DNA of 64,000 bases, taken from assembly GCA_027488865.1 (NCBI GenBank), contig JAIYAU010000053.1, positions 1-64,000 of the forward strand. The letters run 5' to 3'. Shown here one piece after another: positions 1-64,000 of this stretch. How positions within the stretch are numbered: the first letter of the stretch is position 1; each line of letters opens with the position of its first letter. The translations under genes and the position numbers were made by a program. The notes under the pieces were generated by a model. That model ran no database searches. It saw only the letters and a program-made list of their open reading frames with translations, and was not told where the DNA came from. The DNA comes from Cytophagaceae bacterium. Lineage in GTDB: Bacteria; Bacteroidota; Bacteroidia; Cytophagales; UBA9547.

Positions 1-276
1 ACAGGCAATCAATTAGCCGAAAAATTTTCAATCGGTTTGAACCAAAAAAGTTCTTACTTCCCAATGCCACCTAAAGAATTTGGTCAAATTTTAGATGGGC
101 TATTTGGAGCGGGTGCTGGAAAAGGTGCTGAAGAAGTATACCAACAGATAGCTGATACGAAACAATATCCTGTTATGTTTTCTCCGAATATGTCAAAGGT
201 CTTAGAAAAATTACCCGTTAAGATGACATCTATTGAGGCTTGGGTTGGTCAGCATTCACAATTTTTTAAGAAATAA
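1..276 (+). CDS. NmrA-like NAD(P)-binding protein, C-terminal part
   Basis: The reading frame is open from base 1, so this is the last 91 residues of a longer protein whose start lies outside the window. The segment has the look of the C-terminal substrate-side lobe of NmrA/HSCARG-type atypical short-chain dehydrogenases: a YFPMP stretch, then a helix around EEVYQQI, and a final TSIEAWVGQHSQFF helix as seen at the end of that family. The Rossmann fold with its GxxGxxG motif would be upstream and cannot be checked. A TTG inside the frame at 37 could be mistaken for a start, but the frame continues upstream without a break. A strong terminator follows 10 bases after the stop, so this gene ends its transcript. 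The family call is moderately sure; the substrate is unknown. Confidence 0.65.
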   Translation, partial: TGNQLAEKFSIGLNQKSSYFPMPPKEFGQILDGLFGAGAGKGAEEVYQQIADTKQYPVMFSPNMSKVLEKLPVKMTSIEAWVGQHSQFFKK

Positions 277-286
277 GGTTTAAGTT

Positions 287-332
287 GTCTGACTTGGCAA
301 AGTGATTATTCTGTCAAGTCAGACTTTTTTTT
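287..332 (+). terminator. Rho-independent terminator
   Basis: A perfect 10-bp stem, GTCTGACTTG at 287-296 and CAAGTCAGAC at 315-324, is followed by eight or more T residues. It sits just after the stop of the NmrA-like gene. The opposite strand lacks a comparable T tract, so it mainly serves the plus strand. Confidence 0.9.
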
Positions 333-434
333 AGGACTAGTCAATCACTTGTTTGCATTCAAACGTATTTTCTGAATGCGGGATTTCAATTAAATAGTTT
401 GCCATTTTAAGAATTAATTTATAAACTATGTTTG

Positions 435-1565
435 CTACTTTCCAAACCAACGTGCTTTACGACTGCTGCCGAAATGCTCTTTGTCAACAACCAGCGTTTC
501 AGAAGCCTCATGATGAATACCAAAGGGTTTGGGACCGGAGAAAAAATCAACATCAACTCGGGCAACATTACCCTTGCCAAACTCAATGTAACAAGAGCCT
601 GCACCTGTATATGGAGTCTCATTTTCTTTTCCTTTGAATGCCGCAATGATAGAAGCAGCCGCAATTTTTGCAGCCCCTTCGGCAAATACGCCCGCTTTTG
701 GTGTGCCTACACTGGTTACATCCCCAATGGCATACACATTTGAAAATTTTGTACGCAGGTTTGCCTTGTCTACTGGTATCCATCCATTTTCTGTCAAACC
801 ACTTTGCAAGACCACATCGGGAGCAACATGCTTTGGAATCCCTAAAAATAAATCGCATGGTAGTTCAGTTCCATCATCTAAGGTTACCTTTTTATTTTCG
901 CCCACACTTGTCACTTTTCTTTGAGGAATAAAACGGATATTTCTTTCTTCAAATGCTTTTAATAGTGCCTTGGAGGAATCTGGCGATGGAGGAATGGGAA
1001 GGCCAAACGGAATTACCAAACTTATGCTGCATGCATCACGCAATCCTCGGTTTACAAGGTAATCATGAAGCATTAAAGCAGCCTCACTAGGTGCAGGCGG
1101 ACATTTGAAAGGTGCACTACAAACTCCAACAACAGCATGACCTTTAGTGAATTGTGGCAATTTGTCACGCAATTTTTCGGCACCAGAAAAACTGTAATAT
1201 TCATTGCCCCATGTGGTTAGGCCAGGTGTTGCTGCCATGTCATAATTGGCACCCAAAGCAACAACTAAAACATCTGCCTCATATTTTCCATTGCTTGTTG
1301 TCACCGTTTTTGAAACTGGGTCTATAGCCGTAATCGTTTCCTTACGAAACTTAACACCAGGCTTTACAATGTGGCTATAAGATATTTTCACAGCTTCCGA
1401 TGATTTATGCCCAAACATCACATCCAATTTTGAAAACCCAAAGAAAAATGAATCGTTCTGATCTATTAATGTAAGATCGAGCTGATCTCCAATTGTTTCG
1501 GAAAGAATAGAACTTAATTCCAAGCCGCCAAATCCGGCACCTAATACAGTCACTCTTAATTTCAT
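435..1565 (-). CDS. FAD-dependent oxidoreductase, sulfide:quinone reductase-like
   Basis: The 376-residue protein has the layout of the SQR/flavocytochrome c sulfide dehydrogenase/NDH-2 superfamily. An N-terminal dinucleotide-binding GAGFGG lies at residues 9-14, a second ALGANYD element near 104, and the late FAD-binding YAIGDV at 278-283. Cys149 and Cys155 sit in a C-x5-CPPAPSE motif, and Cys325 in a CYIEFG motif; Cys155 and Cys325 are at places where SQR and FCSD carry their redox-active cysteines, so sulfide or persulfide oxidation is a reasonable guess. No signal peptide is seen; SQR enzymes are usually peripheral on the inner membrane. It is the last gene of a minus-strand set after the peroxiredoxin and DUF2892 genes, with 26 bases between it and the latter. 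Exact substrate remains uncertain. Confidence 0.8.
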   Translation of the reverse strand: MKLRVTVLGAGFGGLELSSILSETIGDQLDLTLIDQNDSFFFGFSKLDVMFGHKSSEAVKISYSHIVKPGVKFRKETITAIDPVSKTVTTSNGKYEADVLVVALGANYDMAATPGLTTWGNEYYSFSGAEKLRDKLPQFTKGHAVVGVCSAPFKCPPAPSEAALMLHDYLVNRGLRDACSISLVIPFGLPIPPSPDSSKALLKAFEERNIRFIPQRKVTSVGENKKVTLDDGTELPCDLFLGIPKHVAPDVVLQSGLTENGWIPVDKANLRTKFSNVYAIGDVTSVGTPKAGVFAEGAAKIAAASIIAAFKGKENETPYTGAGSCYIEFGKGNVARVDVDFFSGPKPFGIHHEASETLVVDKEHFGSSRKARWFGK

Positions 1566-1591
1566 ACTATTATATATTGTAGAAGTTAATG

Positions 1592-1783
1592 TTATTTATT
1601 ATTCAATAGTTTTGAAAAACCTATCTCCATTGGACAAAATCCTAATATGCTAGCGGAGGTTAATCCAATTGACGGCAAATATAAAAGCCAGTTTGTTGAT
1701 GAAAAGCCAGTCAAATATATTCCTATCCAAAGTATGCTAGCCATAAAGGCAAACCAAATACGCATTGATACAGTAGCTTTCAT
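1592..1783 (-). CDS. DUF2892 (YgaP-type) inner-membrane protein
   Basis: A 63-residue protein with two hydrophobic segments (about 9-28 and 32-49) and the motif GFCPMEIGFSKLL near the end, which matches the G-x-CP-x(4)-G pattern of DUF2892/YgaP C-terminal membrane domains. Members of this family are often found fused to or beside rhodanese and sulfur-handling proteins. Here it lies two bases after the peroxiredoxin stop and just before the SQR-like flavoprotein, so the three are almost certainly co-transcribed. The context supports a role in sulfur or thiol redox handling at the membrane, but the molecular function is unknown. Confidence 0.75.
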   Translation of the reverse strand: MKATVSMRIWFAFMASILWIGIYLTGFSSTNWLLYLPSIGLTSASILGFCPMEIGFSKLLNNK

Positions 1784-1785
1784 GA

Positions 1786-2454
1786 TTAATTGGTTTTAGC
1801 AGGTTGTGCAATGATGCGTAAATAAGGCTTGATTGTTTTCCAACCTTCAGGATATTTTTCTTTTGCTTCAGCATCAGATACTGCTGGAACAATAATTACA
1901 TCTTCGCCATTTTTCCAGTTAACAGGTGTTGCGACTTTGTGGGCTGCCGTTAACTGCATAGAATCGAGTACTCGTAGTATTTCATTGAAATTTCGGCCGG
2001 TGGTCATCGGATAAGTAAGTTGCAATTTAATTTTTTTGTCTGGTCCGATCACAAAAACGGATCGTACAGTTTGATTCGTTGCTGCTGTCCTTCCTTCTGA
2101 ACTGTTAGCCTCCTCTTCTGGCAACATGTCATACAATTTGGCAATGGATAAGGTAGGGTCTCCAATCATAGGATAGGTTACCTTAACGCCTTGTATTTCT
2201 TCAATGTCCTTTTCCCAGATCAGATGGCTTTCTACCGGATCGACACTTAAGCCTATAATCTTGCAATTACGTTTTGTGAATTCCGCTTCAATGGATGCCA
2301 TATAGCCAAGTTCTGTTGTGCAAACGGGCGTAAAGTCCTTAGGGTGCGAAAAAAGCATTACCCAACCTTCTCCTATCCAGTCATGAAAATGAATAGTACC
2401 CTTGGTTGTTTCTGCGGTAAAATCTGGTGCAGTGCTATTTAATCTTAAGCTCAT
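1786..2454 (-). CDS. 1-Cys peroxiredoxin (Prx6 type)
   Basis: The 222-residue length and motif set fit the Prx6 subfamily of AhpC/TSA proteins. The peroxidatic cysteine is Cys45 in FTPVCTTELG, preceded by SHPKD. The conserved Arg of the active site is probably in the TNQTVRSVFVIGPDKK segment. The long C-terminal part, including VNWKNGEDVIIVP and KPYLRI, is the dimerisation domain of the 1-Cys subfamily. The enzyme reduces hydrogen peroxide and organic hydroperoxides in the cytoplasm with an external thiol donor. It is the first gene of a three-gene set (peroxiredoxin, DUF2892, SQR-like), and its upstream region carries a -7 promoter element and a Crp/Fnr-type operator, which suggests control by the regulator encoded immediately upstream. 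Confidence 0.93.
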   Translation of the reverse strand: MSLRLNSTAPDFTAETTKGTIHFHDWIGEGWVMLFSHPKDFTPVCTTELGYMASIEAEFTKRNCKIIGLSVDPVESHLIWEKDIEEIQGVKVTYPMIGDPTLSIAKLYDMLPEEEANSSEGRTAATNQTVRSVFVIGPDKKIKLQLTYPMTTGRNFNEILRVLDSMQLTAAHKVATPVNWKNGEDVIIVPAVSDAEAKEKYPEGWKTIKPYLRIIAQPAKTN

Positions 2455-2497
2455 GATGTTTGTGGTTTTAATTTTTTTTTTAAATTATTTAACACTA

Positions 2498-2505
2498 CAA
2501 ATGTA
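2498..2505 (-). promoter_or_regulatory. Bacteroidota -7 element of the peroxiredoxin operon
   Basis: Read on the minus strand the bases are TACATTTG, an exact match to the Bacteroidota TAnnTTTG -7 element. It lies about 44 bases before the peroxiredoxin start codon. No good TTTG -33 element is found at the usual spacing, which fits a promoter that depends on an activator bound at the operator just upstream. Confidence 0.55.
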
Positions 2506-2535
2506 CATGAGCTAAAAAAGAATTTCTGCCACAAC

Positions 2536-2565
2536 TGTTACAAATGGTTGTAACAAATGTTACAA
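2536..2565 (-). promoter_or_regulatory. Triple half-site operator of Crp/Fnr type
   Basis: Three half-sites alternate in orientation: GTTACAA at 2537-2543, TTGTAAC at 2548-2554 and GTTACAA at 2559-2565, each pair separated by four bases. The right-hand pair (2548-2565) is a perfect 18-bp dyad that fits the TTGTnAn6TnACAA pattern of Crp/Fnr/Dnr-like regulators. The left-hand pair is an equally perfect dyad in the inverse arrangement. It lies 3 bases after the stop of the Crp/Fnr gene and upstream of the peroxiredoxin promoter. Confidence 0.75.
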
Positions 2566-2568
2566 TCC

Positions 2569-3213
2569 CTAAAAGTCCTTGAGTAATTTTATTTGCTTGT
2601 TGTAGATAAGCAGTTTCTTATCGTTCTCTAACTTTTTCAAAAGTCGAGATATCACAACTCGGTTGGTTCCGAGTTCATCCCCGATCTGCTGATGTGTAAG
2701 ATTGATTAATGAAGAACCTGAAATGTTTGATTTTTCCTTTAGGTAGTTAATCAATCGTTCATCCATTTTTTTAAAAGCTACCTCATCGACACATTTTATA
2801 ATTTCTGTAAATCGGTTTAGTATTGTTGTCATCACATACTTTTTCCATGATGGATACTTTATCATCCATTCATCCATTTTTATTGTAGGGAGGCAAAGTA
2901 GAACACTGTCTTCCTCCGCAGTTCCTTTGATCTCACTTGTTTTAGAAAGCATGCAACAGTTGAAAGTCATAGCACAACTTTCGCCTTCTTTTACATAATA
3001 CAATAATAATTCTTGCCCTTCTTCATTTATGCGGCTTACCTTAATGGTACCTTTTACCAACAGAGGAATTGCCTTGATCGTTTGTCCCACGTTCAGCATA
3101 GTATTACCGTTCTTCACCTCAATAAGCATAGAATTTGCTTCAAGTTCAGTTAGCAATGCGTGCTCGAATAATCCAGAAAATGTATCTATATGATTAAAAA
3201 ATTGGTTTGTCAT
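2569..3213 (-). CDS. Crp/Fnr-family transcriptional regulator
   Basis: The 214-residue protein has a cyclic-nucleotide-binding-like beta barrel (about 20-130), a dimerisation helix (about 125-150) and a C-terminal winged helix with the HTH_Crp motif THQQIGDELGTNRVVISRLLKKLE near 170-195. It lacks the four N-terminal cysteines of the oxygen sensor FNR. A CCMLS cysteine pair sits in the barrel near 86-87; whether it senses redox or nitric oxide stress is speculation. Downstream on the same strand are the peroxiredoxin, DUF2892 and SQR-like genes, and the gap between holds a perfect Crp/Fnr-type operator, making that operon the obvious target. Its own promoter region abuts a 123-bp repeat. Confidence 0.9.
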   Translation of the reverse strand: MTNQFFNHIDTFSGLFEHALLTELEANSMLIEVKNGNTMLNVGQTIKAIPLLVKGTIKVSRINEEGQELLLYYVKEGESCAMTFNCCMLSKTSEIKGTAEEDSVLLCLPTIKMDEWMIKYPSWKKYVMTTILNRFTEIIKCVDEVAFKKMDERLINYLKEKSNISGSSLINLTHQQIGDELGTNRVVISRLLKKLENDKKLLIYNKQIKLLKDF

Positions 3214-3316
3214 ATTTATAAAATTAAGAGTTTCGTCAGTTAGGCAAAATTAAGTGATAGCATTTTGTTTTTCGCTTTATATTTTTAAATGTTCGCATTG
3301 TTGTTACAGTAGGGTT

Positions 3317-3439
3317 GCAAATAACGGTTTCGGTTCATGAAGGACGGGATTTTTAAAGGCAATATACGGGACGAGAGGCAAAATTCCACACACTTTTGAA
3401 CTTATTCCGATGTATCAATGCCCGTCTCTCAGAAGCGCA
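3317..3439 (-). repeat. 123-bp repeat, copy 1 (attC-like)
   Basis: About 85% identical, by eye, to the copy at 6006-6128. The best-conserved block contains AATATACGGGACG and GAGGCAAAATTCC. Read on the minus strand the repeat ends in CCGTTATTTGC, where the other copy has CCGTTGGGTGC, so a conserved CCGTT and TGC flank a variable triplet. The middle can fold (GTG-GG opposite CC-CAC, with further pairs outside). This copy is 229 bases after the DUF4132 gene and 104 bases before the Crp/Fnr gene start. The resemblance to integron attC sites is an inference. Confidence 0.7.
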
Positions 3440-3667
3440 CTATTTTTAAAAATGAGTTGCGAATAATGCTTCTCCATCCAGCACCCCTCCTCACGACAAA
3501 TCCATAATTACAGCTTGCTCCGCTACCCAAGGTTACGTTCAACAGGGTTTCATCTCTTGTTTTGCAAACAAGACGAAACCTTAGTGGTTATGTGCTGCTC
3601 TTTTTGTCCGCAGAGTTAGTATCAACGAGTAAGAAAAGTCGAATATTTAAGACTGTCCAACACTCAC
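3440..3667. other. Non-coding stretch with a hairpin at 3546-3580
   Basis: No convincing gene is seen here. A two-part hairpin is present: GGTTTC (3546-3551) pairs with GAAACC (3575-3580), and TCTTGTTT (3555-3562) pairs with AAACAAGA (3566-3573) across a 3-base loop. There is no T tract, so it is a poor terminator. It lies in the tail downstream of the DUF4132 gene. Confidence 0.45.
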
Positions 3668-5545
3668 TTATTTTCTGTTTATTTGGTTTAAAATTACACA
3701 ATCTGTTATTTTGTCGTCGTCAGCTAACAACAATGCTTTACTGATAATGATTGATAAAGTTGCATCACCGTCAAAAGGTAAAAATAGCTTGTCTTTAACT
3801 GCTGCTTTAGGGTCGGGAATGATACATAAATACTCATCATTGGGCTCCATCAAAATATTTCCACTTCCAAAGTGTATTTTATAAACTCTCTTTTTACCAG
3901 TTACTTTAAGATATTTGTCAGAAACTTCACACTTGTCTTTTATTTTTAATTTTGAAATAATTGTTTGAATTACACTTTTCCTTGTTTGGGCTGTTTCAGA
4001 TAAATCTGAGGTCGAATAGCCAGTCCAATACTCTCTAAATCTTTGATTCTCCCATTGTTCCTCTGCACCAATTGAACAAACACCAACAAATAAATCAGTA
4101 TCTCTCATAGATTCTGAAAATATGAGTGTTGGAATATCCTCCATTTTTAAAGCTACATTATTTTCTGTATCTCTAAAATGTAGTTGCCCGGTTGTTGCAA
4201 AATCATAATCACTTTCTAAGTCAAAAGTGCATTTTATCTTAAAGTCAGGATAAGAAATACTTGGATTTTCGCCACCTGAATATAAATCGCTATGACTATA
4301 TCGCCATAAACGTTGCTGTGCCAGAGCAACAAATTTAACATGCCTAATTACATGGTTATTAAATCTATTTGAAAATGTTGATGTGTTGATTTCTGCCCCT
4401 GTAACAATGTAAACTTCTCTATACGCCTGCTTAAATGGTTGTTTAACTTCATTTGAAAGCATGAAATTACGCCATGCCTGTACTTCTTCAACGCTTGATA
4501 GGGCAGGATGCCATAATGTTACTGTTGTATTTTCAATATCGTGAATTTGATTGTTTTGAAAATCAACAAACTGACCATTCAAGAAATAACCATTTTTTAA
4601 TTCTCCGTCAGTTTCAAACCTCCAAATTAGTTTACGAGTAAGAAAACCAAGTAATTGATGGTCAAAAAAGTATTTTTTCCAAACTTCACCGCTCCAACTT
4701 TTTTTCTTTTTCCAAAAACTTTCAAATCTTAATTTTTGTCCAGAAAACTCTTTTTTGATGTCGTTCACAGTGGATTTCCAAACTTTTAACTCGTTTCCAA
4801 AATTAGTTTTAACGGCTGAGGGTTCACTTTTCAATATATTTTCAGATTTTGTCCAAATCACTTCAATATCATCATAATCGTTAATTTTCAGTTTTGATTT
4901 ATATTCACCAAATTCCCTTTCGAGTACGCCACCAATTAAGCCATAATCTGAAATGAAATAATCCTCAACATCATTAGGATTTAACTTTGAGTATCTAACA
5001 GCCCAAGGTATAACTTTTTCGAGTTCTTCTAAAAAGACCGGATATTTGTTCCTTGATTTGAGTTTAAGAAGTGTTCCTAAACCCTCTATTGTACCACTAT
5101 TATAAAAAAGGCTAAGTATTTCATCGCCGAGTTTCCTTGAAGTTGGGCCAACAAGTGGGATTTTTTTGAAACATTTTTCTACAATTTTTGTAAGTATTTC
5201 ATATTTGTTTGGGGCATTGATGTTGAATAATATCCTAACAAAAAATATGTACACTCTAACTTTATCTCCAACGAACCATTGACTTCTCTTTGGCATTGGC
5301 TCACAAGTCAAATCGTGAAGCCCTAAAATAAATGCTTCATAATCGGTTGGTTTTATTTTATTTATTATAATTTGACATTCGTCTTCATTTATTCTTTTCA
5401 ATGCCGATAAATTCTCTATAAGTTGATAAAATTCTTGTCTATTATCAATGAATAATAAATTTTGTTCTTGTAACCACTTCCACTTTTTATCATTAGCTAA
5501 GTCTTTGGCTAATATGGGTATTTCTTCCAGCATTTTTTCAGTCAT
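3668..5545 (-). CDS. DUF4132/DUF7737 (MolR-like) protein
   Basis: The 625-residue protein resembles the C-terminal half of MolR/WGR-DUF4132 proteins. The first half (to about 250) is helical and variable. The DUF4132 core, about 280-450, includes KYFFDHQLLGFLTRKLIW, TVTLWHPALSS, QPFKQAYREVYIVT and a SNRFNNHVIRHVKFVALAQQRLW segment. The last 100 residues match the DUF7737-type tail, with HFGSGNILMEPNDEYLCIIP and FLPFDGDATLSIIISKALLLADD. It is much shorter than full-length MolR and has no WGR domain. No membrane segment or signal peptide is seen. It starts 11 bases after the small Gly-Gly-ending protein and forms a two-gene unit with it. The biochemical role of DUF4132 is not known to me; such genes are typically accessory. 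Confidence 0.75.
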   Translation of the reverse strand: MTEKMLEEIPILAKDLANDKKWKWLQEQNLLFIDNRQEFYQLIENLSALKRINEDECQIIINKIKPTDYEAFILGLHDLTCEPMPKRSQWFVGDKVRVYIFFVRILFNINAPNKYEILTKIVEKCFKKIPLVGPTSRKLGDEILSLFYNSGTIEGLGTLLKLKSRNKYPVFLEELEKVIPWAVRYSKLNPNDVEDYFISDYGLIGGVLEREFGEYKSKLKINDYDDIEVIWTKSENILKSEPSAVKTNFGNELKVWKSTVNDIKKEFSGQKLRFESFWKKKKSWSGEVWKKYFFDHQLLGFLTRKLIWRFETDGELKNGYFLNGQFVDFQNNQIHDIENTTVTLWHPALSSVEEVQAWRNFMLSNEVKQPFKQAYREVYIVTGAEINTSTFSNRFNNHVIRHVKFVALAQQRLWRYSHSDLYSGGENPSISYPDFKIKCTFDLESDYDFATTGQLHFRDTENNVALKMEDIPTLIFSESMRDTDLFVGVCSIGAEEQWENQRFREYWTGYSTSDLSETAQTRKSVIQTIISKLKIKDKCEVSDKYLKVTGKKRVYKIHFGSGNILMEPNDEYLCIIPDPKAAVKDKLFLPFDGDATLSIIISKALLLADDDKITDCVILNQINRK

Positions 5546-5556
5546 AATAATTTATT

Positions 5557-5964
5557 TTAACCTCCTACTAAGGCGATAAGTCTAACGAATGATACAGATA
5601 AATTTTTGTGAATTGTGATTTCTTCTTCTAAGTCTGAGTATTGCTCATTGTCAATAAGCATAAAGAAACCGTTCTTTTGAAATGCACTTAAAGCTAAATA
5701 ATATTGTTTTTCAGCGTCAATTAATTTGGGTTCTCTCATTTTGTAATGATTGAGTTTGCCTTCGACTGAATCCGATTCTAAAGGTTGAACAAGTCCCTGA
5801 AAAAACTCAGATTTAGATTGATTATATAAGCCCACCTCATGAAAAACTCTTGACTTGATTAAATCTTTGACTTTTACATTTTCATTTTGAACTTTCATAA
5901 CAAACTGGTTTCTGATTGTCCCAGTCATAGATTCGTCCCTAATAGTTATCTCTGTTTCTTCCAT
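5557..5964 (-). CDS. Small protein ending in Gly-Gly, partner of DUF4132 gene
   Basis: A 135-residue protein with no signal peptide or membrane segment. It begins with a beta-rich stretch (EITIRDESMTGTIRNQFVMKV) followed by a helix (VKVKDLIKSRVFHEV), an order compatible with a ubiquitin-like fold. It has FFQGLVQP in the middle and ends SVSFVRLIALVGG, with two exposed terminal glycines as in ubiquitin-like, MoaD or ThiS proteins. I recall similar small proteins next to DUF4132 genes but cannot verify this here. A caution is that the Gly-Gly codons form an AGGAGG that could act as the ribosome-binding site of the next gene, so the sequence may be under double constraint. The function is unknown. 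Confidence 0.65.
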   Translation of the reverse strand: MEETEITIRDESMTGTIRNQFVMKVQNENVKVKDLIKSRVFHEVGLYNQSKSEFFQGLVQPLESDSVEGKLNHYKMREPKLIDAEKQYYLALSAFQKNGFFMLIDNEQYSDLEEEITIHKNLSVSFVRLIALVGG

Positions 5965-6005
5965 GATTGTTATTTTGAATATTTGATTGTGACACTTTTA
6001 GAGTA

Positions 6006-6128
6006 GCACCCAACGGTCCACCGTTTTTAAAGGTCGAGATTTTTAGAAGCAATATACGGGACGTGAGGCAAAATTCCGCACACTTTTAAGATATTCCGAT
6101 GCATCAACGCCCTTCTTTCAGAAGCGCA
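6006..6128 (-). repeat. 123-bp repeat, copy 2 (attC-like)
   Basis: Partner of the repeat at 3317-3439, same length and orientation. On the minus strand it ends in CCGTTGGGTGC, which contains GTTGGGT, a fit to the GTTRRRY core site of integron attC elements. The centre can fold as GTG-GG opposite CC-CAC, extended by GGAATAT opposite ATATT, and the start holds a small CTTC/GAAG hairpin. It begins 20 bases after the stop of the 114-residue ORF and ends 41 bases before the Gly-Gly protein gene. Confidence 0.7.
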
Positions 6129-6147
6129 ATTTTGTGCGTAGTGTTTT

Positions 6148-6492
6148 TCAATATGTATCAATTAAGTTATATTCTAAGAGTGCATCTTTCCAAATACCCT
6201 CCTTATTTATTTTAATTATTTCTTTAACCAAAGCGGTTAATTTCTCTTGATTTAATTTGTCCTTTCTTATTTCCTCCAAGAAGTGTTTTGATGCTTCAAG
6301 ATTCAAGTAATTTATATGGCTTTCTAATTCGCAACATCCGTAACCATCAAAAGAAATTCGACATAATGAAATTAGATTTTCACTTGATTGGTTAAAGTCA
6401 ATAAAAACGGAACCATCGAGGCATCCTAAATAAAAGTCTGCTTTTCTACTTTCTGGCATTATAGTTACGAAAAAGTCAAAGTCTGATTTCAT
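6148..6492 (-). CDS. Hypothetical protein
   Basis: A 114-residue acidic, cytoplasmic-looking protein that I do not recognise. The first part is beta-rich (FFVTIMPE, ADFYLGCLDGSVFIDF) and the second helical (HFLEEIRKDKLNQEKLTALVKEIIKI). It starts 9 bases after the stop of the upstream 203-residue membrane protein gene, so the two probably form an operon. A 123-bp repeat follows 20 bases after its stop. Size and context would suit a cargo gene of a cassette or an immunity-type protein, but nothing in the sequence proves either. Confidence 0.6.
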   Translation of the reverse strand: MKSDFDFFVTIMPESRKADFYLGCLDGSVFIDFNQSSENLISLCRISFDGYGCCELESHINYLNLEASKHFLEEIRKDKLNQEKLTALVKEIIKINKEGIWKDALLEYNLIDTY

Positions 6493-6501
6493 ACTTCACT
6501 G

Positions 6502-7113
6502 TTATGCAAATCCCTTACTTTTGTTTTCAAGAACTTTTGTAAAAACATAAATGTCAAAGATTGTCGAAATTGAAACTAATACAACCGCAATCCAAAATCC
6601 CCAAAGTATTTCACAATTGTAGGAAATAGGTCTTGAAATAATTAGGCATAATAATGATAAAGTTTCAATAATAACAATTGGTTTTATCGCATTTCTGTCA
6701 ATGTACTTTACTATCAACCCTAAAATTGATAGCAACACGTATAAAAAAATACTAAAGGCAGTAACATATTTTCCTGTGTCAATAAGCATCGCTAATCCCG
6801 AAAATGTGTCCTTTTTTGACACAAGAATCAGTCGCAGAAAAGGATATTCTCTAGAAATTATTTGAGAAGGCATTTCTTCCTTATCATCCTTCCTTGAGTT
6901 GTCTGTTTTGTCAATTGTTTCTTTCGGCTCATTCGACAATTTTGAACTGTCAACAGAAGAGTCGATAGTCTCAATATTTGAAATTGTTGAATCTATCTCA
7001 GTTTGTTGAATTGTCTCTTTTTCCTCTTTACAGCCGGTATAAAAGAAAGGTAATAACAAACATAAAAATGTAAACCAGTGTAAAAGTTTTGAATATTTAA
7101 AAATTTTATTCAT
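6502..7113 (-). CDS. Hypothetical membrane protein with possible lipobox
   Basis: A 203-residue protein. The N-terminus has a hydrophobic segment ending in FFYTGCKEE, which could be a lipoprotein signal with Cys at about 28. A charged, Ser/Thr/Glu-rich linker follows (about 30-85). Three hydrophobic segments fill the C-terminal half (about 117-135, 141-160 and 168-190). I do not recognise the family. It is the first gene of a pair with the 114-residue ORF and lies upstream of the repeat-flanked module. The upstream 200 bases are AT-rich, with no clear promoter and no gene. Confidence 0.6.
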   Translation of the reverse strand: MNKIFKYSKLLHWFTFLCLLLPFFYTGCKEEKETIQQTEIDSTISNIETIDSSVDSSKLSNEPKETIDKTDNSRKDDKEEMPSQIISREYPFLRLILVSKKDTFSGLAMLIDTGKYVTAFSIFLYVLLSILGLIVKYIDRNAIKPIVIIETLSLLCLIISRPISYNCEILWGFWIAVVLVSISTIFDIYVFTKVLENKSKGFA

Positions 7114-7312
7114 TTGTTTATGGGTCTATTTTAATCTTGTGCTAAGATTATGTTTCCGCGATTGCGTAAATATCCGCTATAAGCGTTATAGGTTAATAAT
7201 CTAATATTTAGGTTTAATAAACAAGTTTAATCTTAATTTTTTACAAATCCAATTTATCAAAAGGTGAAATAATTTGGGCAAACCTTTTGGTAAGCAATTA
7301 AAAACCTACCCA

Positions 7313-7843
7313 TCAAGTAGTATTGCAATAACCACGATTACCTACCCACTTGCCCTGCCGCCTTTCTCCAACGTTTACCTTTCTTGGCAATGGAGAGGCG
7401 ATTGGTTTTCTGCATAATGAAAGCCTTTGCCTTCTTCTGTGCTTGCTCGGTGCCAAAGGCTGCATCTGGTGTATTTCCCTCAAAATCTCTTCCCAACTGG
7501 CATATTTAGTCACGCTGGGTGGCACTGTTAAGGGGATGTGGATGCCCTTCAAGAAATACTGGGTAGCCAACAGATGTACATTTTTCTTCTTTTCCATTTT
7601 GGCAATAGCCAAATAAGCAGCCTTGATCTCAGGCACTAACATGGCTTGGTTGGCGTAATGCACCGCATCGCGGAACTTGCTGCGGCTTTTTTGCTGCTTA
7701 GGTGTGTTGGAGACTGGGCCTTGGTACCTTGCATAAAAAACAGTACGGCCATTTTGCTGGCGAAACACCCAGTTGCCAAACTTGCCACTCAAGCCTTTTA
7801 AAAATCCAGCGTTAAATAGATATTCCAATCGATTACGTTCCAT
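7313..7843 (-). CDS. Hypothetical protein, probably frameshifted near the 3' end
   Basis: Start chosen at the ATG giving MERNRLEYLFNAGFLKG; the frame is open further upstream but that part looks non-coding. The protein has a GLSGKFGNWVFRQQNGRTVFY opening and a basic NTPKQQKSRSKFRDAVHYANQ stretch, like a group of short Bacteroidota proteins of unknown role. After about residue 135 the frame turns into an unnatural Arg/Pro-rich tail. Another frame over the same bases reads EGNTPDAAFGTEQAQKKAKA and continues to a natural lysine-rich end with a stop at 7338-7340. This indicates an indel of one base, in the DNA or in the read, around 7470-7500. Confidence 0.55.
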   Translation of the reverse strand: MERNRLEYLFNAGFLKGLSGKFGNWVFRQQNGRTVFYARYQGPVSNTPKQQKSRSKFRDAVHYANQAMLVPEIKAAYLAIAKMEKKKNVHLLATQYFLKGIHIPLTVPPSVTKYASWEEILREIHQMQPLAPSKHRRRQRLSLCRKPIASPLPRKVNVGERRQGKWVGNRGYCNTT

Positions 7844-8154
7844 ACTACAAAGATAGTATGCCACAGTGCATCCAGCGTGCACGGTGGTGAAAAGTTTAAA
7901 AGTTATTGGATGGCTGAGGGACCACCATCGAATGACTCTTGGAAGATAACCGTAGGATGGAAATAATTAATAGTTAAATACCAAGCGTTTTAGATATTTA
8001 ACTTGGGGCTTCGAGCTGTAACAATGGAGTTATCAAAATTATATTTAATAATTCTGTAATTAATGTATTATCACTATTTTGTGGAAAGTTTACTAGCTTT
8101 TTCGTGGAATTCCGAAAAGAGTTATTTTAACATTTGATTTATTCCTTTTTTAAA

Positions 8155-8694
8155 ATGGGACTAAGCGCAAGTTTATATAGGATTGACCAAAAAGATTTTT
8201 CCAAAATAATAGATAATCCCAAAGATTTTGGACTTTTTAAGATAGAAAAAGGCTGTGAAATCTTCGTAAAATCTTTTGATGGACTTCAATTTGTACTGTT
8301 AAAAATGGTCGAGGATATTCATAAGGACTTAGTTGAACAAATATTTTTTCCAAATAAATTCATTGGTGAACAAATTGATTATTCGAAACTAGATTTTGAA
8401 AACTTACCAGATGATTTTGATTTTGATGAGCAATCAATTTCCTATAATGATCCGTATACGGTATCACAAATTCATAATTTACTAGAAACATTTTCAATCC
8501 AAAAATTTGAAGAAAACTTTGATTATGAGGAGTTAAACAATCATGATATTTATCCTGGTGACATTTGGAATAACAGTAAAGATGATAACATTGCGTTTAA
8601 TGTAGGCCATATGACAACCGAATTTTTAAATCTAAAATCCATTTATAAAGAAGCTAACGATCATAACGATTATATTTTAAGCTACGTTGGATAA
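8155..8694 (+). CDS. DUF1877 family protein
   Basis: Start placed at the ATG giving MGLSASLYRI, the usual opening of DUF1877 (YfbM-type) proteins; a TTG seven codons earlier is in frame but unlikely. The 179-residue protein shows the family layout: an N-terminal MG-x-SA-x-LY, a middle region equivalent to the 'DKxW-x-LHxLL' block (IEKGCEIFVKSFDGLQFVLLK), and a second half with YTVSQIHNLLETFS and NHDIYPGDIWN. These are small cytoplasmic proteins of unknown role, common in accessory and contact-dependent toxin loci. It stands alone between an AT-rich 270-base stretch with nothing recognisable and the convergent cdaA gene. Confidence 0.75.
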   Translation: MGLSASLYRIDQKDFSKIIDNPKDFGLFKIEKGCEIFVKSFDGLQFVLLKMVEDIHKDLVEQIFFPNKFIGEQIDYSKLDFENLPDDFDFDEQSISYNDPYTVSQIHNLLETFSIQKFEENFDYEELNNHDIYPGDIWNNSKDDNIAFNVGHMTTEFLNLKSIYKEANDHNDYILSYVG

Positions 8695-8837
8695 ATAAAA
8701 CAGCTTATAACGCGTGAGCAGCCTTTGGAAAAAGCGACCAGAAGAAGAATGTATCCTAGACCATCAACCAAACCGAATCCTTATAATAAAATTATCAGTC
8801 CTCAATTATGCATTCAGAATTATCAATTCCAGCTAAC

Positions 8838-9665
8838 TTACTGAACGGTGGTTAACTTCTTTTCTGCTTCTTGGGTATTAGAAGCTTCTAAAAATTGAAT
8901 AAGTTTACGGTGTGTTTCAGCAGGTGAAAGATTATGAAACATTTTACCTAAGTGTGCTATGGATATTTGCCCTGTTTCTTCGCTTACGATTAATACAACA
9001 CTGTCGGTTGTTTCTGACATACCCAATGCAGCACGATGTCTCATTCCAAAATAGGCAGGCAATTCATCATTTTCCGAAATCGGTAATATACATCTTGCAG
9101 CTTTGATGCGACCTTTCACAATAATGACCGCCCCATCGTGCAAAGGACTCGTTTTGTTAAATATTGCCAATAAAAGTCTTTTAGAAATAGTTGCATCTAT
9201 GGCATCACCAGATTCGGCATAAAATTTTAGTTCTGAAGTTTTTGCAAATACAATAAGCGCTCCAGTATTGGTTGCTGACAAGGTCTTGGCCGCATCAATA
9301 ATGGGCATTAGGTCAAATTTACCTTGCTCTAAGTTTCTTTTCCAAGGAAATAACGTTTCAGGATTAAGTGTAGTTGTTTTACCAACCAAAAGTAAAAACC
9401 TCCTTATCTCTTGCTGAAAAAGAACAATTGCAGCTAAAATGCCTACTCCAGCAAACTGACCCAAAATAGCACTTAAAAGCTCCATTTCAGCAGCTTTTAC
9501 AATAAGGTATAAAGCATATATAGATAACAACCCTATAAAAATCTTGGCAGCCACACTACCTCTTAATAATTTATAAAATTGAAATAAAATAAATGCAACA
9601 AGCAGAATATCAATAACATCTACCCACCTTACTTCTAAAAACGCTATATTAAATATTAAAATCAA
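8838..9665 (-). CDS. cdaA: Diadenylate cyclase CdaA
   Basis: The 275-residue protein makes the second messenger c-di-AMP from two ATP. Three N-terminal membrane helices (about 16-35, 40-58 and 66-84) are followed by the DAC (DisA_N) domain, about 105-240. The catalytic motifs are DGA at 177-179, within TSPLHDGAVII, and RHRAA at 209-213. The layout is that of membrane-bound CdaA rather than DisA. The start overlaps the end of folP by 17 bases, which suggests translational coupling; folP-cdaA adjacency is common in Bacteroidota. No glmM or cdaR gene is next to it. Confidence 0.95.
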   Translation of the reverse strand: MILIFNIAFLEVRWVDVIDILLVAFILFQFYKLLRGSVAAKIFIGLLSIYALYLIVKAAEMELLSAILGQFAGVGILAAIVLFQQEIRRFLLLVGKTTTLNPETLFPWKRNLEQGKFDLMPIIDAAKTLSATNTGALIVFAKTSELKFYAESGDAIDATISKRLLLAIFNKTSPLHDGAVIIVKGRIKAARCILPISENDELPAYFGMRHRAALGMSETTDSVVLIVSEETGQISIAHLGKMFHNLSPAETHRKLIQFLEASNTQEAEKKLTTVQ

Positions 9666-10524
9666 TTAAATCTTTTATTTTGTTGAATAATAAAGTACAT
9701 TCTTTAGCTTGTCGCACATCATGTACCCTTAAGATGTTCGCACCATTCATAAGTGCAACCATGTGCAAGGCAGATGTGCCATTGAGTGCCTGTTCAGGTG
9801 TAGTACCAAGCACTTTATAAATCATCGACTTACGAGATAAACCAACCAAAATAGGCAAGTTTAAGTCTGTAAGATAGTGTAAATTTTTAAGTATTCTATA
9901 ATTTTCATCCAAAGATTTAGAAAATCCAAAACCCGGATCTATAATTATATCTGCTATTCCAAGATTAGATAAATAATAGATCTTTCTATCAAAAAATTTC
10001 AAAAGTTCTACCACCGTGTTGCCAGCACGGTTGGTGATATGCATATTCTGCTCATTACCCACATTGTGCATGATGATATATGGCACTTTGTATTTTGCTA
10101 CCAAATCAGCCATCGCCATGTCCTCTCCCCCTGCTAAAACATCGTTTACAATATTAGCACCTGCCTCTAAAGCATATTTAGCTACCTCAGGCCTAAAAGT
10201 ATCAATTGATATCACTAGTTCAGGGAAGGCCTCCAATAGGCTTTGTATAGTGGGTATCACCCTGTCCATTTCTTCTTGAACCGAAATATTTTTTGCATTG
10301 GGCCGTGTTGAATATCCACCTACATCAATTATGTGAGCTCCTTGTTGGACTAAGTCTGTAGCACGATTAAGTATTTGCTCCCTTTCTATATATTGGTTTC
10401 CATCAAAAAATGAATCGGGTGTCACGTTTAATATCCCCATTATGATTGGCTGGGACAAATCAATCAGCTTTCCCTTAGCTAAAAGGGATTTTTGAATTAA
10501 AAAAGGTGTATTTTTACTTATCAT
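9649..10524 (-). CDS. folP: Dihydropteroate synthase
   Basis: The 291-residue protein joins p-aminobenzoate to dihydropterin pyrophosphate in folate synthesis. The pterin-binding TIM-barrel motifs are all present: MGILNVTPDSFFDG near 29-42, IDVGGYSTRP near 66-75, IDPGFGFSKS, GLSRKSMI and a final RVHDV. Length and motifs are typical of bacterial FolP. It is the target of sulfonamides, and nothing in the sequence points to a resistant variant. It leads a two-gene minus-strand operon with cdaA and is divergent from the DUF1599 gene, with a 174-base shared promoter region between them. Confidence 0.96.
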   Translation of the reverse strand: MISKNTPFLIQKSLLAKGKLIDLSQPIIMGILNVTPDSFFDGNQYIEREQILNRATDLVQQGAHIIDVGGYSTRPNAKNISVQEEMDRVIPTIQSLLEAFPELVISIDTFRPEVAKYALEAGANIVNDVLAGGEDMAMADLVAKYKVPYIIMHNVGNEQNMHITNRAGNTVVELLKFFDRKIYYLSNLGIADIIIDPGFGFSKSLDENYRILKNLHYLTDLNLPILVGLSRKSMIYKVLGTTPEQALNGTSALHMVALMNGANILRVHDVRQAKECTLLFNKIKDLIDFNI

Positions 10525-10698
10525 TAACCTGATCTATTACTAATAAAGAAACTATTGAAAAAATATTACCTGGATTATCAAAAGGTTGTTTTATTAACTG
10601 CATTTTTGTTATTTTATGTTTTAATTTGAATCATAAATTTGCTAAACCAACCAAACTAATTCAAATTGGTTTCATAAAAACTAACTTTTAATTTGCCA

Positions 10699-11253
10699 AT
10701 GGCCTCTCAAACGGAAGTAGAATACAACGCTATCATCTCTACATGCACTGACATATTTGAGAAAAAAAATAAAGATTATGGTACTGCTTGGAGAATCTTA
10801 AGGCTACCTTCCATTACCGACCAAATTTATATCAAGGCCCTTCGTATTCGTTCAATCCAAATTAAAGGTACACAAAAAATTCAAGAAGACATAGAAGGCG
10901 AATTTATTGGCATGATTAATTATTCCATCATGGCGCTGATTCAATTGAGGTTAGGAGATAGTGAAGAAATGGAGATTCCAATCGATCAACTCATGCCAAT
11001 GTATAATAAAGAAGCCCAAGAAACATACGAGTTGTTAAAGAACAAAAACCATGACTATGGCGAAGCATGGCGAGATATGCGTGTAAGTTCTATTACAGAT
11101 ATTATACTTATGAAACTTTTAAGGGTGAAACAGATAGAAGACAATCACGGCAAGACGCTAATTTCAGAAGGTATTGACGCCAACTACAAAGACATTATAA
11201 ATTATTCAGTGTTTGCATTAATTCTCTTAAATCAATCTAATAAAACTACATAA
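10699..11253 (+). CDS. DUF1599 protein with two repeats of the domain
   Basis: Start taken at the ATG giving MASQTEVEYN; an in-frame TTG two codons upstream is less likely. The protein is an internal duplication. NKDYGTAWRILRLPSITDQIYIKALRIRSIQ in the first half is repeated as NHDYGEAWRDMRVSSITDIILMKLLRVKQIE in the second, each followed by an INYS(I/V)xALI segment. This is the DUF1599 family, often listed as nucleotide-modification associated; its biochemistry is not established. It is the first gene of a plus-strand run with the BT_3928 protein, the permease and aroK. Confidence 0.85.
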   Translation: MASQTEVEYNAIISTCTDIFEKKNKDYGTAWRILRLPSITDQIYIKALRIRSIQIKGTQKIQEDIEGEFIGMINYSIMALIQLRLGDSEEMEIPIDQLMPMYNKEAQETYELLKNKNHDYGEAWRDMRVSSITDIILMKLLRVKQIEDNHGKTLISEGIDANYKDIINYSVFALILLNQSNKTT

Positions 11254-11265
11254 CAACCAATTAGA

Positions 11266-12414
11266 ATGAAATACTTTGTTCAATTTTCCAGATACTTTGT
11301 TGGAATTTTATTCATTTTCTCGGGTCTAATAAAATTAAATGACCCTATCGGTACAGCCATAAAACTTGAAGAATACTTTACTGTTTTTTCGGAGTTTTCT
11401 CCAGTATTTGAATCATTCACACCTTTTGCCACTATTCTTTCTGTAGTTTTTTGTGTGAGCGAAGTGGTGCTTGGTATAGCCGTTTTAATATTCTATAAAA
11501 TAAAAAAAACACGATGGATCTTGCTTGGTCTTATCTTGTTTTTTACCTTTCTAACCTTCTATTCTGCCTATTTTAATAAGGTAACAGATTGTGGATGTTT
11601 TGGAGATGCTATTAAACTTACCCCTTGGACATCTTTTTGGAAAGACATTCTTTTGTTGATATTAAGTGTTGTTTTATTTCTAAAGTACAACTTAGTCACC
11701 GCACTTTTTGACAATAAAAAGGGTGATTATATCATCGGAATTTCTACTTGTGTAAGTCTTGTTTTGGCCTATTGGTGCATTGAACATCTTTCATTTATCG
11801 ATTTCAGAGCTTACAAGGTGGGTGCCAATATTAGTGAAAACATGAAAATGCCTCCTGGGGGTGTTCCAGATGTGTATGAAACTAACTTTACATTTGTTCA
11901 TAAAACATCTAAACAAACCAAAACCATGACCGATAAAGAATACATGGCGACGAAATTTTGGGAGGATACTACTTGGGCAATAGACAACACCAAGACACAA
12001 TCCAAACTAATAAAAGCTGGTGATAAGCCCAAAATAACCGATTACCGAATATTTAACGATGAAGCTGATTTCACTCAAGAGAGCCTTCAAGGAAATAAAT
12101 TATTAATTTTAATGGATTTTGTAAACAAAAGTAACCTAAATGGCGTAAAAAAAGCCAACGATTTGGTAAAGGATTTAAAAGATAGTGGTATTGCGGTGTG
12201 GGCGGTTACTTCTACCGACTACCAAACCGCCGATGCCTTTAGACATGAAATGCAATTGGCTATTCCATTTTACAATGCCGATCCTAAGGTAATTAAGACA
12301 ATCATTAGAGCTAATCCTGGTTTGCTTTTGCTTAAAGATGGTATTGTAAAAGGTAAATGGCATCATAACGATATTCCAAACGCCAAACAAATAATTGAAT
12401 TATTAAACAATTAG
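11266..12414 (+). CDS. BT_3928-type DoxX/MauE membrane protein
   Basis: The 382-residue protein has four to five N-terminal membrane helices of the DoxX/MauE type. It opens with FSRYFVGILFIFSGLIKLNDPIGTAIKLEEYF and contains a VTDCGCFGDAIKLTPWTSFWKDI motif, as in the BT_3928 family conserved in Bacteroidota. After about residue 200 a soluble part begins, possibly thioredoxin-like but without a CxxC; it ends with LLLKDGIVKGKWHHNDIP. The cysteine pair in DCGCFGD could take part in thiol exchange. The protein most likely sits in the inner membrane with the C-terminal domain outside. It follows the DUF1599 gene by 12 bases, a standard Bacteroidota arrangement. Its function is unproven. Confidence 0.85.
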   Translation: MKYFVQFSRYFVGILFIFSGLIKLNDPIGTAIKLEEYFTVFSEFSPVFESFTPFATILSVVFCVSEVVLGIAVLIFYKIKKTRWILLGLILFFTFLTFYSAYFNKVTDCGCFGDAIKLTPWTSFWKDILLLILSVVLFLKYNLVTALFDNKKGDYIIGISTCVSLVLAYWCIEHLSFIDFRAYKVGANISENMKMPPGGVPDVYETNFTFVHKTSKQTKTMTDKEYMATKFWEDTTWAIDNTKTQSKLIKAGDKPKITDYRIFNDEADFTQESLQGNKLLILMDFVNKSNLNGVKKANDLVKDLKDSGIAVWAVTSTDYQTADAFRHEMQLAIPFYNADPKVIKTIIRANPGLLLLKDGIVKGKWHHNDIPNAKQIIELLNN

Positions 12415-12440
12415 TAGTCTTTCATATATAAAACATATAC

Positions 12441-13499
12441 ATGTTAAAATTTATTTTCAAAAGACTTTTTTATGGCTTTTTGGTCATTTTTGGCGTATTA
12501 ATTGTTGTTTTTTTTATATTTCATGCCTTACCTGGCGATCCTGTTGCTATGATGGTTGGTCAACGTTCGGATGTGGCTACTAGAGAGGTAATTGAAAAAG
12601 AATTAGGATTGAATAAACCCCTACCTACACAACTTGCCCATTACCTCAACGATGTTTCGATAATATCATTACATGAAAATACTGACGAAAATAAAACCCG
12701 CTATAGATATACTTCTTTAGTTAATGTTGGTAATAATACATTGGTAATCAAGGCCCCTTACCTCCGTAGGTCATTTCAGACTAACAAAAGAGTTGATGAA
12801 ATTATTTTTGAACATATGGAAGGAACTTTTTGGTTGGCAATTGCAGCTATGATCTTTGCCACCGTTTTTGGTATCGTATTTGGTATATTTTGTGCTTTAA
12901 AACAAAATACTTTTATAGACCATTCTCTTATTATAGTTTCTATTCTAGGCATATCTGTTCCCTCCTTTGTGGCGGCTATTTTGGTTATTTGGTTGTTTGC
13001 GGTACTTTTGTCGGATTATACGGGTCTTAATGCTACAGGACAGCTATGGGACACAGACCCTATGACGGGCGAGACATATTTGGTATTAAAAAATTTAATT
13101 CTGCCAGCATTTACGCTTGGCTTAAGGCCTTTATCTATAATTGTACAACTTACTAGATCCTCTATGTTAGAGGTACTTACACAAGATTATATCAGAACTG
13201 CCCGCGCCAAAGGACTTAAATACTACGCAATTATCGTGAAACATGCCTTAAAAAATGCATTAAATCCCGTAATTACTGCTGTTTCTGGTTGGTTGGCATC
13301 GCTTATGGCGGGTGCCTTTTTTATTGAATGGGTATTTAACTGGAAGGGACTAGGATTAGTGGCTATTAAATCAGTGGAAAGCCTAGATTTTCCTGTAGTA
13401 ATGGGATGCACACTTTTTATTGCGATGGTATTTGTATTTGTAAATATTGTCGTCGATATCTTATATGCTACTATAGACCCTCGTGTACGCCTAGATTGA
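12441..13499 (+). CDS. ABC transporter permease, DppB/OppB type
   Basis: The 352-residue integral membrane protein belongs to the binding-protein-dependent peptide/nickel transport permease family. The N-terminal FKRLFYGFLVIFGVLIVVFFIFHALPGDPV and the cytoplasmic EAA-like loop DYIRTARAKGLKYYAIIVKHALKNALNPVIT are diagnostic. Five or six membrane helices are visible. Between the first helix and the main domain there is a longer periplasmic insert, about 60-120, as in many Bacteroidota homologues. No second permease, ATPase or binding protein is in the window, so its partners must be encoded elsewhere. It precedes aroK by 10 bases and is probably co-transcribed with it. Confidence 0.9.
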   Translation: MLKFIFKRLFYGFLVIFGVLIVVFFIFHALPGDPVAMMVGQRSDVATREVIEKELGLNKPLPTQLAHYLNDVSIISLHENTDENKTRYRYTSLVNVGNNTLVIKAPYLRRSFQTNKRVDEIIFEHMEGTFWLAIAAMIFATVFGIVFGIFCALKQNTFIDHSLIIVSILGISVPSFVAAILVIWLFAVLLSDYTGLNATGQLWDTDPMTGETYLVLKNLILPAFTLGLRPLSIIVQLTRSSMLEVLTQDYIRTARAKGLKYYAIIVKHALKNALNPVITAVSGWLASLMAGAFFIEWVFNWKGLGLVAIKSVESLDFPVVMGCTLFIAMVFVFVNIVVDILYATIDPRVRLD

Positions 13500-13509
13500 T
13501 TTTTAACTA

Positions 13510-14037
13510 ATGAAAATTTTCCTAATTGGCATGACCGGTTCTGGCAAAACCACCCTTGGTAAAGAAATTGCTCGAAAGTACAACTATCATTTTGTTGATA
13601 TGGACGAGGAAATTGTTGCCAACGAAGGAAAAAGTATAGAACAAATATTTGATTTGAGCGGTGAGTTACACTTTAGGCAATTGGAGACTGAATTGTTAAG
13701 GTCTATCATAAATAAGGATGGTAACTGGATTGTATCTACAGGAGGAGGCACCCCGTGTTTTAACCAAAACATGTCTATAATTAATGAGAATGGAATAAGC
13801 ATTTGGATTGACCCAAGTGCACAAGCACTTACCAATAGATTGTGGCACTCGGACAACAAAGAAAACCGCCCGATGATAAAAAATAAAACGAAGCATGAAT
13901 TGGCTGAATTTATTAACATCAAACTCCTTGAACGTAGTCAATTTTATTCACAAGCGAAACATCAATTACATTCGGATGACATAAAATTGGAGGAAATCGT
14001 TGACCTTCTTGTAATTGAAGGTTTCAATATAGATTAA
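13510..14037 (+). CDS. aroK: Shikimate kinase
   Basis: The 175-residue enzyme phosphorylates shikimate with ATP in the pathway to chorismate. The P-loop is GMTGSGKT at 7-14, the shikimate-binding DMDEEI is near 30-35, Arg56 lies in FRQLE, and the GGG of STGGGTP is at 78-80. The lid and adenine-binding part follow, with the RPM of NRPMIKN in the lid position. Length is typical. It ends the DUF1599 - BT_3928 - permease - aroK run. No clear terminator is seen after it, only an AT-rich gap. Confidence 0.95.
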   Translation: MKIFLIGMTGSGKTTLGKEIARKYNYHFVDMDEEIVANEGKSIEQIFDLSGELHFRQLETELLRSIINKDGNWIVSTGGGTPCFNQNMSIINENGISIWIDPSAQALTNRLWHSDNKENRPMIKNKTKHELAEFINIKLLERSQFYSQAKHQLHSDDIKLEEIVDLLVIEGFNID

Positions 14038-14378
14038 AACGAAACCCACCAAAAACGTTACAGATCCAGTTTAATTTTTGGCATAATCAAGTTTACAATA
14101 TTTAACAAATTCATAAAAAAACATTTTGTATAAAAATGAATGTATTTTATAACTTGTATTAATTCTAATGATAAATTTATGCTTTTCAATTCATTTCTAT
14201 TGTTATAAAGTATTTATAGTGAGAAATTTAAACCAAACTAAGTGTTAATAGTGAAATAGTACTGAAAATCTAGTGTGTTAGAAACATATTAATTTTTTTT
14301 CCGTTTAAACAAACTAGATTCTTCTAATTGTTTAAACTCATTTGATCAGATTTTTTATTTTTCCTTAAAACTCATTTT
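14038..14378 (+). promoter_or_regulatory. Intergenic region with paired GTTTAAAC palindromes
   Basis: This 341-base AT-rich stretch has no gene. Two copies of the 8-bp palindrome GTTTAAAC lie at 14303-14310 and 14330-14337, 27 bases apart, 40-75 bases before the start of the cache-domain sensor gene. They may be an operator pair. No clear promoter was identified. Confidence 0.35.
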
Positions 14379-16382
14379 ATGAAATTCAATTTTGCGTTTT
14401 TAAATACTATAAGAGGTAAAATAGGTTTTATTGCAGCAGCTGGAATGATCATCAGTGTTACAGTCATTAGTACAACAAGTATTGTAACGCTACGCAACAT
14501 GGAAATTAATTCTGCCATTCAAAATGCAAAATCAATTTCACTGGATTTAAAAAACGAAATTAAAACCAACATTGATGTTGGATTAGACGCTACCATCAAT
14601 ATTGCTAATGCCTTACAAATCAATAACATTTTAGCGGATTCTATTAAACTATCACGAACTCAAGTGTTAGGAATTTTAAAAAATGAATTAAATAATAATC
14701 CTGACTTTTTAGGCACTTATACGCTTTGGGAACCAAATAAATTTGATGGAAAAGATCAGGAGTATATAAGTGCAGAAGGACACGACGGAACGGGACGATT
14801 TATTCCTTACTGGTACAGATGTAACAACGTATTGGCGCTAACACCTATTGAAAACTATGATAATGATGAGAAAACAACTGGAACGTATTACAATGTATCT
14901 AAAACTACAAAAAAGGAGGCGGTAATTGACCCATATTTTTATAAAGCTTGTGACCAACAAACATTTATGATGAGCTGTATAGCTCCAGTAGTAAATGGCA
15001 ACGACTTTGTAGGTTTGGTTGGGGTAGATTTTGAAATAAAATGGCTTCAAAATTTACTTCTCACCCACGCTAGTGATTTATATGGTGGCGAAGGTCGTGC
15101 GACAATTTTGTCAGCCAATGGCACAGTAGCAGCTACAACCTTAGATACCTCTAAAATTGGAAAACCTGTAGGTGAACTATTTACTAACAATAAGAGCTAC
15201 CTTAATGCAACATCGGCATCTATCCACGAGTTTAAAGACGGTACTTTGTATATCTACTCCCCTATTACATTCGGCAAGACCGATAATATCTGGATTATAT
15301 GCATAACAATACCTGAAGATGTGGTTACAGCACACGCTGTGTCATTAATGTGGCGTTTTATAGTAATGAGTGTCGTGTTTGTGATAGGATTCAGCGTTCT
15401 AATAATATATTTTATTAATAGATTTGTGAGCCCAATTAACCTTATCACCCAAAATGCACAAAAATTGGCAACAGGATCTATTGAAGAAACCAAAATAAAA
15501 GTAGACACCTTAGAAATCCAAGAACTAAACTTAAATTTTAGCAAACTCTCTAAATCTCAAAGACAAATAACCGAAGTGTGCAAATCAATTTCTGAAGGAG
15601 ATTTTAGTAAATATGCTGAGGTAAGAAGCGATGAAGATGTGCTCAGTTTATCAGTTAATAAAATGATAGATAATCTCAAATTGGCAGCTGAAGCCGATGC
15701 GAAACGTAACTGGACGGCCAATGGGCTAGCAAAGTTTGCAGAACTACTTCGTTCTAATGAGGACACACACCAAATGTATAACAATGTGTTATCAGAACTA
15801 ATTAAATACATCAATGCAAATCAAGGCTGTTTGTTTATCAAAATAGACGAAGAAAGTGAAGTAATTCGGTTAAAACTTGAGTCTTGTTACGCCTACAATA
15901 GAAAAAAATTTATCAATAAAATAATTTTGGCAGGTGAAGGCCTAGCAGGCCAAGCTTATTTGGAAGCACAAACGATTTTCCTAAAAAAAGTACCAGAAGA
16001 TTATATTCGTATTGGCAGTGGATTAGGAGATGCACTGCCTCGCTGTGTGTTGGTAGTGCCTATCAAATTTAACGACCAAATTGAAGGTATTTTAGAATTG
16101 GCTTCCTTCAATGTTTATCAACCACATGAAATAGCGTTTGTTGAAAAAATTGCAGAGACCATTGCATCAGTGGTATCATCCATTAAAATAAACGAAAGAA
16201 CAAAAAATCTACTTGCAGAAACAACCCAACAAACAGAAGAAATGCGATCACAGGAAGAGGAAATGCGTCAAAACATGGAAGAATTATTAGCTACCCAAGA
16301 AGAAGTGGCAAGAAAAGAAAGGGAGTATTTAACCACCATCGAAACCTTAAAAATTCAATTGGCTCAATTATCAAACAATTAA
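14379..16382 (+). CDS. dCache-HAMP-GAF membrane sensor without output domain
   Basis: The 667-residue protein has a first membrane helix near 12-32. A large extracytoplasmic double-Cache domain follows (about 38-310), with the WEPNKFDGKD, GTGRFIPYWYR, DPYFYKAC and FVGLVGVDFEIKWL blocks of ligand-binding chemoreceptors. The second membrane helix is near 324-346, then comes HAMP (about 347-400). A GAF domain spans about 455-600 and a glutamate/glutamine-rich coiled coil (TTQQTEEMRSQEEEMRQNMEELLATQEE) about 605-660. Neither a methyl-accepting signalling domain nor a kinase, cyclase or phosphatase domain follows; the protein stops after the coiled coil. It may signal by protein contact. The next gene starts one base after the stop. 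Confidence 0.85.
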   Translation: MKFNFAFLNTIRGKIGFIAAAGMIISVTVISTTSIVTLRNMEINSAIQNAKSISLDLKNEIKTNIDVGLDATINIANALQINNILADSIKLSRTQVLGILKNELNNNPDFLGTYTLWEPNKFDGKDQEYISAEGHDGTGRFIPYWYRCNNVLALTPIENYDNDEKTTGTYYNVSKTTKKEAVIDPYFYKACDQQTFMMSCIAPVVNGNDFVGLVGVDFEIKWLQNLLLTHASDLYGGEGRATILSANGTVAATTLDTSKIGKPVGELFTNNKSYLNATSASIHEFKDGTLYIYSPITFGKTDNIWIICITIPEDVVTAHAVSLMWRFIVMSVVFVIGFSVLIIYFINRFVSPINLITQNAQKLATGSIEETKIKVDTLEIQELNLNFSKLSKSQRQITEVCKSISEGDFSKYAEVRSDEDVLSLSVNKMIDNLKLAAEADAKRNWTANGLAKFAELLRSNEDTHQMYNNVLSELIKYINANQGCLFIKIDEESEVIRLKLESCYAYNRKKFINKIILAGEGLAGQAYLEAQTIFLKKVPEDYIRIGSGLGDALPRCVLVVPIKFNDQIEGILELASFNVYQPHEIAFVEKIAETIASVVSSIKINERTKNLLAETTQQTEEMRSQEEEMRQNMEELLATQEEVARKEREYLTTIETLKIQLAQLSNN

Positions 16383-16383
16383 A

Positions 16384-16911
16384 ATGATTAAAATCTATTG
16401 TATTTTGCTCCTTATGAGCAATGTACTACTTGGACAGGTCATAAATTTAAAGGTAAGTGGAATAGGAACAATACAATATGACACCACAGTGGCTATATTG
16501 GATAGTACTACGAACATACAAGATGTCTTTAAAAAGTTTATTTTAAGTAATTATAAATCAGAGGAAATAGGCTTAAAAGAATTAGATCATGGGTTGATAT
16601 ATGCAACCTATGAAGAATTAAGATACGGAGCCAAAGCACAAGGGAGGGTTAAGTGCTGGCATTATGTACAAATAACTACAAACAGCGATAGTTTAAAAAT
16701 AAAAATTGATCAAATTAAGCTGCAGGCCTATCCTGAGGTGAACACCCCTGAACCCCAAAAACAATCGTTAGAAGATTGGTATAAGAAATACCAAAATAAG
16801 ATTAATAAAGGAAAACAGGCGCAATATCATTACGATTATCTGTGGTCGGTAGATGATTTTTGTAAAAAAACAATAAAAAAACTGGTTGAATGGTATCAAC
16901 AGGCACAATGA
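16384..16911 (+). CDS. Secreted protein, possibly DUF4468-like
   Basis: A 175-residue protein with a signal peptide (hydrophobic to about 16, cleavage near LGQ). The mature part has beta strands around KVSGIGTIQYDTT, a YATYEELRYGAKAQGRVKCWHYVQITT stretch and LKIKIDQIKLQAY, reminiscent of DUF4468 proteins of Bacteroidota, followed by a lysine-rich helical C-terminus. The family assignment is tentative. It lies one base after the cache-GAF sensor and is probably translated with it, so it might act in the periplasm alongside the sensor's outer domain. Confidence 0.55.
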   Translation: MIKIYCILLLMSNVLLGQVINLKVSGIGTIQYDTTVAILDSTTNIQDVFKKFILSNYKSEEIGLKELDHGLIYATYEELRYGAKAQGRVKCWHYVQITTNSDSLKIKIDQIKLQAYPEVNTPEPQKQSLEDWYKKYQNKINKGKQAQYHYDYLWSVDDFCKKTIKKLVEWYQQAQ

Positions 16912-16931
16912 TAAAAATAGTAACGAATAGC

Positions 16932-17082
16932 AAAGGTTACCTTTTTGCAGGGCTAGATATACAATAGGTATCTAGTTAGGATCAATAATTCTTGATGGTT
17001 ATTTATAATTATTAAAAGAATGTGGTAATTAATAAAAACTGCTATTATAAACTATAAAAATTAAACCTAACAGGTTACCTTT
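16932..17082 (+). promoter_or_regulatory. Two AGGTTACCTTT boxes upstream of the ECF sigma gene
   Basis: The 11-mer AGGTTACCTTT occurs at 16934-16944 and again at 17072-17082, in the same orientation. The first copy extends to a 13-bp near-palindrome, AAAGGT-T-ACCTTT. The second ends 29 bases before the GTG start of the sigma factor gene. The arrangement suggests a binding site for a regulator or for the sigma factor itself. The 200-base gap holds no gene. Confidence 0.4.
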
Positions 17083-17111
17083 AGTATTGAAACAGTATTT
17101 AACATCAAAGC

Positions 17112-17669
17112 GTGAGGCTTTTTAATAGTATATCAGACGAAGAAATTCTTGTGCGAATTCGCCAAGGTGACGAAAAAGTGGTTGATCATTTGTATAAAAA
17201 ACATTACAAAATGATGGTTAACCACATTATGAAAAATAGCGGCACCGAAGACGAAGCTAAAGATATATACCAAGAGGCAATAGTAGTAGTTTGGCAAAAA
17301 GCAGCAAGTGGAAATCTAACATTAACCTCCAAAATAAGTACATATCTATTTAGCATATGTCAAAATTTATGGAGAAAAGAGTTGGAAAGAAAAAGCCGCT
17401 TAAGTAACGAAGAAAGTGATGCAGCCGAGAGTGTCGATGATGACCTCAAAGAACGAACCGCCATTATGAACCAGTGTATTATGGAACTAGGCGAAACGTG
17501 CAGAAAGATTTTAACGTATTACTACTTTGAAGACATGTCTATGAACGACATTGCAGAATTAATGGGGTTTGCTAATGCTGATACAGCTAAAACTAAAAAG
17601 TATAAGTGCAAGCTTGAATTAGATAAAATCGTAAAATCAAAATATTCAGTAGGAGATTTCTTAGATTAA
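17112..17669 (+). CDS. ECF-type sigma-70 family factor
   Basis: The 185-residue protein has sigma region 2 (DEEILVRIRQGDE to DEAKDIYQEAIVVVWQKA, about 8-70), a linker with acidic residues, and region 4 (ELGETCRKILTYYYFEDMSMNDIAELMGF, about 120-165). This is the Bacteroidota group of ECF factors. The start is a GTG, since no ATG is available near the beginning of the conserved region. The next gene begins 5 bases after the stop and encodes a membrane protein in the place of an anti-sigma factor. Two AGGTTACCTTT boxes precede it. Confidence 0.88.
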   Translation: MRLFNSISDEEILVRIRQGDEKVVDHLYKKHYKMMVNHIMKNSGTEDEAKDIYQEAIVVVWQKAASGNLTLTSKISTYLFSICQNLWRKELERKSRLSNEESDAAESVDDDLKERTAIMNQCIMELGETCRKILTYYYFEDMSMNDIAELMGFANADTAKTKKYKCKLELDKIVKSKYSVGDFLD

Positions 17670-17674
17670 AAAAT

Positions 17675-18535
17675 ATGTTTATCAACAAACCCGAAATTAT
17701 AGAACAATATATAACTGGAAAGCTCACTGGAGAAGAATTGATTCAGTTTCAAAATGAATTACATAAAGACCCTATTCTTCAGTCGGAGGTAGCTTTGCAA
17801 AAAGAAATTATTCATTCTGTACAGCAATTTAGAAAATTGCAATTAAAACAAAGAATGGATAACATAGCTGTAAGTGCTGGAAACTCTTACACAGGATTAA
17901 AAGTAGCTGCTTCGATTGTATTAGCGGGTTTAGTAACCTTCGGAGTTTTTAACTACAACCTGCAACAAAAAGTAGAAAATTTCAATAATCAATCAATTAC
18001 ACCAATAAATAATCAGAAAAATGAACAGACCGATAATTTAGATTCTAGTCCAGAAATAGCTAAAAGCAACTCAGCTGAAAGTTTAACCAATAAAGAAAGC
18101 TTAAAGCCCGTAACAAACGTAATCAAACCAAAAGAATTATCTATTAAAAATAGTGAGTCAACGGTGATAGCTACTGTTCCTAACGCAGATTATCATAATG
18201 GTGACGAACATCTTATAAAAGATGGTAATGTAACACTTCCTAAAGGTGAATTGGCACAAGGCAATGGTGACCACACGCTTAAGGCAGAAGTTATTGTGGA
18301 TGACCTTGATAAATCAAGATTTCACTACAAGTATTTTAGCGGAAAATTATTCTTGTACGGAGAATTTGCGAATCCTTATGAATTACTCGAATGGAATAGT
18401 GCTGAAGGTAAGAAACTGTTTTTGAAATATAACAGTGAGTATTACAAAATCAAAGACAATCAAATGGAGCCTATTAAATTGGAAAAAATTATGGATAAAA
18501 AGTTATTAAATGAATTGAGGCAAATAAGTAAATAA
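17675..18535 (+). CDS. Membrane protein, candidate anti-sigma partner
   Basis: The 286-residue protein has a short cytoplasmic N-terminal part with IEQYITGKLTGEELIQFQNELHKDPILQSEVALQKEI, a pattern usual for the first helices of Bacteroidota anti-sigma-like proteins. One membrane helix follows (about 72-90, KVAASIVLAGLVTFGVFNY) and then a low-complexity Asn/Ser/Lys linker to about 190. The periplasmic C-terminal domain includes FHYKYFSGKLFLYGEFANPYELLEWN and may be a sensor. No zinc-binding HxxxCxxC is present. The role as anti-sigma factor rests on the gene order and general layout only. Confidence 0.7.
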   Translation: MFINKPEIIEQYITGKLTGEELIQFQNELHKDPILQSEVALQKEIIHSVQQFRKLQLKQRMDNIAVSAGNSYTGLKVAASIVLAGLVTFGVFNYNLQQKVENFNNQSITPINNQKNEQTDNLDSSPEIAKSNSAESLTNKESLKPVTNVIKPKELSIKNSESTVIATVPNADYHNGDEHLIKDGNVTLPKGELAQGNGDHTLKAEVIVDDLDKSRFHYKYFSGKLFLYGEFANPYELLEWNSAEGKKLFLKYNSEYYKIKDNQMEPIKLEKIMDKKLLNELRQISK

Positions 18536-18556
18536 ATCTATATCGTTTTCCTTGGT

Positions 18557-18590
18557 AAAGCCGTTGACCTCAATCAACGGCTTTTTGTTT
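18557..18590. terminator. Terminator between convergent genes
   Basis: An 11-bp stem, AAAGCCGTTGA at 18557-18567 and TCAACGGCTTT at 18574-18584, is followed by a T-rich stretch. It ends the sigma factor operon and overlaps the stop codon of the convergent DUF4421 gene. Confidence 0.88.
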
Positions 18591-19620
18591 TACTTTTTTT
18601 ACCTATTGAAATTCGTCGTCCATAAAACAACTTAACACTCAAATAACCGTAATCGACTACCTTTTTGCCGTTAGAATTGCTGTTAAGCGCAATCGACTGT
18701 ACACCAATACCTCCAAAGGCTCTTTCGCTATTGTATCCTAGAGAAAATCTTGTATCGGCCGCCGCTCCAATTGAATTATCATCTTGACTAATTTGTGGTG
18801 TTTGATAAAAGTATCTGGTAGTTTTTAATCCAATAGATGGGATTAAGGCCACATGTGCAAAATATCGCTTTTTGATAACTAAGGTATACATGTATCCAAT
18901 ATTAACTGCAATAAATTTGGTGTTAATGCCTTTTACAGTAGATTTTTCGGAAAAATTTTCTTTCACCTTCAAAGGCACAAAAGACGAATCGCCATCAAAT
19001 CCATATTGTGTAAATGCCCCGCCCATTATGAACGAACCTGCACTTTTTATTTGACGCTCAAAATTATTAACTGATGCCATCACACTGAATTTTTTGTGGT
19101 TAAAAACATAGTTAGTAACAATATAAAATGTACGTGTGCGCATGTCCGGTCGGAGTGGATAATTTTTATTTTTTTCAAACCACTGTTTGTCTACTACATC
19201 TGTATTGCTTAAGTAAAATCCTTGATAATTGGCAATAATTAAACTAGACCAAAATTTTTGTCGAATTACATTAGCTCTTAGTGAAAACTGGTCAGTTTCT
19301 CCTTTGGTTGGATTTAATTTATCAAAAGGTGACCGAAAAGCTGCCTCCAAAGACAACCATTTATAACAAAAACCAAAACCGAAATTTGCTAGATCATTAG
19401 GAGCATATTCCAAAAATTGTCGTGAATTGTCACGATTATATAACTTTACGTTTAAGCCCCTAGTAAGTGTAAGCAACGATAAATTAACTTTATGTCGATA
19501 TTTACCCACATAATTGGTGTCGTATTTAGGCAAAATTAAGCTACTATCGACATGGCTTGACGCCCTATTTATCAACAGTATATGTAGAAAGCATATAAAC
19601 AGCCACCATTGTAAATTCAT
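18574..19620 (-). CDS. DUF4421 family outer-membrane protein
   Basis: The 348-residue protein has an N-terminal signal peptide (to about 23) and a beta-barrel-like sequence with many alternating aromatic strands. Features of DUF4421 are the early KLYNRDNSRQFLEYAPNDLANFGFGFCYKWLSLEAAF block and the late FAHVALIPSIG and GYLSVKLFYGRRI strands. The family is restricted mainly to Bacteroidota and thought to be in the outer membrane; its role is unknown. It starts 10 bases after the proC stop, so it may be co-transcribed with proC. Its stop codon lies in the stem of the shared terminator. Confidence 0.72.
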   Translation of the reverse strand: MNLQWWLFICFLHILLINRASSHVDSSLILPKYDTNYVGKYRHKVNLSLLTLTRGLNVKLYNRDNSRQFLEYAPNDLANFGFGFCYKWLSLEAAFRSPFDKLNPTKGETDQFSLRANVIRQKFWSSLIIANYQGFYLSNTDVVDKQWFEKNKNYPLRPDMRTRTFYIVTNYVFNHKKFSVMASVNNFERQIKSAGSFIMGGAFTQYGFDGDSSFVPLKVKENFSEKSTVKGINTKFIAVNIGYMYTLVIKKRYFAHVALIPSIGLKTTRYFYQTPQISQDDNSIGAAADTRFSLGYNSERAFGGIGVQSIALNSNSNGKKVVDYGYLSVKLFYGRRISIGKKSKTKSR

Positions 19621-19629
19621 ATATTTCGG

Positions 19630-20433
19630 TTATTTGGATAATTCCTTTGCACGTGCCTCAGCATTTTTTAACGCTTTAATGATGTTATTATGCATATCAC
19701 TTTGCTCAAATGTATTAAGAGCAGCTTCTGTAGTGCCACCTTTAGACTTTACGGATGCTATAAGCTCATCCAACGATTTATCCGAATTGTTCATTAAATG
19801 ATAGGAACCCATCATGGTCTGTTTCACTAAAAGAGATGCCATGGCCTCATCCATCCCCATTTGTTTTCCAGCGTCAATCATAGCACGAACAAAATAGTAA
19901 AAATATGCGGGTCCACTCCCACTTACGGCTGTTACTGCATCTAACAGCCCTTCATCCTCCAAGAAAATCTCACGCCCTGTGGTACTTAACAACTTTTCTA
20001 CTTTTCTGATTTGTTCTAAAGTGGTTCCAGATGATGCCACGTATGCAGTAACCCCCATACTTACTTGTGCTGGAGTGTTAGGCATAGCACGTATAATGGA
20101 AGGATGGTGTAACATGTTGGTAAGTTTTTCGATAGTAATACCTGCCATTATGGACAAAACAAGTTGCTTTGGCTCCAATATACCACTCAACTGTTCACTA
20201 ATAGATGAAAAATCTTGAGGTTTTACAGCAACTATAATTATTTCATAACTTTTAAGTGTGGCATCTATTTGACCTACGACCTGCCCAATATTCATTTTTT
20301 GGAGTTCTTGAGCCTGATTTTCATTTTTTTCTACCAAAAGCAACGTTTGTTTGGTTACAATCTCGTATTTGATAAAAGATTTTGCATAAGCAATTCCCAT
20401 ATTACCACATCCAATTATTGCTACGTTTATCAT
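19630..20433 (-). CDS. proC: Pyrroline-5-carboxylate reductase
   Basis: Start taken at the ATG giving MINVAIIGCGNMGIAY, so that the Rossmann motif GCGNMG begins at residue 8; the frame runs 44 codons further upstream but that part is not protein-like. The 267-residue enzyme reduces pyrroline-5-carboxylate to proline with NAD(P)H. Typical blocks are IRAMPNTPAQVSMGVTAY, AVSGSGPAYFYYFVRAM and the C-terminal SVKSKGGTTEAALNTFE. Length fits the family. It is divergent from dnaA. Confidence 0.95.
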   Translation of the reverse strand: MINVAIIGCGNMGIAYAKSFIKYEIVTKQTLLLVEKNENQAQELQKMNIGQVVGQIDATLKSYEIIIVAVKPQDFSSISEQLSGILEPKQLVLSIMAGITIEKLTNMLHHPSIIRAMPNTPAQVSMGVTAYVASSGTTLEQIRKVEKLLSTTGREIFLEDEGLLDAVTAVSGSGPAYFYYFVRAMIDAGKQMGMDEAMASLLVKQTMMGSYHLMNNSDKSLDELIASVKSKGGTTEAALNTFEQSDMHNNIIKALKNAEARAKELSK

Positions 20434-20506
20434 GCTTGTATTTATTATTGTTGTCAAAATACAAAAGTTGTATATTTGAATTGGAAATACAAGAACTAAA
20501 TTGGAG

Positions 20507-20538
20507 TGTGAATAATTTGTGGATATGCCTGTGGATAA
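20507..20538 (+). promoter_or_regulatory. Three DnaA boxes upstream of dnaA
   Basis: Three boxes in the same orientation are spaced 11-12 bases: TGTGAATAA at 20507-20515 and TGTGGATAA at 20530-20538 match TGTGnATAA (the complement of TTATnCACA) exactly, and TGTGGATAT at 20518-20526 differs by one base. They lie between proC and dnaA in AT-rich DNA. This could be oriC or part of it, or an autoregulatory site of dnaA. Confidence 0.8.
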
Positions 20539-20641
20539 AGAATTTAAAAAGCATAGACGTTTCATTTTTTTTCTCCAATTAAAATTCAGATTTTTGTCAC
20601 CCTTTCTTTAAGTACGGATTAGGTAAATCATACAAGTATTA

Positions 20642-22042
20642 GTGCAAGAGTGTATCGCAATATGGCAACGTTGTATGGGCATCATTAAACAAATGGTGAA
20701 CGACCAAGCATTTAAAACTTGGTTCGAACCAATTGTGCCTATGGCATTTAGAGTTAACACCCTAACCATACAAGTTCCAAGTCAATTTTTTTATGAATGG
20801 CTGGAAGACAATTATGTACATGTATTAAAAGCAGCTATTGAAGGTGTAATAGGTGCAGGTGCTAAATTGGAATACTCTATTATAGTTGATAAAGGTAACA
20901 GTCAAAATCAACCCTATACAGTAAACTTACCAAATAGCAAAAATGGATATTCACAAAATTCTAATGATCACCATGTAACACAGTCGAAGTTTTTAGAAAT
21001 TTTTCAAAACGAATCAAATCTTAATCCAAATTTGACATTTGAGAATTTTATTGAAGGTGATTGTAATCGACTTGGGCGGTCAGCGGGTATGGCTGTAGCT
21101 CAAAAACCCGGTATTACTTCCTTTAATCCTTTGGTAATTTTTGGCGGAGTTGGACTTGGTAAGACGCACTTGGTACAAGCCATTGGCAATAAAATCAAAT
21201 CCCAATTCACAAATAAGAGCATATTTTACATTGATTCTTTAAAGTTTGTCCAAATGTTTACTGACTACATCAGTAATAACGAACTTAAAGATTTTAATGA
21301 TTTTTTTATGCAAATTGATGTCTTGATTATTGATGACATTCAATTTTTTGCCAACAAAGGTAAATCTCAGGAAATGTTTTTCCAGATTTTTAACCATATG
21401 CATCAAAGCAGTAAACAAATAATCATGACCAGCGATCGCTCTCCTAAAGACTTAGAAGGTTTGCAGGATCGTTTGTTGTCTCGTTTTAAATGGGGCTTGA
21501 GTGCAGATGTGCAACAGCCTGACTTAGAAACAAAAATTGCTATTATTAAGTCTAAAATGCATAGGGAAGGTATAACCATACCCGAAAATGTAGTTGAATA
21601 TATTGCATATAGTGTAGATACAAGCGTAAGAGATTTAGAAGGAGTTTTAATTTCACTTATTGCTCAATCCTACCTTACCCAAAAAGAAATTGACCTAGAA
21701 TTAACCAAAGAAACTTTAAAAAGTTTGGTCCATGATATTGACTCTGACGTAAGTATAGATTTTATTCAAAAATGTATTGCAGAGTACTTTAATGTAACCG
21801 TAGAAGAGTTAAAGGACAAAACAAGAAAAAAGGAAATTGTGACCGCAAGGCACATAGCAATGTATTTTGCCAAAGAATATACAAGTTTGGCCTTAAAGAC
21901 AATCGGTTATCATTTTGGTAAACGAGACCACACCACAGTGCTTCATGCATTAGAAGCAGTGAATGATTTGATGGAAACTGACAAAAAATATTTAAATGCC
22001 ATCAAAGAAATTCAGAAAAGATTAAAAATGAAGGCCATTTAA
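20642..22042 (+). CDS. dnaA: Chromosomal replication initiator DnaA
   Basis: The 466-residue initiator has domain I (about 1-85, CIAIWQRCMGIIKQMVNDQAFKTWFEPI), a linker, and the AAA+ domain with Walker A GGVGLGKTH near 175-185 and Walker B DVLIIDDIQFF. The sensor and arginine-finger block is LSRFKWGLSADVQQPD. Domain IV (about 370-466) carries the DnaA signature TSLALKTIGYHFGKRDHTTVLHA that reads DnaA boxes. The start is a GTG that gives the usual N-terminus; no nearby ATG serves. Three DnaA boxes lie 100-135 bases upstream. It converges with the SCO gene with only 11 bases between stops. Confidence 0.98.
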   Translation: MQECIAIWQRCMGIIKQMVNDQAFKTWFEPIVPMAFRVNTLTIQVPSQFFYEWLEDNYVHVLKAAIEGVIGAGAKLEYSIIVDKGNSQNQPYTVNLPNSKNGYSQNSNDHHVTQSKFLEIFQNESNLNPNLTFENFIEGDCNRLGRSAGMAVAQKPGITSFNPLVIFGGVGLGKTHLVQAIGNKIKSQFTNKSIFYIDSLKFVQMFTDYISNNELKDFNDFFMQIDVLIIDDIQFFANKGKSQEMFFQIFNHMHQSSKQIIMTSDRSPKDLEGLQDRLLSRFKWGLSADVQQPDLETKIAIIKSKMHREGITIPENVVEYIAYSVDTSVRDLEGVLISLIAQSYLTQKEIDLELTKETLKSLVHDIDSDVSIDFIQKCIAEYFNVTVEELKDKTRKKEIVTARHIAMYFAKEYTSLALKTIGYHFGKRDHTTVLHALEAVNDLMETDKKYLNAIKEIQKRLKMKAI

Positions 22043-22053
22043 GTTTGGCTAAT

Positions 22054-22698
22054 TTACTCCGTTCGCAATAATTTTATATCGGTAATTAATTTATCAATCT
22101 CACTTTTATTGGTTCCGTCATAATACCCTCGTATATAACGATTTTTGTCTACTAACACAAAACGCTCGGTATGCACAAAATCACTTTCATTCGTTTGATC
22201 TACAATAAAAAATTGATTGCTTGCCAAATCGAATAAAGCAGATTTTGACCCTAGCAAAAAACTCCACTTTTGATGATTTTTCACACCCATTCTTTGCGCA
22301 TAGGCTCTTAAAACGGGCAAACTATCCTCCTCTGGTTTAGAAGTTAGCGAAATAAGTTTAACATTTGGTATAGTTTCAAATTCATTATAAAGACGTTTCA
22401 TTTGTGTTCCCATTGCTTTACATATTCCGGGGCAAGACACAAAAAAATAATCCGCAACGTAAATATTTGAATCCAATAAGGTTGTATTGATGGTATCTCC
22501 AACTTGATTTACAAACGAAAAGTAACCAACTTGATGAAAATTAGCCAAAGGGGCATTATATTTTTCGATTACCTTGCTTTCTATATTATACTGAAAAAAG
22601 GGTAAAACATAGGCTGTTTTAGGAGGCTTGGTGCATAAATATACACTCCCAAGTAAGCAGGCACATATAAAGACCACCAATAGTATGTTATTTCTCAT
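22054..22698 (-). CDS. SCO1/SenC/PrrC family protein
   Basis: The 214-residue protein has an N-terminal membrane anchor (about 5-23) and a thioredoxin-like periplasmic domain. The copper ligands of SCO proteins are present: Cys89 and Cys93 in SCPGICKAM, and His176 in DFVHTERFVLVD. A GYYDGTN block near the end is also typical. SCO proteins deliver copper to, or reduce thiols of, the CuA centre of cytochrome c oxidase. The second proline of the usual CPxxCP is replaced by Lys here. No cytochrome oxidase genes are in the window. Confidence 0.9.
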   Translation of the reverse strand: MRNNILLVVFICACLLGSVYLCTKPPKTAYVLPFFQYNIESKVIEKYNAPLANFHQVGYFSFVNQVGDTINTTLLDSNIYVADYFFVSCPGICKAMGTQMKRLYNEFETIPNVKLISLTSKPEEDSLPVLRAYAQRMGVKNHQKWSFLLGSKSALFDLASNQFFIVDQTNESDFVHTERFVLVDKNRYIRGYYDGTNKSEIDKLITDIKLLRTE

Positions 22699-22946
22699 TT
22701 TAATAGTTTAACCCAACTTGTTTAACTTATATTATAACTTTTAATAACGTTTTGTGTTCAATTCAGCTTGACTTTAACCCCTTTTTTTAAAAATCACTAT
22801 GGTTAAATAAGACTATAAAGTTAAAAAGCTAAGTTATTTTTGTTCTTTGATTTGGATTATAAAATACCATAAATCCATAGAAATCCGTTATTGGTATAAT
22901 TTGATGCAATGATAATAAAAAAACACCTTTATTCGGTTAAAAATCC

Positions 22947-22954
22947 TATTTTTG
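22947..22954 (+). promoter_or_regulatory. -7 promoter element of the type B surface protein gene
   Basis: TATTTTTG at this place fits TAnnTTTG and lies 34 bases before the ATG. In the leader between it and the gene, TTACTT (22963-22968) pairs with AAGTAA (22974-22979). A -33 element is not clear. The remaining part of the 290-base gap holds no gene. Confidence 0.5.
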
Positions 22955-22988
22955 TAGGGTTATTACTTTGTTGAAGTAACTTAAAAAA

Positions 22989-25649
22989 ATGAAGAAAATA
23001 TTAGTTTTGTTATTTTTATTCACATTAATCTTTAAGATTGATACCCACGCAACGCACATCAAGGCAGGGGAAATACTCGCTGAAAGAGATGCTTCAAATC
23101 CTAATCGATACACTTTTACGATAGTAATTTATTATAGTATTGACGCACTTAATAAAATACCGAGTTTAATAGACAAACTTCCTGAAATAGATTTTGGTGA
23201 TAATACTACGGGTATTGCACAGTTTGCTAGTTCGGGAGGACAAGTTGATGTTGGGAATGATACAAAAAGAGGAACTTACAAAATTGCCTATACTTATTCT
23301 GGCGCAGGTACGTTTAAAATTGGATTTGTAGAAAATAATAGAATCGCTAATATTTTAAATATGGCCTTTACCAAGGATGGTCAGTCTTTTTCAAATAGTA
23401 CCCCTTTTTATCTTGAAAATCAAGTCACTATCAGTCCATTTTTGGGGCGTAATAGTACTCCTGTACTTACTGTGCCTCCTATAGATCTTGCTAATAAAGG
23501 GCAAATATACACCCATAATCCCGGAGCATACGATCCAGATGGTGATAGTATGACTTTTGAATTAATTCCACCCAAAAAGGATAGAGATCTAAATGTTGAT
23601 AACTATGTATCTCCTGCAGATGGTAAATTTAATGGAGAAACAACTGGTGGCGCTCCTGCGACTTTTGTGATAGATCCCAAAACGGGTCAAATTACTTGGG
23701 ATACACCTGGCGAGCCAGGGTATTATAATATTGCCATTAAGGTAAATGAATATAGAAACGGGCGATTGTTAGGTTATGTAATACGTGACATGCAAATTGA
23801 GGTAAAAAATAGTACCAACCAAGCACCTCAAGTAAGTTTTAATACTAGTCCATGTATTGTAGCCAACTTAGAGTATAAAACCGATGTAATTGGTAAGGAC
23901 CCTGACCAAAGCCAGTCCATTATTATGAATGCATTTGGAAGTATGTTTGAAACTTCTCCTTTGGCTACTTTCACCCCATTGACAAACCCTGTAACAAACC
24001 CCACTACCAAGCTGTTTAGGTGGACTCCAACCTGTGCTACAGTACAAGAACAGCCATATCAAGCGTTATTTAAGGTCGAAGACAACGTTGTTTCAGATCA
24101 ACGTCTTGCTGTTATAAAAAATCTGCAAATGAAAGTGTTGGCCCCGGCACCTGTGATAGATTCGGTAACACTTGTTAATGGCAATCAAGCTAGAATAAAA
24201 TGGAAAAGATATAACAAACTGTGCAATAGAGAATGTACATTAGAAATTTATAGAAAAACTTGCGATTCGACGTACAGTTACGACCCATGTACTAAGGCAT
24301 CTATAACGCCAACCGGGTATGAACTAATATATCAAGCTCAAGCCTCTGATTCCATTTACATTGACAACAACCTTTCGCAAGGTCTTATACGCGGTCTTAA
24401 ATATTACTATATGATTATTGCCAAATTTCCAGGTCCTAGATTTGGCAACAGCATAGAATCTAATATCAAAAGTTTATCCCTAAATTTAAATATACCTTTG
24501 ATAACAACCGTATCGGTGCTTTCAGAGACGCAAATCCAAATTAGGTGGTTAAAACCTCAAGATAATTCATTGCTTGGCAGCTTTGGCTACAAAATATTGA
24601 GAAGTATAGATGGAATCAATTTTAATCAGATCCAAAAATTTTATAACATTAATAGCCTTGTAGACAGTAATTTTACAGATTCTAACCTTGATACGAAAAT
24701 AAATAACTATGCCTATAAAATCCAATTTTATTACGGTAGTGATACCTTACAAACCAGAACGTCTGACCCTAAATCAATCATAAAATTAGTAGCTATAAGT
24801 AAAAATAAATCTATTGATTTAACCCTGTCTAGCTTATTTCCATATCAATCCAATAAAACCAAAATTTATAATGCAAACACTAATTTACTCCTAGATAGTA
24901 TCACCAATGGTGCTAAAACCTATACCTCAGTAGGTCTCAAAAACTGCGAGGAATATTGTTATTATATTGAAGATGAAGGTAGTTTTTGTGTTTCTGGTCG
25001 TCAATCATACATCAATAGATCCAATATAGCCTGCGAAACACCCAAGGATGTATCTCAAAATCCGCCTGTACTATCATATAAGCCAAATCTATGCAGTAGT
25101 AGTAATTGTAGTACCGTTTTAAACGCACCCTATATTGATACATTAAGCTGGCTACCAGGAGGAAATGGAAGCTGTTTGGGTGCTAACGTTTACAAACTAT
25201 ATTATGCGCCCTTCAGTGGCGAAAAACATGAATTGTTAGTTACGGTAAATGATACTTTCTATGTACATGCTAAAAATACCTCATTTGCAGGATGTTACTA
25301 TGTAACAAGTGTGATTAATGGAATAGAAAGCACATCAAGTAATGAAATTTGTATTGATAATGATTGTGCGTGTTTTGAACTTCCTAATATTATTACTCCA
25401 AATGGAGATCAAAAAAATGACATTTTTAAGCCATTTCCTACTCCGAAATTTGTTAATTCTGTAGAATTTAGGGTTTATAATAGGTATGGCAAATTGATTT
25501 TTTCCAAAAATAACGATATTAACATCAATTGGGATGCACAAGACCTTGCGGATGGTATATATTATTATGAAGCGGATGTACAAATGATAAGGGTAAAAAA
25601 ATCGGACCAAACAAAAACCGTCAAAGGTTGGGTTCATGTGATAAAGTAA
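22989..25649 (+). CDS. Large surface protein with T9SS type B sorting domain
   Basis: The 886-residue protein begins with a signal peptide (to about 21). The first part is Ig/PKD- and cadherin-like, with GAYDPDGDSMTFELIPP and the calcium-type GKDPDQSQS stretches typical of gliding-motility-associated proteins. Fibronectin III-like repeats follow (about 385-500 and 500-600). The last 90 residues (from about 797) form the type B C-terminal domain: FELPNIITPNGDQKNDIFKP, YNRYGKLIF, and a final GWVHVIK. This domain directs export by the type IX system and surface attachment. The Cys-rich segments suggest disulfides. The ligand or substrate is unknown. A terminator follows immediately. Confidence 0.9.
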   Translation: MKKILVLLFLFTLIFKIDTHATHIKAGEILAERDASNPNRYTFTIVIYYSIDALNKIPSLIDKLPEIDFGDNTTGIAQFASSGGQVDVGNDTKRGTYKIAYTYSGAGTFKIGFVENNRIANILNMAFTKDGQSFSNSTPFYLENQVTISPFLGRNSTPVLTVPPIDLANKGQIYTHNPGAYDPDGDSMTFELIPPKKDRDLNVDNYVSPADGKFNGETTGGAPATFVIDPKTGQITWDTPGEPGYYNIAIKVNEYRNGRLLGYVIRDMQIEVKNSTNQAPQVSFNTSPCIVANLEYKTDVIGKDPDQSQSIIMNAFGSMFETSPLATFTPLTNPVTNPTTKLFRWTPTCATVQEQPYQALFKVEDNVVSDQRLAVIKNLQMKVLAPAPVIDSVTLVNGNQARIKWKRYNKLCNRECTLEIYRKTCDSTYSYDPCTKASITPTGYELIYQAQASDSIYIDNNLSQGLIRGLKYYYMIIAKFPGPRFGNSIESNIKSLSLNLNIPLITTVSVLSETQIQIRWLKPQDNSLLGSFGYKILRSIDGINFNQIQKFYNINSLVDSNFTDSNLDTKINNYAYKIQFYYGSDTLQTRTSDPKSIIKLVAISKNKSIDLTLSSLFPYQSNKTKIYNANTNLLLDSITNGAKTYTSVGLKNCEEYCYYIEDEGSFCVSGRQSYINRSNIACETPKDVSQNPPVLSYKPNLCSSSNCSTVLNAPYIDTLSWLPGGNGSCLGANVYKLYYAPFSGEKHELLVTVNDTFYVHAKNTSFAGCYYVTSVINGIESTSSNEICIDNDCACFELPNIITPNGDQKNDIFKPFPTPKFVNSVEFRVYNRYGKLIFSKNNDININWDAQDLADGIYYYEADVQMIRVKKSDQTKTVKGWVHVIK

Positions 25650-25697
25650 ACGGGTAAAATATTACCGAAGAGTATATTAATTTTTACCCGTTTTTCT
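25650..25697 (+). terminator. Rho-independent terminator
   Basis: A perfect 10-bp stem, ACGGGTAAAA at 25650-25659 and TTTTACCCGT at 25682-25691, is followed by T residues. The loop can pair further (TATT opposite AATA). It starts directly after the stop of the type B surface protein gene. Confidence 0.85.
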
Positions 25698-25719
25698 TTC
25701 ATAATTCAAAATGCTCCTT

Positions 25720-25727
25720 TATATTTG
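25720..25727 (+). promoter_or_regulatory. -7 promoter element of the TPR lipoprotein gene
   Basis: TATATTTG fits TAnnTTTG exactly and lies 37 bases before the ATG at 25765. No clear -33 partner is seen. Confidence 0.45.
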
Positions 25728-25764
25728 ATATGGGTGAATTGTAAATAATTAATCTTATTAAGCC

Positions 25765-26925
25765 ATGAAAAGCTTCTCCATTGTTACCTGTTATGTGCTT
25801 ATCATCTCTCTATTATATTCTTGTAACCAACAAGAAACCAAAAAATTAGAAGCAGGAAACAAATGGACACCCGCACCAATTAGTTTCGAAAATTTATATA
25901 CCAAACACCAAATAGATAATTATCTTTTTAACCTAGAAGAAAGTGCGAACAAGGATTCAATAATAAAAGAAAGTAAAAAATTATTTTTGAAAGGTATCGA
26001 TGCTCTAAAAAACAAAAAAGATTACGAAGCTGCCATTAAATACACCAAAAATGCACTTTCCTTATATCCAGAAGCGAAAGCTTATTATGAACTAGGTAAT
26101 GCTTTACTGGCCATTGGTAATTATAACGAAGCCAAATCAGCTTTTGAAGAAGCGATTGAATTTGATTTTAACCCAAAAGCACAACTTTATTATCAAATTG
26201 CATTTTGCTTAGCTAAAGCAGAAAGTGGAAATAAATATCAAATTAAAGAATATTTAAATTTGGCCATTCAAAATGGATTGTTACATCAGCCTGGTTTCAA
26301 CCAAACTGCACTTGAATTGTTCCAACATGAATCATGGTACGCGTCTTTAGTAACTGATGTTCCAGGACTTGGCTCAAAAGAACAATTGTTTTTTCAATCT
26401 TTTGTAGAAGGTTTTGAACCAGAAAATGAAAACGGGTTTGAACTCAGTGCCAATGAGGTGACCATGGAAAACGCAAAAAAAGAATTTATAAACTATGACT
26501 TCGCACAGTTTGTAAAGGAAATGGAAAATGTAAGTTTTGGAAGAGATGTTTCACATGAATTTTTTTATTTGTCTCAAGTACATCATACCGATGAGATTAT
26601 AGCGTTGGTATATGGCAGTGAAGAAATTTCTTATGGTGGCATGGCTAATATAGCCTATTATATGGTTACGTACACCAAAGAAGGCAAAGAGATTGACAAA
26701 CAATTGGTTGGTTGCAATTGCAGCGCAGAGAAAATAAAATCTTTTAAGATTAAGAAAAACCATGTTACTGTAACTGAACACTCAAGAATATGGGAAAAAA
26801 ATCTTCAAGATGTGGCCATTGAAAATAATAGAGTTAAAAATATAATTGATGAACAACAATTTCATTATGTAATTAATGAACAAGGTGGAATTGATGAAGC
26901 TACAAATACTATCGGCCTGTTATAA
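25765..26925 (+). CDS. TPR-repeat lipoprotein
   Basis: The 386-residue protein has a lipoprotein signal with the lipobox LLYSC (Cys20). At least two TPR motifs lie near 70-150 (KKLFLKGIDALKNKKDYEAAIKYTKNALSLYP and AYYELGNALLAIGNYNEAKSAFEEAIE). The C-terminal half, about 220-386, is beta-rich with a YYMVTYTKEGKEIDKQLVG strand pair. This half also appears in the next gene in diverged form (YAIVNYNNKGEIIAQKLLA), so the two are paralogues. TPRs usually bind other proteins; the role of the rest is unknown. The next gene starts 8 bases after the stop. Confidence 0.82.
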   Translation: MKSFSIVTCYVLIISLLYSCNQQETKKLEAGNKWTPAPISFENLYTKHQIDNYLFNLEESANKDSIIKESKKLFLKGIDALKNKKDYEAAIKYTKNALSLYPEAKAYYELGNALLAIGNYNEAKSAFEEAIEFDFNPKAQLYYQIAFCLAKAESGNKYQIKEYLNLAIQNGLLHQPGFNQTALELFQHESWYASLVTDVPGLGSKEQLFFQSFVEGFEPENENGFELSANEVTMENAKKEFINYDFAQFVKEMENVSFGRDVSHEFFYLSQVHHTDEIIALVYGSEEISYGGMANIAYYMVTYTKEGKEIDKQLVGCNCSAEKIKSFKIKKNHVTVTEHSRIWEKNLQDVAIENNRVKNIIDEQQFHYVINEQGGIDEATNTIGLL

Positions 26926-26933
26926 CCTTATCC

Positions 26934-28115
26934 ATGAAATCATTTGTTGCACTTTCTTTTTGTTTGGTTTTATTTTTAGCTGTATCATGTAATAAACCTA
27001 GGGATAATAATTATTACCGAGATTTTAGCACGGCCATATCCGTATCAGATTTGTTTAGCGAGTACGCTTTCAAAGACTATGTTGCTACCGAAGAGCAAAA
27101 AATATGGGCTGAAGAGTACCTTCAAAAAGCAATATTACTAAAAGAAGAGTCGCCTCAAAAAGCTTTGTATCTAGCCAAACGCGCATTATCCTTATCCCCT
27201 TCACAAGATGGCTATTTACTAGTGGCGGACCTAATGTTAAAATGTGGTAAAAATATTGAAGCGAGCGAAGCTTGGGCATTTATAGTGAATAAATATTGTG
27301 ATAAAATTGACAACGTTATATATATCAACTATCTATACTCATTAATTTCCTCTTCTAAGGCTAAGATATATACATACATCCCTTTACTAGAAACTTGTGA
27401 TAACAATTCTGTTTCATTTGCGCAAAAACAGGATCTAAAAAATTTAATTTTAAAGGATCCAAGATTTAAAGAATTTGAAAATATAGAAAGTTATAAAGAA
27501 GTTATGTGTATGCTGGATTATAACCAAGAGGAACGTGAGGAAATGGCCAAAAATCCTGCCTTAGTGCCATTCGATTCGTTTTTGGTTCAATTTCCTATCA
27601 AACTACCAAATATTTCTATAGGAATTAACGAACTTCAAAATTTCAATTATAACAATCTCAATAATTATTTTGATGAAGGTCCGGGTTCATTTTGCGATTC
27701 TCGTTTGATGGACTTTACTCAATATTACCCAACTGACAAAAATCTTGGATGGAGGAGAACTAATAATTGGGGACAAATTAAAATATACGATACCTTTAAA
27801 ACTTTAATCTTTGCTTACGATACCTCTGGTAAAGGTACAACTGGCAATATGAGATGCACTGATTATGCTATTGTAAACTATAATAACAAAGGCGAAATTA
27901 TAGCACAAAAATTATTAGCTGTACATGCAGGAGAAAAACTAACTACAGCTACCATAAACGATAGCGTGATTGTATTGTCTAACTATGAAAGAAACTGGAA
28001 AGAACCTTTTAAAAATCACATAATTGATAATGAAGTTATTAGTACCAACTTATTAAATACAGAAACGATTATTATAGACACCGAAGGTCATTTTAAAACC
28101 CTGAATCCTGAATAA
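26934..28115 (+). CDS. Lipoprotein, paralogue of the preceding TPR lipoprotein
   Basis: The 393-residue protein has a lipoprotein signal with lipobox AVSC near 17-20. It repeats the plan of the gene before it: a helical TPR-like region around LKEESPQKALYLAKRALSLSPSQDGYLLVADLMLKCGKNIEASEAW, then a beta-rich half ending with the DYAIVNYNNKGEIIAQKLLAVH and NYERNWKEPFKNHIID segments that match the neighbour in order. Identity is low, so the duplication is old. Function is unknown; both are probably on the periplasmic face of the inner or outer membrane. Confidence 0.78.
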   Translation: MKSFVALSFCLVLFLAVSCNKPRDNNYYRDFSTAISVSDLFSEYAFKDYVATEEQKIWAEEYLQKAILLKEESPQKALYLAKRALSLSPSQDGYLLVADLMLKCGKNIEASEAWAFIVNKYCDKIDNVIYINYLYSLISSSKAKIYTYIPLLETCDNNSVSFAQKQDLKNLILKDPRFKEFENIESYKEVMCMLDYNQEEREEMAKNPALVPFDSFLVQFPIKLPNISIGINELQNFNYNNLNNYFDEGPGSFCDSRLMDFTQYYPTDKNLGWRRTNNWGQIKIYDTFKTLIFAYDTSGKGTTGNMRCTDYAIVNYNNKGEIIAQKLLAVHAGEKLTTATINDSVIVLSNYERNWKEPFKNHIIDNEVISTNLLNTETIIIDTEGHFKTLNPE

Positions 28116-28209
28116 ATTTTTTAAAAAAATAGCCGTTGTACCTAATAAACCAACTAAGCTGTGGAGTATTTCGGTATTCACATTAATAATTGTATTTTTT
28201 TCATATGTC

Positions 28210-28776
28210 ATGGCCAAAATTGCATTTCCTTATTTTTCAGGAAGAACAGACATTGGTTTTTTGCTTACTAAACAGGGTTTATTGCATGATAAATTTTGGT
28301 GGATTTCGTTTTATACACATATCAGCAGTAGTGTATTCGTATTAATTGCAGGTACAACACAATTTAATGCAACCATATTGGCAAAGTGGCCTAGCATACA
28401 TCGAATTATAGGTAAACTTTATATTGTTTTAGTTTTGATAGTTGCCGCACCAAGTGGACTTTATATGGGATTAAAAGCAAACGGGGGATTGGCTGCTCAA
28501 GTTTCATTTAGTTTATTATCAATTTTATGGTTTATTTTTACCCTGTTGGCATATATTAATGTATTAAAAAAGAAGTGGATTATTCACGAAAATTACATGA
28601 TACGAAGTTATTCTCTCACATTTTCTGCCATAAGTTTGAGGTTATTTGCTATGATATTGCCCATGTTTATTTTGGTAAAACCAATTGAAATGTATGTTAC
28701 CATTGCATGGCTCGGCTGGGTACCAAATTTACTCTTGGCAGAATGGTATATAAATTTCAAAAGTAAATTGGCCTAA
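28210..28776 (+). CDS. DUF2306 membrane protein, start uncertain
   Basis: From the first ATG the protein has 188 residues with four visible membrane helices. It shows the DUF2306 features HISSSVFVLIAGTTQF, a conserved HRIIGKLYI, and a HENYMIRSYSLTFSAISLR block. The frame is open upstream to 28105, and the codons just before the ATG encode a clear membrane helix (WSISVFTLIIVFFSYV) preceded by a basic stretch, which is the expected first helix of the family. No ATG, GTG or TTG is found in that extension; only ATC, CTG or ATA near 28105-28129 could serve. The real start is therefore either unusual or lost by mutation. Function is unknown. Confidence 0.78.
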   Translation: MAKIAFPYFSGRTDIGFLLTKQGLLHDKFWWISFYTHISSSVFVLIAGTTQFNATILAKWPSIHRIIGKLYIVLVLIVAAPSGLYMGLKANGGLAAQVSFSLLSILWFIFTLLAYINVLKKKWIIHENYMIRSYSLTFSAISLRLFAMILPMFILVKPIEMYVTIAWLGWVPNLLLAEWYINFKSKLA

Positions 28777-28959
28777 TTGACTAAAAAATATCAGAATAAT
28801 AGGTAGAATTGAGTAATTAAATTTATCGATGATTTACATTCTCCTACCAAGAATTTATTTGTTAACCATAAAATTTAGATCATTATTAATTGATGTAAAT
28901 TAAAATTGTTTTGACAACACCCATATTTTGATTTAATTTGAATAAGAAAATTTGTTTCT

Positions 28960-29745
28960 ATGAAAAATATTGTACCGTTTTTACTTTTCTTTATTAGTAG
29001 TAGTTTGCTTTTCGCTCAAAAGGATAACCTTAAGGATGCATTAAAACAGGTACAAGAACTAAAAAACAAAAATTCAGAACCAACTACAAGCACTGTTTTA
29101 GAGCCAAACGAGGACATGGCACTAGTCTCTTTCAAAGTGACGGATCCTAAAAACGTAGCTGAACAAGACGCCAAGGTCACAATTTCAGGTGTAGGCCACA
29201 CGTTTGAAGTAAAAGGTTTAACTGATATTGATGGAAAGTTTGATGTGCTTATGCCTGAGGGGAAGAAGTATACTGTAAAAGTAGAAAAATTTGGTAAGGT
29301 TTTCGATTTTAACAAGCCAGAAGATGTTATTAATATACCTTCTATGTTAGGAGAGATTGCTATGGAACAAAACCTAGTAATTTCTGTAATAACAAAATAC
29401 ATTAGAAAATTTAAAATTGAGAACCTCTATTTCGACAGCAACAAATGGGAGGTGAAACAAGAATCTAAAGGTGAATTAGATAAACTTTACGAAATTATTA
29501 GCATTAGTCCCAATATGCGTGTGGAAATTGCAGGCCATACAGATAACGTTGGGGACGACGCCACCAACATGAGACTTTCTCAAAATAGAGCAAATGCCGT
29601 ACGTGATTATTTGGTATCAAAAGGGCTTAATACGGATAGACTAGTACCTAAAGGATATGGCGAAACTTCTCCAGAAACAACAAACGAAACTGCTGAAGGT
29701 CGCCAACAAAACAGAAGAACAGAGGTAAGAGTTATTACAGAATAG
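28960..29745 (+). CDS. OmpA-family protein with carboxypeptidase-regulatory-like domain
   Basis: The 261-residue protein has a signal peptide (to about 20). A Lys/Asn-rich linker is followed by a beta-sandwich of the carboxypeptidase regulatory type (about 50-120, with VTDPKNVAEQDAKVTISG and LTDIDGKFDVLMPEGKKYTVKVEKFGK). The C-terminal OmpA domain, about 140-261, has the peptidoglycan-binding block VEIAGHTDNVGDDATNMRLSQNRANAVRDYL and ends NRRTEVRVI. It probably tethers the outer membrane to the cell wall. No beta-barrel is present. It stands before the IscA-like gene with 18 bases between. Confidence 0.88.
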   Translation: MKNIVPFLLFFISSSLLFAQKDNLKDALKQVQELKNKNSEPTTSTVLEPNEDMALVSFKVTDPKNVAEQDAKVTISGVGHTFEVKGLTDIDGKFDVLMPEGKKYTVKVEKFGKVFDFNKPEDVINIPSMLGEIAMEQNLVISVITKYIRKFKIENLYFDSNKWEVKQESKGELDKLYEIISISPNMRVEIAGHTDNVGDDATNMRLSQNRANAVRDYLVSKGLNTDRLVPKGYGETSPETTNETAEGRQQNRRTEVRVITE

Positions 29746-29763
29746 ACCCGTTAATTTTAGTTA

Positions 29764-30051
29764 ATGTTATCATTACCCATTATTATAACTTCGATGGCTT
29801 TGGCTGAAATTCAAAACATTTTAGTAAATAAAGGAATTCCAGCTAATTATGGCCTAAGAATTGGGAGTAAAGGCGGTGGATGTAGTGGTGTTTCGCATTA
29901 TTTAGGATTTGATACCAAAAAAGAAAAAGACGAAACCTATATTTATCAAAACATTACAATTTATATTGAAAAAAAGGATTTGATGCACTTAATTGGAACT
30001 GAGCTAGATTTTGTTTCTGATGAACAGCAAAGAGGTTTTGTTTTTAAGTAA
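29764..30051 (+). CDS. HesB/IscA-like protein without the C-terminal CxC
   Basis: The 95-residue protein has the HesB/IscA (A-type carrier) fold signature: an N-terminal ITSMALAEIQNILVNKG helix, LRIGSKGGGCSGVSHYLGFD with the first conserved cysteine (Cys40 by my count), and LIGTELDFVSDEQQRGFVFK. In IscA/ErpA the chain goes on to NPNA and a CGCG motif that completes the Fe-S binding site. Here the stop follows right after GFVFK, and the following bases do not encode a CGCG in any obvious frame. It may be a member of a subgroup with a single cysteine or a truncated copy. It may be co-transcribed with the OmpA-like gene. Confidence 0.82.
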   Translation: MLSLPIIITSMALAEIQNILVNKGIPANYGLRIGSKGGGCSGVSHYLGFDTKKEKDETYIYQNITIYIEKKDLMHLIGTELDFVSDEQQRGFVFK

Positions 30052-30181
30052 ATTATTATAATTCAGGCAATTAATTAAGATTTTAATATAACAATTCATG
30101 AAAATTTAATTGGTCAAAATTTAAGAATCAGAAGAAGGCCAATTATATAAAAAACTTATTCAGTTCGAATTAAATTGAAAA

Positions 30182-30598
30182 TCAAGGGTGGGAAGACACC
30201 CAAATTGCACCATCATCAAAAAACTCTTTTTTCCAAATCGGAACTCTCTTTTTTAACGTATCGATGGCAAAGGTACAGGCATCCATTGCGTTTTGTCTAT
30301 GAGGCGCTGATGCCGCAATAGCAACCACTTGTTCACCTACATACTTTTCTCCAAGTACATGTTGAATTGCCATTTTTTCTATACCATAAAGCTCATTGGA
30401 TTCGGCTATTATTAACTCCATTTGTTTGATTGCCATAGGCGCATATCCTTCAAACAGCAACTTTTTTACAGCTTTCTCTTTCGTGTGGGAACGAACCGTT
30501 CCTAAAAAAATACTAACCGCACCACAACTTGTATTTGATACAAAACTAATCACGCTATCCAAATCGATGGAATCTACCAATTGCACTAGATTTTTCAT
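30182..30598 (-). CDS. moaE: Molybdopterin synthase catalytic subunit
   Basis: The 138-residue MoaE pairs with MoaD to insert two sulfurs into precursor Z and form molybdopterin. Typical blocks are CGAVSIFLGTVRSHTKEKAVKKLLFEGY, HVLGEKYVGEQVVAIAASAPHRQNAMDAC and the late catalytic lysine segment VPIWKKEFF. Its start lies 9 bases after the moaD stop. No other molybdopterin genes are in the window, so this pair sits at the end of the ubiE-porT run. The 130 bases downstream hold nothing recognisable. Confidence 0.95.
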   Translation of the reverse strand: MKNLVQLVDSIDLDSVISFVSNTSCGAVSIFLGTVRSHTKEKAVKKLLFEGYAPMAIKQMELIIAESNELYGIEKMAIQHVLGEKYVGEQVVAIAASAPHRQNAMDACTFAIDTLKKRVPIWKKEFFDDGAIWVSSHP

Positions 30599-30607
30599 AT
30601 CATTTCA

Positions 30608-30871
30608 CTAACCTCCGCTAACAGGTGGAATTAAAGCAATCTCATCACCCAAAGAAATAATAAGATCTAAGGGAACATATTCATGATTGAGAGCGATATT
30701 AAGTGAACTAAGCAATTTTAATTTTGGGAATTTTAGTGTCAATTCTTCCTTAAAAGTTGCTATCGATTTTCCTTCCAAGTTTAGGTATAGCTCGCTTAAA
30801 CCAGTTATATCTTTAGTAATCCCAAAAAATAGTATTTTATTAGAGTTTACTGACTTTTCCAAACTATTCAA
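30608..30871 (-). CDS. moaD: Molybdopterin synthase sulfur carrier subunit
   Basis: An 87-residue ubiquitin-like MoaD ending in PPVSGG, the terminal Gly-Gly that is adenylated and turned into a thiocarboxylate. The beginning KILFFGITKDITGLSELYLNLEG and the middle NHEYVPLDLIISLGDEIALIPPVSGG are standard. It overlaps the end of porT by 8 bases and precedes moaE by 9, so translation is linked. The mature terminus shows no extra residues after Gly-Gly, so no processing is needed. Confidence 0.93.
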   Translation of the reverse strand: MNSLEKSVNSNKILFFGITKDITGLSELYLNLEGKSIATFKEELTLKFPKLKLLSSLNIALNHEYVPLDLIISLGDEIALIPPVSGG

Positions 30872-31607
30872 AATTAAAAAACAGAGTGACTGTATGTGTC
30901 GTAAGCTTATCGAGAGACCTGCTGTAAGTATTATTATCGTTAACTAGTAAATTTACAAGTCCATGAGAAAAACGAATCTCAGGAGCAAATTTGAATAAGG
31001 GATAATAGATATCACATCCAAATCCGTAGTCTATGGATAAATCCAAGTTGTTCGTACGAAGTTTGTCAGGCCTTTGATCTTTATTTTTAGATCCAGTTGA
31101 AATGGCAGGTTTTAAACCGCCAATAATGTACATCCTAAAATTTCGTCTTCTCTCTGATTTGTACTTAATCAACATTGGTAATTCTATAAAAGTTGATTCT
31201 ATAGTTTGTATGTCTCCAACGGTAGCATTCGGGTCGCTAGGAGATATAAACTGATAATTTACCGCTCTTTGGTAAAATCCGACCGAAGGGTTAAGCCTAA
31301 AATCTAAAAAATCATATAATCGGGCATTTAGAATAAACCCAATGGTAAAACCTCCACTACCAACAGGATTTAACGTTTTTAAGGTGTCAAAATTGTTAAA
31401 AAACTCAGGCGATTGTTTGGCTATAAATCGAGTATAGTTGGTCGCTAACAAAAAACCGTAGTGCAAACGTTTGTCATCATAATTTTGTAAATTCCAAACT
31501 TTGGCTTGTTGTGAAAATCCATTGGTTATCTGCAAAAAGAAGAAAATAGTAAGCGTTATTTGCTTCCAATGTAAACCGAACTTGCGCCAAATGTTAGTGG
31601 AACCCAT
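30864..31607 (-). CDS. porT: PorT-family outer-membrane protein (T9SS)
   Basis: The 247-residue protein has a signal peptide after a longer basic N-terminus (hydrophobic about 18-29, cleavage near GFSQQ). The remainder is an 8-strand-type barrel with the PorT family features: LHYGFLLATNYTRF at the start, the ESTFIELPMLIKYKSERRRNFRMYIIGG block, and RFSHGLVNLL near the end. PorT/SprT is part of, or needed for assembly of, the type IX secretion system. The position just after ubiE is conserved in Bacteroidota. The start overlaps the end of ubiE by 52 bases; a shorter start would lack any Met before the signal segment. Its cargo may include the three T9SS proteins in this window. Confidence 0.85.
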   Translation of the reverse strand: MGSTNIWRKFGLHWKQITLTIFFFLQITNGFSQQAKVWNLQNYDDKRLHYGFLLATNYTRFIAKQSPEFFNNFDTLKTLNPVGSGGFTIGFILNARLYDFLDFRLNPSVGFYQRAVNYQFISPSDPNATVGDIQTIESTFIELPMLIKYKSERRRNFRMYIIGGLKPAISTGSKNKDQRPDKLRTNNLDLSIDYGFGCDIYYPLFKFAPEIRFSHGLVNLLVNDNNTYSRSLDKLTTHTVTLFFNFE

Positions 31608-32281
31608 TTTGTTTTTTTATACCCTATTTGATCTAAAATACCAATAAAATTTTTTCCTTGAGGAAATTTAGAAACAGATTCGGGCAAATAACTATAAGCC
31701 GAAGAATCTCCAGAAATTAAACGCCCAATTTTTGGCAAAATAACTTTAAAATATAGATTATAGAAAACTTTTAAGAATTTATTTGTAGGTTCAGAGGCTT
31801 CTAAAATTACAACCATACCTCCTGGCTTTAAAACCCGTAACATCTCTGAAAGCCCGTTTTCTAAATTCTCAAAATTTCTTACCCCATAAGAAACGGTGAT
31901 AGCATCAAAATTATTGTCTTCAAAAGGAAGTTTTTCAGAATCACCGGACACCATCTCAATAACTTCATTTAGATTTTGTTGATTCATTTTCCTCCTACCT
32001 ACTTCCAACATACCATCAGAAATATCGATTCCAATAATTTTAAGCGGTTTTAGCATTTGATAAGCTTGTATTGCAAAATCACCTGTACCCGTGGCCACAT
32101 CTAACAAAAGCTTTGGTTGAAGTACTTTCAAATGCGACAAAGCTGTTCTTCTCCAACTTTGGTCGATTCCAAAAGTAAGAATACGATTAAGAAAATCGTA
32201 GCGTTGAGAAATGTTGTCAAACATTAAAGCAACTTGCTCCTTTTTGCCACTTTTTAGATTTTTGTAAGGAAGTACTGTCAT
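31556..32281 (-). CDS. ubiE: Demethylmenaquinone methyltransferase UbiE/MenG
   Basis: The 241-residue SAM-dependent methyltransferase has the family blocks MFDNISQRYDFLNRILTFGIDQSWRR and LDVATGTGDFAIQAY (SAM-binding motif I, about 60-75), the VSYGVRNFENLENGLSEMLRVLKPGG signature, and a PLTFGASSVYIGSK tail. It methylates demethylmenaquinone in the last step of menaquinone synthesis, which fits Bacteroidota respiration. It overlaps porT downstream and lies 66 bases after the M28 peptidase gene. Confidence 0.95.
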   Translation of the reverse strand: MTVLPYKNLKSGKKEQVALMFDNISQRYDFLNRILTFGIDQSWRRTALSHLKVLQPKLLLDVATGTGDFAIQAYQMLKPLKIIGIDISDGMLEVGRRKMNQQNLNEVIEMVSGDSEKLPFEDNNFDAITVSYGVRNFENLENGLSEMLRVLKPGGMVVILEASEPTNKFLKVFYNLYFKVILPKIGRLISGDSSAYSYLPESVSKFPQGKNFIGILDQIGYKKTKWVPLTFGASSVYIGSK

Positions 32282-32347
32282 TTAGAAATAAATTTGTCTC
32301 TACTAAAGCGACAAACTGATAAATAGGTTTAAATTTTTTTGATAAAT

Positions 32348-33352
32348 CTATTCTTGATAAAGAACCTGTAAAAGAGTTTGTCCAACCGCTTTAAGTGAAT
32401 TTTTGTCAATATTTTGTAAATTATCATCCAATGTATGCCATGTGTTAGCAAAATAACTTCCGTCTGAGGGCTCGTATTCTATAATATCAATCATAGGGAT
32501 TTTTGCAATTTGATTTACATACAAATGATCATCAATGATTTGTTCAGAATTTTGATAAATAAAATACTGCGAATACCCAATACTATTAGCGGTATTCCAA
32601 ACAGACTTTTGTATTTCAGGGGCAAATTGCCTCGAAGTGCCATCCATAGCAAACTTGGCATTTTTCCCTCCCACCATATCTAGCAATATACCATAATATG
32701 CTTGATAGTTGGCTTTATGTTTGTTTGCAGCCCAATATTGGGACCCTAGACACCAAGTATTTTCTTGTTGAGGTAGTTTCAAGAAGTCTGGTTGTCCATA
32801 ATCTTCTCCATCAAACAATATTATATCAATGCCAACTTGTGGCTTTTCTTTCGCAATGCTTATCACCCTTGCAAATTCCAATAGCACCCCAACCCCACTA
32901 GCACCATCGTTGGCACCATCTATTGGTTTTAGTTGCGATTGTTCCTTAACTTCTTGATCCGCAAAAGGACGCGTGTCCCAATGTGCTGCTAGAATTATTC
33001 TTTTAGAAGCTTTTGGGTTAAATGAGGTAACTATATTTCTGAGCTTAAGTGCCTTTTTATCAAACGAAGTACCAATAAACTCTTGAACGATAACTTCTTC
33101 AGAATAACTTTTTAATGTACTATAAAGATAATTTCCACATAATATGTGTGGCGCAGTATTAGGCACTCTTTTTCCAAAGTCCACTTGTTTTTTTACAAAC
33201 AAATAAGCACTGTCTCCATTAAAAACTGGTACATCTACTTTATTTATTTTTTCAATACTTGTATTTGATTGTCTATCTTCTTTAGATGGCTTACAAGACC
33301 AAATAAATACAAAAAGTACAGTGGATAAAATAATATTTAGTTTATGCTTCAT
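32348..33352 (-). CDS. M28 family lipoprotein metallopeptidase
   Basis: Start chosen at the ATG giving [10 protein letters not shown]; an in-frame ATG four codons earlier lies deeper inside cysS. A lipoprotein signal ends at IWSCKPS. The catalytic domain of the M28/glutaminyl cyclase type follows, with zinc-site blocks [49 protein letters not shown] and [13 protein letters not shown]. The set fits bacterial M28 aminopeptidases and glutaminyl-peptide cyclotransferases; the two cannot be told apart by reading alone. The protein is likely on the periplasmic side. It overlaps the end of cysS by 11 bases, which suggests coupling. Confidence 0.88.
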
Positions 33353-34823
33353 AAGCCCATTCAATTTTATCTTTTAGATCTTTTACCACAATCCCTTCTT
33401 TTTTAAGAACTTGTCTTATCAGATCCACTTTATCGTATTGTTTGTTAGCTTTAGCTTCTTGATAAAAACCTAACAATGCTGCTATAGTATTATCCGCATT
33501 GACCAATTTTTCTTCCTTGAGACCTAAAATATCCTTAAAAAAAACCTTGTAAGTGCTAATTAAATGATTGAAGGCGTTTTCTGAAATGGAGTTTATGTCC
33601 TTTTGCTTTAAATGAAATTGATTAACAAAATTTGTCAAACCAAAAAGCCCTGAAATAGCTACACCTGTATTAAAATCGTCATTCATACCAGCATGGCATT
33701 CAGCAATACAACTTTCAATCTCTAATTCCAAAGTACTATTGACCTCGGTGCCTAATTGCCAACTTAATTTGTCCAATAATTTATATGCATTGAGAAGTTT
33801 TACATAAGCTACATTGGCTGCTCGAAGTGCTGTATTAGAAATATCAAGGGTACTTCTGTATTGCGCCTGCAAGATATAAAACCTAATATTCATTGGAGAG
33901 TATGCCTGCTCAAGTAAGGGATGATTGCCAGTAAAAAACTCTTTCAAATTGATAAAGTTATTAAGGGATTTACCCATTTTTCTACCATCGATTGTAATCA
34001 TGTTATTATGCAACCAATATTTGGCAGGGGTGTGATGATTACAAGCCTGAGATTGAGCTATTTCGCATTCATGATGTGGGAAAGCAAGGTCCATTCCTCC
34101 TCCATGTATATCAAAAAAATTACCCAAATATTTAGCCGACATGGCCGAACATTCAATATGCCAGCCTGGGAAACCTTCTCCCCAAGGGGAGCTCCATTTC
34201 ATGATGTGTTCAGGGGTTGCTTTTTTCCATAGTGCAAAATCCAATGAGCCTTTTTTATCCGATTGGCCGTCAAGATCTCTGGTATTTGACGTAAGATCTT
34301 CTAGCACTCTACCTGAAAGTATGCCATAATGATAATTTTTTGCATATTCTTCCACATTAAAATAAACCGATCCATTGGACTCATAGCCATATCCATTATC
34401 GATTATTGATTTAATGCTTTCAATCTGTTCTATGATATGCCCCGTAGCCCTAGGTTCAATACTTGGCCTAAGTACATTGAGCAAATCCATTTCTTGATGA
34501 TAGCTGTTGGTATATTGTTGGGCTATTTCCATAGGCTCAAGTTGTTCAAGTCTCGCCTTTTTAGCAATTTTATCATCTCCTTGGTCAGAGTCATTTTCAA
34601 GATGCCCAACATCTGTAATATTTCTAACATAACGAACCTTATAGCCTAAAAACAGAAGATATCGGTAAACAACGTCAAAAGTAATAGCTCCACGTGCATG
34701 ACCCAAATGCGGATCGCCATACACAGTTGGTCCGCACACATACATACCTACATGTGGTGAATTGATTGGTTCAAAAAGTTCCTTTTGTCTGGTTAAGGTA
34801 TTGTAAACAAATAATTTACTCAT
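33342..34823 (-). CDS. cysS: Cysteinyl-tRNA synthetase
   Basis: The 493-residue class I synthetase charges tRNA-Cys. The HIGH-type motif is [10 protein letters not shown] near 38-47, and zinc ligands are Cys30 ([13 protein letters not shown]), the Cys of WHIECSAMS and the HHE of [11 protein letters not shown]. The KMSKS-type motif is KMGKSLNN, with Gly in place of the first Ser. The C-terminal DALR domain follows with [11 protein letters not shown]. It is the first gene of a minus-strand run with the M28 peptidase, ubiE, porT, moaD and moaE. Confidence 0.97.
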
Positions 34824-35174
34824 TCATACTAAACTTAAACCACAAATCTAAAACTAATAATTAAATAAGTTGTGGCTATTGTGATATTAAATTAAAGATT
34901 TTTTTAACAAATAGGTCAAAATAAAGCATATGATTTTTTAAATATTTAAGAAAAATTTTTAAAAATTATTTAAGTGCAATAATACCGTTTAGATACCTAA
35001 AATAGGGCAATTATTATGGTATTAAAATGATATTTATTACCTATTGATATTCGAACTTGACAATATTAATAAAACCATATTAAAAATTTGATTAGTAACA
35101 TTTTAAACAAAATACGTATATAAGTTTCAATTAGACAACATCTAAACACAATTTAAAATTATAAAAATACAATT
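34824..35174. other. AT-rich intergenic region
   Basis: This 351-base gap between the divergent cysS and the large type A surface protein gene is very AT-rich and contains no ORF that looks real. Promoters for both genes should be here, but I see no convincing TAnnTTTG with a matched -33. Confidence 0.4.
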
Positions 35175-38000
35175 ATGAAATTAGCCTCTTATATCCCAAA
35201 TCAATTCCTTACCATTATGTTGGTATTTGGATTGCTTTTAATACATGACACTAAGGTGTTTTCACAATGTACTACCTTGCCACAACGCGAGTCGGTAATT
35301 AATGGAGATTTTGAAGGTGGTTATATAGCATCCGGGCCCGGATCGTTTCTATCTGACAATCTTTACGCAGGTGCTGCATCAAATGCAACTCAATTTAATC
35401 AGTTTAATACCATCATTAGCAATAAACTGACCCTTAACGACTCTACTTGTACGTCATGCCCTTGCGCCTGGTCATCAGATGGAAAGTATTGGATCGATAG
35501 TTACAAAAAGTTTTTTAAATGTAATGCGGCTGGTCCTTTTACTACAGGTGCAGGTTCTGGCTTTTACAGAGGGAATCCATTTTTAACAGAAATGGACGGT
35601 ATGGACGATCATACTAAAGGAATCGGTGGTAAAGGTAAATATTTAATGGTAGACTGTAAAAATGCCACAAACTCTCAATTATGGGGACAAAATGCATTAA
35701 CTGTATACCCAAATCAAGTGTATTATTTGTCTGCTTGGTTCATTAATTTAACCCCAGTAAGTAATGGTGCAGCAAGGGCAGATTTACGTTTTCAAGTACA
35801 ATGGTACGATGCAAGTATGGTTCCAATTGGTGGCTTAGTGGCTTTGGGTGGCTCTAACTGGTCTCCAGCTGATGCTAGTAGAGGTAGCAATTGGGAACAA
35901 TACGTCCAAACTACTACCTCTCCAGTTAATGCTGCTTATGTGGATATTGAAATTTGGAACAACTCTGGCGATTTGATTGGTAACGATATTGGAATTGACG
36001 ATATCTCTTTTTCCAATGGATGCCAATCTGTGACTTCACTTAATGTTCCACCGGCTCCAAATTTAGGTACGGATATAAACATCTGTGCAACAAATGGCAC
36101 TGTTAGTATGAACTCTTCGGTGACTGCTTCAGGCGGCACAAGAACTTTCACTTGGTACAAAGATAAAGGCACTGGAATAGATTCACTTATTACTGGTCCA
36201 TCTGGTGTACAAAACACCTATGCCACCACAAGACCAGGTACTTATAGAGTATGTGTCTATGAAGCTCCTGGCTGTGCAAAATCTGATTATATTACCATTA
36301 GCGAAACAAATGCAGTGGCCATGACACCTACGACAAGTATTTGTCAGCCTAATTCGCTCACGGTTCCTATAAATGGTGCTTTAACGGCTAGCCATGCATC
36401 TTATACCTACAGCTGGAGACGAAACGGTACACCAGTAGCTGGAACAAGCAATGCCTATACTGCAGCCTCCATAGGTACGTACCAGTTAACTAGTACACAC
36501 CCTACACGTTCAGCCTGTACAGTTGTAGGTAGTACTATTATAAACAACACCAATACAATGACCACTACCATAGGTGCTGGGGTAGATTTGTGTGGTACGC
36601 CAAATCAAGCTTATTCAACCTCTCTTACGGGTTCAGCATTTACCTACAAATGGCTTAGAACAACAGATACGCTGGCCGGTGCTAATGCTAGTAGCTATAC
36701 AGCAACTATGGCTGGAACTTACCGTGTATTTCTTGACCACCCATTAGCTGGTTGTGACGTACTAAGTAACGCGGCTACAGTAACTAATACAAATCCATCC
36801 ACCCCCAATGGAAATACATTTTGTGCTCCTACTGCTAAAAATGTGGCATTGAGTGTGACTGGAACAGGCAGATACAAATGGATGAGTGCTGCAAGTGGTG
36901 GAACACAGTTGGGCGTAGGAAGTACCTATACAACTCCTCTTATATCAAGCACAACAACCTATTACGTACAAGACACTACCCAAACTTCAGGTGCGAGCAT
37001 GACTACAAATACAACACTAACAAATGGTTATTTGCCTAATGGTGGTGGTATTGTGTTTAATGTTGCAAGTTCAGCAAGAATTAAAAATGTAACAGTTAGT
37101 ATTCCTGGCTGGAATAGTTTTAGTAATGCTGTTCTTAGGGTCCTAAATAATTCAGGAACCCAACTTTGGACATCTGGCTCCCCAACAACTTTAAGTAACA
37201 CTTCTTCAGCCTCGACTTTAAACTACACATTTAGCATTGATTATACACTACCATCATCTGGAACCTATAGATTAGTAATGGATGGTAGTGGACAAATTTT
37301 ATCTAACGGTTCGCCATCTTATCCATTTACTGATGGAGGAGCTAATTTCACAGTTACAGGTTCTGCACCAAGTTACTCAACTAGCAGTACTTTTAAAAAC
37401 CTTACATTCGACATATACTCAAACCCTTGTGCTAGGTTACCGGTAACAGCCCTTCACAGCGGTTTATGTGTGACGCCTGTTGAGTTTGCCTTCATTGAAG
37501 CTGAAAAAACGGATAATGGAAATCAAATAACTTGGGCCACAGCCAATGAAGAAGATGCGTCTCATTTTGTAATCTTGCGCTCAACTGATAATAAAAACTA
37601 TACTTCTGTTGGCACTTTAAAAGCAGCAGGTAATTCTTCTCAGCTTATTAACTATTCATTTGTTGATAACAATGTGCTCGACGGTATTACCTATTATAAA
37701 CTTGCTCAATATGATTTTGACGGAGATATTAATTATTCTTCAATTGTTTCTGTAAATAATGTTGGCTTACAAAATATCATAATCGCTCCAAATCCATTTA
37801 GCAATTCTACCAAGATAAGTTTAGTTGGCTTTGAAGGTGCAACTGTGACTATTAAAAACGCAATTGGTAGATCAATAGAGTTTATTGAGGAGGTTAGAAA
37901 TAACCAACTTGAAATAGGTAACAATTACCCATCTGGAATTTATATCATTGAGATTAGTAATCAAAGTGGCACCAAAACTTTCAAAGTAATTAAAGAGTAG
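35175..38000 (+). CDS. Large surface protein with T9SS type A sorting domain
   Basis: The 941-residue protein has a signal peptide ending near FSQC (about 30). The first 280 residues look like a carbohydrate-binding-type jelly roll (INGDFEGGY at the start, DIEIWNNSGDLIGNDIGIDDISF at the end). Then come Ig-like repeats rich in Thr, Ser and Gly (about 285-600), each with a TYRVxxxxxxxGC-type strand. A further beta domain lies near 610-750. A block WATANEEDASHFVILRSTDNKNY, common before T9SS signals, precedes the C-terminal type A domain (from about 868, APNPFSNSTKISL to SGTKTFKVIKE). It is expected to be exported by T9SS and anchored to the surface as an adhesin; its ligand is unknown. Confidence 0.9.
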   Translation: MKLASYIPNQFLTIMLVFGLLLIHDTKVFSQCTTLPQRESVINGDFEGGYIASGPGSFLSDNLYAGAASNATQFNQFNTIISNKLTLNDSTCTSCPCAWSSDGKYWIDSYKKFFKCNAAGPFTTGAGSGFYRGNPFLTEMDGMDDHTKGIGGKGKYLMVDCKNATNSQLWGQNALTVYPNQVYYLSAWFINLTPVSNGAARADLRFQVQWYDASMVPIGGLVALGGSNWSPADASRGSNWEQYVQTTTSPVNAAYVDIEIWNNSGDLIGNDIGIDDISFSNGCQSVTSLNVPPAPNLGTDINICATNGTVSMNSSVTASGGTRTFTWYKDKGTGIDSLITGPSGVQNTYATTRPGTYRVCVYEAPGCAKSDYITISETNAVAMTPTTSICQPNSLTVPINGALTASHASYTYSWRRNGTPVAGTSNAYTAASIGTYQLTSTHPTRSACTVVGSTIINNTNTMTTTIGAGVDLCGTPNQAYSTSLTGSAFTYKWLRTTDTLAGANASSYTATMAGTYRVFLDHPLAGCDVLSNAATVTNTNPSTPNGNTFCAPTAKNVALSVTGTGRYKWMSAASGGTQLGVGSTYTTPLISSTTTYYVQDTTQTSGASMTTNTTLTNGYLPNGGGIVFNVASSARIKNVTVSIPGWNSFSNAVLRVLNNSGTQLWTSGSPTTLSNTSSASTLNYTFSIDYTLPSSGTYRLVMDGSGQILSNGSPSYPFTDGGANFTVTGSAPSYSTSSTFKNLTFDIYSNPCARLPVTALHSGLCVTPVEFAFIEAEKTDNGNQITWATANEEDASHFVILRSTDNKNYTSVGTLKAAGNSSQLINYSFVDNNVLDGITYYKLAQYDFDGDINYSSIVSVNNVGLQNIIIAPNPFSNSTKISLVGFEGATVTIKNAIGRSIEFIEEVRNNQLEIGNNYPSGIYIIEISNQSGTKTFKVIKE

Positions 38001-38032
38001 TTTTAGTAGTTTGTTTAATGTTTATCATAGCA

Positions 38033-38066
38033 AATGCCTTTTGAGTTTCTCGAAAGGCATTCTTTA
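38033..38066 (+). terminator. Rho-independent terminator
   Basis: AATGCCTTT at 38033-38041 pairs with AAAGGCATT at 38053-38061 and a short T-rich run follows. It lies 33 bases after the stop of the type A surface protein gene. The rest of the gap to 38239 has nothing recognisable. Confidence 0.75.
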
Positions 38067-38239
38067 TTAAATGAAGGGTAATATTTCAACGAATCAAATT
38101 AAATATAAGACCTAGAGTCCACAATAAAGGAAATCCTCTATAAAATCATTAATTATTCCTTTACTCTTACTAAATGGCTCTTACATTTGTCGTGTTGCCA
38201 ACTATAACTGTTCAATTAATCAAGGTTAAACCATAATAT

Positions 38240-39085
38240 TTACTGTAATTTATTGAGTATTGTCATTACAGGAATATTTACTTCGTCAAGCACCTGTTCT
38301 GCTATGCTGCTATTTAAAAAATAATCAATGCCAGTTCTACCTTGGGTTGGCATGACAACAAAATCAATTTCATAATCTTCCACAAAATGAAGTATGCCTT
38401 CACCTTTGGAAGTGTCATTATAAATGGTCAAAAATACATTCTTTAGATCATATTTATTTTTCATTGCTTCAAATACTTTTGTCAACTTTCTGGTGGTGGC
38501 AAAACTATCTGGTGTGGCTACATATAATACATTTAGTTGAATACCAAATCCTTGAAAGATATATTCTATAGATTTAATCATTTCAAAGTGAGTTTCTTTA
38601 AAATTGGTAGCGAAAACTGCTTTTGAAATATTAAACTTTGATTGGGCCTCCTTGATTGTAATAACTGGAATTTTACATTTTTTTATCATGATCCTGGTAT
38701 TATCCCCAATTAATTGATCATCCCAATATCCATTAATTACCGTTGTGCCCGATATTACTAAATCTGCTTTTAATATTTCTACAACCTCCGCCACGGACTG
38801 ATTATCCACAGCAACCACAACTACCCAACTTATATCATCATTATTAAATTTGTTTTGATAAAGTTTGAATTTATTTTGTGTTTCAATAACTTCATTCAAA
38901 ACAGATAATGGACTTACTTTTAGGTTTTCGGCCAAATCATGTTTGGTTATTATTGCAAATTCCTCTCCAGCTATAATATGAAATAAGGTAATTTTTGCGT
39001 TAATTTTTTCAGCTAAAGATATGGCAGAACCTACAGCTTGGTCAGCCATGTCTGAAAAGTCGGTTGGAACACAAATATTTCTCAT
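38240..39085 (-). CDS. Universal stress protein with two Usp domains
   Basis: The 281-residue protein has two UspA domains in tandem (about 1-140 and 146-281). The first begins NICVPTDFSDMADQAVGSAISLAEKINAKITLFHI; the second ends with FVVMPTQGRTGIDYFLNSSIAEQVLDEVNIPVMTI. The ATP-binding G-x2-G-x9-G(S/T) loop is only partly kept: the second domain has QGRTGIDYFLNSSIAEQV, the first SGTTVINGYWDDQLIGDNT. Cytoplasmic stress protein of unknown exact function. It stands alone. Confidence 0.9.
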   Translation of the reverse strand: MRNICVPTDFSDMADQAVGSAISLAEKINAKITLFHIIAGEEFAIITKHDLAENLKVSPLSVLNEVIETQNKFKLYQNKFNNDDISWVVVVAVDNQSVAEVVEILKADLVISGTTVINGYWDDQLIGDNTRIMIKKCKIPVITIKEAQSKFNISKAVFATNFKETHFEMIKSIEYIFQGFGIQLNVLYVATPDSFATTRKLTKVFEAMKNKYDLKNVFLTIYNDTSKGEGILHFVEDYEIDFVVMPTQGRTGIDYFLNSSIAEQVLDEVNIPVMTILNKLQ

Positions 39086-39161
39086 AGTTCAATTAATTAT
39101 TTAATTTTAAGCAATATACAAGCTATTGCCACATAAATAAATGATTTTTATCAATTAGGAA

Positions 39162-39191
39162 ACAAAAAAGGCTGTCGTATTAGGACAGCCT
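39162..39191 (-). terminator. Rho-independent terminator of ahcY
   Basis: Read on the minus strand, AGGCTGTC (39191-39184) pairs with GACAGCCT (39176-39169) around a short loop and a run of T follows. It lies 25 bases after the ahcY stop codon. Confidence 0.9.
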
Positions 39192-39215
39192 CTTCAAAAA
39201 AACATTTGAAACTGA

Positions 39216-40523
39216 TTAATATCTGTATAACTCAGATTTAAACGGTCCATTTACAGTTACTCCAATATAATTTGCCTGATCAGCAGTAAGTTCATCCAAC
39301 TCAACACCAATTTTCGATAAATGAAGTCTAGCTACTTTTTCATCAAGATGCTTTGGCAAAGTATAAACTTTGTTTTCGTATTTATCAGCACTCTTCCATA
39401 ACTCAAGTTGTGCAAGAGTTTGGTTTGTAAAAGAAGCCGACATTACAAAAGAAGGGTGTCCTGTAGCGCAGCCAAGGTTTACTAATCTGCCTTCTGCCAA
39501 TACGATGATGTCTTTTCCTTCTACATTGTAAATATCTACTTGTGGTTTAACCTCCACTTTCGTGTGGCCATAGTTGGTATTTAACCAAGCCATATCAATT
39601 TCATTGTCAAAATGACCGATATTACAAACGATAGTTTTATCCTTCATTGCTCTAAAATGCTTTTCAAGAACAATTTTATAATTACCCGTTGCAGTAACTA
39701 CAATATCAGCACGCTTAACTGCATCATCCATTTTACGAACTTCAAAGCCATCCATAGCTGCCTGTAAAGCACAAATAGGATCTATTTCTGTAACTATAAC
39801 ACGAGCACCTGCTCCTTGAAGTGAAGCAGCTGAACCTTTTCCTACATCACCATACCCAGCTACAACTGCTACTTTACCAGCCATCATCACGTCAGTTGCA
39901 CGACGTATCGCGTCAACTAAAGATTCTTTGCAGCCGTATTTATTATCAAATTTAGATTTTGTAACAGAGTCATTTACGTTAATTGCTGGGAAAGGAAGTT
40001 TACCTGCAACTACTCTTTCATTTAAGCGAAGTACGCCAGTAGTTGTCTCTTCTGACACACCTTTAATGTTCGCAATTAACTCAGGGTAACGATCTAAAAC
40101 CATGTTAGTTAAATCTCCACCATCATCTAAAATCATATTTAGAGGTTTGCGATCTTCACCAAAAAATAATGTTTGTTCGATACACCAATCAAATTCTTGT
40201 TCATTCATGCCTTTCCAAGCATAAACTGGAATTCCTGCTGCCGCAATTGCTGCCGCCGCATGATCTTGTGTAGAAAAGATATTACACGAAGACCATGTAA
40301 CCTCAGCACCAAGTTCAACTAATGTTTCTATTAAAACCGCAGTTTGTATAGTCATGTGAAGACATCCAGCGATTCGTGCGCCTTTTAAAGGTTTAGAGGC
40401 TCCAAACTCTTCTCTTAACGACATCAAACCTGGCATTTCAGCTTCAGCTAGTCTAATTTCTTTACGACCCCATTCTGCAAGAGCCATGTCTTTTACTTTG
40501 TACTTCTCGTATGTAGCAACCAT
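39216..40523 (-). CDS. ahcY: Adenosylhomocysteinase
   Basis: Start set at the ATG giving [23 protein letters not shown], the family's usual N-terminus; the frame has ten more codons upstream that are not family-like. The 435-residue enzyme splits S-adenosylhomocysteine to adenosine and homocysteine. Diagnostic blocks are [32 protein letters not shown], the NAD-binding [23 protein letters not shown] near 212-235, and a KSELYRY end. A minus-strand promoter element and a strong terminator frame it, so it is monocistronic. Confidence 0.97.
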
Positions 40524-40557
40524 CACAATATTTTTAGTTTTCAATAAAATCAAAACC

Positions 40558-40588
40558 TAAAGTTACTAAAAAAGTTTTTTTATTTCAA
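40558..40588 (-). promoter_or_regulatory. Likely promoter of ahcY
   Basis: On the minus strand, TTG (40588-40586) is followed after 20 bases by TAACTTTA (40565-40558), which matches TAnnTTTG in seven of eight positions. It lies 34 bases before the chosen start codon. Confidence 0.45.
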
Positions 40589-40673
40589 GAAATATGATCT
40601 AAGGCTAAGATGAATTGCTTAAAACTAATAAACTTCAAATACTATTTATCGTACAGTACAAAAAAGTCAAGCT

Positions 40674-41147
40674 ATGAATTTTATAAAATCGGTTACAAAT
40701 CCATTTCTCTTTAAGTTATTTTTAATACAAAAACTACCATTAGCTTGGATAGCAGGGCTACAAATTGTAGAAATCAATAATGGAAAGGCTTCTGTTGGCC
40801 TGAAATATGGGTATTTTACAAAAAACCCTTTTAAATCTTTGTATTTTGCATGTTTAGCGATGGCCGCAGAGTTATCTTCTGGTATATTGGTTTTGTTACA
40901 TGTAAATAAATCAGGCAAATCCATCTCTACGCTGGTGGTACAAATGGAGGCAACGTTTCATAAAAAAGCCACCGGAAAAGTGATATTTCACTGTGTAGAT
41001 GGCGAAAAAATCAAAAATACTATTGAACAGGCCGTTAATACCAATGAAGGCCAAACTATAACTTCCACGAGCACAGGTTACAACGAAAACAACGAGATCG
41101 TGGCTAATTTTATAATTACTTGGTCGGTAAAAGTCAAGAGCAAATAA
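40674..41147 (+). CDS. DUF4442 hotdog-fold protein (thioesterase-like)
   Basis: The 157-residue protein resembles DUF4442, a hotdog-fold family related to PaaI-type thioesterases. Family features are an N-terminal amphipathic stretch, SVGLKYGYFTKNPFKSLYFACLAMAAELSSGIL (the central helix), and a strand pair in STLVVQMEATFHKKATGKVIFHCVDGE. The acyl substrate is unknown. It is convergent with valS and shares a perfect 13-bp terminator with it. The start at the first ATG fits the family length. Confidence 0.83.
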   Translation: MNFIKSVTNPFLFKLFLIQKLPLAWIAGLQIVEINNGKASVGLKYGYFTKNPFKSLYFACLAMAAELSSGILVLLHVNKSGKSISTLVVQMEATFHKKATGKVIFHCVDGEKIKNTIEQAVNTNEGQTITSTSTGYNENNEIVANFIITWSVKVKSK

Positions 41148-41149
41148 GC

Positions 41150-41185
41150 ATAATTGCTCAAGCCTTGAAAGACTTGAGCAATTAT
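41150..41185. terminator. Bidirectional terminator
   Basis: A perfect 13-bp stem, ATAATTGCTCAAG at 41150-41162 and CTTGAGCAATTAT at 41173-41185, with a 10-base loop. It lies between the convergent DUF4442 and valS genes and its AT-rich feet could serve both. Confidence 0.85.
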
Positions 41186-41188
41186 AAT

Positions 41189-43819
41189 TTATGCCAATGA
41201 AACTATACTTGCCTCCAATACCTTGATTTTTGTTAAGGCATCTTGTTGTTTCTTTCGTTCATTTTCAATTACCTCAGGCTTGGCATTGTTAACAAACTTT
41301 TCGTTAGACAATTTAATCTCTATTGATTTTAAAAACCCTTTAGTATATTCTAATTCCTTCAATATTTTCTCTTTTTCTGCTTCCAAATCTAATACGCCCT
41401 CCAAAGGCACAAAGTACTCATCGCCTTTGATAATAAATGAAGATGCTGATTCTACCTTTTCAAGTACAAAATCAATATTGTCCACGAAGGCAAGTTTTTT
41501 TATAATGCCTTCATATTTATCAATAACAACCCTTTGATTCGATTTTACTTTTAGACTTACCAACATCTTAGGTGGTAAGTTTTTGGCATTTTTAATATTA
41601 CGTATTTGGGTAATTACCTCAAATACAGTATCTGCCTCTTGTAATATTTTGATATCAAATGGCTGAGGAGTAGGGTATTGTGCAATAATAATACTTTCCT
41701 CTATGCTACGTGGTTCTAATTCATGCCACAGTTCTTCTGTGATAAAAGGCATTAAAGGATGTACTAATCTTAGAATTTGGCCATAAAGTTCTTTGGCTTG
41801 TGTAACCGTAACTTTATCAATTGGTTGGCCATACTCTGGCTTAATCATTTCTAAATACCAAGCACAATAATCATCCCAAACGAGTTTATAAATACCCATT
41901 AAGGCCTCAGAAATCTTAAATTTATTGTAGTTATCCTCGATTTCTACCAAAGCTTGATTAAAACGTGCCGTAAACCAGTCATAAGCTGCTTGGTTGCCAG
42001 ATGGAGCATCCAAATCTGCAACTTCCCACATCTCGATGAGTCTGTAAGCGTTCCAAAGTTTATTCCAAAAATTCCTACCTTGTTCGCAGTATTTCTCATC
42101 AAAAAGGAGATCATTACCAGCTGGGGAACTCAATAACATACCAACCCTCACACCATCAGCACCATATTTAGCGATTAAGTCTAACGGATCGGGTGAGTTG
42201 CCTAATGATTTGGACATCTTACGACCTTGTTTATCACGTACAATTCCTGTCAAGTAAACATCGGTAAACGGCAACTCATTTTTATATTCGTAACCTGCCA
42301 TAATCATTCTAGCTACCCAAAAGAACAATATTTCAGGGGCGGTAACCAAGGTATTCGTTGGGTAATAATAATCCAACTCTGCATTAGGCTTGTTTCCTTT
42401 AAAAATCTCAGTATCAAATACTGAAATTGGCCATAACCATGAAGAAAACCAAGTATCCAACACATCCTCATCTTGATGAATTTTATCAAAAGATAAATTC
42501 ATATCCTTAAACAAGGTTTGCGCTTGTTCGTAGGTTTTTGCTACCACAAACTCTCCTTGTTCGTTGTACCAAGCAGGTATTCTTTGTCCCCACCAAAGTT
42601 GTCTTGATATACACCAATCTTTTACATTTTCAAGCCAATGGCGATACGTATTTTTAAATTTGGCTGGATGCAGTTGTATTTTATCTGTCATCACGTCTTC
42701 CAACACTTGCGGATTTTTAGCCATGAATTTTTTCATGTCTACAAACCATTGGCTGCTAAGTCTTGGTTCTACCACTGCATCGGTACGTTCGCTGTAGCCA
42801 ACATTATTTTTTATATCCTCAACTTTTACCAATAAACCCTGCTCCTCAAGTTGTTTGGCTATTTTTTTTCTTACTACAAATCGATCTTCTCCTACAAATA
42901 ATTGACCTGCCTTAGAAATCGTACCGTCTTCATTAAAAACGTCGATAATTTCTAGATGATGTCGTTTACCAAGTTCATAATCATTGATATCGTGTGCGGG
43001 TGTTACCTTCAAGCAGCCAGTTCCAAATGCTGGATCTACGTAATCATCATAAATCACGTTTACAGCTCTATTTATTAAAGGAACTATTACTTTTTTCCCC
43101 TTTAGAGCGCCGTATCTTTCATCTTCAGGATTAACACACACTGCGGTATCTCCCATTATCGTTTCTGGCCTTGTGGTGGCCACGGTAATAAAATCCTGCG
43201 AGCCTTCTATAAAATATTTGATAAAATATAGTTTAGAATTTACCTCTTTGTGATTCACCTCTTCGTCAGATAAAGCTGTTTTTCCAAGAGGATCCCAGTT
43301 TACCATCCTGTAGCCTTTATAGATCAGCCCTTTTTGATGCAAATCGATAAAAACATCAATAACAGCATCATAATATTCTGCATCCATGGTAAATTTGGTT
43401 CTATCCCAATCACAAGATGCACCAAGGTTCTTCAATTGTTGAAGAATAATGCCACCGTACTTTTCTTTCCACTCCCATGCATAATCTAAAAATTCTTCTC
43501 TAGAAAGATCTGCCTTATTTATTCCTTTTTCTTTTAACATAGCAACTACCTTTGCCTCTGTAGCTATGGAGGCATGATCGGTGCCAGGAACCCAACATGC
43601 TTCTAACCCTTGCATACGGGCGCGCCTGATGAGCACATCTTGTATCGTGTTGTTGAGCATATGCCCCATGTGTAGTACCCCTGTAACATTAGGTGGCGGA
43701 ATCACAATAGTGTACGGCTTTTTATTAGGATTTGGACTTGAACTAAACAATTTATTATCAAGCCAGTAGCTGTACCAGCGTGCTTCTACCTCTGCAGTAT
43801 TATACGTCTTTTGAGACAT
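41189..43819 (-). CDS. valS: Valyl-tRNA synthetase
   Basis: The 876-residue class I synthetase charges tRNA-Val. PPPNVTGVLHMGHML near 41-55 holds the HIGH motif and GRKMSKSLGNSPDPLDLI the KMSKS motif. The CP1 editing domain (about 190-340) includes TTRPETIMGDTAVCVNPEDERY. The anticodon-binding domain and a C-terminal coiled coil (about 805-876, DLEAEKEKILKELEYTKGFLKSIEIKLSN) complete it. Length is typical. It is transcribed towards the DUF4442 gene, with no partner gene upstream. Confidence 0.97.
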   Translation of the reverse strand: MSQKTYNTAEVEARWYSYWLDNKLFSSSPNPNKKPYTIVIPPPNVTGVLHMGHMLNNTIQDVLIRRARMQGLEACWVPGTDHASIATEAKVVAMLKEKGINKADLSREEFLDYAWEWKEKYGGIILQQLKNLGASCDWDRTKFTMDAEYYDAVIDVFIDLHQKGLIYKGYRMVNWDPLGKTALSDEEVNHKEVNSKLYFIKYFIEGSQDFITVATTRPETIMGDTAVCVNPEDERYGALKGKKVIVPLINRAVNVIYDDYVDPAFGTGCLKVTPAHDINDYELGKRHHLEIIDVFNEDGTISKAGQLFVGEDRFVVRKKIAKQLEEQGLLVKVEDIKNNVGYSERTDAVVEPRLSSQWFVDMKKFMAKNPQVLEDVMTDKIQLHPAKFKNTYRHWLENVKDWCISRQLWWGQRIPAWYNEQGEFVVAKTYEQAQTLFKDMNLSFDKIHQDEDVLDTWFSSWLWPISVFDTEIFKGNKPNAELDYYYPTNTLVTAPEILFFWVARMIMAGYEYKNELPFTDVYLTGIVRDKQGRKMSKSLGNSPDPLDLIAKYGADGVRVGMLLSSPAGNDLLFDEKYCEQGRNFWNKLWNAYRLIEMWEVADLDAPSGNQAAYDWFTARFNQALVEIEDNYNKFKISEALMGIYKLVWDDYCAWYLEMIKPEYGQPIDKVTVTQAKELYGQILRLVHPLMPFITEELWHELEPRSIEESIIIAQYPTPQPFDIKILQEADTVFEVITQIRNIKNAKNLPPKMLVSLKVKSNQRVVIDKYEGIIKKLAFVDNIDFVLEKVESASSFIIKGDEYFVPLEGVLDLEAEKEKILKELEYTKGFLKSIEIKLSNEKFVNNAKPEVIENERKKQQDALTKIKVLEASIVSLA

Positions 43820-44036
43820 TTATTCTAATTTTAGATCGACCAAGTTCTTATTCAATTTTATAAATTTATTTTCAAAATTTATAAACCAGATGCAAAAATA
43901 ATGTTTTGAAATCGAGAATTAACAGCATCACGAGAATAATATATAATATTTGATTCCTTTTTTCGTTTTTTACTGAGTTGCGCCAACTTTGGTAGAGTAT
44001 TTGCCATTATGTATCTTAGCGTCTTATATCAGTTTT

Positions 44037-45365
44037 ATGTTAAAAAAATCAGTTACAGTTATTATCCTGTTTTTTACTTTTTGCATCAGCCATGCACAGG
44101 TTAAGGTAAATACTTGGTTTGACAGTACCCGAACATCAATAAAAGAGGAATTTTATTACAAAAGTCGAGAAGATTCAACAATCCACGGAAAATACATCAA
44201 ATTTTATCTTGAAGGCGCACAGGAGGTTACAGGAAACTTTTACCTAGGAAAAAAAGAAGGCCTCTTCACTGAATACTATAAAAACGGTAAAAAGAAGGGG
44301 GAATACTCCTTTAAGAATAACCTAAAAGATGGTGAAGTATTGGTTTATAACACGGAAGGAGTAATTATTCAAAAGGGATTTTTTGAAAATGATACTATTA
44401 AGGGCGCTTTTACGACATTTTTTGACAATGGGAAAACCAAAACTATTACGAATTTTAAAAATTCAAAGGTAGACGGATTGTTAATTGAATATTATGTGTC
44501 TGGATCTATTAAAAAAGAGGCCAATTACAAATTAAATATGCCAGAGGGAATTACAAAAACCTATTATGAAAATGGTGTAGTAAGATCTGAGGAAAATTAT
44601 AAAAATGGAATACTTAACGGTTTTTTTAGAACATACCATCCCAATGGCAAGCTAGAAACTGAATCAACAAATGCAAATGGGGCAAAAAGTGGTGAATTTA
44701 AAAGTTTTAGCAGCAATGGTGTGTTATTATTACAAGGAAAATATATAAATGGCGTGTTACATGGTGAATTTCATGGCTATTACGAAAGCGGCAAAAAGAA
44801 ACATCTGTATAACTATGAAAACGGCAAAAAGGCTGGAAAAAATATCCAATATTACGAAAATGGTAATGTGAAGGATAAAACAATTTACTCAAATAATGAG
44901 AATGATAAAGAAACAGATTTGTATTATGAAAATGGCGATTTAAAAGAATCACAAACATACCTTAACAAATTAAAATCAGGCACTTGGAAAAAATATTACG
45001 AGGATAAAGTTTTAAAATGTGAAGAAATTTATATTAACGACAGACTAAATGGAGAACGAAAATTATATGACCCTCAAGGGAAATTAGCTACTTTAGAATT
45101 TTACAACCCAGCGGGCAAAAAAAATGGACTTTGTTATAATTACTACCCTTCTGGCAAAATTCAAAATATTATGAACTATCGTGCTGATATACTGTGGGGC
45201 GAATTTAAAATGTTATTCGAAAATGGTAAAACTGGTGAACAAGGTCAATATGTAAATGGCCAAAAAAACGGCAAATGGACCTATAGCAATGACCAAGGTA
45301 AGTGGATAAAAACGGAGATTTATAAACTGGGAGAATTAATTGAAACAAAGCCGAAAATAAAATGA
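44037..45365 (+). CDS. MORN/YwqK-repeat protein
   Basis: Start taken at the ATG giving MLKKSVTVIILFF, which makes a normal signal peptide (to about 20); a longer frame upstream would hide it. The 442-residue mature plan is a run of about 15 or more MORN-type repeats, each with a YYENGKxKxExxYxNGxxxG pattern, as in the YwqK family of supposed antitoxins and in MORN_2 proteins. Such repeats form long beta ribbons, perhaps for protein or lipid contact. The protein is probably secreted to the periplasm. The stop codon overlaps the start of hemF by 4 bases (ATGA), an unexpected pairing. Confidence 0.88.
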   Translation: MLKKSVTVIILFFTFCISHAQVKVNTWFDSTRTSIKEEFYYKSREDSTIHGKYIKFYLEGAQEVTGNFYLGKKEGLFTEYYKNGKKKGEYSFKNNLKDGEVLVYNTEGVIIQKGFFENDTIKGAFTTFFDNGKTKTITNFKNSKVDGLLIEYYVSGSIKKEANYKLNMPEGITKTYYENGVVRSEENYKNGILNGFFRTYHPNGKLETESTNANGAKSGEFKSFSSNGVLLLQGKYINGVLHGEFHGYYESGKKKHLYNYENGKKAGKNIQYYENGNVKDKTIYSNNENDKETDLYYENGDLKESQTYLNKLKSGTWKKYYEDKVLKCEEIYINDRLNGERKLYDPQGKLATLEFYNPAGKKNGLCYNYYPSGKIQNIMNYRADILWGEFKMLFENGKTGEQGQYVNGQKNGKWTYSNDQGKWIKTEIYKLGELIETKPKIK

Positions 45366-46267
45366 GTGAAGTTCCTTTAAGCAAAGAAGAAATTGTTTCA
45401 TTTTTTGAAGAATTACAAAATAATATTTGCAAATCTCTTGAAACGACTGACCAACTAGGTGTATTTGAGGAAGATGCCTGGCAAAGAACAGAAGGCGGAG
45501 GAGGCAAAACCAGAATATTACAAAATGGAAACATAATAGAAAAAGGCGGCGTTGCCTTTTCTGCGGTGTTTGGCGAAACACCAGAAAAAGTACTTTCATC
45601 GTTTGAACTTGACAAATCTGATTTTTTTGCCACTGGAGTATCGATCGTGATTCATCCACAAAACCCTTTGGTGCCCATCATTCACATGAATGTTCGCTAT
45701 TTTGAAATGAGCAATGGCACATGGTGGTTTGGTGGTGGTATCGACCTAACGCCCCATTATGTAAATGCAGAAGATGCAATTTTCTTTCATAAATCTTTAA
45801 AAACGGTTTGTGACCAACATGACCCACATTATTATTCTTCTTTTAAAAAATGGGCTGATGACTATTTTTTTATTAACCACCGAAACGAAACAAGAGGTAT
45901 TGGTGGAATATTTTTTGATAGACTTGGTCCAGATACAACAAATTCGAAACGTACTCGTTTTGAATTTGTAAAAGCAGTTGGCAGTAGTTTTGCCCCGATT
46001 TACGTTCACTTAATGCAAAAAAATAGTGTTTTGCCTTTTAATGAACAAGAAAAAGAATGGCAGCTAGTTCGAAGATCAAGATATGTAGAATACAACTTGG
46101 TATATGACAGAGGCACTAAGTTCGGGCTAGACACCAATGGAAGAACTGAATCTATCTTAATGAGCATGCCTCCTTTTGCCCAATGGAAATATAATTTTCA
46201 ACCAGAGGAAGGAAGTAAAGAGAAAGAAACTTTAAACTATCTCAAAAAAGGGATTGATTGGTTATAA
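45362..46267 (+). CDS. hemF: Coproporphyrinogen III oxidase, oxygen-dependent
   Basis: The 301-residue enzyme oxidatively decarboxylates coproporphyrinogen III to protoporphyrinogen IX with O2. The family blocks are EDAWQRTEGGGGKTRILQNGNIIEKGGVAFSAVFG, HPQNPLVPIIHMNVRYFEM, WWFGGGIDLTPHY, RGIGGIFFDRL, and the C-terminal RRSRYVEYNLVYDRGTKFGL and SILMSMPPFAQWKYNF. It indicates aerobic haem synthesis. Start overlaps the stop of the MORN protein. It ends one base from the stop of the convergent T9SS protein gene. Confidence 0.97.
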   Translation: MSEVPLSKEEIVSFFEELQNNICKSLETTDQLGVFEEDAWQRTEGGGGKTRILQNGNIIEKGGVAFSAVFGETPEKVLSSFELDKSDFFATGVSIVIHPQNPLVPIIHMNVRYFEMSNGTWWFGGGIDLTPHYVNAEDAIFFHKSLKTVCDQHDPHYYSSFKKWADDYFFINHRNETRGIGGIFFDRLGPDTTNSKRTRFEFVKAVGSSFAPIYVHLMQKNSVLPFNEQEKEWQLVRRSRYVEYNLVYDRGTKFGLDTNGRTESILMSMPPFAQWKYNFQPEEGSKEKETLNYLKKGIDWL

Positions 46268-46268
46268 T

Positions 46269-48476
46269 TTATTCTAAAATCTCCACCCAGCCTTTGTAAT
46301 TTCCCTTGCCATTTTTGTGGGTGAGATTATAGTAATAAATGGCGGGCGGTAATTGTCCCCCGTCCCAGGTGTTATCATAATCCTTAGATTCGTAAACCTT
46401 TTTTCCATACCTATTAAAAATATTAACTTCCCAATATCCACGAATAAGTCCTTTTATTTTCCAAGTATCATTTTGCAGGTCATTGTTAGGGGTTATCACA
46501 TTAGAAATGGTAATATAAGGAGAACAATCGATGGTAAGGCTATCCAACCCTACACAGCCGTTACTATCTAACACCTCGACTTTATAAAAATTATCGATCG
46601 TTTTGAGGCCTGAATAAACCTTAGTAGTTAAACTAGTATTCCATTTATAACTTTCATAATCTTGTGCCAACGTTAAAGTGATGATGGAATCGGCGCACCA
46701 GTCAATTTCCTTTTTTGGAATCAAAATAGTAGGAGTTGGTAAATTATTTACCTGTAAGTTGGTGGTATCTTTGTAACTGCAAGTATTGGAATCGGTAACA
46801 GTTACGATATATTCACCTGTGCGATTGGCAGTTAAAACCGAACTTGTTTCCACAAAATTCCATTGGTATTTGACAAAACCGTTTTTGGCTTTAATTCGCC
46901 ATTTTTGATTTACGCAAATTGATGTATCTGCTGGTAACAACGAACCAGGACTAGGATTTTGGAATACCCTAATGTTATCATCGTATTTACAGTTTCCTTT
47001 GGTCACGCTTACGGAGTAAAAGCCTGTATCTCTAACTGTTATACTTTGAGATGTTTTGCCTGTACTCCATTGGTAGGTATCTTTTCCAAACCCAGCATCC
47101 AACTTTACAGAATCATTTAAACACAAAGTCTTGTCTGAACCTAGGTCAAGAAATCCGAAATCAGAAAAAAAGCCAAATCTAAAACCTGTGTTAAAATTGC
47201 CATTCATGATAGCCAAATGGAAATCGTTACTCGAGTTTGATATTATTGTGGGTTTATTAGGTACAATTGCTGAAGTGTCAAAAAAAACCTTGGCAAACTT
47301 CCATTCTTGATTTGTATTTTTCACATCAAAAAAGTCTGCCTTAGTGAGGTAATTTGCGTTTCCGTTTACTAAGAAATTTTTCTCACCTCCAGTTTTAACC
47401 AATACAGCTAGTGCAAAATCTTCCTCATTTGAACGCATTATTCCAACTTGTTTAGATCCAGTACAGCCCAATGGTGGTAAAATTGCCCCACCAAGTTCGG
47501 TTGTAAAACCACCAACCTGAAACACATAAACAGGTTTGTTCGATTTGATATATGTAGCACTGTCCACCAATACATATTCAAATTGCACTCCGCTTGAAAG
47601 AACAGTAGTTGCCACCGATTGATTACCGACAAACACTTCTGTATTATCTTCAACTGCACAAATATAAATCCGATCGATTATCCTTGTAACGGGAGATGCT
47701 TTAATGGCAATATATTCATTACCAACTACATTAGCAGGAATAATCTGATCCCCAGCCGAGTCCCAATTTAGCCCTTCAAACATGGAGTCATCGTTAATGG
47801 TAACTGCGATTGGCTTGGAAGATGTGATAAGTGTACCTGCAGGTCTTAGTGCATTATCTTGACTTTCGGCCCTTAATGCATAATTTTGTCCCCTATTTAA
47901 GGTGATTGTAAATGAAATTCCTTTTGGATGATCAATTAAATCTTGGGTAGGAATAATCGTTATTACAGTATTATCTTGGGTGGCCACTATACTAAAAGCG
48001 GCCCAAGCATCTATGTCTGGATAAGCCCTCCAATTTGTTTGAAAAGGTGTAAAAAATTTATTTCCAAGGGCATTATGTCCCTTTAATGAAAATATATCGG
48101 TGTTGGCTGGCCCTTGTGCTAATGGACTATATCCTAAAACCTCATAATACACAGAAATGTCACTTGTGGATTCAATGAGCATTCCAGTGTTTTTTATTGT
48201 AGCAAAAGGCCAAGTTTCTAAGCTATCAATTATGTTGGTTAACTCTAAAGAGCTCGCGCTGTTGGCTTTAAGTGAAAGTGTGTATGGTTTCAAGGATTTA
48301 TTCGCAGGAAAACTAATGGTGACCTCAGCTGGGCTATTAAAAGAAGATATTCTTAAATACACAGGTTTATCAGCATGTAACCCAGTAAATTCTGGTACTG
48401 CAAACCAAAATTCTTTATCTATTTGTGCATTGGCGCTCAAATAACAACAAAACACAATTTTTACAATCCAACGCAT
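46269..48476 (-). CDS. IgGFc-binding-like surface protein with T9SS type B domain
   Basis: The 735-residue protein has a signal peptide (to about 18). The N-terminal 400 residues resemble the IgGFc-binding domain seen in Fc-gamma-binding protein and many bacterial surface proteins: DKEFWFAVPEF at the start, SIVATQDNTVITIIPTQD, TLITSSKPIAVTINDDSMF, GNEYIAIKA and VYVFQVGGFTTELGGAILPPLGCTGS. Two Ig-like repeats follow (about 445-620; LGSDKTLCLNDSVKLDAG opens the first). The end, from about 650, is a type B sorting domain (SNVITPNNDLQNDTWKI, NRYGKKVYESKD, GWVEILE). It should be exported by T9SS. Binding partner unknown. Confidence 0.9.
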   Translation of the reverse strand: MRWIVKIVFCCYLSANAQIDKEFWFAVPEFTGLHADKPVYLRISSFNSPAEVTISFPANKSLKPYTLSLKANSASSLELTNIIDSLETWPFATIKNTGMLIESTSDISVYYEVLGYSPLAQGPANTDIFSLKGHNALGNKFFTPFQTNWRAYPDIDAWAAFSIVATQDNTVITIIPTQDLIDHPKGISFTITLNRGQNYALRAESQDNALRPAGTLITSSKPIAVTINDDSMFEGLNWDSAGDQIIPANVVGNEYIAIKASPVTRIIDRIYICAVEDNTEVFVGNQSVATTVLSSGVQFEYVLVDSATYIKSNKPVYVFQVGGFTTELGGAILPPLGCTGSKQVGIMRSNEEDFALAVLVKTGGEKNFLVNGNANYLTKADFFDVKNTNQEWKFAKVFFDTSAIVPNKPTIISNSSNDFHLAIMNGNFNTGFRFGFFSDFGFLDLGSDKTLCLNDSVKLDAGFGKDTYQWSTGKTSQSITVRDTGFYSVSVTKGNCKYDDNIRVFQNPSPGSLLPADTSICVNQKWRIKAKNGFVKYQWNFVETSSVLTANRTGEYIVTVTDSNTCSYKDTTNLQVNNLPTPTILIPKKEIDWCADSIITLTLAQDYESYKWNTSLTTKVYSGLKTIDNFYKVEVLDSNGCVGLDSLTIDCSPYITISNVITPNNDLQNDTWKIKGLIRGYWEVNIFNRYGKKVYESKDYDNTWDGGQLPPAIYYYNLTHKNGKGNYKGWVEILE

Positions 48477-48552
48477 TTGAAAAAAGAAAATCTAAAATCA
48501 AAGAAGAAGTTAACAAACCACAAATTACAACTAAAAAATAACAATTCTATAT

Positions 48553-48903
48553 TTAAAGTCCTAGTTCTGTTCTTTGTTTTAATGATAACCCACTAACAAC
48601 CAAATCATAAGAATGATCTATCCACTGTTTTATCAAATAATCAGAAACGTTTGAATTCATCAAAACAGTATTCCAATGTTTTTTATTCATATGATATCCT
48701 GGCAATACGTCTTCATATTGTTCTCTCAATTCAACAGCCTTCTCTGGATCACATTTAAGATTGATACTTTCAAATTTGTCTACATTGGTCAATGCAAATA
48801 TTTTTCCTCCCACCTTAAAAACCAAAATATTTTCGTCAAAGGGAAATTCTTCCGTTACCGCTTTTTTAGCAAGACAATATTCTCGGTATAATTCAATATT
48901 CAT
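48553..48903 (-). CDS. MmcQ/YjbR family protein
   Basis: The 116-residue protein fits the MmcQ/YjbR family: an N-terminal YREYCLAKKAVTEEFPFDENILVFKVGGKIFAL, then SINLKCDPEKAVELREQYEDVLPGYHMNKKHWNTV and the C-terminal IDHSYDLVVSGLSLKQR. Small cytoplasmic DNA-binding-like fold (double-wing), function not established. It stands alone, with a 344-base gap on its upstream side. Confidence 0.9.
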   Translation of the reverse strand: MNIELYREYCLAKKAVTEEFPFDENILVFKVGGKIFALTNVDKFESINLKCDPEKAVELREQYEDVLPGYHMNKKHWNTVLMNSNVSDYLIKQWIDHSYDLVVSGLSLKQRTELGL

Positions 48904-49247
48904 ATCATAATTAGATTTAATCGAACTTTAAACATATCGGTAAATATGGGTAGTAATCGTAAAAATAGGCATTTGTCAAAAACTAAAAAAATCCTTATAA
49001 TTATCTATTTAACAAGATAATACAAGCACACCCTTTTGGCAGCACCACCTAACAAACTAGTTTACTCAAAGTTGGATCCATTCACTACTATAATTAGGCT
49101 TAAAGCGCAATGTTAATAAGATTGAGATTAATAAAAATTTATACAATAATTGATTCTGTCATACTGTCAGTTTTCTCACCATGGAATGACTTTTGAAAGC
49201 TTAAGTACGCAACAAGATTAATTGTTTAACCATTTCATAAATAAGTC
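48904..49247 (+). promoter_or_regulatory. Intergenic region upstream of htpG, direct repeat CTGTCA
   Basis: This 344-base gap between divergent mmcQ-like and htpG genes has no gene. A direct repeat of CTGTCA lies at 49156-49161 and 49164-49169, spaced 8 bases, about 80 bases before the htpG start. It is a candidate heat-shock or chaperone operator; no CIRCE element is seen. Confidence 0.35.
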
Positions 49248-51062
49248 ATGCAAGAAAAAGGTAATATCTCAATACACACAGAGAACATTTTTCCCATTAT
49301 TAAGAAGTTTTTGTACTCCGACCATGAGATTTTTTTAAGAGAACTAGTGTCCAATGCCGTGGATGCTACACAGAAAATCAACAAGTTGGCTTCTTTTGGA
49401 GAGTATCAAGGTGAGCTTGGAGAGACAAAAGTAAGCGTTTCTTTTAATGCAGAAGCCAAGACAATTAAGATCAGCGATCGTGGGCTTGGTATGACTGCCG
49501 AAGAAATAAAAAAATATATAAATCAAATAGCTTTTTCGGGAGCCACAGAATTTGTAGAAAAATATAAAGATAAAGGAGACGAAAAACACATTATCGGTCA
49601 TTTTGGCCTAGGTTTTTATTCTGCTTTTATGGTAGCAAAGGAGGTAGAAATAAACACCTTGTCATACAGAGACGGTGCAGAACCTGCCCGTTGGATATGT
49701 GATGGTAGTACTGAATTTGAAATTACCCCTGGCACACGAACTGATCGTGGTACAGATATAATTTTACATATCGCTGAAGATTCTGAAGAATTTTTAGATC
49801 AATTCAGACTAGAGGGCATTCTTAATAAATATTGCAAATTTTTGCCAGTAGAAATAGAGTTCGATGGTAAAACTATCAACAACCCTTCTCCTATTTGGAC
49901 AAAACAGCCTAGTGAGCTCAGTAACGAAGACTATTTAAATTTCTATCGTGAGCTATACCCAATGGCCGAAGATCCACTGTTTTGGATTCATCTCAACGTA
50001 GATTATCCATTTAATCTAACAGGTGTACTTTATTTCCCTAAGCTTAAAAACGATTTTGAGGTTAACAAAAATAAAATTCAACTATATTCTCGTCAAGTGT
50101 TTATTACTGACGAAGTAAAAGATGTAGTTCCCGAATTTTTGATGTTGTTACATGGTGTTATAGACTCACCAGATATTCCTCTCAATGTGTCCCGTAGTTT
50201 CTTACAAGCAGATGGAAATGTAAAGAAAATAAATACCCACATAACTAAAAAAGTAGCTGATAAACTTGGTGAATTATTCAAAACCGACCGCACAGCATAT
50301 GAAGAAAAATGGTCTGATATTGGCGTTTTTGTAAAATATGGAATGATCAGCGATGATAAATTTTATGACAAAGCCAAGGATTATTGTTTGGTAAAAAATG
50401 TTGAAGAAAAACTATTTACCATCAATGAGTTTAGAGAAAAAATTCAAGCAGTACAAACAGATAAAAACGGGGAATTGGTGATCTTATATGCCACTGATAA
50501 AGGCAAACAAGACGCCTTTATTCAATCCGCCTTAAAACGTGCCTACGATGTATTGTTATTTGACCATCCAATTGATGGACATTTTATTTCTTTTATTGAA
50601 CGCAAAGAGGAGAAAACACAAATTAAACGTGTGGATAGTGACAGTGTAGATAAGTTAATCACAAAAGATGAGCTAAAGGAATCTGTATTGTCTGACAATG
50701 AGCAAACTACGGTAAAGGAGGTATTTGAAAAAGCCATTAATAATACAAATATGAAAGTGCAATTGGAGCCTTTAGCTACCGATGAGTTGCCTGTAACGGT
50801 GGTAATGCCAGAATTTATGCGTCGTATGAAAGAAATGGGCGGCATGGGTGGTATGTCATTTATGGGCAGTTTTCCAGACACTTACAATGTAATTGTTAAC
50901 AGTAACCATCCATTGATGCGTAAATTACTTGCGGAAAGTGACGACAAAAAATCTCAATTGGCTAAACACGCCTTTGATTTAGGGTTACTGTCACAAGGAA
51001 TGCTTTCAGGGGCAGATTTAACACAGTTTTTAAATAGAAGTATTAATATGCTTGATGCGTAG
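49248..51062 (+). CDS. htpG: Chaperone HtpG (Hsp90)
   Basis: The 604-residue protein has the N-terminal GHKL ATPase domain with IFLRELVSNAVDATQK (the catalytic Glu and Mg-binding Asn), DRGLGMTAEEI, and IIGHFGLGFYSAFMVA for the lid. The middle domain contains the family's LPLNVSRSFLQ-type segment, here IPLNVSRSFLQADG near 306-319. The C-terminal dimerisation domain contains a short Met-rich MKEMGGMGGMSFMG stretch. It is an ATP-driven chaperone in the cytoplasm, a little shorter than E. coli HtpG (624). A strong terminator follows, so it is a single-gene unit. Confidence 0.97.
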   Translation: MQEKGNISIHTENIFPIIKKFLYSDHEIFLRELVSNAVDATQKINKLASFGEYQGELGETKVSVSFNAEAKTIKISDRGLGMTAEEIKKYINQIAFSGATEFVEKYKDKGDEKHIIGHFGLGFYSAFMVAKEVEINTLSYRDGAEPARWICDGSTEFEITPGTRTDRGTDIILHIAEDSEEFLDQFRLEGILNKYCKFLPVEIEFDGKTINNPSPIWTKQPSELSNEDYLNFYRELYPMAEDPLFWIHLNVDYPFNLTGVLYFPKLKNDFEVNKNKIQLYSRQVFITDEVKDVVPEFLMLLHGVIDSPDIPLNVSRSFLQADGNVKKINTHITKKVADKLGELFKTDRTAYEEKWSDIGVFVKYGMISDDKFYDKAKDYCLVKNVEEKLFTINEFREKIQAVQTDKNGELVILYATDKGKQDAFIQSALKRAYDVLLFDHPIDGHFISFIERKEEKTQIKRVDSDSVDKLITKDELKESVLSDNEQTTVKEVFEKAINNTNMKVQLEPLATDELPVTVVMPEFMRRMKEMGGMGGMSFMGSFPDTYNVIVNSNHPLMRKLLAESDDKKSQLAKHAFDLGLLSQGMLSGADLTQFLNRSINMLDA

Positions 51063-51070
51063 GTTGTAAT

Positions 51071-51118
51071 TTACAAGGGAAGAAGATTTATAAATCAACT
51101 TCCCTTGTAACTATTTTT
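51071..51118 (+). terminator. Rho-independent terminator of htpG
   Basis: TTACAAGGGAAG at 51071-51082 and CTTCCCTTGTAA at 51099-51110 form a perfect 12-bp stem, with a T-rich tail after it. It starts 8 bases after the htpG stop. Confidence 0.9.
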
Positions 51119-51268
51119 TAAATTGGATTAATCTATATTAGAGTTATAACTAGCATCCTACCAGAAGTATTAACCATTTGCCCATAAACAAGCGAAGAAT
51201 TTTAAAGGGGTCAACCCGTATTTTATATTCAGTGTCAAATAAAAATCTATGAATAGTTAAGAAGATTA

Positions 51269-51682
51269 TTAGTTAAGAGTATGTTTTTCTGGAGTCTTGT
51301 TTAATATGATTAATAGTAATACCACAAAAATTGCCGTAGGAATAGCAAATAATTTCTCATAATTTGTTTTTGCAAAAAGGTTACCAATTGTATTTAAGCC
51401 AAAAATTAAAATATAAAACCAAAGAATTCCATTTAACGCCCTTGATTGAATTTGATGTTTTATGAGGTTGTTTTTAAGGATAAGTGTTATTAACAGAACC
51501 ACATTTAAAAAAATGGATAAAGTTTCAAAAATATACATTTGTTCATCATTTTCTAATCTGCCACCCCAGGTAATGTTATAGGGAACACGCTTGAATAGTA
51601 TGCAAAAATGAAAAATAACGATTCCACTAAGAAATATCATTAGTGATAAAAAAGCTATTTTTTTAAATTTATTGATTTGCAT
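51269..51682 (-). CDS. Small integral membrane protein
   Basis: The 137-residue protein has four hydrophobic helices (about 8-28, 50-70, 82-102 and 110-128). Between the first two lies ITWGGRLENDEQMYIFETLS, a pattern I associate with a Bacteroidota family of unknown function with the same four-helix plan. No catalytic motif is evident. It stands alone between htpG and transposase debris. Confidence 0.65.
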   Translation of the reverse strand: MQINKFKKIAFLSLMIFLSGIVIFHFCILFKRVPYNITWGGRLENDEQMYIFETLSIFLNVVLLITLILKNNLIKHQIQSRALNGILWFYILIFGLNTIGNLFAKTNYEKLFAIPTAIFVVLLLIILNKTPEKHTLN

Positions 51683-51797
51683 GAGTAATTGATTTAATGA
51701 ATTGTTTTATAGGATTCTGTAGTAAATGAAGGTTAAATAGAGCTCTGATTAACCTACTTCCTTTATTGAGGTTGACAGATGTCAGCGTCCCTTACTA

Positions 51798-51990
51798 TTA
51801 CAGATTAAAATGTATGTAAAAAGGCAAGTTAGCATATTTCCTCGCACCATTGTATAACCAATCATCAGGTTTTGAAACAAAACCAGAAACCACAGGGTTC
51901 ATATTTAGATACTTACTTAATTTTTTCATAAAACACTTAATCACCCCATATCTCAACCATATAGCTGCCATCTTGCCAAAAGCAGTATTG
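51798..51990 (-). pseudogene. Remnant of a REP-associated tyrosine transposase
   Basis: The minus strand encodes the end of an IS200-like/REP-associated (RAYT) transposase in two frames. One frame gives QYCFWQDGSYMVEIWGD followed by a stop, then VFYEKI. After a frameshift comes KYLNMNPVVSGFVSKPDDWLYNG, then a short ARKYANLPFY tail and a stop at 51798. In intact RAYT proteins the FWQ, the helix with VFYEKLKYIH, the NPVxxGFV and the WLYSSARDYAG blocks follow in this order. The catalytic HUH and Tyr region further upstream is not recognisable. The gene is therefore dead and 5'-truncated. The remaining part of the 686-base gap has no clear gene. Confidence 0.8.
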
Positions 51991-52368
51991 TCTATTGCCT
52001 CTCATTTATCCCACTCCTCTTCATTATCCAAACTTGTATTTATTACTACTCAGGTTTTTCTAGGAAATAAATTAAGATATTTATTTTATTTCTTGATTCA
52101 AATAATAAGCAGTAGCCCATATACTAAAATAACACCAACAGATTACAGGGGCAAGCAAGAACTATTCTTATTATTCCATACCATAACATTTTTACAAGGA
52201 GTTGATTCACATTTACAATAAATGGAACTAACAGATAAAATGTAGCAAATAAAACTGCTTTCAGCATGTAGATTTAATCACTTGTCATTCATTAGGTTCT
52301 ATTTAAAACTGTCCAAAACTTATAAAAATATCTTTGTAGCAAAATTAGTTTTATTTTGGTTGGCCAAA

Positions 52369-55188
52369 TTAAGCCAAGGTCTTTTTAAATAAATCACCTA
52401 CGGCATCTAGCTCAGCATACAATTTGGCCACCAATGGTGGAATGGTATCAAGGTTTGTTCTAGAACTAGCATAATTTTCCAAATTTGCGACATCTTCTGA
52501 CAAAAACCTTATATTTAATCCATTTATGGTAGATTTTAATTTATGTGCGTGAAAAGCCAAATCCTCATAATTTTGGTTAACAAAGCTTGTTTGCATATTG
52601 TTATTCATTTCTGGCACCGTATCTAAATAGATTTTCATCAGCTTTTTGGCAAATTCCTTGTTTCCTCGGGTTACTGTATCTAAATCTTCAATTTTATAAG
52701 CTGTGGTAATAATCATTTCGGTCTTTGGCTTTTGTTCTTTTATTTGAGCCGTGTCTATTTCAAGAAGATTTACTATTTTTTTATACAGTTGTATTTCGTC
52801 AAATGGTTTAGACAAATAATCGTTCATGCCTGCGGCCAGATAATTCTCTGCATCGCCCTTTAGTGCATTAGCTGTTAATGCTATTATAGGAATGTTGCGT
52901 TTTTTAGGTTCCTGCATAAGCCTAATTAATTTAGTAGCTTCGATACCTCCCATTTCTGGCATTTGGATATCCATCAAAATAAGATCAAAATGATTAGTAT
53001 TTAATTTATCCAAAGCCTCTTTGCCGTTGTTGGCAATTTCAACTTCAATACCAAACTGACCAAGAATTTCAACCGCCAAAAATTGATTAATCTGATTATC
53101 TTCTGCAAGTAATACCTTTATATCACTTAGTTTTTTAACATTCACTTCGTCGGTTTTAACAACTTCCGAATTGCCTACACTTTTTGGATAGCTAAGTTCA
53201 AAATAAAAGGTACTGCCTTTTCCCAAAATACTTTCAATCCAAATTTTACCATTTTGAGATTCTACCAATGCCTTGCAAATAGAAAGTCCCAAACCCGTAC
53301 CTCCGTATTTTCGTGTAGTTTGAGCCTCCGCTTGTGAAAAACTTTGGAAAATTGTTTCCAACTTAGATTTTTCTATACCAATACCAGTATCTGAAACGGT
53401 AAATTTAAGCCTTACTTCTTGCAATGTTTCATAAATAGGTTCTATCTCTAGTTTTACGTATCCTTCATGTGTAAATTTGATGGCATTGCTCAACAGGTTT
53501 AGCAAGATTTGATTGAGACGATAAGGGTCACCGTCTACCATGCTTACATTAACCTTGTCCAAATCAACCAAAAGCTGAAGTCCTTTTTCCTCAGTTTTAA
53601 ATTTGAGAATCTGAAATGCTGACTTAACCACCTCTTTTATATCAAACGGAATGGCTTCAAACTGTAGTTTGCCAGATTCGATTTTGGCAATATCCAAGAT
53701 GTCGTTAATCACAACTAACAAATTTTCAGCAGATTGCCTTACCAATTTAACATAGTTTTGCTGTGTGGTTTCAAGTGTTGTTTTTGCGAGTAAACCAGAG
53801 AGCCCAATAATCCCATTCATTGGAGTTCGTATCTCATGGCTCATATTGGCCAAAAATATTTCTTTCGCTTTTGTTGATTCTTCTGCGAGTTCCTTGGCTT
53901 TTTTAAGTTCTACCTCCATCAACTTTCGCTCAGTAATGTGAATACCATAGCCTATTATCATTTCAAGGTTATCGTGTTCATCAAATACCGGGCTAAACCT
54001 GCGTAATACATACACTGGATGGTCATGATCTGGCTGATTAATAGCCTCCTCCCATTCTATTTCCTTTCTTTCCTCTACTACCTTAGTAAATAATTGAGTT
54101 CTATTTTTTGCTAAGTCCAATGATTTATTTCTGAATTCACAATATTCATAGTCGTTTTTACCAATGATCCATTTTCTAATTTCTGGATTTTTTATAGCAA
54201 CAGGATTTACAAAGATGTAGTTATGCGAAGAATCAAATACCACGATGTCCGCCGGGATTTTATTGAGTATTGCTTCATAAAATTCTTTTTGCGAGTCTAG
54301 TCTTTCTGTGGTTTCTTTTAGTTCTGTTATATTAGTAGCGTAAATGTTGGCAAAAGTGGTAGCAGCATTGGGCAAAATGGTAAGCTCATATACCTTTTTT
54401 CGAAAACTAAGCTCAATTTTATAATCGTGATCTATCCGAAAAGCTTCTTGTATGGCCGCTATTAAAATCGCCTTTAGTTCACGATATCGATAATCACTTA
54501 ACATAAAAATAATGTCTTCACTAGCGGCGTTGGCGTAAAGAATCTCCCCATCATTGGTACAACGTAGCACAGGATTGGGGTTTTCTTTAGTAAAATTTGA
54601 AAGTTCCTCAATTTGCTTTTTAATTCGCTTTTTTTCAGTTACCTCCCTATATGTCCACAAGTGTCCCAAGTATTGATCTTTGTCAAATATAGGAATATAG
54701 TCTCTTCGAAGCACGCGATCATCCACCATCTCAAGCTCGTCAGAAAGCACTATCTCTCTCTTTTGTAGTAAGATTTCGATGTCTGAAACGAATTTCTCTG
54801 ATTCTACAAAAAAGTGTTTAAACTGGTCAGCCGATTTAGAGCAATCCATACCAACTAAAGCCTGCGGAGGTACGTCAATTTTAAACAACTTGCAAAAATT
54901 TTGATTGGTGGTTACAATCTTCCTATTTTCATCTTCCAAAAGGATACCTACTTGCAAGTTTTGAATGATTGTTAATAGCCGTGTTGTCGCTAGATTAATT
55001 TCAATTTGTTTTTCTTCTATACTTTGAATCTTTTCAGCATTTTTTGCTTGCAGTAATTCTTTTAGTTGGTCCAGTTCTTGCAATGTTGTTGCCAATTCGC
55101 TGGATTTAAGCAACAACTGACTCGCTAAATCTGCTTTAGCTTGTTGAGCTTCAGCTAATTGTATTTTGAGGAATTCAATGTCAGTCAT
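52369..55188 (-). CDS. Hybrid sensor histidine kinase with Hpt domain
   Basis: The 939-residue protein has an N-terminal coiled coil (about 5-70), three PAS domains (about 72-190, 198-290 and 302-425) and HisKA with phospho-acceptor His451 in FLANMSHEIRTPMNG. HATPase_c follows (about 555-668, DTGIGI, GGTGLGLSI), then a receiver domain with Asp740 (LILMDIQMPEMGG, about 690-808) and an Hpt domain (about 830-930) with His882 in AHKLKSTING. This is a full phosphorelay in one chain. No membrane helix is seen, so it senses in the cytoplasm, probably by PAS ligands or redox. It is divergent from an NtrC-type activator and could pass phosphate from His882 to that or to the REC-TM protein. Confidence 0.95.
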   Translation of the reverse strand: MTDIEFLKIQLAEAQQAKADLASQLLLKSSELATTLQELDQLKELLQAKNAEKIQSIEEKQIEINLATTRLLTIIQNLQVGILLEDENRKIVTTNQNFCKLFKIDVPPQALVGMDCSKSADQFKHFFVESEKFVSDIEILLQKREIVLSDELEMVDDRVLRRDYIPIFDKDQYLGHLWTYREVTEKKRIKKQIEELSNFTKENPNPVLRCTNDGEILYANAASEDIIFMLSDYRYRELKAILIAAIQEAFRIDHDYKIELSFRKKVYELTILPNAATTFANIYATNITELKETTERLDSQKEFYEAILNKIPADIVVFDSSHNYIFVNPVAIKNPEIRKWIIGKNDYEYCEFRNKSLDLAKNRTQLFTKVVEERKEIEWEEAINQPDHDHPVYVLRRFSPVFDEHDNLEMIIGYGIHITERKLMEVELKKAKELAEESTKAKEIFLANMSHEIRTPMNGIIGLSGLLAKTTLETTQQNYVKLVRQSAENLLVVINDILDIAKIESGKLQFEAIPFDIKEVVKSAFQILKFKTEEKGLQLLVDLDKVNVSMVDGDPYRLNQILLNLLSNAIKFTHEGYVKLEIEPIYETLQEVRLKFTVSDTGIGIEKSKLETIFQSFSQAEAQTTRKYGGTGLGLSICKALVESQNGKIWIESILGKGSTFYFELSYPKSVGNSEVVKTDEVNVKKLSDIKVLLAEDNQINQFLAVEILGQFGIEVEIANNGKEALDKLNTNHFDLILMDIQMPEMGGIEATKLIRLMQEPKKRNIPIIALTANALKGDAENYLAAGMNDYLSKPFDEIQLYKKIVNLLEIDTAQIKEQKPKTEMIITTAYKIEDLDTVTRGNKEFAKKLMKIYLDTVPEMNNNMQTSFVNQNYEDLAFHAHKLKSTINGLNIRFLSEDVANLENYASSRTNLDTIPPLVAKLYAELDAVGDLFKKTLA

Positions 55189-55423
55189 GCCAATTTTTAA
55201 TAATATTTTTCACTTCCTTGTACGAAACGAAGAAAAAAATGGGTAACATTCGCATCAAAATTATTAGATAATGCTACCAAAATGGTATCAATTTTAAATA
55301 CCTAAAATCAAGAAATTGTCGATAAAAAGAAAAAAAGCACGCACATGAAGGGTTTTTAGCCGAATATCCTTCAAACATAATCTAATAAATTGCCGTATAT
55401 AACCTTAAAAAACATCGATACTT

Positions 55424-56776
55424 ATGGCAATTTTTAAGGTTTTTATAGTGGAGGATGATAAAATATATGCCAACATTCTTCAATATCATTTAGAGCTCAA
55501 TCCCGATTACCAAGTAGAGATTTTTAATAATGGTGAAGATTTACTTAAAAGTTTACATAAAAAACCCCAAGTAATTACCCTTGACCACTCTCTACCCGAC
55601 TATAAAAGTGATAAGTTGCTAAAAAAAATTAAAGAGATAGCTCCAGAAATTCCAGTTGTGGTTATTTCTGGACAAGAAGATATTTCGGTGGCTATCAGCT
55701 TACTAAAAGAAGGTGTATATGACTATATTGTTAAAAACGAAGACACTAACAATCGACTCTGGGTTACAATTAAAAATTTAAGAGATACAATCGGTCTTAA
55801 AGAAGAAGTTCAACTTTTAAAAGAAGAAGTTCAAAAGAAATATGAGTTTTCTTCCATTATCAAAGGCAACAGCCCAGCCATACAACGCACCTTTGATTTA
55901 ATGCAAAAAGCCTGTGCTTCCAACATCAACGTTTCTATCACAGGCGAAACTGGTTCTGGTAAAGAGTTGGTAGCAAAAGCCATTCATTATAATTCAATAA
56001 GAAAATCTAAAAAGTTTGTGGCTGTTAATACTGCCGCTATTCCCAAAGAACTTATCGAAAGCGAACTGTTTGGTTACGAAAAAGGAGCATTTACCGGCGC
56101 ACAAAATAAACGAATTGGTTGGTTTGAAGAAGCCCATCAAGGTACTTTATTTTTAGACGAAATAGGTGAACTAGAAATTAATCTTCAAGCTAAATTATTG
56201 CGAGTACTTCAAGAAAAAGAAGTTTTGAGAGTAGGAAGTAATACTCCCATAAAAATTGATGTACGAATAATAGTTGCCACCCACAAAAACCTGCAAGAAG
56301 AGGTAAAAAAAGGAAATTTCAGAGAAGATCTTTATTATCGTCTGTTAGGACTGCCCATCTCCTTGCCTCCCTTAAGAGAAAGAGGCAATGATATATTAAT
56401 ACTTTCAAAATTTTTTCTGGATGAATTCTGTAAAAACAACAGTTTACCAGCCATTAGTATTGCACAAGAAGCTAAAGAAAAGCTTTTGAAATATTCCTTT
56501 CCAGGTAACATAAGGGAGCTGAAAGCCGTGATTGAGCTTGGTGCAGTCTTATGCGATAATGGGTTAATCAAATCCGAAAATATAACCTTTAATTCAGTAA
56601 ATAATGCTGAGGACTTTTTATTAAATGAAACCACTTTAGAAGAATATACCAATCAAATTGTTACACATTTTCTTAACAAATATGATAACAATGTTCAAAT
56701 AGTTGCCCAAAAACTAAACATAGGTAAATCTACCATATATCGTATGCTTCAAGATCAAAAAATACAAGCTGATTAG
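55424..56776 (+). CDS. Sigma-54-dependent response regulator (NtrC type)
   Basis: The 450-residue protein has a receiver domain (about 5-120; Asp54 in ITLDHSLPD, Thr/Ser in VVISGQED, Lys104). After a short coiled coil comes the AAA+ domain with Walker A GETGSGKE at 174-181, the sigma-54-contact loop GAFTGA at 221-226, Walker B LFLDEIGEL at 242-250, and the sensor region FREDLYYRLLGLPISLPPLRERG. A Fis-type helix-turn-helix ends the protein (about 405-445, QIVAQKLNIGKSTIYRMLQ). It activates RNA polymerase carrying RpoN. A candidate sigma-54 promoter lies 97 bases after its stop, in front of the next gene, so it probably controls the polysaccharide genes. Confidence 0.95.
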   Translation: MAIFKVFIVEDDKIYANILQYHLELNPDYQVEIFNNGEDLLKSLHKKPQVITLDHSLPDYKSDKLLKKIKEIAPEIPVVVISGQEDISVAISLLKEGVYDYIVKNEDTNNRLWVTIKNLRDTIGLKEEVQLLKEEVQKKYEFSSIIKGNSPAIQRTFDLMQKACASNINVSITGETGSGKELVAKAIHYNSIRKSKKFVAVNTAAIPKELIESELFGYEKGAFTGAQNKRIGWFEEAHQGTLFLDEIGELEINLQAKLLRVLQEKEVLRVGSNTPIKIDVRIIVATHKNLQEEVKKGNFREDLYYRLLGLPISLPPLRERGNDILILSKFFLDEFCKNNSLPAISIAQEAKEKLLKYSFPGNIRELKAVIELGAVLCDNGLIKSENITFNSVNNAEDFLLNETTLEEYTNQIVTHFLNKYDNNVQIVAQKLNIGKSTIYRMLQDQKIQAD

Positions 56777-56872
56777 TCTCATTTTTACATTTTATTCCCA
56801 AAAATGGAATTTGATTAAAACAAAATAAAATATAAATACCTAATAATGAAATAGTTGAATAATACTTATTAG

Positions 56873-56889
56873 TTGGCACGTTTAATGAA
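56873..56889 (+). promoter_or_regulatory. Sigma-54-type (-24/-12) promoter
   Basis: TTGGCACG at 56873-56880 matches the -24 consensus (TGGCACG) exactly. At the right spacing ATGAA (56885-56889) stands where TTGCA/T is expected, with the G kept and A for C. The start codon of the REC-TM gene is 33 bases further. The gene directly upstream codes for a sigma-54 activator. Confidence 0.6.
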
Positions 56890-56921
56890 ACATAATAACT
56901 AAATTTTAAATCCAACGAATC

Positions 56922-57401
56922 ATGAAAAGAATCAATAATCCAAAGGTGTTTGTAGTAGAAGATGACTTAATCACCAACGAAATTTACTCTGAGCAATTAA
57001 GATCTAATGGCTATGACGATGTTTATTCAATTTATTCCGGCAAAGAGTGTATGAGTAAAATGCACCTTATGCCTGACATCATGGTAGTTGATCATCAGTT
57101 AGGCGATACCACAGGCTTGGAAATTCTCAAAAATGTAAAAAGTATCGATCCTGATATTCACGTGGTGTTTTTAACAGGTCAAGAAAGTTTAGAAACCGCT
57201 GTAAACACTCTTAAATATGGAGCATTTGACTACATAAACAAAAAGGAAAATACCCCTAACCGCCTGTTGGGTGCAATGGATCAAATAATGAAAGTAGAGC
57301 GTGTGATGAAAAAAGAAAAAAGCCAAAAATTTTATAAGAAAGCGTTTGCACTTGCTTCTGGAGCTGTGCTTATGCTATATGTAATTGGCTTGTTGTTCTA
57401 A
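56922..57401 (+). CDS. Response regulator receiver domain with C-terminal membrane helix
   Basis: The 159-residue protein is a receiver domain (about 7-125; Asp14/Asp15 in VVEDD, phospho-acceptor Asp57 in MVVDHQLGD, Thr85, Lys107 in YINKKENTPNRL) followed by a basic linker and a hydrophobic helix (about 140-158) ending at the last residue. There is no DNA-binding or enzyme domain. The receiver is similar to that of the sigma-54 activator upstream: both have the DH(S/Q)L phosphorylation site and K-x-E(D/N)T-x-NRL after the conserved Lys, so it likely arose by duplication. It could be a membrane-bound phosphate sink or a local switch for the Wza/Wzc machinery. The Wza gene follows 44 bases later. 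Confidence 0.85.
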   Translation: MKRINNPKVFVVEDDLITNEIYSEQLRSNGYDDVYSIYSGKECMSKMHLMPDIMVVDHQLGDTTGLEILKNVKSIDPDIHVVFLTGQESLETAVNTLKYGAFDYINKKENTPNRLLGAMDQIMKVERVMKKEKSQKFYKKAFALASGAVLMLYVIGLLF

Positions 57402-57445
57402 GTAACAATCCTAGCTATTTTGTCATTTTAGATTTTACCAGTTAT

Positions 57446-58195
57446 ATGAAATTATTGTTTTTAGAAAAGCTGATTTTATTGGGTTGGATTGGGTTGCTCT
57501 CAAGTTGCTCAGTCCAAAATTTACAAACATCCACCAAAAAAGCAGCTATACGGCGATTGGATAATTCACTAATAAACAATACGTATCAATACAAGATTAA
57601 AAAGGACGACAAACTCACAGTAAGTATCTGGAACCATGATGACTTGAGTGTGGGGTCGTCCTTTGGTATCTATAATTCTAATGAGGTGTATGGCAAATGG
57701 GTGATGGTGGACGACAAAGGCAAGGTAAGTCTGCCGCAAATTGGCACTGTACATGTAGAAGGTCTCACTATATCTGAGGTTAAAGATTCCCTAACTGCTA
57801 TCTATTCGAAGCATATTGTTGACCCTGTGTTAATTGTAAAGGTGCTCAACATGGAAATATCGGTATTAGGCGAGGTGAAAAATCCAGCCTCCTACATAGT
57901 AGATAAAAATAGAAATAACTTCTTAGATATTATCTCTAAAGCTGGGGGGTTTGATTTTTATGCCAACAAAAAGAAAATTTCCATCTTGCGAAATCAAGAC
58001 GACGGACAGGTAAAAACCATTCATCTTGATTTGACTAAAATAGATGCCGCCTTGGCTTCGAGTATATTACTAGTACCTGGCGATATTGTATATGTCCCTA
58101 CACGTAATGGTAAAATGTTAGACAAAAAATCACCTTCGGTGGTACCATTTACAAGTATTATTACGGCATTAGCCATCATTTTTAAGTTTTTTTAA
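57446..58195 (+). CDS. Polysaccharide export outer-membrane protein, Wza-like
   Basis: The 249-residue protein has a lipoprotein signal with LLSSCSVQN (Cys at about 21). The Poly_export domain (about 50-130) contains YKIKKDDKLTVSIWNHDDLS and KVSLPQIGTVHVEGLTISEVKDSLTAIYSKHI. An SLBB domain follows (about 140-215, VLGEVKNPASYIVDKNRNNFLDIISKAGGF). The C-terminal hydrophobic helix (VPFTSIITALAIIFKFF) matches the place where Wza crosses the outer membrane. It is shorter than E. coli Wza. It lies 3 bases before the Wzc-like gene. Confidence 0.92.
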   Translation: MKLLFLEKLILLGWIGLLSSCSVQNLQTSTKKAAIRRLDNSLINNTYQYKIKKDDKLTVSIWNHDDLSVGSSFGIYNSNEVYGKWVMVDDKGKVSLPQIGTVHVEGLTISEVKDSLTAIYSKHIVDPVLIVKVLNMEISVLGEVKNPASYIVDKNRNNFLDIISKAGGFDFYANKKKISILRNQDDGQVKTIHLDLTKIDAALASSILLVPGDIVYVPTRNGKMLDKKSPSVVPFTSIITALAIIFKFF

Positions 58196-58198
58196 GTT

Positions 58199-60493
58199 AT
58201 GGGCAATTTACAGTCGGTAAAAAGGTTTTTAATGCCTGCTTTGAAAGGAGCACCTATTATTCTTATTTGTATGGTGTCGGCTATCATGGTTGCTTCCAAA
58301 ACATTGATATATTCCATACCCATGTATGAAGCTACTGCACGCTTAAAGTTAGATGATGTAAATCATGGCTTGGCAGACCACAATCTCTTTAAAAACTTTG
58401 ATGTGTTTTCTTTTGCCAATAAGATAATGACCGAGGTGGAGGTGTTTAAGTCTACTAGCATAGTAACTGAAACCGCACTGATGTTAAATATGGATGTAAC
58501 CTATCACAGAGAAGGGAAAATTAAGACTAAAGAACTATATAAATCGAGTCCTTTTATGGTCACGGTGATTTCAAAGGAAGAAGAAGCCTTGGATAAAAAA
58601 ATCTATGTACAAATGCATGATAGCCTTCATTACACCCTTCGCTTTAATACAGGTAAATATGATGGTAATTTTGGCGACACTTTAAAAACCGAATCTTTTA
58701 TAGTACTGGTTAATTTTAACCATCAAACATTCAAAAACGAGCCCAATTTAAAACTTAGTGATACTTACTATTTTATGATGAATTCTGAAGAGGGAATTCT
58801 CGCAAAAGTTATGAAAAACCTTGATGTGACGGAAATTGATAAAGAAATGGCCATTGTACGCATAATTTATAAAGATGAAATACCAGAGCGTGCCATGCTA
58901 TTTGCCAATCAGTTGGGCCAAACCTACATCAACGATTGTATTAGAATAAAAACAAACGCAGCTAATAACACCCTAAAATTCCTTGATTCTCAATTGGATA
59001 TTATTTCGGATCGACTAAGTAATTCGGAGTTAAAACTAGAAGGATATCGACTAAAAAAGCGAATAACTAACACCAGAATGGAAGTTGAAACCAATCTAAA
59101 AAAAGTAGCTGAACTCAAAATTCAATTGGCTAACATTGAAATGAATGAAGCCTCTTTAGATACTTTGGATAGATACGTAAATGATCATTCACCAGAAGAG
59201 TTTTTATCCTTAGCGCCCAACTACGAATCACAAGGAGGTTTGTTATATACCGAACTTTCAAAACGTTTAAAGGTATTACAATCAGACAAAAAAGACCTTT
59301 TGGCAAAATACACCAGCGATAACAGCAAAATAAAAATTATAGATGAAAAAATCAAAGATGTGATACAATACATCCGTGAAAACATACATAATACCCGTAA
59401 AAGTTTTAGAATCCAAAAAGGTGAAATCAAAAGAACCATTCAAGAGGCCGAATTGGATTTTGACGAAGTGCCAACCAAAGAAAAAGAAATGGTGATTTTA
59501 GAAAGAGATTTTCAGCTAAATCAAGCCATTTATAAATTTCTCAATGAAAAACGCACAGAAGCCGAAATTGCTAAATCAGCAGCAATGTCATTTCATAGAA
59601 TCATTCAATATTCATTTTTGCCTAAAACGCCCGTTTCTCCCAAAAAAAACTTTACAGTTATAGTAAGCGCCTTTTTGGGAATATTCTTGGGTTTGGGTGT
59701 GGTCTATGTAAAGGATGCCGTTAGTGCCAAAGTTAAATATAGAGATGAGATAGAAAAAAACTCCTCTATTCCAGTAATAGGTATTGTAAAAAAACAAAAA
59801 TCCGCTTCTGAATTTTCAACTGATATTGCCACTTTGGCCAACAAACTTTTGATTAGCGGTGCTTACAAAAAAATTGCGATTACTTCCACCATTCCCAAAG
59901 AGGGAAAAAGTTATATATCTTTAAATCTTGCACAAAATTTCGCATTGCTTGGATATAAGGTTATTATAATCGATTTAAATCTTCACAATCCTAACATCCA
60001 TCAATTGACCTGTGTTCCGCTAGAGAATGGAGTATCTGATATTTTTACCAACAATCTGCCACTGGATGAGGCAATAAAACCCATTTCGGACAACTTGGGT
60101 ACTATTACGGCTGGAACTGAACTACAAGAACCGTTAATTGTATTTTCCGATAAAAGATTTCCAAAATTCATTCAGCAAGTAGAACAACTAGCAGATATTG
60201 TGATTATAGATACCCCAGCTTCAGGCGTTAAGATTGATGCCATCAATACCATGTTATTGGCAGACATCACCCTTTTTGTATTTCGTGCAGGGTTCACACG
60301 TAAGGACTATCTCAACTATCCTGACTTAATTAAAGAGGAGTACAATTTGCAAAATATGAAAGTGGTGCTTAATGATGTGCACGTAACCACCAACTTTAGC
60401 GGTTTTTACACAGGAAGCCACTACCATTATCTGAAAGAGAAAAAAGGATTAATGAACGTTATAAAACATTATATAAGATTTTATATCAAATAA
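58199..60493 (+). CDS. Wzc-like chain-length regulator / tyrosine autokinase
   Basis: The 764-residue protein has a membrane helix near 12-32, a Wzz domain, a long periplasmic coiled coil (about 255-440), a second membrane helix near 483-503 and a cytoplasmic BY-kinase domain. The Walker A block is TSTIPKEGKSY near 562-572. Walker A' is VIIIDLNLHNPN, with Asn where the second Asp is usual and His for Arg. Walker B is IVIIDTPASG. The C-terminal tail is rich in tyrosine (FYTGSHYHYL and HYIRFYI), the expected autophosphorylation cluster. Together with Wza it forms the export channel and controls polymer length. The altered Walker A' may weaken the kinase. Confidence 0.9.
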   Translation: MGNLQSVKRFLMPALKGAPIILICMVSAIMVASKTLIYSIPMYEATARLKLDDVNHGLADHNLFKNFDVFSFANKIMTEVEVFKSTSIVTETALMLNMDVTYHREGKIKTKELYKSSPFMVTVISKEEEALDKKIYVQMHDSLHYTLRFNTGKYDGNFGDTLKTESFIVLVNFNHQTFKNEPNLKLSDTYYFMMNSEEGILAKVMKNLDVTEIDKEMAIVRIIYKDEIPERAMLFANQLGQTYINDCIRIKTNAANNTLKFLDSQLDIISDRLSNSELKLEGYRLKKRITNTRMEVETNLKKVAELKIQLANIEMNEASLDTLDRYVNDHSPEEFLSLAPNYESQGGLLYTELSKRLKVLQSDKKDLLAKYTSDNSKIKIIDEKIKDVIQYIRENIHNTRKSFRIQKGEIKRTIQEAELDFDEVPTKEKEMVILERDFQLNQAIYKFLNEKRTEAEIAKSAAMSFHRIIQYSFLPKTPVSPKKNFTVIVSAFLGIFLGLGVVYVKDAVSAKVKYRDEIEKNSSIPVIGIVKKQKSASEFSTDIATLANKLLISGAYKKIAITSTIPKEGKSYISLNLAQNFALLGYKVIIIDLNLHNPNIHQLTCVPLENGVSDIFTNNLPLDEAIKPISDNLGTITAGTELQEPLIVFSDKRFPKFIQQVEQLADIVIIDTPASGVKIDAINTMLLADITLFVFRAGFTRKDYLNYPDLIKEEYNLQNMKVVLNDVHVTTNFSGFYTGSHYHYLKEKKGLMNVIKHYIRFYIK

Positions 60494-60520
60494 TTATAAA
60501 ATATTAAAAACCTACTTTGT

Positions 60521-61786
60521 ATGTACTTATCCAAAATATTTAACGAAAAAAATCTGACCATTACCGATCAAGCAATTGTAAGTGGAGGTAATTTTGCGCT
60601 CAACATTTTAATTGCTCGGGTGCTGTCATTAAATGACCTAGGTACGTTTTCACTATGTTGGTTGGCACTTCTTTTGGCCAGTAGCATTCATCAAGCTTTT
60701 TTGTTGGGGGCCTGTCCTACTGCGATCTCTCGAAGAAAAGAGGCAACTGCCAAAGAGATATATGTTCATCATTTGGCAATATTAAACCTAGGCACAGTTC
60801 TAACCTCCTTCTTGGCTACTTATGCTCTATCATTACTATTTTTTAGCAAAGCTCAGCTAAATGGGTTCTTTCCCATTACACTGGCATTGCTGGTTTCTTC
60901 TTATCTCTTTTTTGATTTTGGCAGAAAAATGAACCAAAATTTATCAAAAACTAAACGAACCCTTATCGCTGATGGAATAGTCTTAGTCGTGCAACTAGCT
61001 ACCATGGCTGTTTTGTTTTATGCACATAACCTAGATTTAATTTCTTTGTTAGCATCTTGGGCGCTGATTTATTCTGTTGCAGGTTTGGTACTAAACTTTG
61101 CCTTTTTAGTAAAAATAAAATCAAATCTTGAAAGCTTAGTACCTATTTTAATAGAACATTGGAATTATGGCAAATGGCTCATGGCCACAGGAATGATCCA
61201 ATGGTTTTCTGGAAATATTTATACCATCACCGCTGCGGCCATATTAGGTAATGCTGCCGCTGGGGTAATAAGATTACTACAGAATATTGTTGGTGTTTTA
61301 CATATACTTTTCATCTCTTTTGAAATTTACATACCCGTGAAAGCAGCAGAAATATACCTAAGACAAGGCACCAAATCCATGGTGGATTATGTGGTTGCTT
61401 TTGCGGTACAAGGAATGGCCATCACCATAGCTGTTGTGCTTCTTATTTGTACATTTTCTACACAAATTCTACAGCTTTTTTATAAAGGCGATGTCACAGA
61501 AAGTTCGTTGTTGTGTTTTTTCGCAATATTTTATTTAATCGTCTTTTCAGCTATTCCGTTGAGAATTATATTACGAACAGTGGGTAATACAAGAGCTTTA
61601 TTTATTGCGTACGTTATAAGTTTGTTGATCAGCCTAGTCATCGCCAAGCCTTTAATTACGCAATATGGCACTACCGGTGTGTTGTTAGGCTTTTTGATAA
61701 GTAATGTAGTCACCAATATTTACTACATAATAGCGGCACACAAGCACATTTGGTCTACCAACACGCATCGTCCTTATCCTGCTTAA
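60521..61786 (+). CDS. Polysaccharide flippase, Wzx-like
   Basis: The 421-residue integral membrane protein shows about 12 hydrophobic helices in the MOP/PST flippase pattern. The N-terminal TDQAIVSGGNFALNILIARVLSLNDLGTFSL is usual for these proteins. It is expected to move lipid-linked sugar repeat units across the inner membrane. It follows the Wzc gene by 27 bases and precedes the glycosyltransferase by 10. No substrate can be read from the sequence. Confidence 0.85.
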   Translation: MYLSKIFNEKNLTITDQAIVSGGNFALNILIARVLSLNDLGTFSLCWLALLLASSIHQAFLLGACPTAISRRKEATAKEIYVHHLAILNLGTVLTSFLATYALSLLFFSKAQLNGFFPITLALLVSSYLFFDFGRKMNQNLSKTKRTLIADGIVLVVQLATMAVLFYAHNLDLISLLASWALIYSVAGLVLNFAFLVKIKSNLESLVPILIEHWNYGKWLMATGMIQWFSGNIYTITAAAILGNAAAGVIRLLQNIVGVLHILFISFEIYIPVKAAEIYLRQGTKSMVDYVVAFAVQGMAITIAVVLLICTFSTQILQLFYKGDVTESSLLCFFAIFYLIVFSAIPLRIILRTVGNTRALFIAYVISLLISLVIAKPLITQYGTTGVLLGFLISNVVTNIYYIIAAHKHIWSTNTHRPYPA

Positions 61787-61796
61787 TCTATTTTAA

Positions 61797-62915
61797 ATGA
61801 GAATAATTCACTTGGTGTTGGGCAAAGCTAATCCAGATAGGATGAATGGCGTCAATAAGGTGGCTCATCAGTTGGCGCTCTCCCAACATGCCTTAGGTCA
61901 TGATGTTTATATTTATGGTATTACCCAAGATCCTTATGGTGCATTTCCTTCAAGGGCCTATAGTACTAAGCTTTTTCAGTCGCATTTCAATAAATTGAAA
62001 ATTGACAAGGCTTTAAGGGAAGATTTAATCAGTTTGGCCAACACAGATACCATAGTACATTTTCACGCAGGGTATATTCCTGAATTTTATGCCATAAGTA
62101 GATTGCTGATTCGGTTAAATATTCCTTATGTATTAACGCCCCATGGAAACTTTATGCAAGGGGCATTGGATAAAAACAAGTTTATTAAACAAATTTATTT
62201 TAACCTGATTGAAAGCAAACTGCTTTTGCAAGCCAAAGCAGTGCATTGTTTAGGAGAGGGTGAACGCAATGACTTGTTAAAATTAAATAATAAAGTGAAG
62301 ACAGCCGTAGTACCAAATGGCCAAAACCAAAATGACACTTCGGTTAAAAACTGGTCAGGTACTTCCTCAGATATAGTTTTTGGTTTTTGTGGCAGATTTA
62401 CAAGAGCACAAAAGGGTTTGGACATATTACTTCTCGGTTTTGAGATATACAAAAACACTTATAACGGAAAAGGCCATTTGTCCTTGATCGGTGATGGTGA
62501 TTACCTCAAGGAGTTTAACCAACAGGCCTTTTCAAAAGGACTATCACCCTATATTAAAACTTGGGGAGGGTTATTTGGCGAACAAAAAAATAATGTGATG
62601 TCACAGATGGATGTCTTCTGCCATACTTCGCGTAATGAAGGTATGCCCATGGCTGTTTTAGAATCCGCTACCATGGGGATACCAAGTCTCGTGAGCGAAT
62701 TTACCAATATGACAGGATATGTTAGCCAGTATAATGCTGGATATTGTTTGCAAAATAACACACCAGCCGAAGTGGCAAAAATGATGGTACAGGCAGAAAA
62801 TGATTTTATAATGGGGAAGCTTCAACAACTAGGTGCTAATGCTCGTAAAATGGTAGTACAGGAATTTGACTGGTCTTCCATCGCCCAAAAGCTGATCGCA
62901 TTGTATAAAAAATGA
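61797..62915 (+). CDS. Glycosyltransferase family 4
   Basis: The 372-residue enzyme has the GT-B fold. The N-terminal half includes GVNKVAHQLALSQHALGHDVYIYG and YVLTPHGNFMQGALDKNK; the C-terminal half has FGFCGRFTRAQKGLDILLLGFEIY, GDGDYLKEF and the nucleotide-sugar-binding EX7E segment within HTSRNEGMPMAVLESATMGIPSLVSEF. It adds a sugar from a nucleotide donor to the growing repeat unit at the cytoplasmic face. Donor and acceptor are unknown. The stop overlaps the start of the next gene (ATGA). Confidence 0.92.
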   Translation: MRIIHLVLGKANPDRMNGVNKVAHQLALSQHALGHDVYIYGITQDPYGAFPSRAYSTKLFQSHFNKLKIDKALREDLISLANTDTIVHFHAGYIPEFYAISRLLIRLNIPYVLTPHGNFMQGALDKNKFIKQIYFNLIESKLLLQAKAVHCLGEGERNDLLKLNNKVKTAVVPNGQNQNDTSVKNWSGTSSDIVFGFCGRFTRAQKGLDILLLGFEIYKNTYNGKGHLSLIGDGDYLKEFNQQAFSKGLSPYIKTWGGLFGEQKNNVMSQMDVFCHTSRNEGMPMAVLESATMGIPSLVSEFTNMTGYVSQYNAGYCLQNNTPAEVAKMMVQAENDFIMGKLQQLGANARKMVVQEFDWSSIAQKLIALYKK

Positions 62916-64000
62916 TTCTTAAAAGTAACATAAACTATGCAAAAAAACTGTTGCCGTGGCTGGTAATCATTATGTTTTTACGATTAGTGGGTTTTTCCGC
63001 CTTTACGGAAAGCCCTGCAATAGCCAAAGTGATTAAAATAATTCTTGGGCTAAGTATGACTACGGCCATAGTATATGTTTTTCAAATGTTGGTAAGTTTA
63101 GGTCATGTAGCTTCTTTTAAATACCAACACCAGCCTGCGCTTATCTTTTATGTTTTGTACTTATCCTTGGGGTTATCTTCTTTGCTTTGGACATCGGACC
63201 TAGCAGTTTCAGCTTTGCAAATTGTTCGTGACATAGAAATGTTAGTTTTTGGCTTTTTTCTCACCTATACTTTACTGTTGCTTAATCAGTTTTATCCCGA
63301 AACCCCCGTGAGGCTATCTAGTTTGGTTGCACCAGGAGCAACACTCAATCTCCTTATTTTTGTAGTAGGAAATATGATTTGGCCAGATGTTTTCACACGC
63401 ATGACGCATGGAGGCGAAGTAGCCAGACTAGGGGGACAAATCATGAATCCAAACGAACTAGGGATGCTTTCAGGGGTCACCATTGCGGCTAGTTATGTAG
63501 AACTTAAAAATGGCAAAAATAAATTTTGGTTTGGGGCTATGGTTATAGTCGCACTTATTACATTGGTGCAAACGGGTTCTAGGTCAAGCATGATAGGTTT
63601 TTTTCTAATTACCTTATTTTACATTAGAAAGTCAGACAATAAACTTTTGAAAACAGGTGTAATAGCTGGCATGGTTCTGGCCTTGCCGGTTATTGTGAAC
63701 GTGATTTTCCTTAAAGTTGGGGCAGGCAATATGGAAGAAATCTTGAGTATGACCGGAAGAATACCATTCTGGACAGCCCTATTAACAGAAGGACTACCTA
63801 GAGAGCCGTTATTAGGCTTTGGTTTTATGCGCATCAATTATACCACATATTTTCAAGGAGCAAATACGTACCCAGCTTCCATGACCCACAACACCTTTAT
63901 TCAGGTTTTAATGAATTTAGGTTTAATTGGATTTTCAATCGTATTCCTGCAAATGATTTTTATGGGTAAAGCGGTGGTACAATCAAAAGATAGCGGCATA
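62912..64000 (+). CDS. O-antigen ligase/polymerase (Wzy-like), partial
   Basis: The frame is open from the ATG at 62912 to the end of the window (363 codons), so the C-terminus is missing. The protein has about ten hydrophobic helices. The Wzy_C region includes LGGQIMNPNELGMLSG, VQTGSRSSMIGFFLI and the large periplasmic loop MTGRIPFWTALLTEG to LLGFGFMRINYTTYF and PASMTHNTFIQVLMNLGLIGF. These are standard for O-antigen ligases and polysaccharide polymerases. It overlaps the GT4 gene by 4 bases and continues the exopolysaccharide operon. Confidence 0.9.
   Translation, partial: MILKSNINYAKKLLPWLVIIMFLRLVGFSAFTESPAIAKVIKIILGLSMTTAIVYVFQMLVSLGHVASFKYQHQPALIFYVLYLSLGLSSLLWTSDLAVSALQIVRDIEMLVFGFFLTYTLLLLNQFYPETPVRLSSLVAPGATLNLLIFVVGNMIWPDVFTRMTHGGEVARLGGQIMNPNELGMLSGVTIAASYVELKNGKNKFWFGAMVIVALITLVQTGSRSSMIGFFLITLFYIRKSDNKLLKTGVIAGMVLALPVIVNVIFLKVGAGNMEEILSMTGRIPFWTALLTEGLPREPLLGFGFMRINYTTYFQGANTYPASMTHNTFIQVLMNLGLIGFSIVFLQMIFMGKAVVQSKDSGI

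Follow-up and report, generated by a model that had tools for sequence, protein, structure and literature searches.

Gene content of the locus

The window (the whole 64,000-nucleotide stretch of DNA analysed) carries on its minus strand a small gene followed, 11 bases further on, by a large gene on the same strand (Table 1). ORF calls and Pfam scans bore out what the sequence-only reading had reported at this place, namely the Gly-Gly end of the small protein, the gene order, the 11-base gap and the DUF4132 and DUF7737 domains of the large protein. These two domains scored 131.4 and 124.8 bits, respectively, where the Pfam cut-offs are 27, and nothing above cut-off was found in Pfam for the small protein. 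Neither protein gave an NCBIfam score near any cut-off or a match in PADLOC. The window's genome contains a single match for the small gene and a single match for the DUF4132 gene.

Table 1. Features of the two-gene module and its flanks (positions in the window)
Feature	Position	Strand	Basis
Small ubiquitin-like (Ubl) protein, 135 aa, C-terminus ...SFVRLIALVGG then stop	5557..5964	-	ORF call, conservation of family and tail, predicted fold
Codons of Gly134-Gly135, next to the stop	5560..5565	-	Invariant in 80/80 rows of alignment A3
Large partner (625 aa) with a helical N-terminal part followed by DUF4132 and DUF7737	3668..5545	-	ORF, Pfam, structure comparison
DUF4132 domain (PF13569), residues 238-414	4304..4834	-	Pfam, E 4.5e-38
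DUF7737 domain (PF24879), residues 519-622	3680..3991	-	Pfam, E 1.7e-36
Dispersed repeat, past the 3' end of the module	3333..3444	.	Repeat comparison
Dispersed repeat, past the 5' end of the module	6023..6133	.	Repeat comparison

The two flanking repeats, on which an earlier suggestion of mobility had been based, are real and 82-86% alike. Both belong to a dispersed repeat with five copies in the assembly, the remaining three of which are single, and a repeat-bounded mobile element was rejected on these grounds. The GC content of the module is 0.317 while that of the window is 0.345, and the small gene was absent from all nine searched genomes of the same taxonomic family; the lower GC and this absence fit a horizontal gain of the module.

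Distribution of the small protein and conservation of its C-terminus

The small gene was found in 31 of 291 related genomes, at 38 places, and its distribution is patchy. A broader profile of the family matched 11 of 395 sampled genomes of the phylum, and when 84,980 species genomes were scanned with patterns, 220 relatives were obtained, the best 80 of which were used. The record titles of these best 80 of 220 were nearly all Bacteroidota, and the metagenome-assembled exceptions among them (Thalassovita and Microcoleus) may be misbinned. Since one of the two scan patterns contains LVGG, the set obtained by the scan is biased toward the Gly-Gly tail. All searches together gave 145 records, or 138 distinct ones when duplicates were removed by their last 100 residues, and of these, 112 were assigned by score to the window's clade (clade A) and 26 to a sister clade (clade B). 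Pfam scans of 27 family members showed scattered matches in single members, none of them consistent, and a sequence search of the PDB with the family gave nothing convincing.

A terminal Gly-Gly lies exactly at the end of the protein in 110 of the 112 clade A copies, the two exceptions being L040, which ends in VGV, and L068, whose ORF is broken before the tail. The proportion was 38/39 in the clade A subset gathered without the Gly-Gly-bearing pattern. Only 3 of 1255 mechanically called neighbouring ORFs at 116 loci end in Gly-Gly, so the frequency of this ending in clade A exceeds chance. The common tail of the clade is TPLVGG, and the invariant columns of alignment A3 (the window's copy and 79 of 80 loci, the broken ORF of L068 being omitted) include F126, L129, L132, G134 and G135. 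Two smaller alignments, A1 and A2, were made from 27 and 20 of the 38 places in the related genomes.

The clade B small proteins are about 140 aa long, and comparison of their profile with that of clade A gave a probability of 99.1%. Their partner lies downstream in 16 of 26 loci and upstream in several others; it is about 1630-1750 aa long where complete, and the two that were scanned have the order DUF5724-DUF4132-DUF7737. No terminal Gly-Gly is present in 23 of the 26 clade B proteins, 21 of which end in a tryptophan (GSYW, GTYW, GAYW, GGW, RLW and others), and the only three that have it are from Deinococcus and end in LAGG. The expectation that terminal Gly-Gly would be invariant is thus nearly correct within clade A and fails for the family as a whole; homologues without it, which had been named as evidence against a carrier, do exist, but they fall in a clade apart, where the partner has another architecture. 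Clade B proteins without Gly-Gly keep both the partner and a conserved tail, which points to a role of the tail that needs no Gly-Gly. Either the role shared by both clades would be docking to the partner, activation being an option of the Gly-Gly forms, or the tryptophan forms would be derived.

Predicted fold of the small protein

The AlphaFold2 model made with the A3 alignment (mean pLDDT 79, pTM 0.72) has the order bb-a-a-bbbb, which is the beta-grasp order; residues 59-74 were modelled with very low confidence and the tail without regular structure. Its VIA-align matches were mostly ubiquitin-like folds, of which the top one was human MOCS2A (MoaD; 5mpo_B, Z 7.5, rmsd 3.1, 76 aligned residues), with ubiquitin (2gbm_A, Z 7.4) and the ubiquitin of Caldiarchaeum (6fj7, Z 7.3) among the others; a VIA-align Z below 8 can mean just a common arrangement. 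Foldseek gave no match for the model at E <= 0.001, and its list above this value contained superantigen-like and other domains besides ubiquitin-like proteins. Comparison by hhalign with 17 ThiS-family rows was weak both for clade A (probability 4.6%, E 0.0087, with Gly-Gly aligned to Gly-Gly) and for clade B (probability 2.2%). The small protein is predicted by the model, in agreement with the ubiquitin-like fold proposed earlier, to have the ubiquitin/MoaD beta-grasp fold, and the Z scores below 8 and the weak hhalign results led us to keep the likeness to MoaD at the level of the fold and not of common descent.

Linkage of the small gene to DUF4132 proteins

In 101 of the 112 clade A loci the small gene is followed on its own strand by a homologue of the large gene, with a median gap of 3 bases and a gap of at most 15 bases in 74. 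DUF4132 matches were present in all 31 genomes with the small gene and in 21 of the 260 others among the 291 relatives, one of these 21 scoring below cut-off (Fisher 3e-28, with genomes counted without correction for kinship). The two families are thus linked well beyond the window, as the sequence-only reading supposed. Nine genomes have the small gene unpaired or at a contig end, a count that leaves out the unlinked loci L061, L074, L105 and L110, and all nine have a DUF4132 gene elsewhere, in one case as a fragment.

The median length of the clade A partners is 859 aa, and the window's partner is among the short ones, since only 9 of 101 are below 700 aa. The DUF4132 core contains many polar residues, for example H346, R359, K372, R376, E377, E385, R394, H398 and D484, that are invariant in the partner alignment A4 (the window's protein and 53 of 75 partner ORFs); such conservation is what would be expected of an enzyme. 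No convincing structural match for the core was found in the PDB (Foldseek best E 0.16), a result that does not imply a new fold, and the VIA-align matches of the large protein cover chiefly its helical N-terminus. A control search showed that DUF4132 (MolR/YehI-like) proteins occur in E. coli among others, and no activity for such proteins was found among the papers that literature searches listed for DUF4132, MolR and YehI.

An E1-like third gene in clade A

Clustering of the neighbouring genes at 116 loci (near-duplicates included) showed one further family at a fixed place, in position +2 on the same strand at 23 loci; every other neighbour family occupies any one same-strand position at 8 of the 116 loci at most, and most neighbour clusters are unannotated. 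The six +2 proteins that were scanned belong to the ThiF/MoeB/E1 family (PF00899, E 2e-58 to 4e-72) and reach the cut-off of none of the NCBIfam models listed for them. This first set includes two near-duplicates; at 19 of its 23 loci the DUF4132 and E1 genes share 1 or 4 bases. All 23 aligned linked E1s have a GxGGLG loop followed by invariant D, N, R, Q and K positions and one cysteine, and a CxxC motif is present in none of them. No rhodanese domain was detected in the seven linked E1s scanned for it. The DUF4132 protein, which had been described as the only partner of the small protein, is consequently joined in relatives of the window by a recurring third gene.

A second count was made with duplicates removed, later loci added and only loci with enough downstream sequence, an E1 on the same strand and within 7 kb being scored. 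A linked E1 was present at 23 of the 96 loci so counted in clade A and at none of the 24 in clade B (Fisher p 0.007, uncorrected for kinship), and three of the 23 came from searches without the Gly-Gly-bearing pattern. The linked E1 was absent from the other 73 clade A loci, and it is absent from beside the window's copy. When the E1 label is traced on a FastTree phylogeny built from 115 partner proteins, it requires nine changes, at least five of them forced by well-supported branches, so the E1 linkage was gained or lost several times; the details of this tree are unsure owing to long branches, the window's included.

Three ThiF-family genes were found in the window's genome; the product of one, on contig C13, is a ThiF-rhodanese protein of 381 aa. 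A ThiF-family gene was present in 39 of 40 carriers (those from the searches of the 291 relatives and the 395 genomes, carriers from later searches being left out), the one carrier without it being a clade B genome; the presence of such a gene in 12 of 14 control genomes makes this weak evidence. In one genome, G156 (89% complete), the E1 of the operon is the sole ThiF match. Searches of 24 genomes (the 23 with a linked E1 and the window's) gave a JAB domain (Prok-JAB, PF14464) above cut-off in one, away from the contig of the operon, and no match to Prok-E2_B (PF14461), the only E2 family searched, for which the control genomes also gave none.

Family members in Deinococcus and other phyla

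The family also has relatives beyond Bacteroidota, in Actinomycetota, Alphaproteobacteria and Deinococcus. A tblastn search of a plasmid collection found a small gene ending in LVGG with an adjoining DUF4132 gene in Nonomuraea gerenzanensis, in a record whose 11.8 Mb indicate that it is really a chromosome, and the search with the large protein found a small gene ending in LKGG with an adjoining DUF4132 gene in Novosphingobium humi. In Deinococcus radiodurans a protein of 134 aa that ends in LTALAGG belongs to the family (HMM E about 1e-27), and its gene lies 2 bases before a DUF4132 gene; D. ficus and D. psychrotolerans show the same arrangement. The thioredoxin gene upstream, as in PMC9650054, and the letter-for-letter presence, in front of the small gene, of the motif given for DRA0165 in PMC8533742 identify the D. 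radiodurans pair as DRA0165-DRA0166, which has been described as a DNA-damage operon under DdrO/IrrE.

PMC8533742 places DRA0165 among the DdrO targets, with a motif at -83, and states that depletion of DdrO strongly increases expression of the drA0165-drA0166 operon and that mitomycin C raises the DRA0166 protein in the wild type and not in an irrE mutant. In PMC9650054, DR_A0165, named SEP068184, is up after irradiation and H2O2, its deletion makes cells more resistant to H2O2, and its model resembles MOCS2A and SAMP1; the same source describes drA0165 as lacking a DdrO-type motif and the protein as confined to Deinococcus. The words DUF4132 and ubiquitin are absent from its main text. In our motif scan, TATGCTATTTACATA, which departs from the consensus at one base, lies at -79 in D. 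radiodurans; D. psychrotolerans has it at -91, and D. ficus has TCTGCTATTTACAGA, with two mismatches, at -72. This agrees with PMC8533742 and disagrees with PMC9650054 as to the motif, and the family members in other phyla argue against the restriction to Deinococcus. Two separate D. radiodurans literatures, one on DRA0165 as a MoaD-like stress peptide and one on DRA0166 as part of a DdrO target, are thereby joined as describing one system, for which D. radiodurans is a ready model organism.

Possible function of the Ubl-DUF4132 pair

The Ubl-DUF4132 pair may represent a carrier or modifier system that has gone unrecognised. We lean, at slightly better than even chances, toward a ubiquitin-like carrier that is activated by an E1 and has the DUF4132 protein as its dedicated partner; such a carrier would most likely be a modifier that works without an E2. 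The exposed C-terminal glycine of the small protein would be adenylated by an E1 of the ThiF/MoeB type, which for the window's copy would be a stand-alone enzyme encoded at another place in the genome; the ThiF-rhodanese protein of contig C13 is the likeliest candidate. Once activated, the tail would be passed to, or used by, the DUF4132-DUF7737 protein, with no JAB protease gene alongside. The likeliest use would be protein modification of the E2-less SAMP/TtuB/Urm1 kind, in which the DUF4132 protein would be acceptor or transferase, and the setting would be a response to stress, which in Deinococcus would be DNA damage or oxidative stress. Adenylation, transfer and conjugation by a Ubl-DUF4132-E1 system are what we infer from the conserved tail, the gene linkages and the conserved E1 residues.

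Several results count for an E1-activated carrier: the terminal Gly-Gly of clade A, Nonomuraea, Novosphingobium and the three Deinococcus species; the beta-grasp carriers at the top of the structural matches of the model; the confinement of the linked E1 to clade A, with its gene overlaps, conserved motifs and nine changes on the partner tree; the co-occurrence with DUF4132; the sole ThiF of G156 within the operon; and the IrrE-dependent rise of DRA0166 after mitomycin C reported in PMC8533742. Counted against it are the 73 clade A loci and the window's copy with no E1 beside them, the weak MoaD/ThiS profile match, the Foldseek null result, the Z scores below 8, the conserved tail of clade B without Gly-Gly and the JAB match in a single genome. 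The carrier idea of the sequence-only reading nevertheless emerges considerably strengthened, as far as a predicted fold, a conserved tail and gene linkage to DUF4132 and E1 can strengthen it. A wider proposal is rather doubtful: that E2-less Ubl conjugation is widespread and unrecognised in bacteria, that DUF4132-DUF7737 is the ligase or obligate acceptor of an E1-activated Gly-Gly modifier, and that the system belongs to the DNA-damage response in Deinococcus.

The gene order carrier, large protein, E1 and the top structural match of the model, which is the MoaD subunit of molybdopterin synthase, would also suit a mechanism like that of MoaD-MoaE-MoeB or ThiS-ThiG-ThiF. The small protein could accordingly be a sulphur carrier, whose tail, adenylated by the E1, would be turned into a thiocarboxylate by a rhodanese or persulphide donor and used by DUF4132-DUF7737 as a sulphur-using enzyme; the fusion of the window genome's best E1 to a rhodanese and the enzyme-like invariant polar residues of the DUF4132 core would suit this role. 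We consider it unlikely, as the seven scanned linked E1s lack a rhodanese domain, no other family recurs at one fixed position on the same strand beyond 8 of the 116 loci, and clade B keeps the gene pair without Gly-Gly, which is hardly possible for a sulphur carrier. Clade B, with its partner kept and no Gly-Gly, is a natural experiment on the purpose of the tail, and its highly conserved but different tail, mostly ending in tryptophan beside the same partner family, speaks for a non-covalent beta-grasp regulatory subunit. The C-terminal strand and tail of such a subunit would dock into the DUF4132 protein, Gly-Gly would serve for packing, and the E1 would act elsewhere or be a later addition, in keeping with the many clade A loci that have no linked E1. 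This explanation would leave unexplained both a Gly-Gly exactly at the end in four phyla and the repeated linkage of an E1 to the clade A pair only, and we hold it to be improbable.

A role in anti-phage defence had also been suggested; it is in line with the patchy distribution and with the defence functions of other bacterial Ubl-E1 systems (CBASS Cap2 and Bil), and it found no backing in the survey of gene neighbourhoods. In addition to the lack of PADLOC matches for both proteins, the large protein had no match in 50,697 phage records, and a pattern search of viral contigs, which reaches no further than close relatives, found no member of the small family. PADLOC families matched at E 1e-10 numbered 14 for the 84 nearest neighbours (of 85 drawn from 112 eligible) and 42 for 85 genes further out (of 182), and the matches among the former were scattered, with WYL regulators in 3 of the 84. 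A defence module is therefore very unlikely.

Comparison with known systems

An E1-activated carrier would resemble SAMP1/SAMP2-UbaA of archaea, TtuB-TtuC of Thermus and Urm1-Uba4, which are Gly-Gly-ended beta-grasp carriers with a MoeB-like E1 and no E2, in that the small protein is a predicted Gly-Gly-ended beta-grasp with a MoeB-like E1 in the linked loci. It differs from them in the dedicated DUF4132-DUF7737 partner gene and in the greater length of the small protein (about 130 aa) with its predicted disordered insert. MoaD-MoaE-MoeB and ThiS-ThiG-ThiF are, like the linked loci, sets of a carrier, a large partner and an E1, and the tails are alike, being mostly PPVSGG in the 17 aligned ThiS-family proteins and commonly TPLVGG in the small family. 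However, the partner here is DUF4132 and not MoaE or ThiG, a sister clade persists without Gly-Gly, and the small protein has no confident profile-level similarity to MoaD/ThiS. The linked E1s also differ from MoeB, which has a CxxC.

Bil/Bub and CBASS Cap2/Cap3 are bacterial ubiquitin-like conjugation systems, of which CBASS Cap2 and Bil serve defence, and the JAB domain is the usual deconjugating partner. PMC1779556 (Iyer et al. 2006) tabulates operons of this kind, one of them with Ubl, JAB, E1 and E2. Our linked loci share with these operons the presence of a Ubl and an E1-like enzyme in one operon and differ in that no JAB gene lies beside the linked trios tested. Literature searches, with most subscription journals and all bioRxiv preprints outside their scope, gave among the papers listed no description of a link between Ubl, DUF4132 and E1. 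One branch of DUF4132 is now tied to a Gly-Gly-ended Ubl and an E1, which provides a concrete and testable biochemical hypothesis for it. DR_A0165/SEP068184 of D. radiodurans (PMC9650054) is itself a member of the small family. No small Ubl is annotated in the operon L182, which has the order AAA ATPase-DUF5682-DUF4132-VWA-SWIM and has DUF4132 in common with the pair described here.

Partner architectures and E1 genes

A scan of the DUF4132 partners of two sister-clade members, L154 and the Deinococcus locus L176, showed that both have the architecture DUF5724-DUF4132-DUF7737. The small proteins of the sister clade (loci L051-L056, L154-L169 and L179) have a conserved C-terminal tail, the final residue of which is mostly a tryptophan, not Gly-Gly. 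Two loci carry tandem copies of the DUF4132 gene: three consecutive copies follow a single small gene in L033, while L026 has three copies with two small genes.

The Allorhizobium plasmid locus L182 is a second context for the DUF4132 domain, which there shares an operon with AAA ATPase, DUF5682, VWA and SWIM genes; no small ubiquitin-like protein is annotated in this operon.

The operon E1 (ThiF/MoeB-like) of L025 / L118 was the sole ThiF-family gene found in its genome, G156, which is 89% complete. This E1 is short (194 aa), and its C-terminal part is absent in the E1 alignment. The window itself contains a ThiS/MoaD-family gene (PF02597, E 2.7e-14), distant from the module.

Upstream motif in Deinococcus

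PMC8533742 and PMC9650054 conflict over the presence of a radiation/desiccation response motif at DRA0165, the former for and the latter against. Our sequence scan found a motif copy with one mismatch upstream of 469 (DRA0165) in D. radiodurans (L176), and copies similar to that of DRA0165 in two further Deinococcus species (L177 and L178).

Dispersed repeat and neighboring ORFs

An intergenic repeat of about 107 bases is present in five copies across the assembly of the window (G000). An ORF of the window resembles an ORF of locus L215; the stretch ...GNWVFR...VSNTPKQQKSRSKFR.AVHYAN is common to both, and each has a dispersed-repeat copy no more than a few kb away.

Locations of the repeat, ORFs and genes
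Feature	Location	Strand
Dispersed repeat	window 3333-3444	
Dispersed repeat	window 6023-6133	
Dispersed repeat	G000 contigs C46, C38, C63	
ORF	window 7313-7882	-
Similar ORF	L215 947-1480	+
ThiS/MoaD-family gene	window 30611-30835	-
Tandem DUF4132 copies	L033 9864-17829	
Tandem DUF4132 copies	L026 2915-12247
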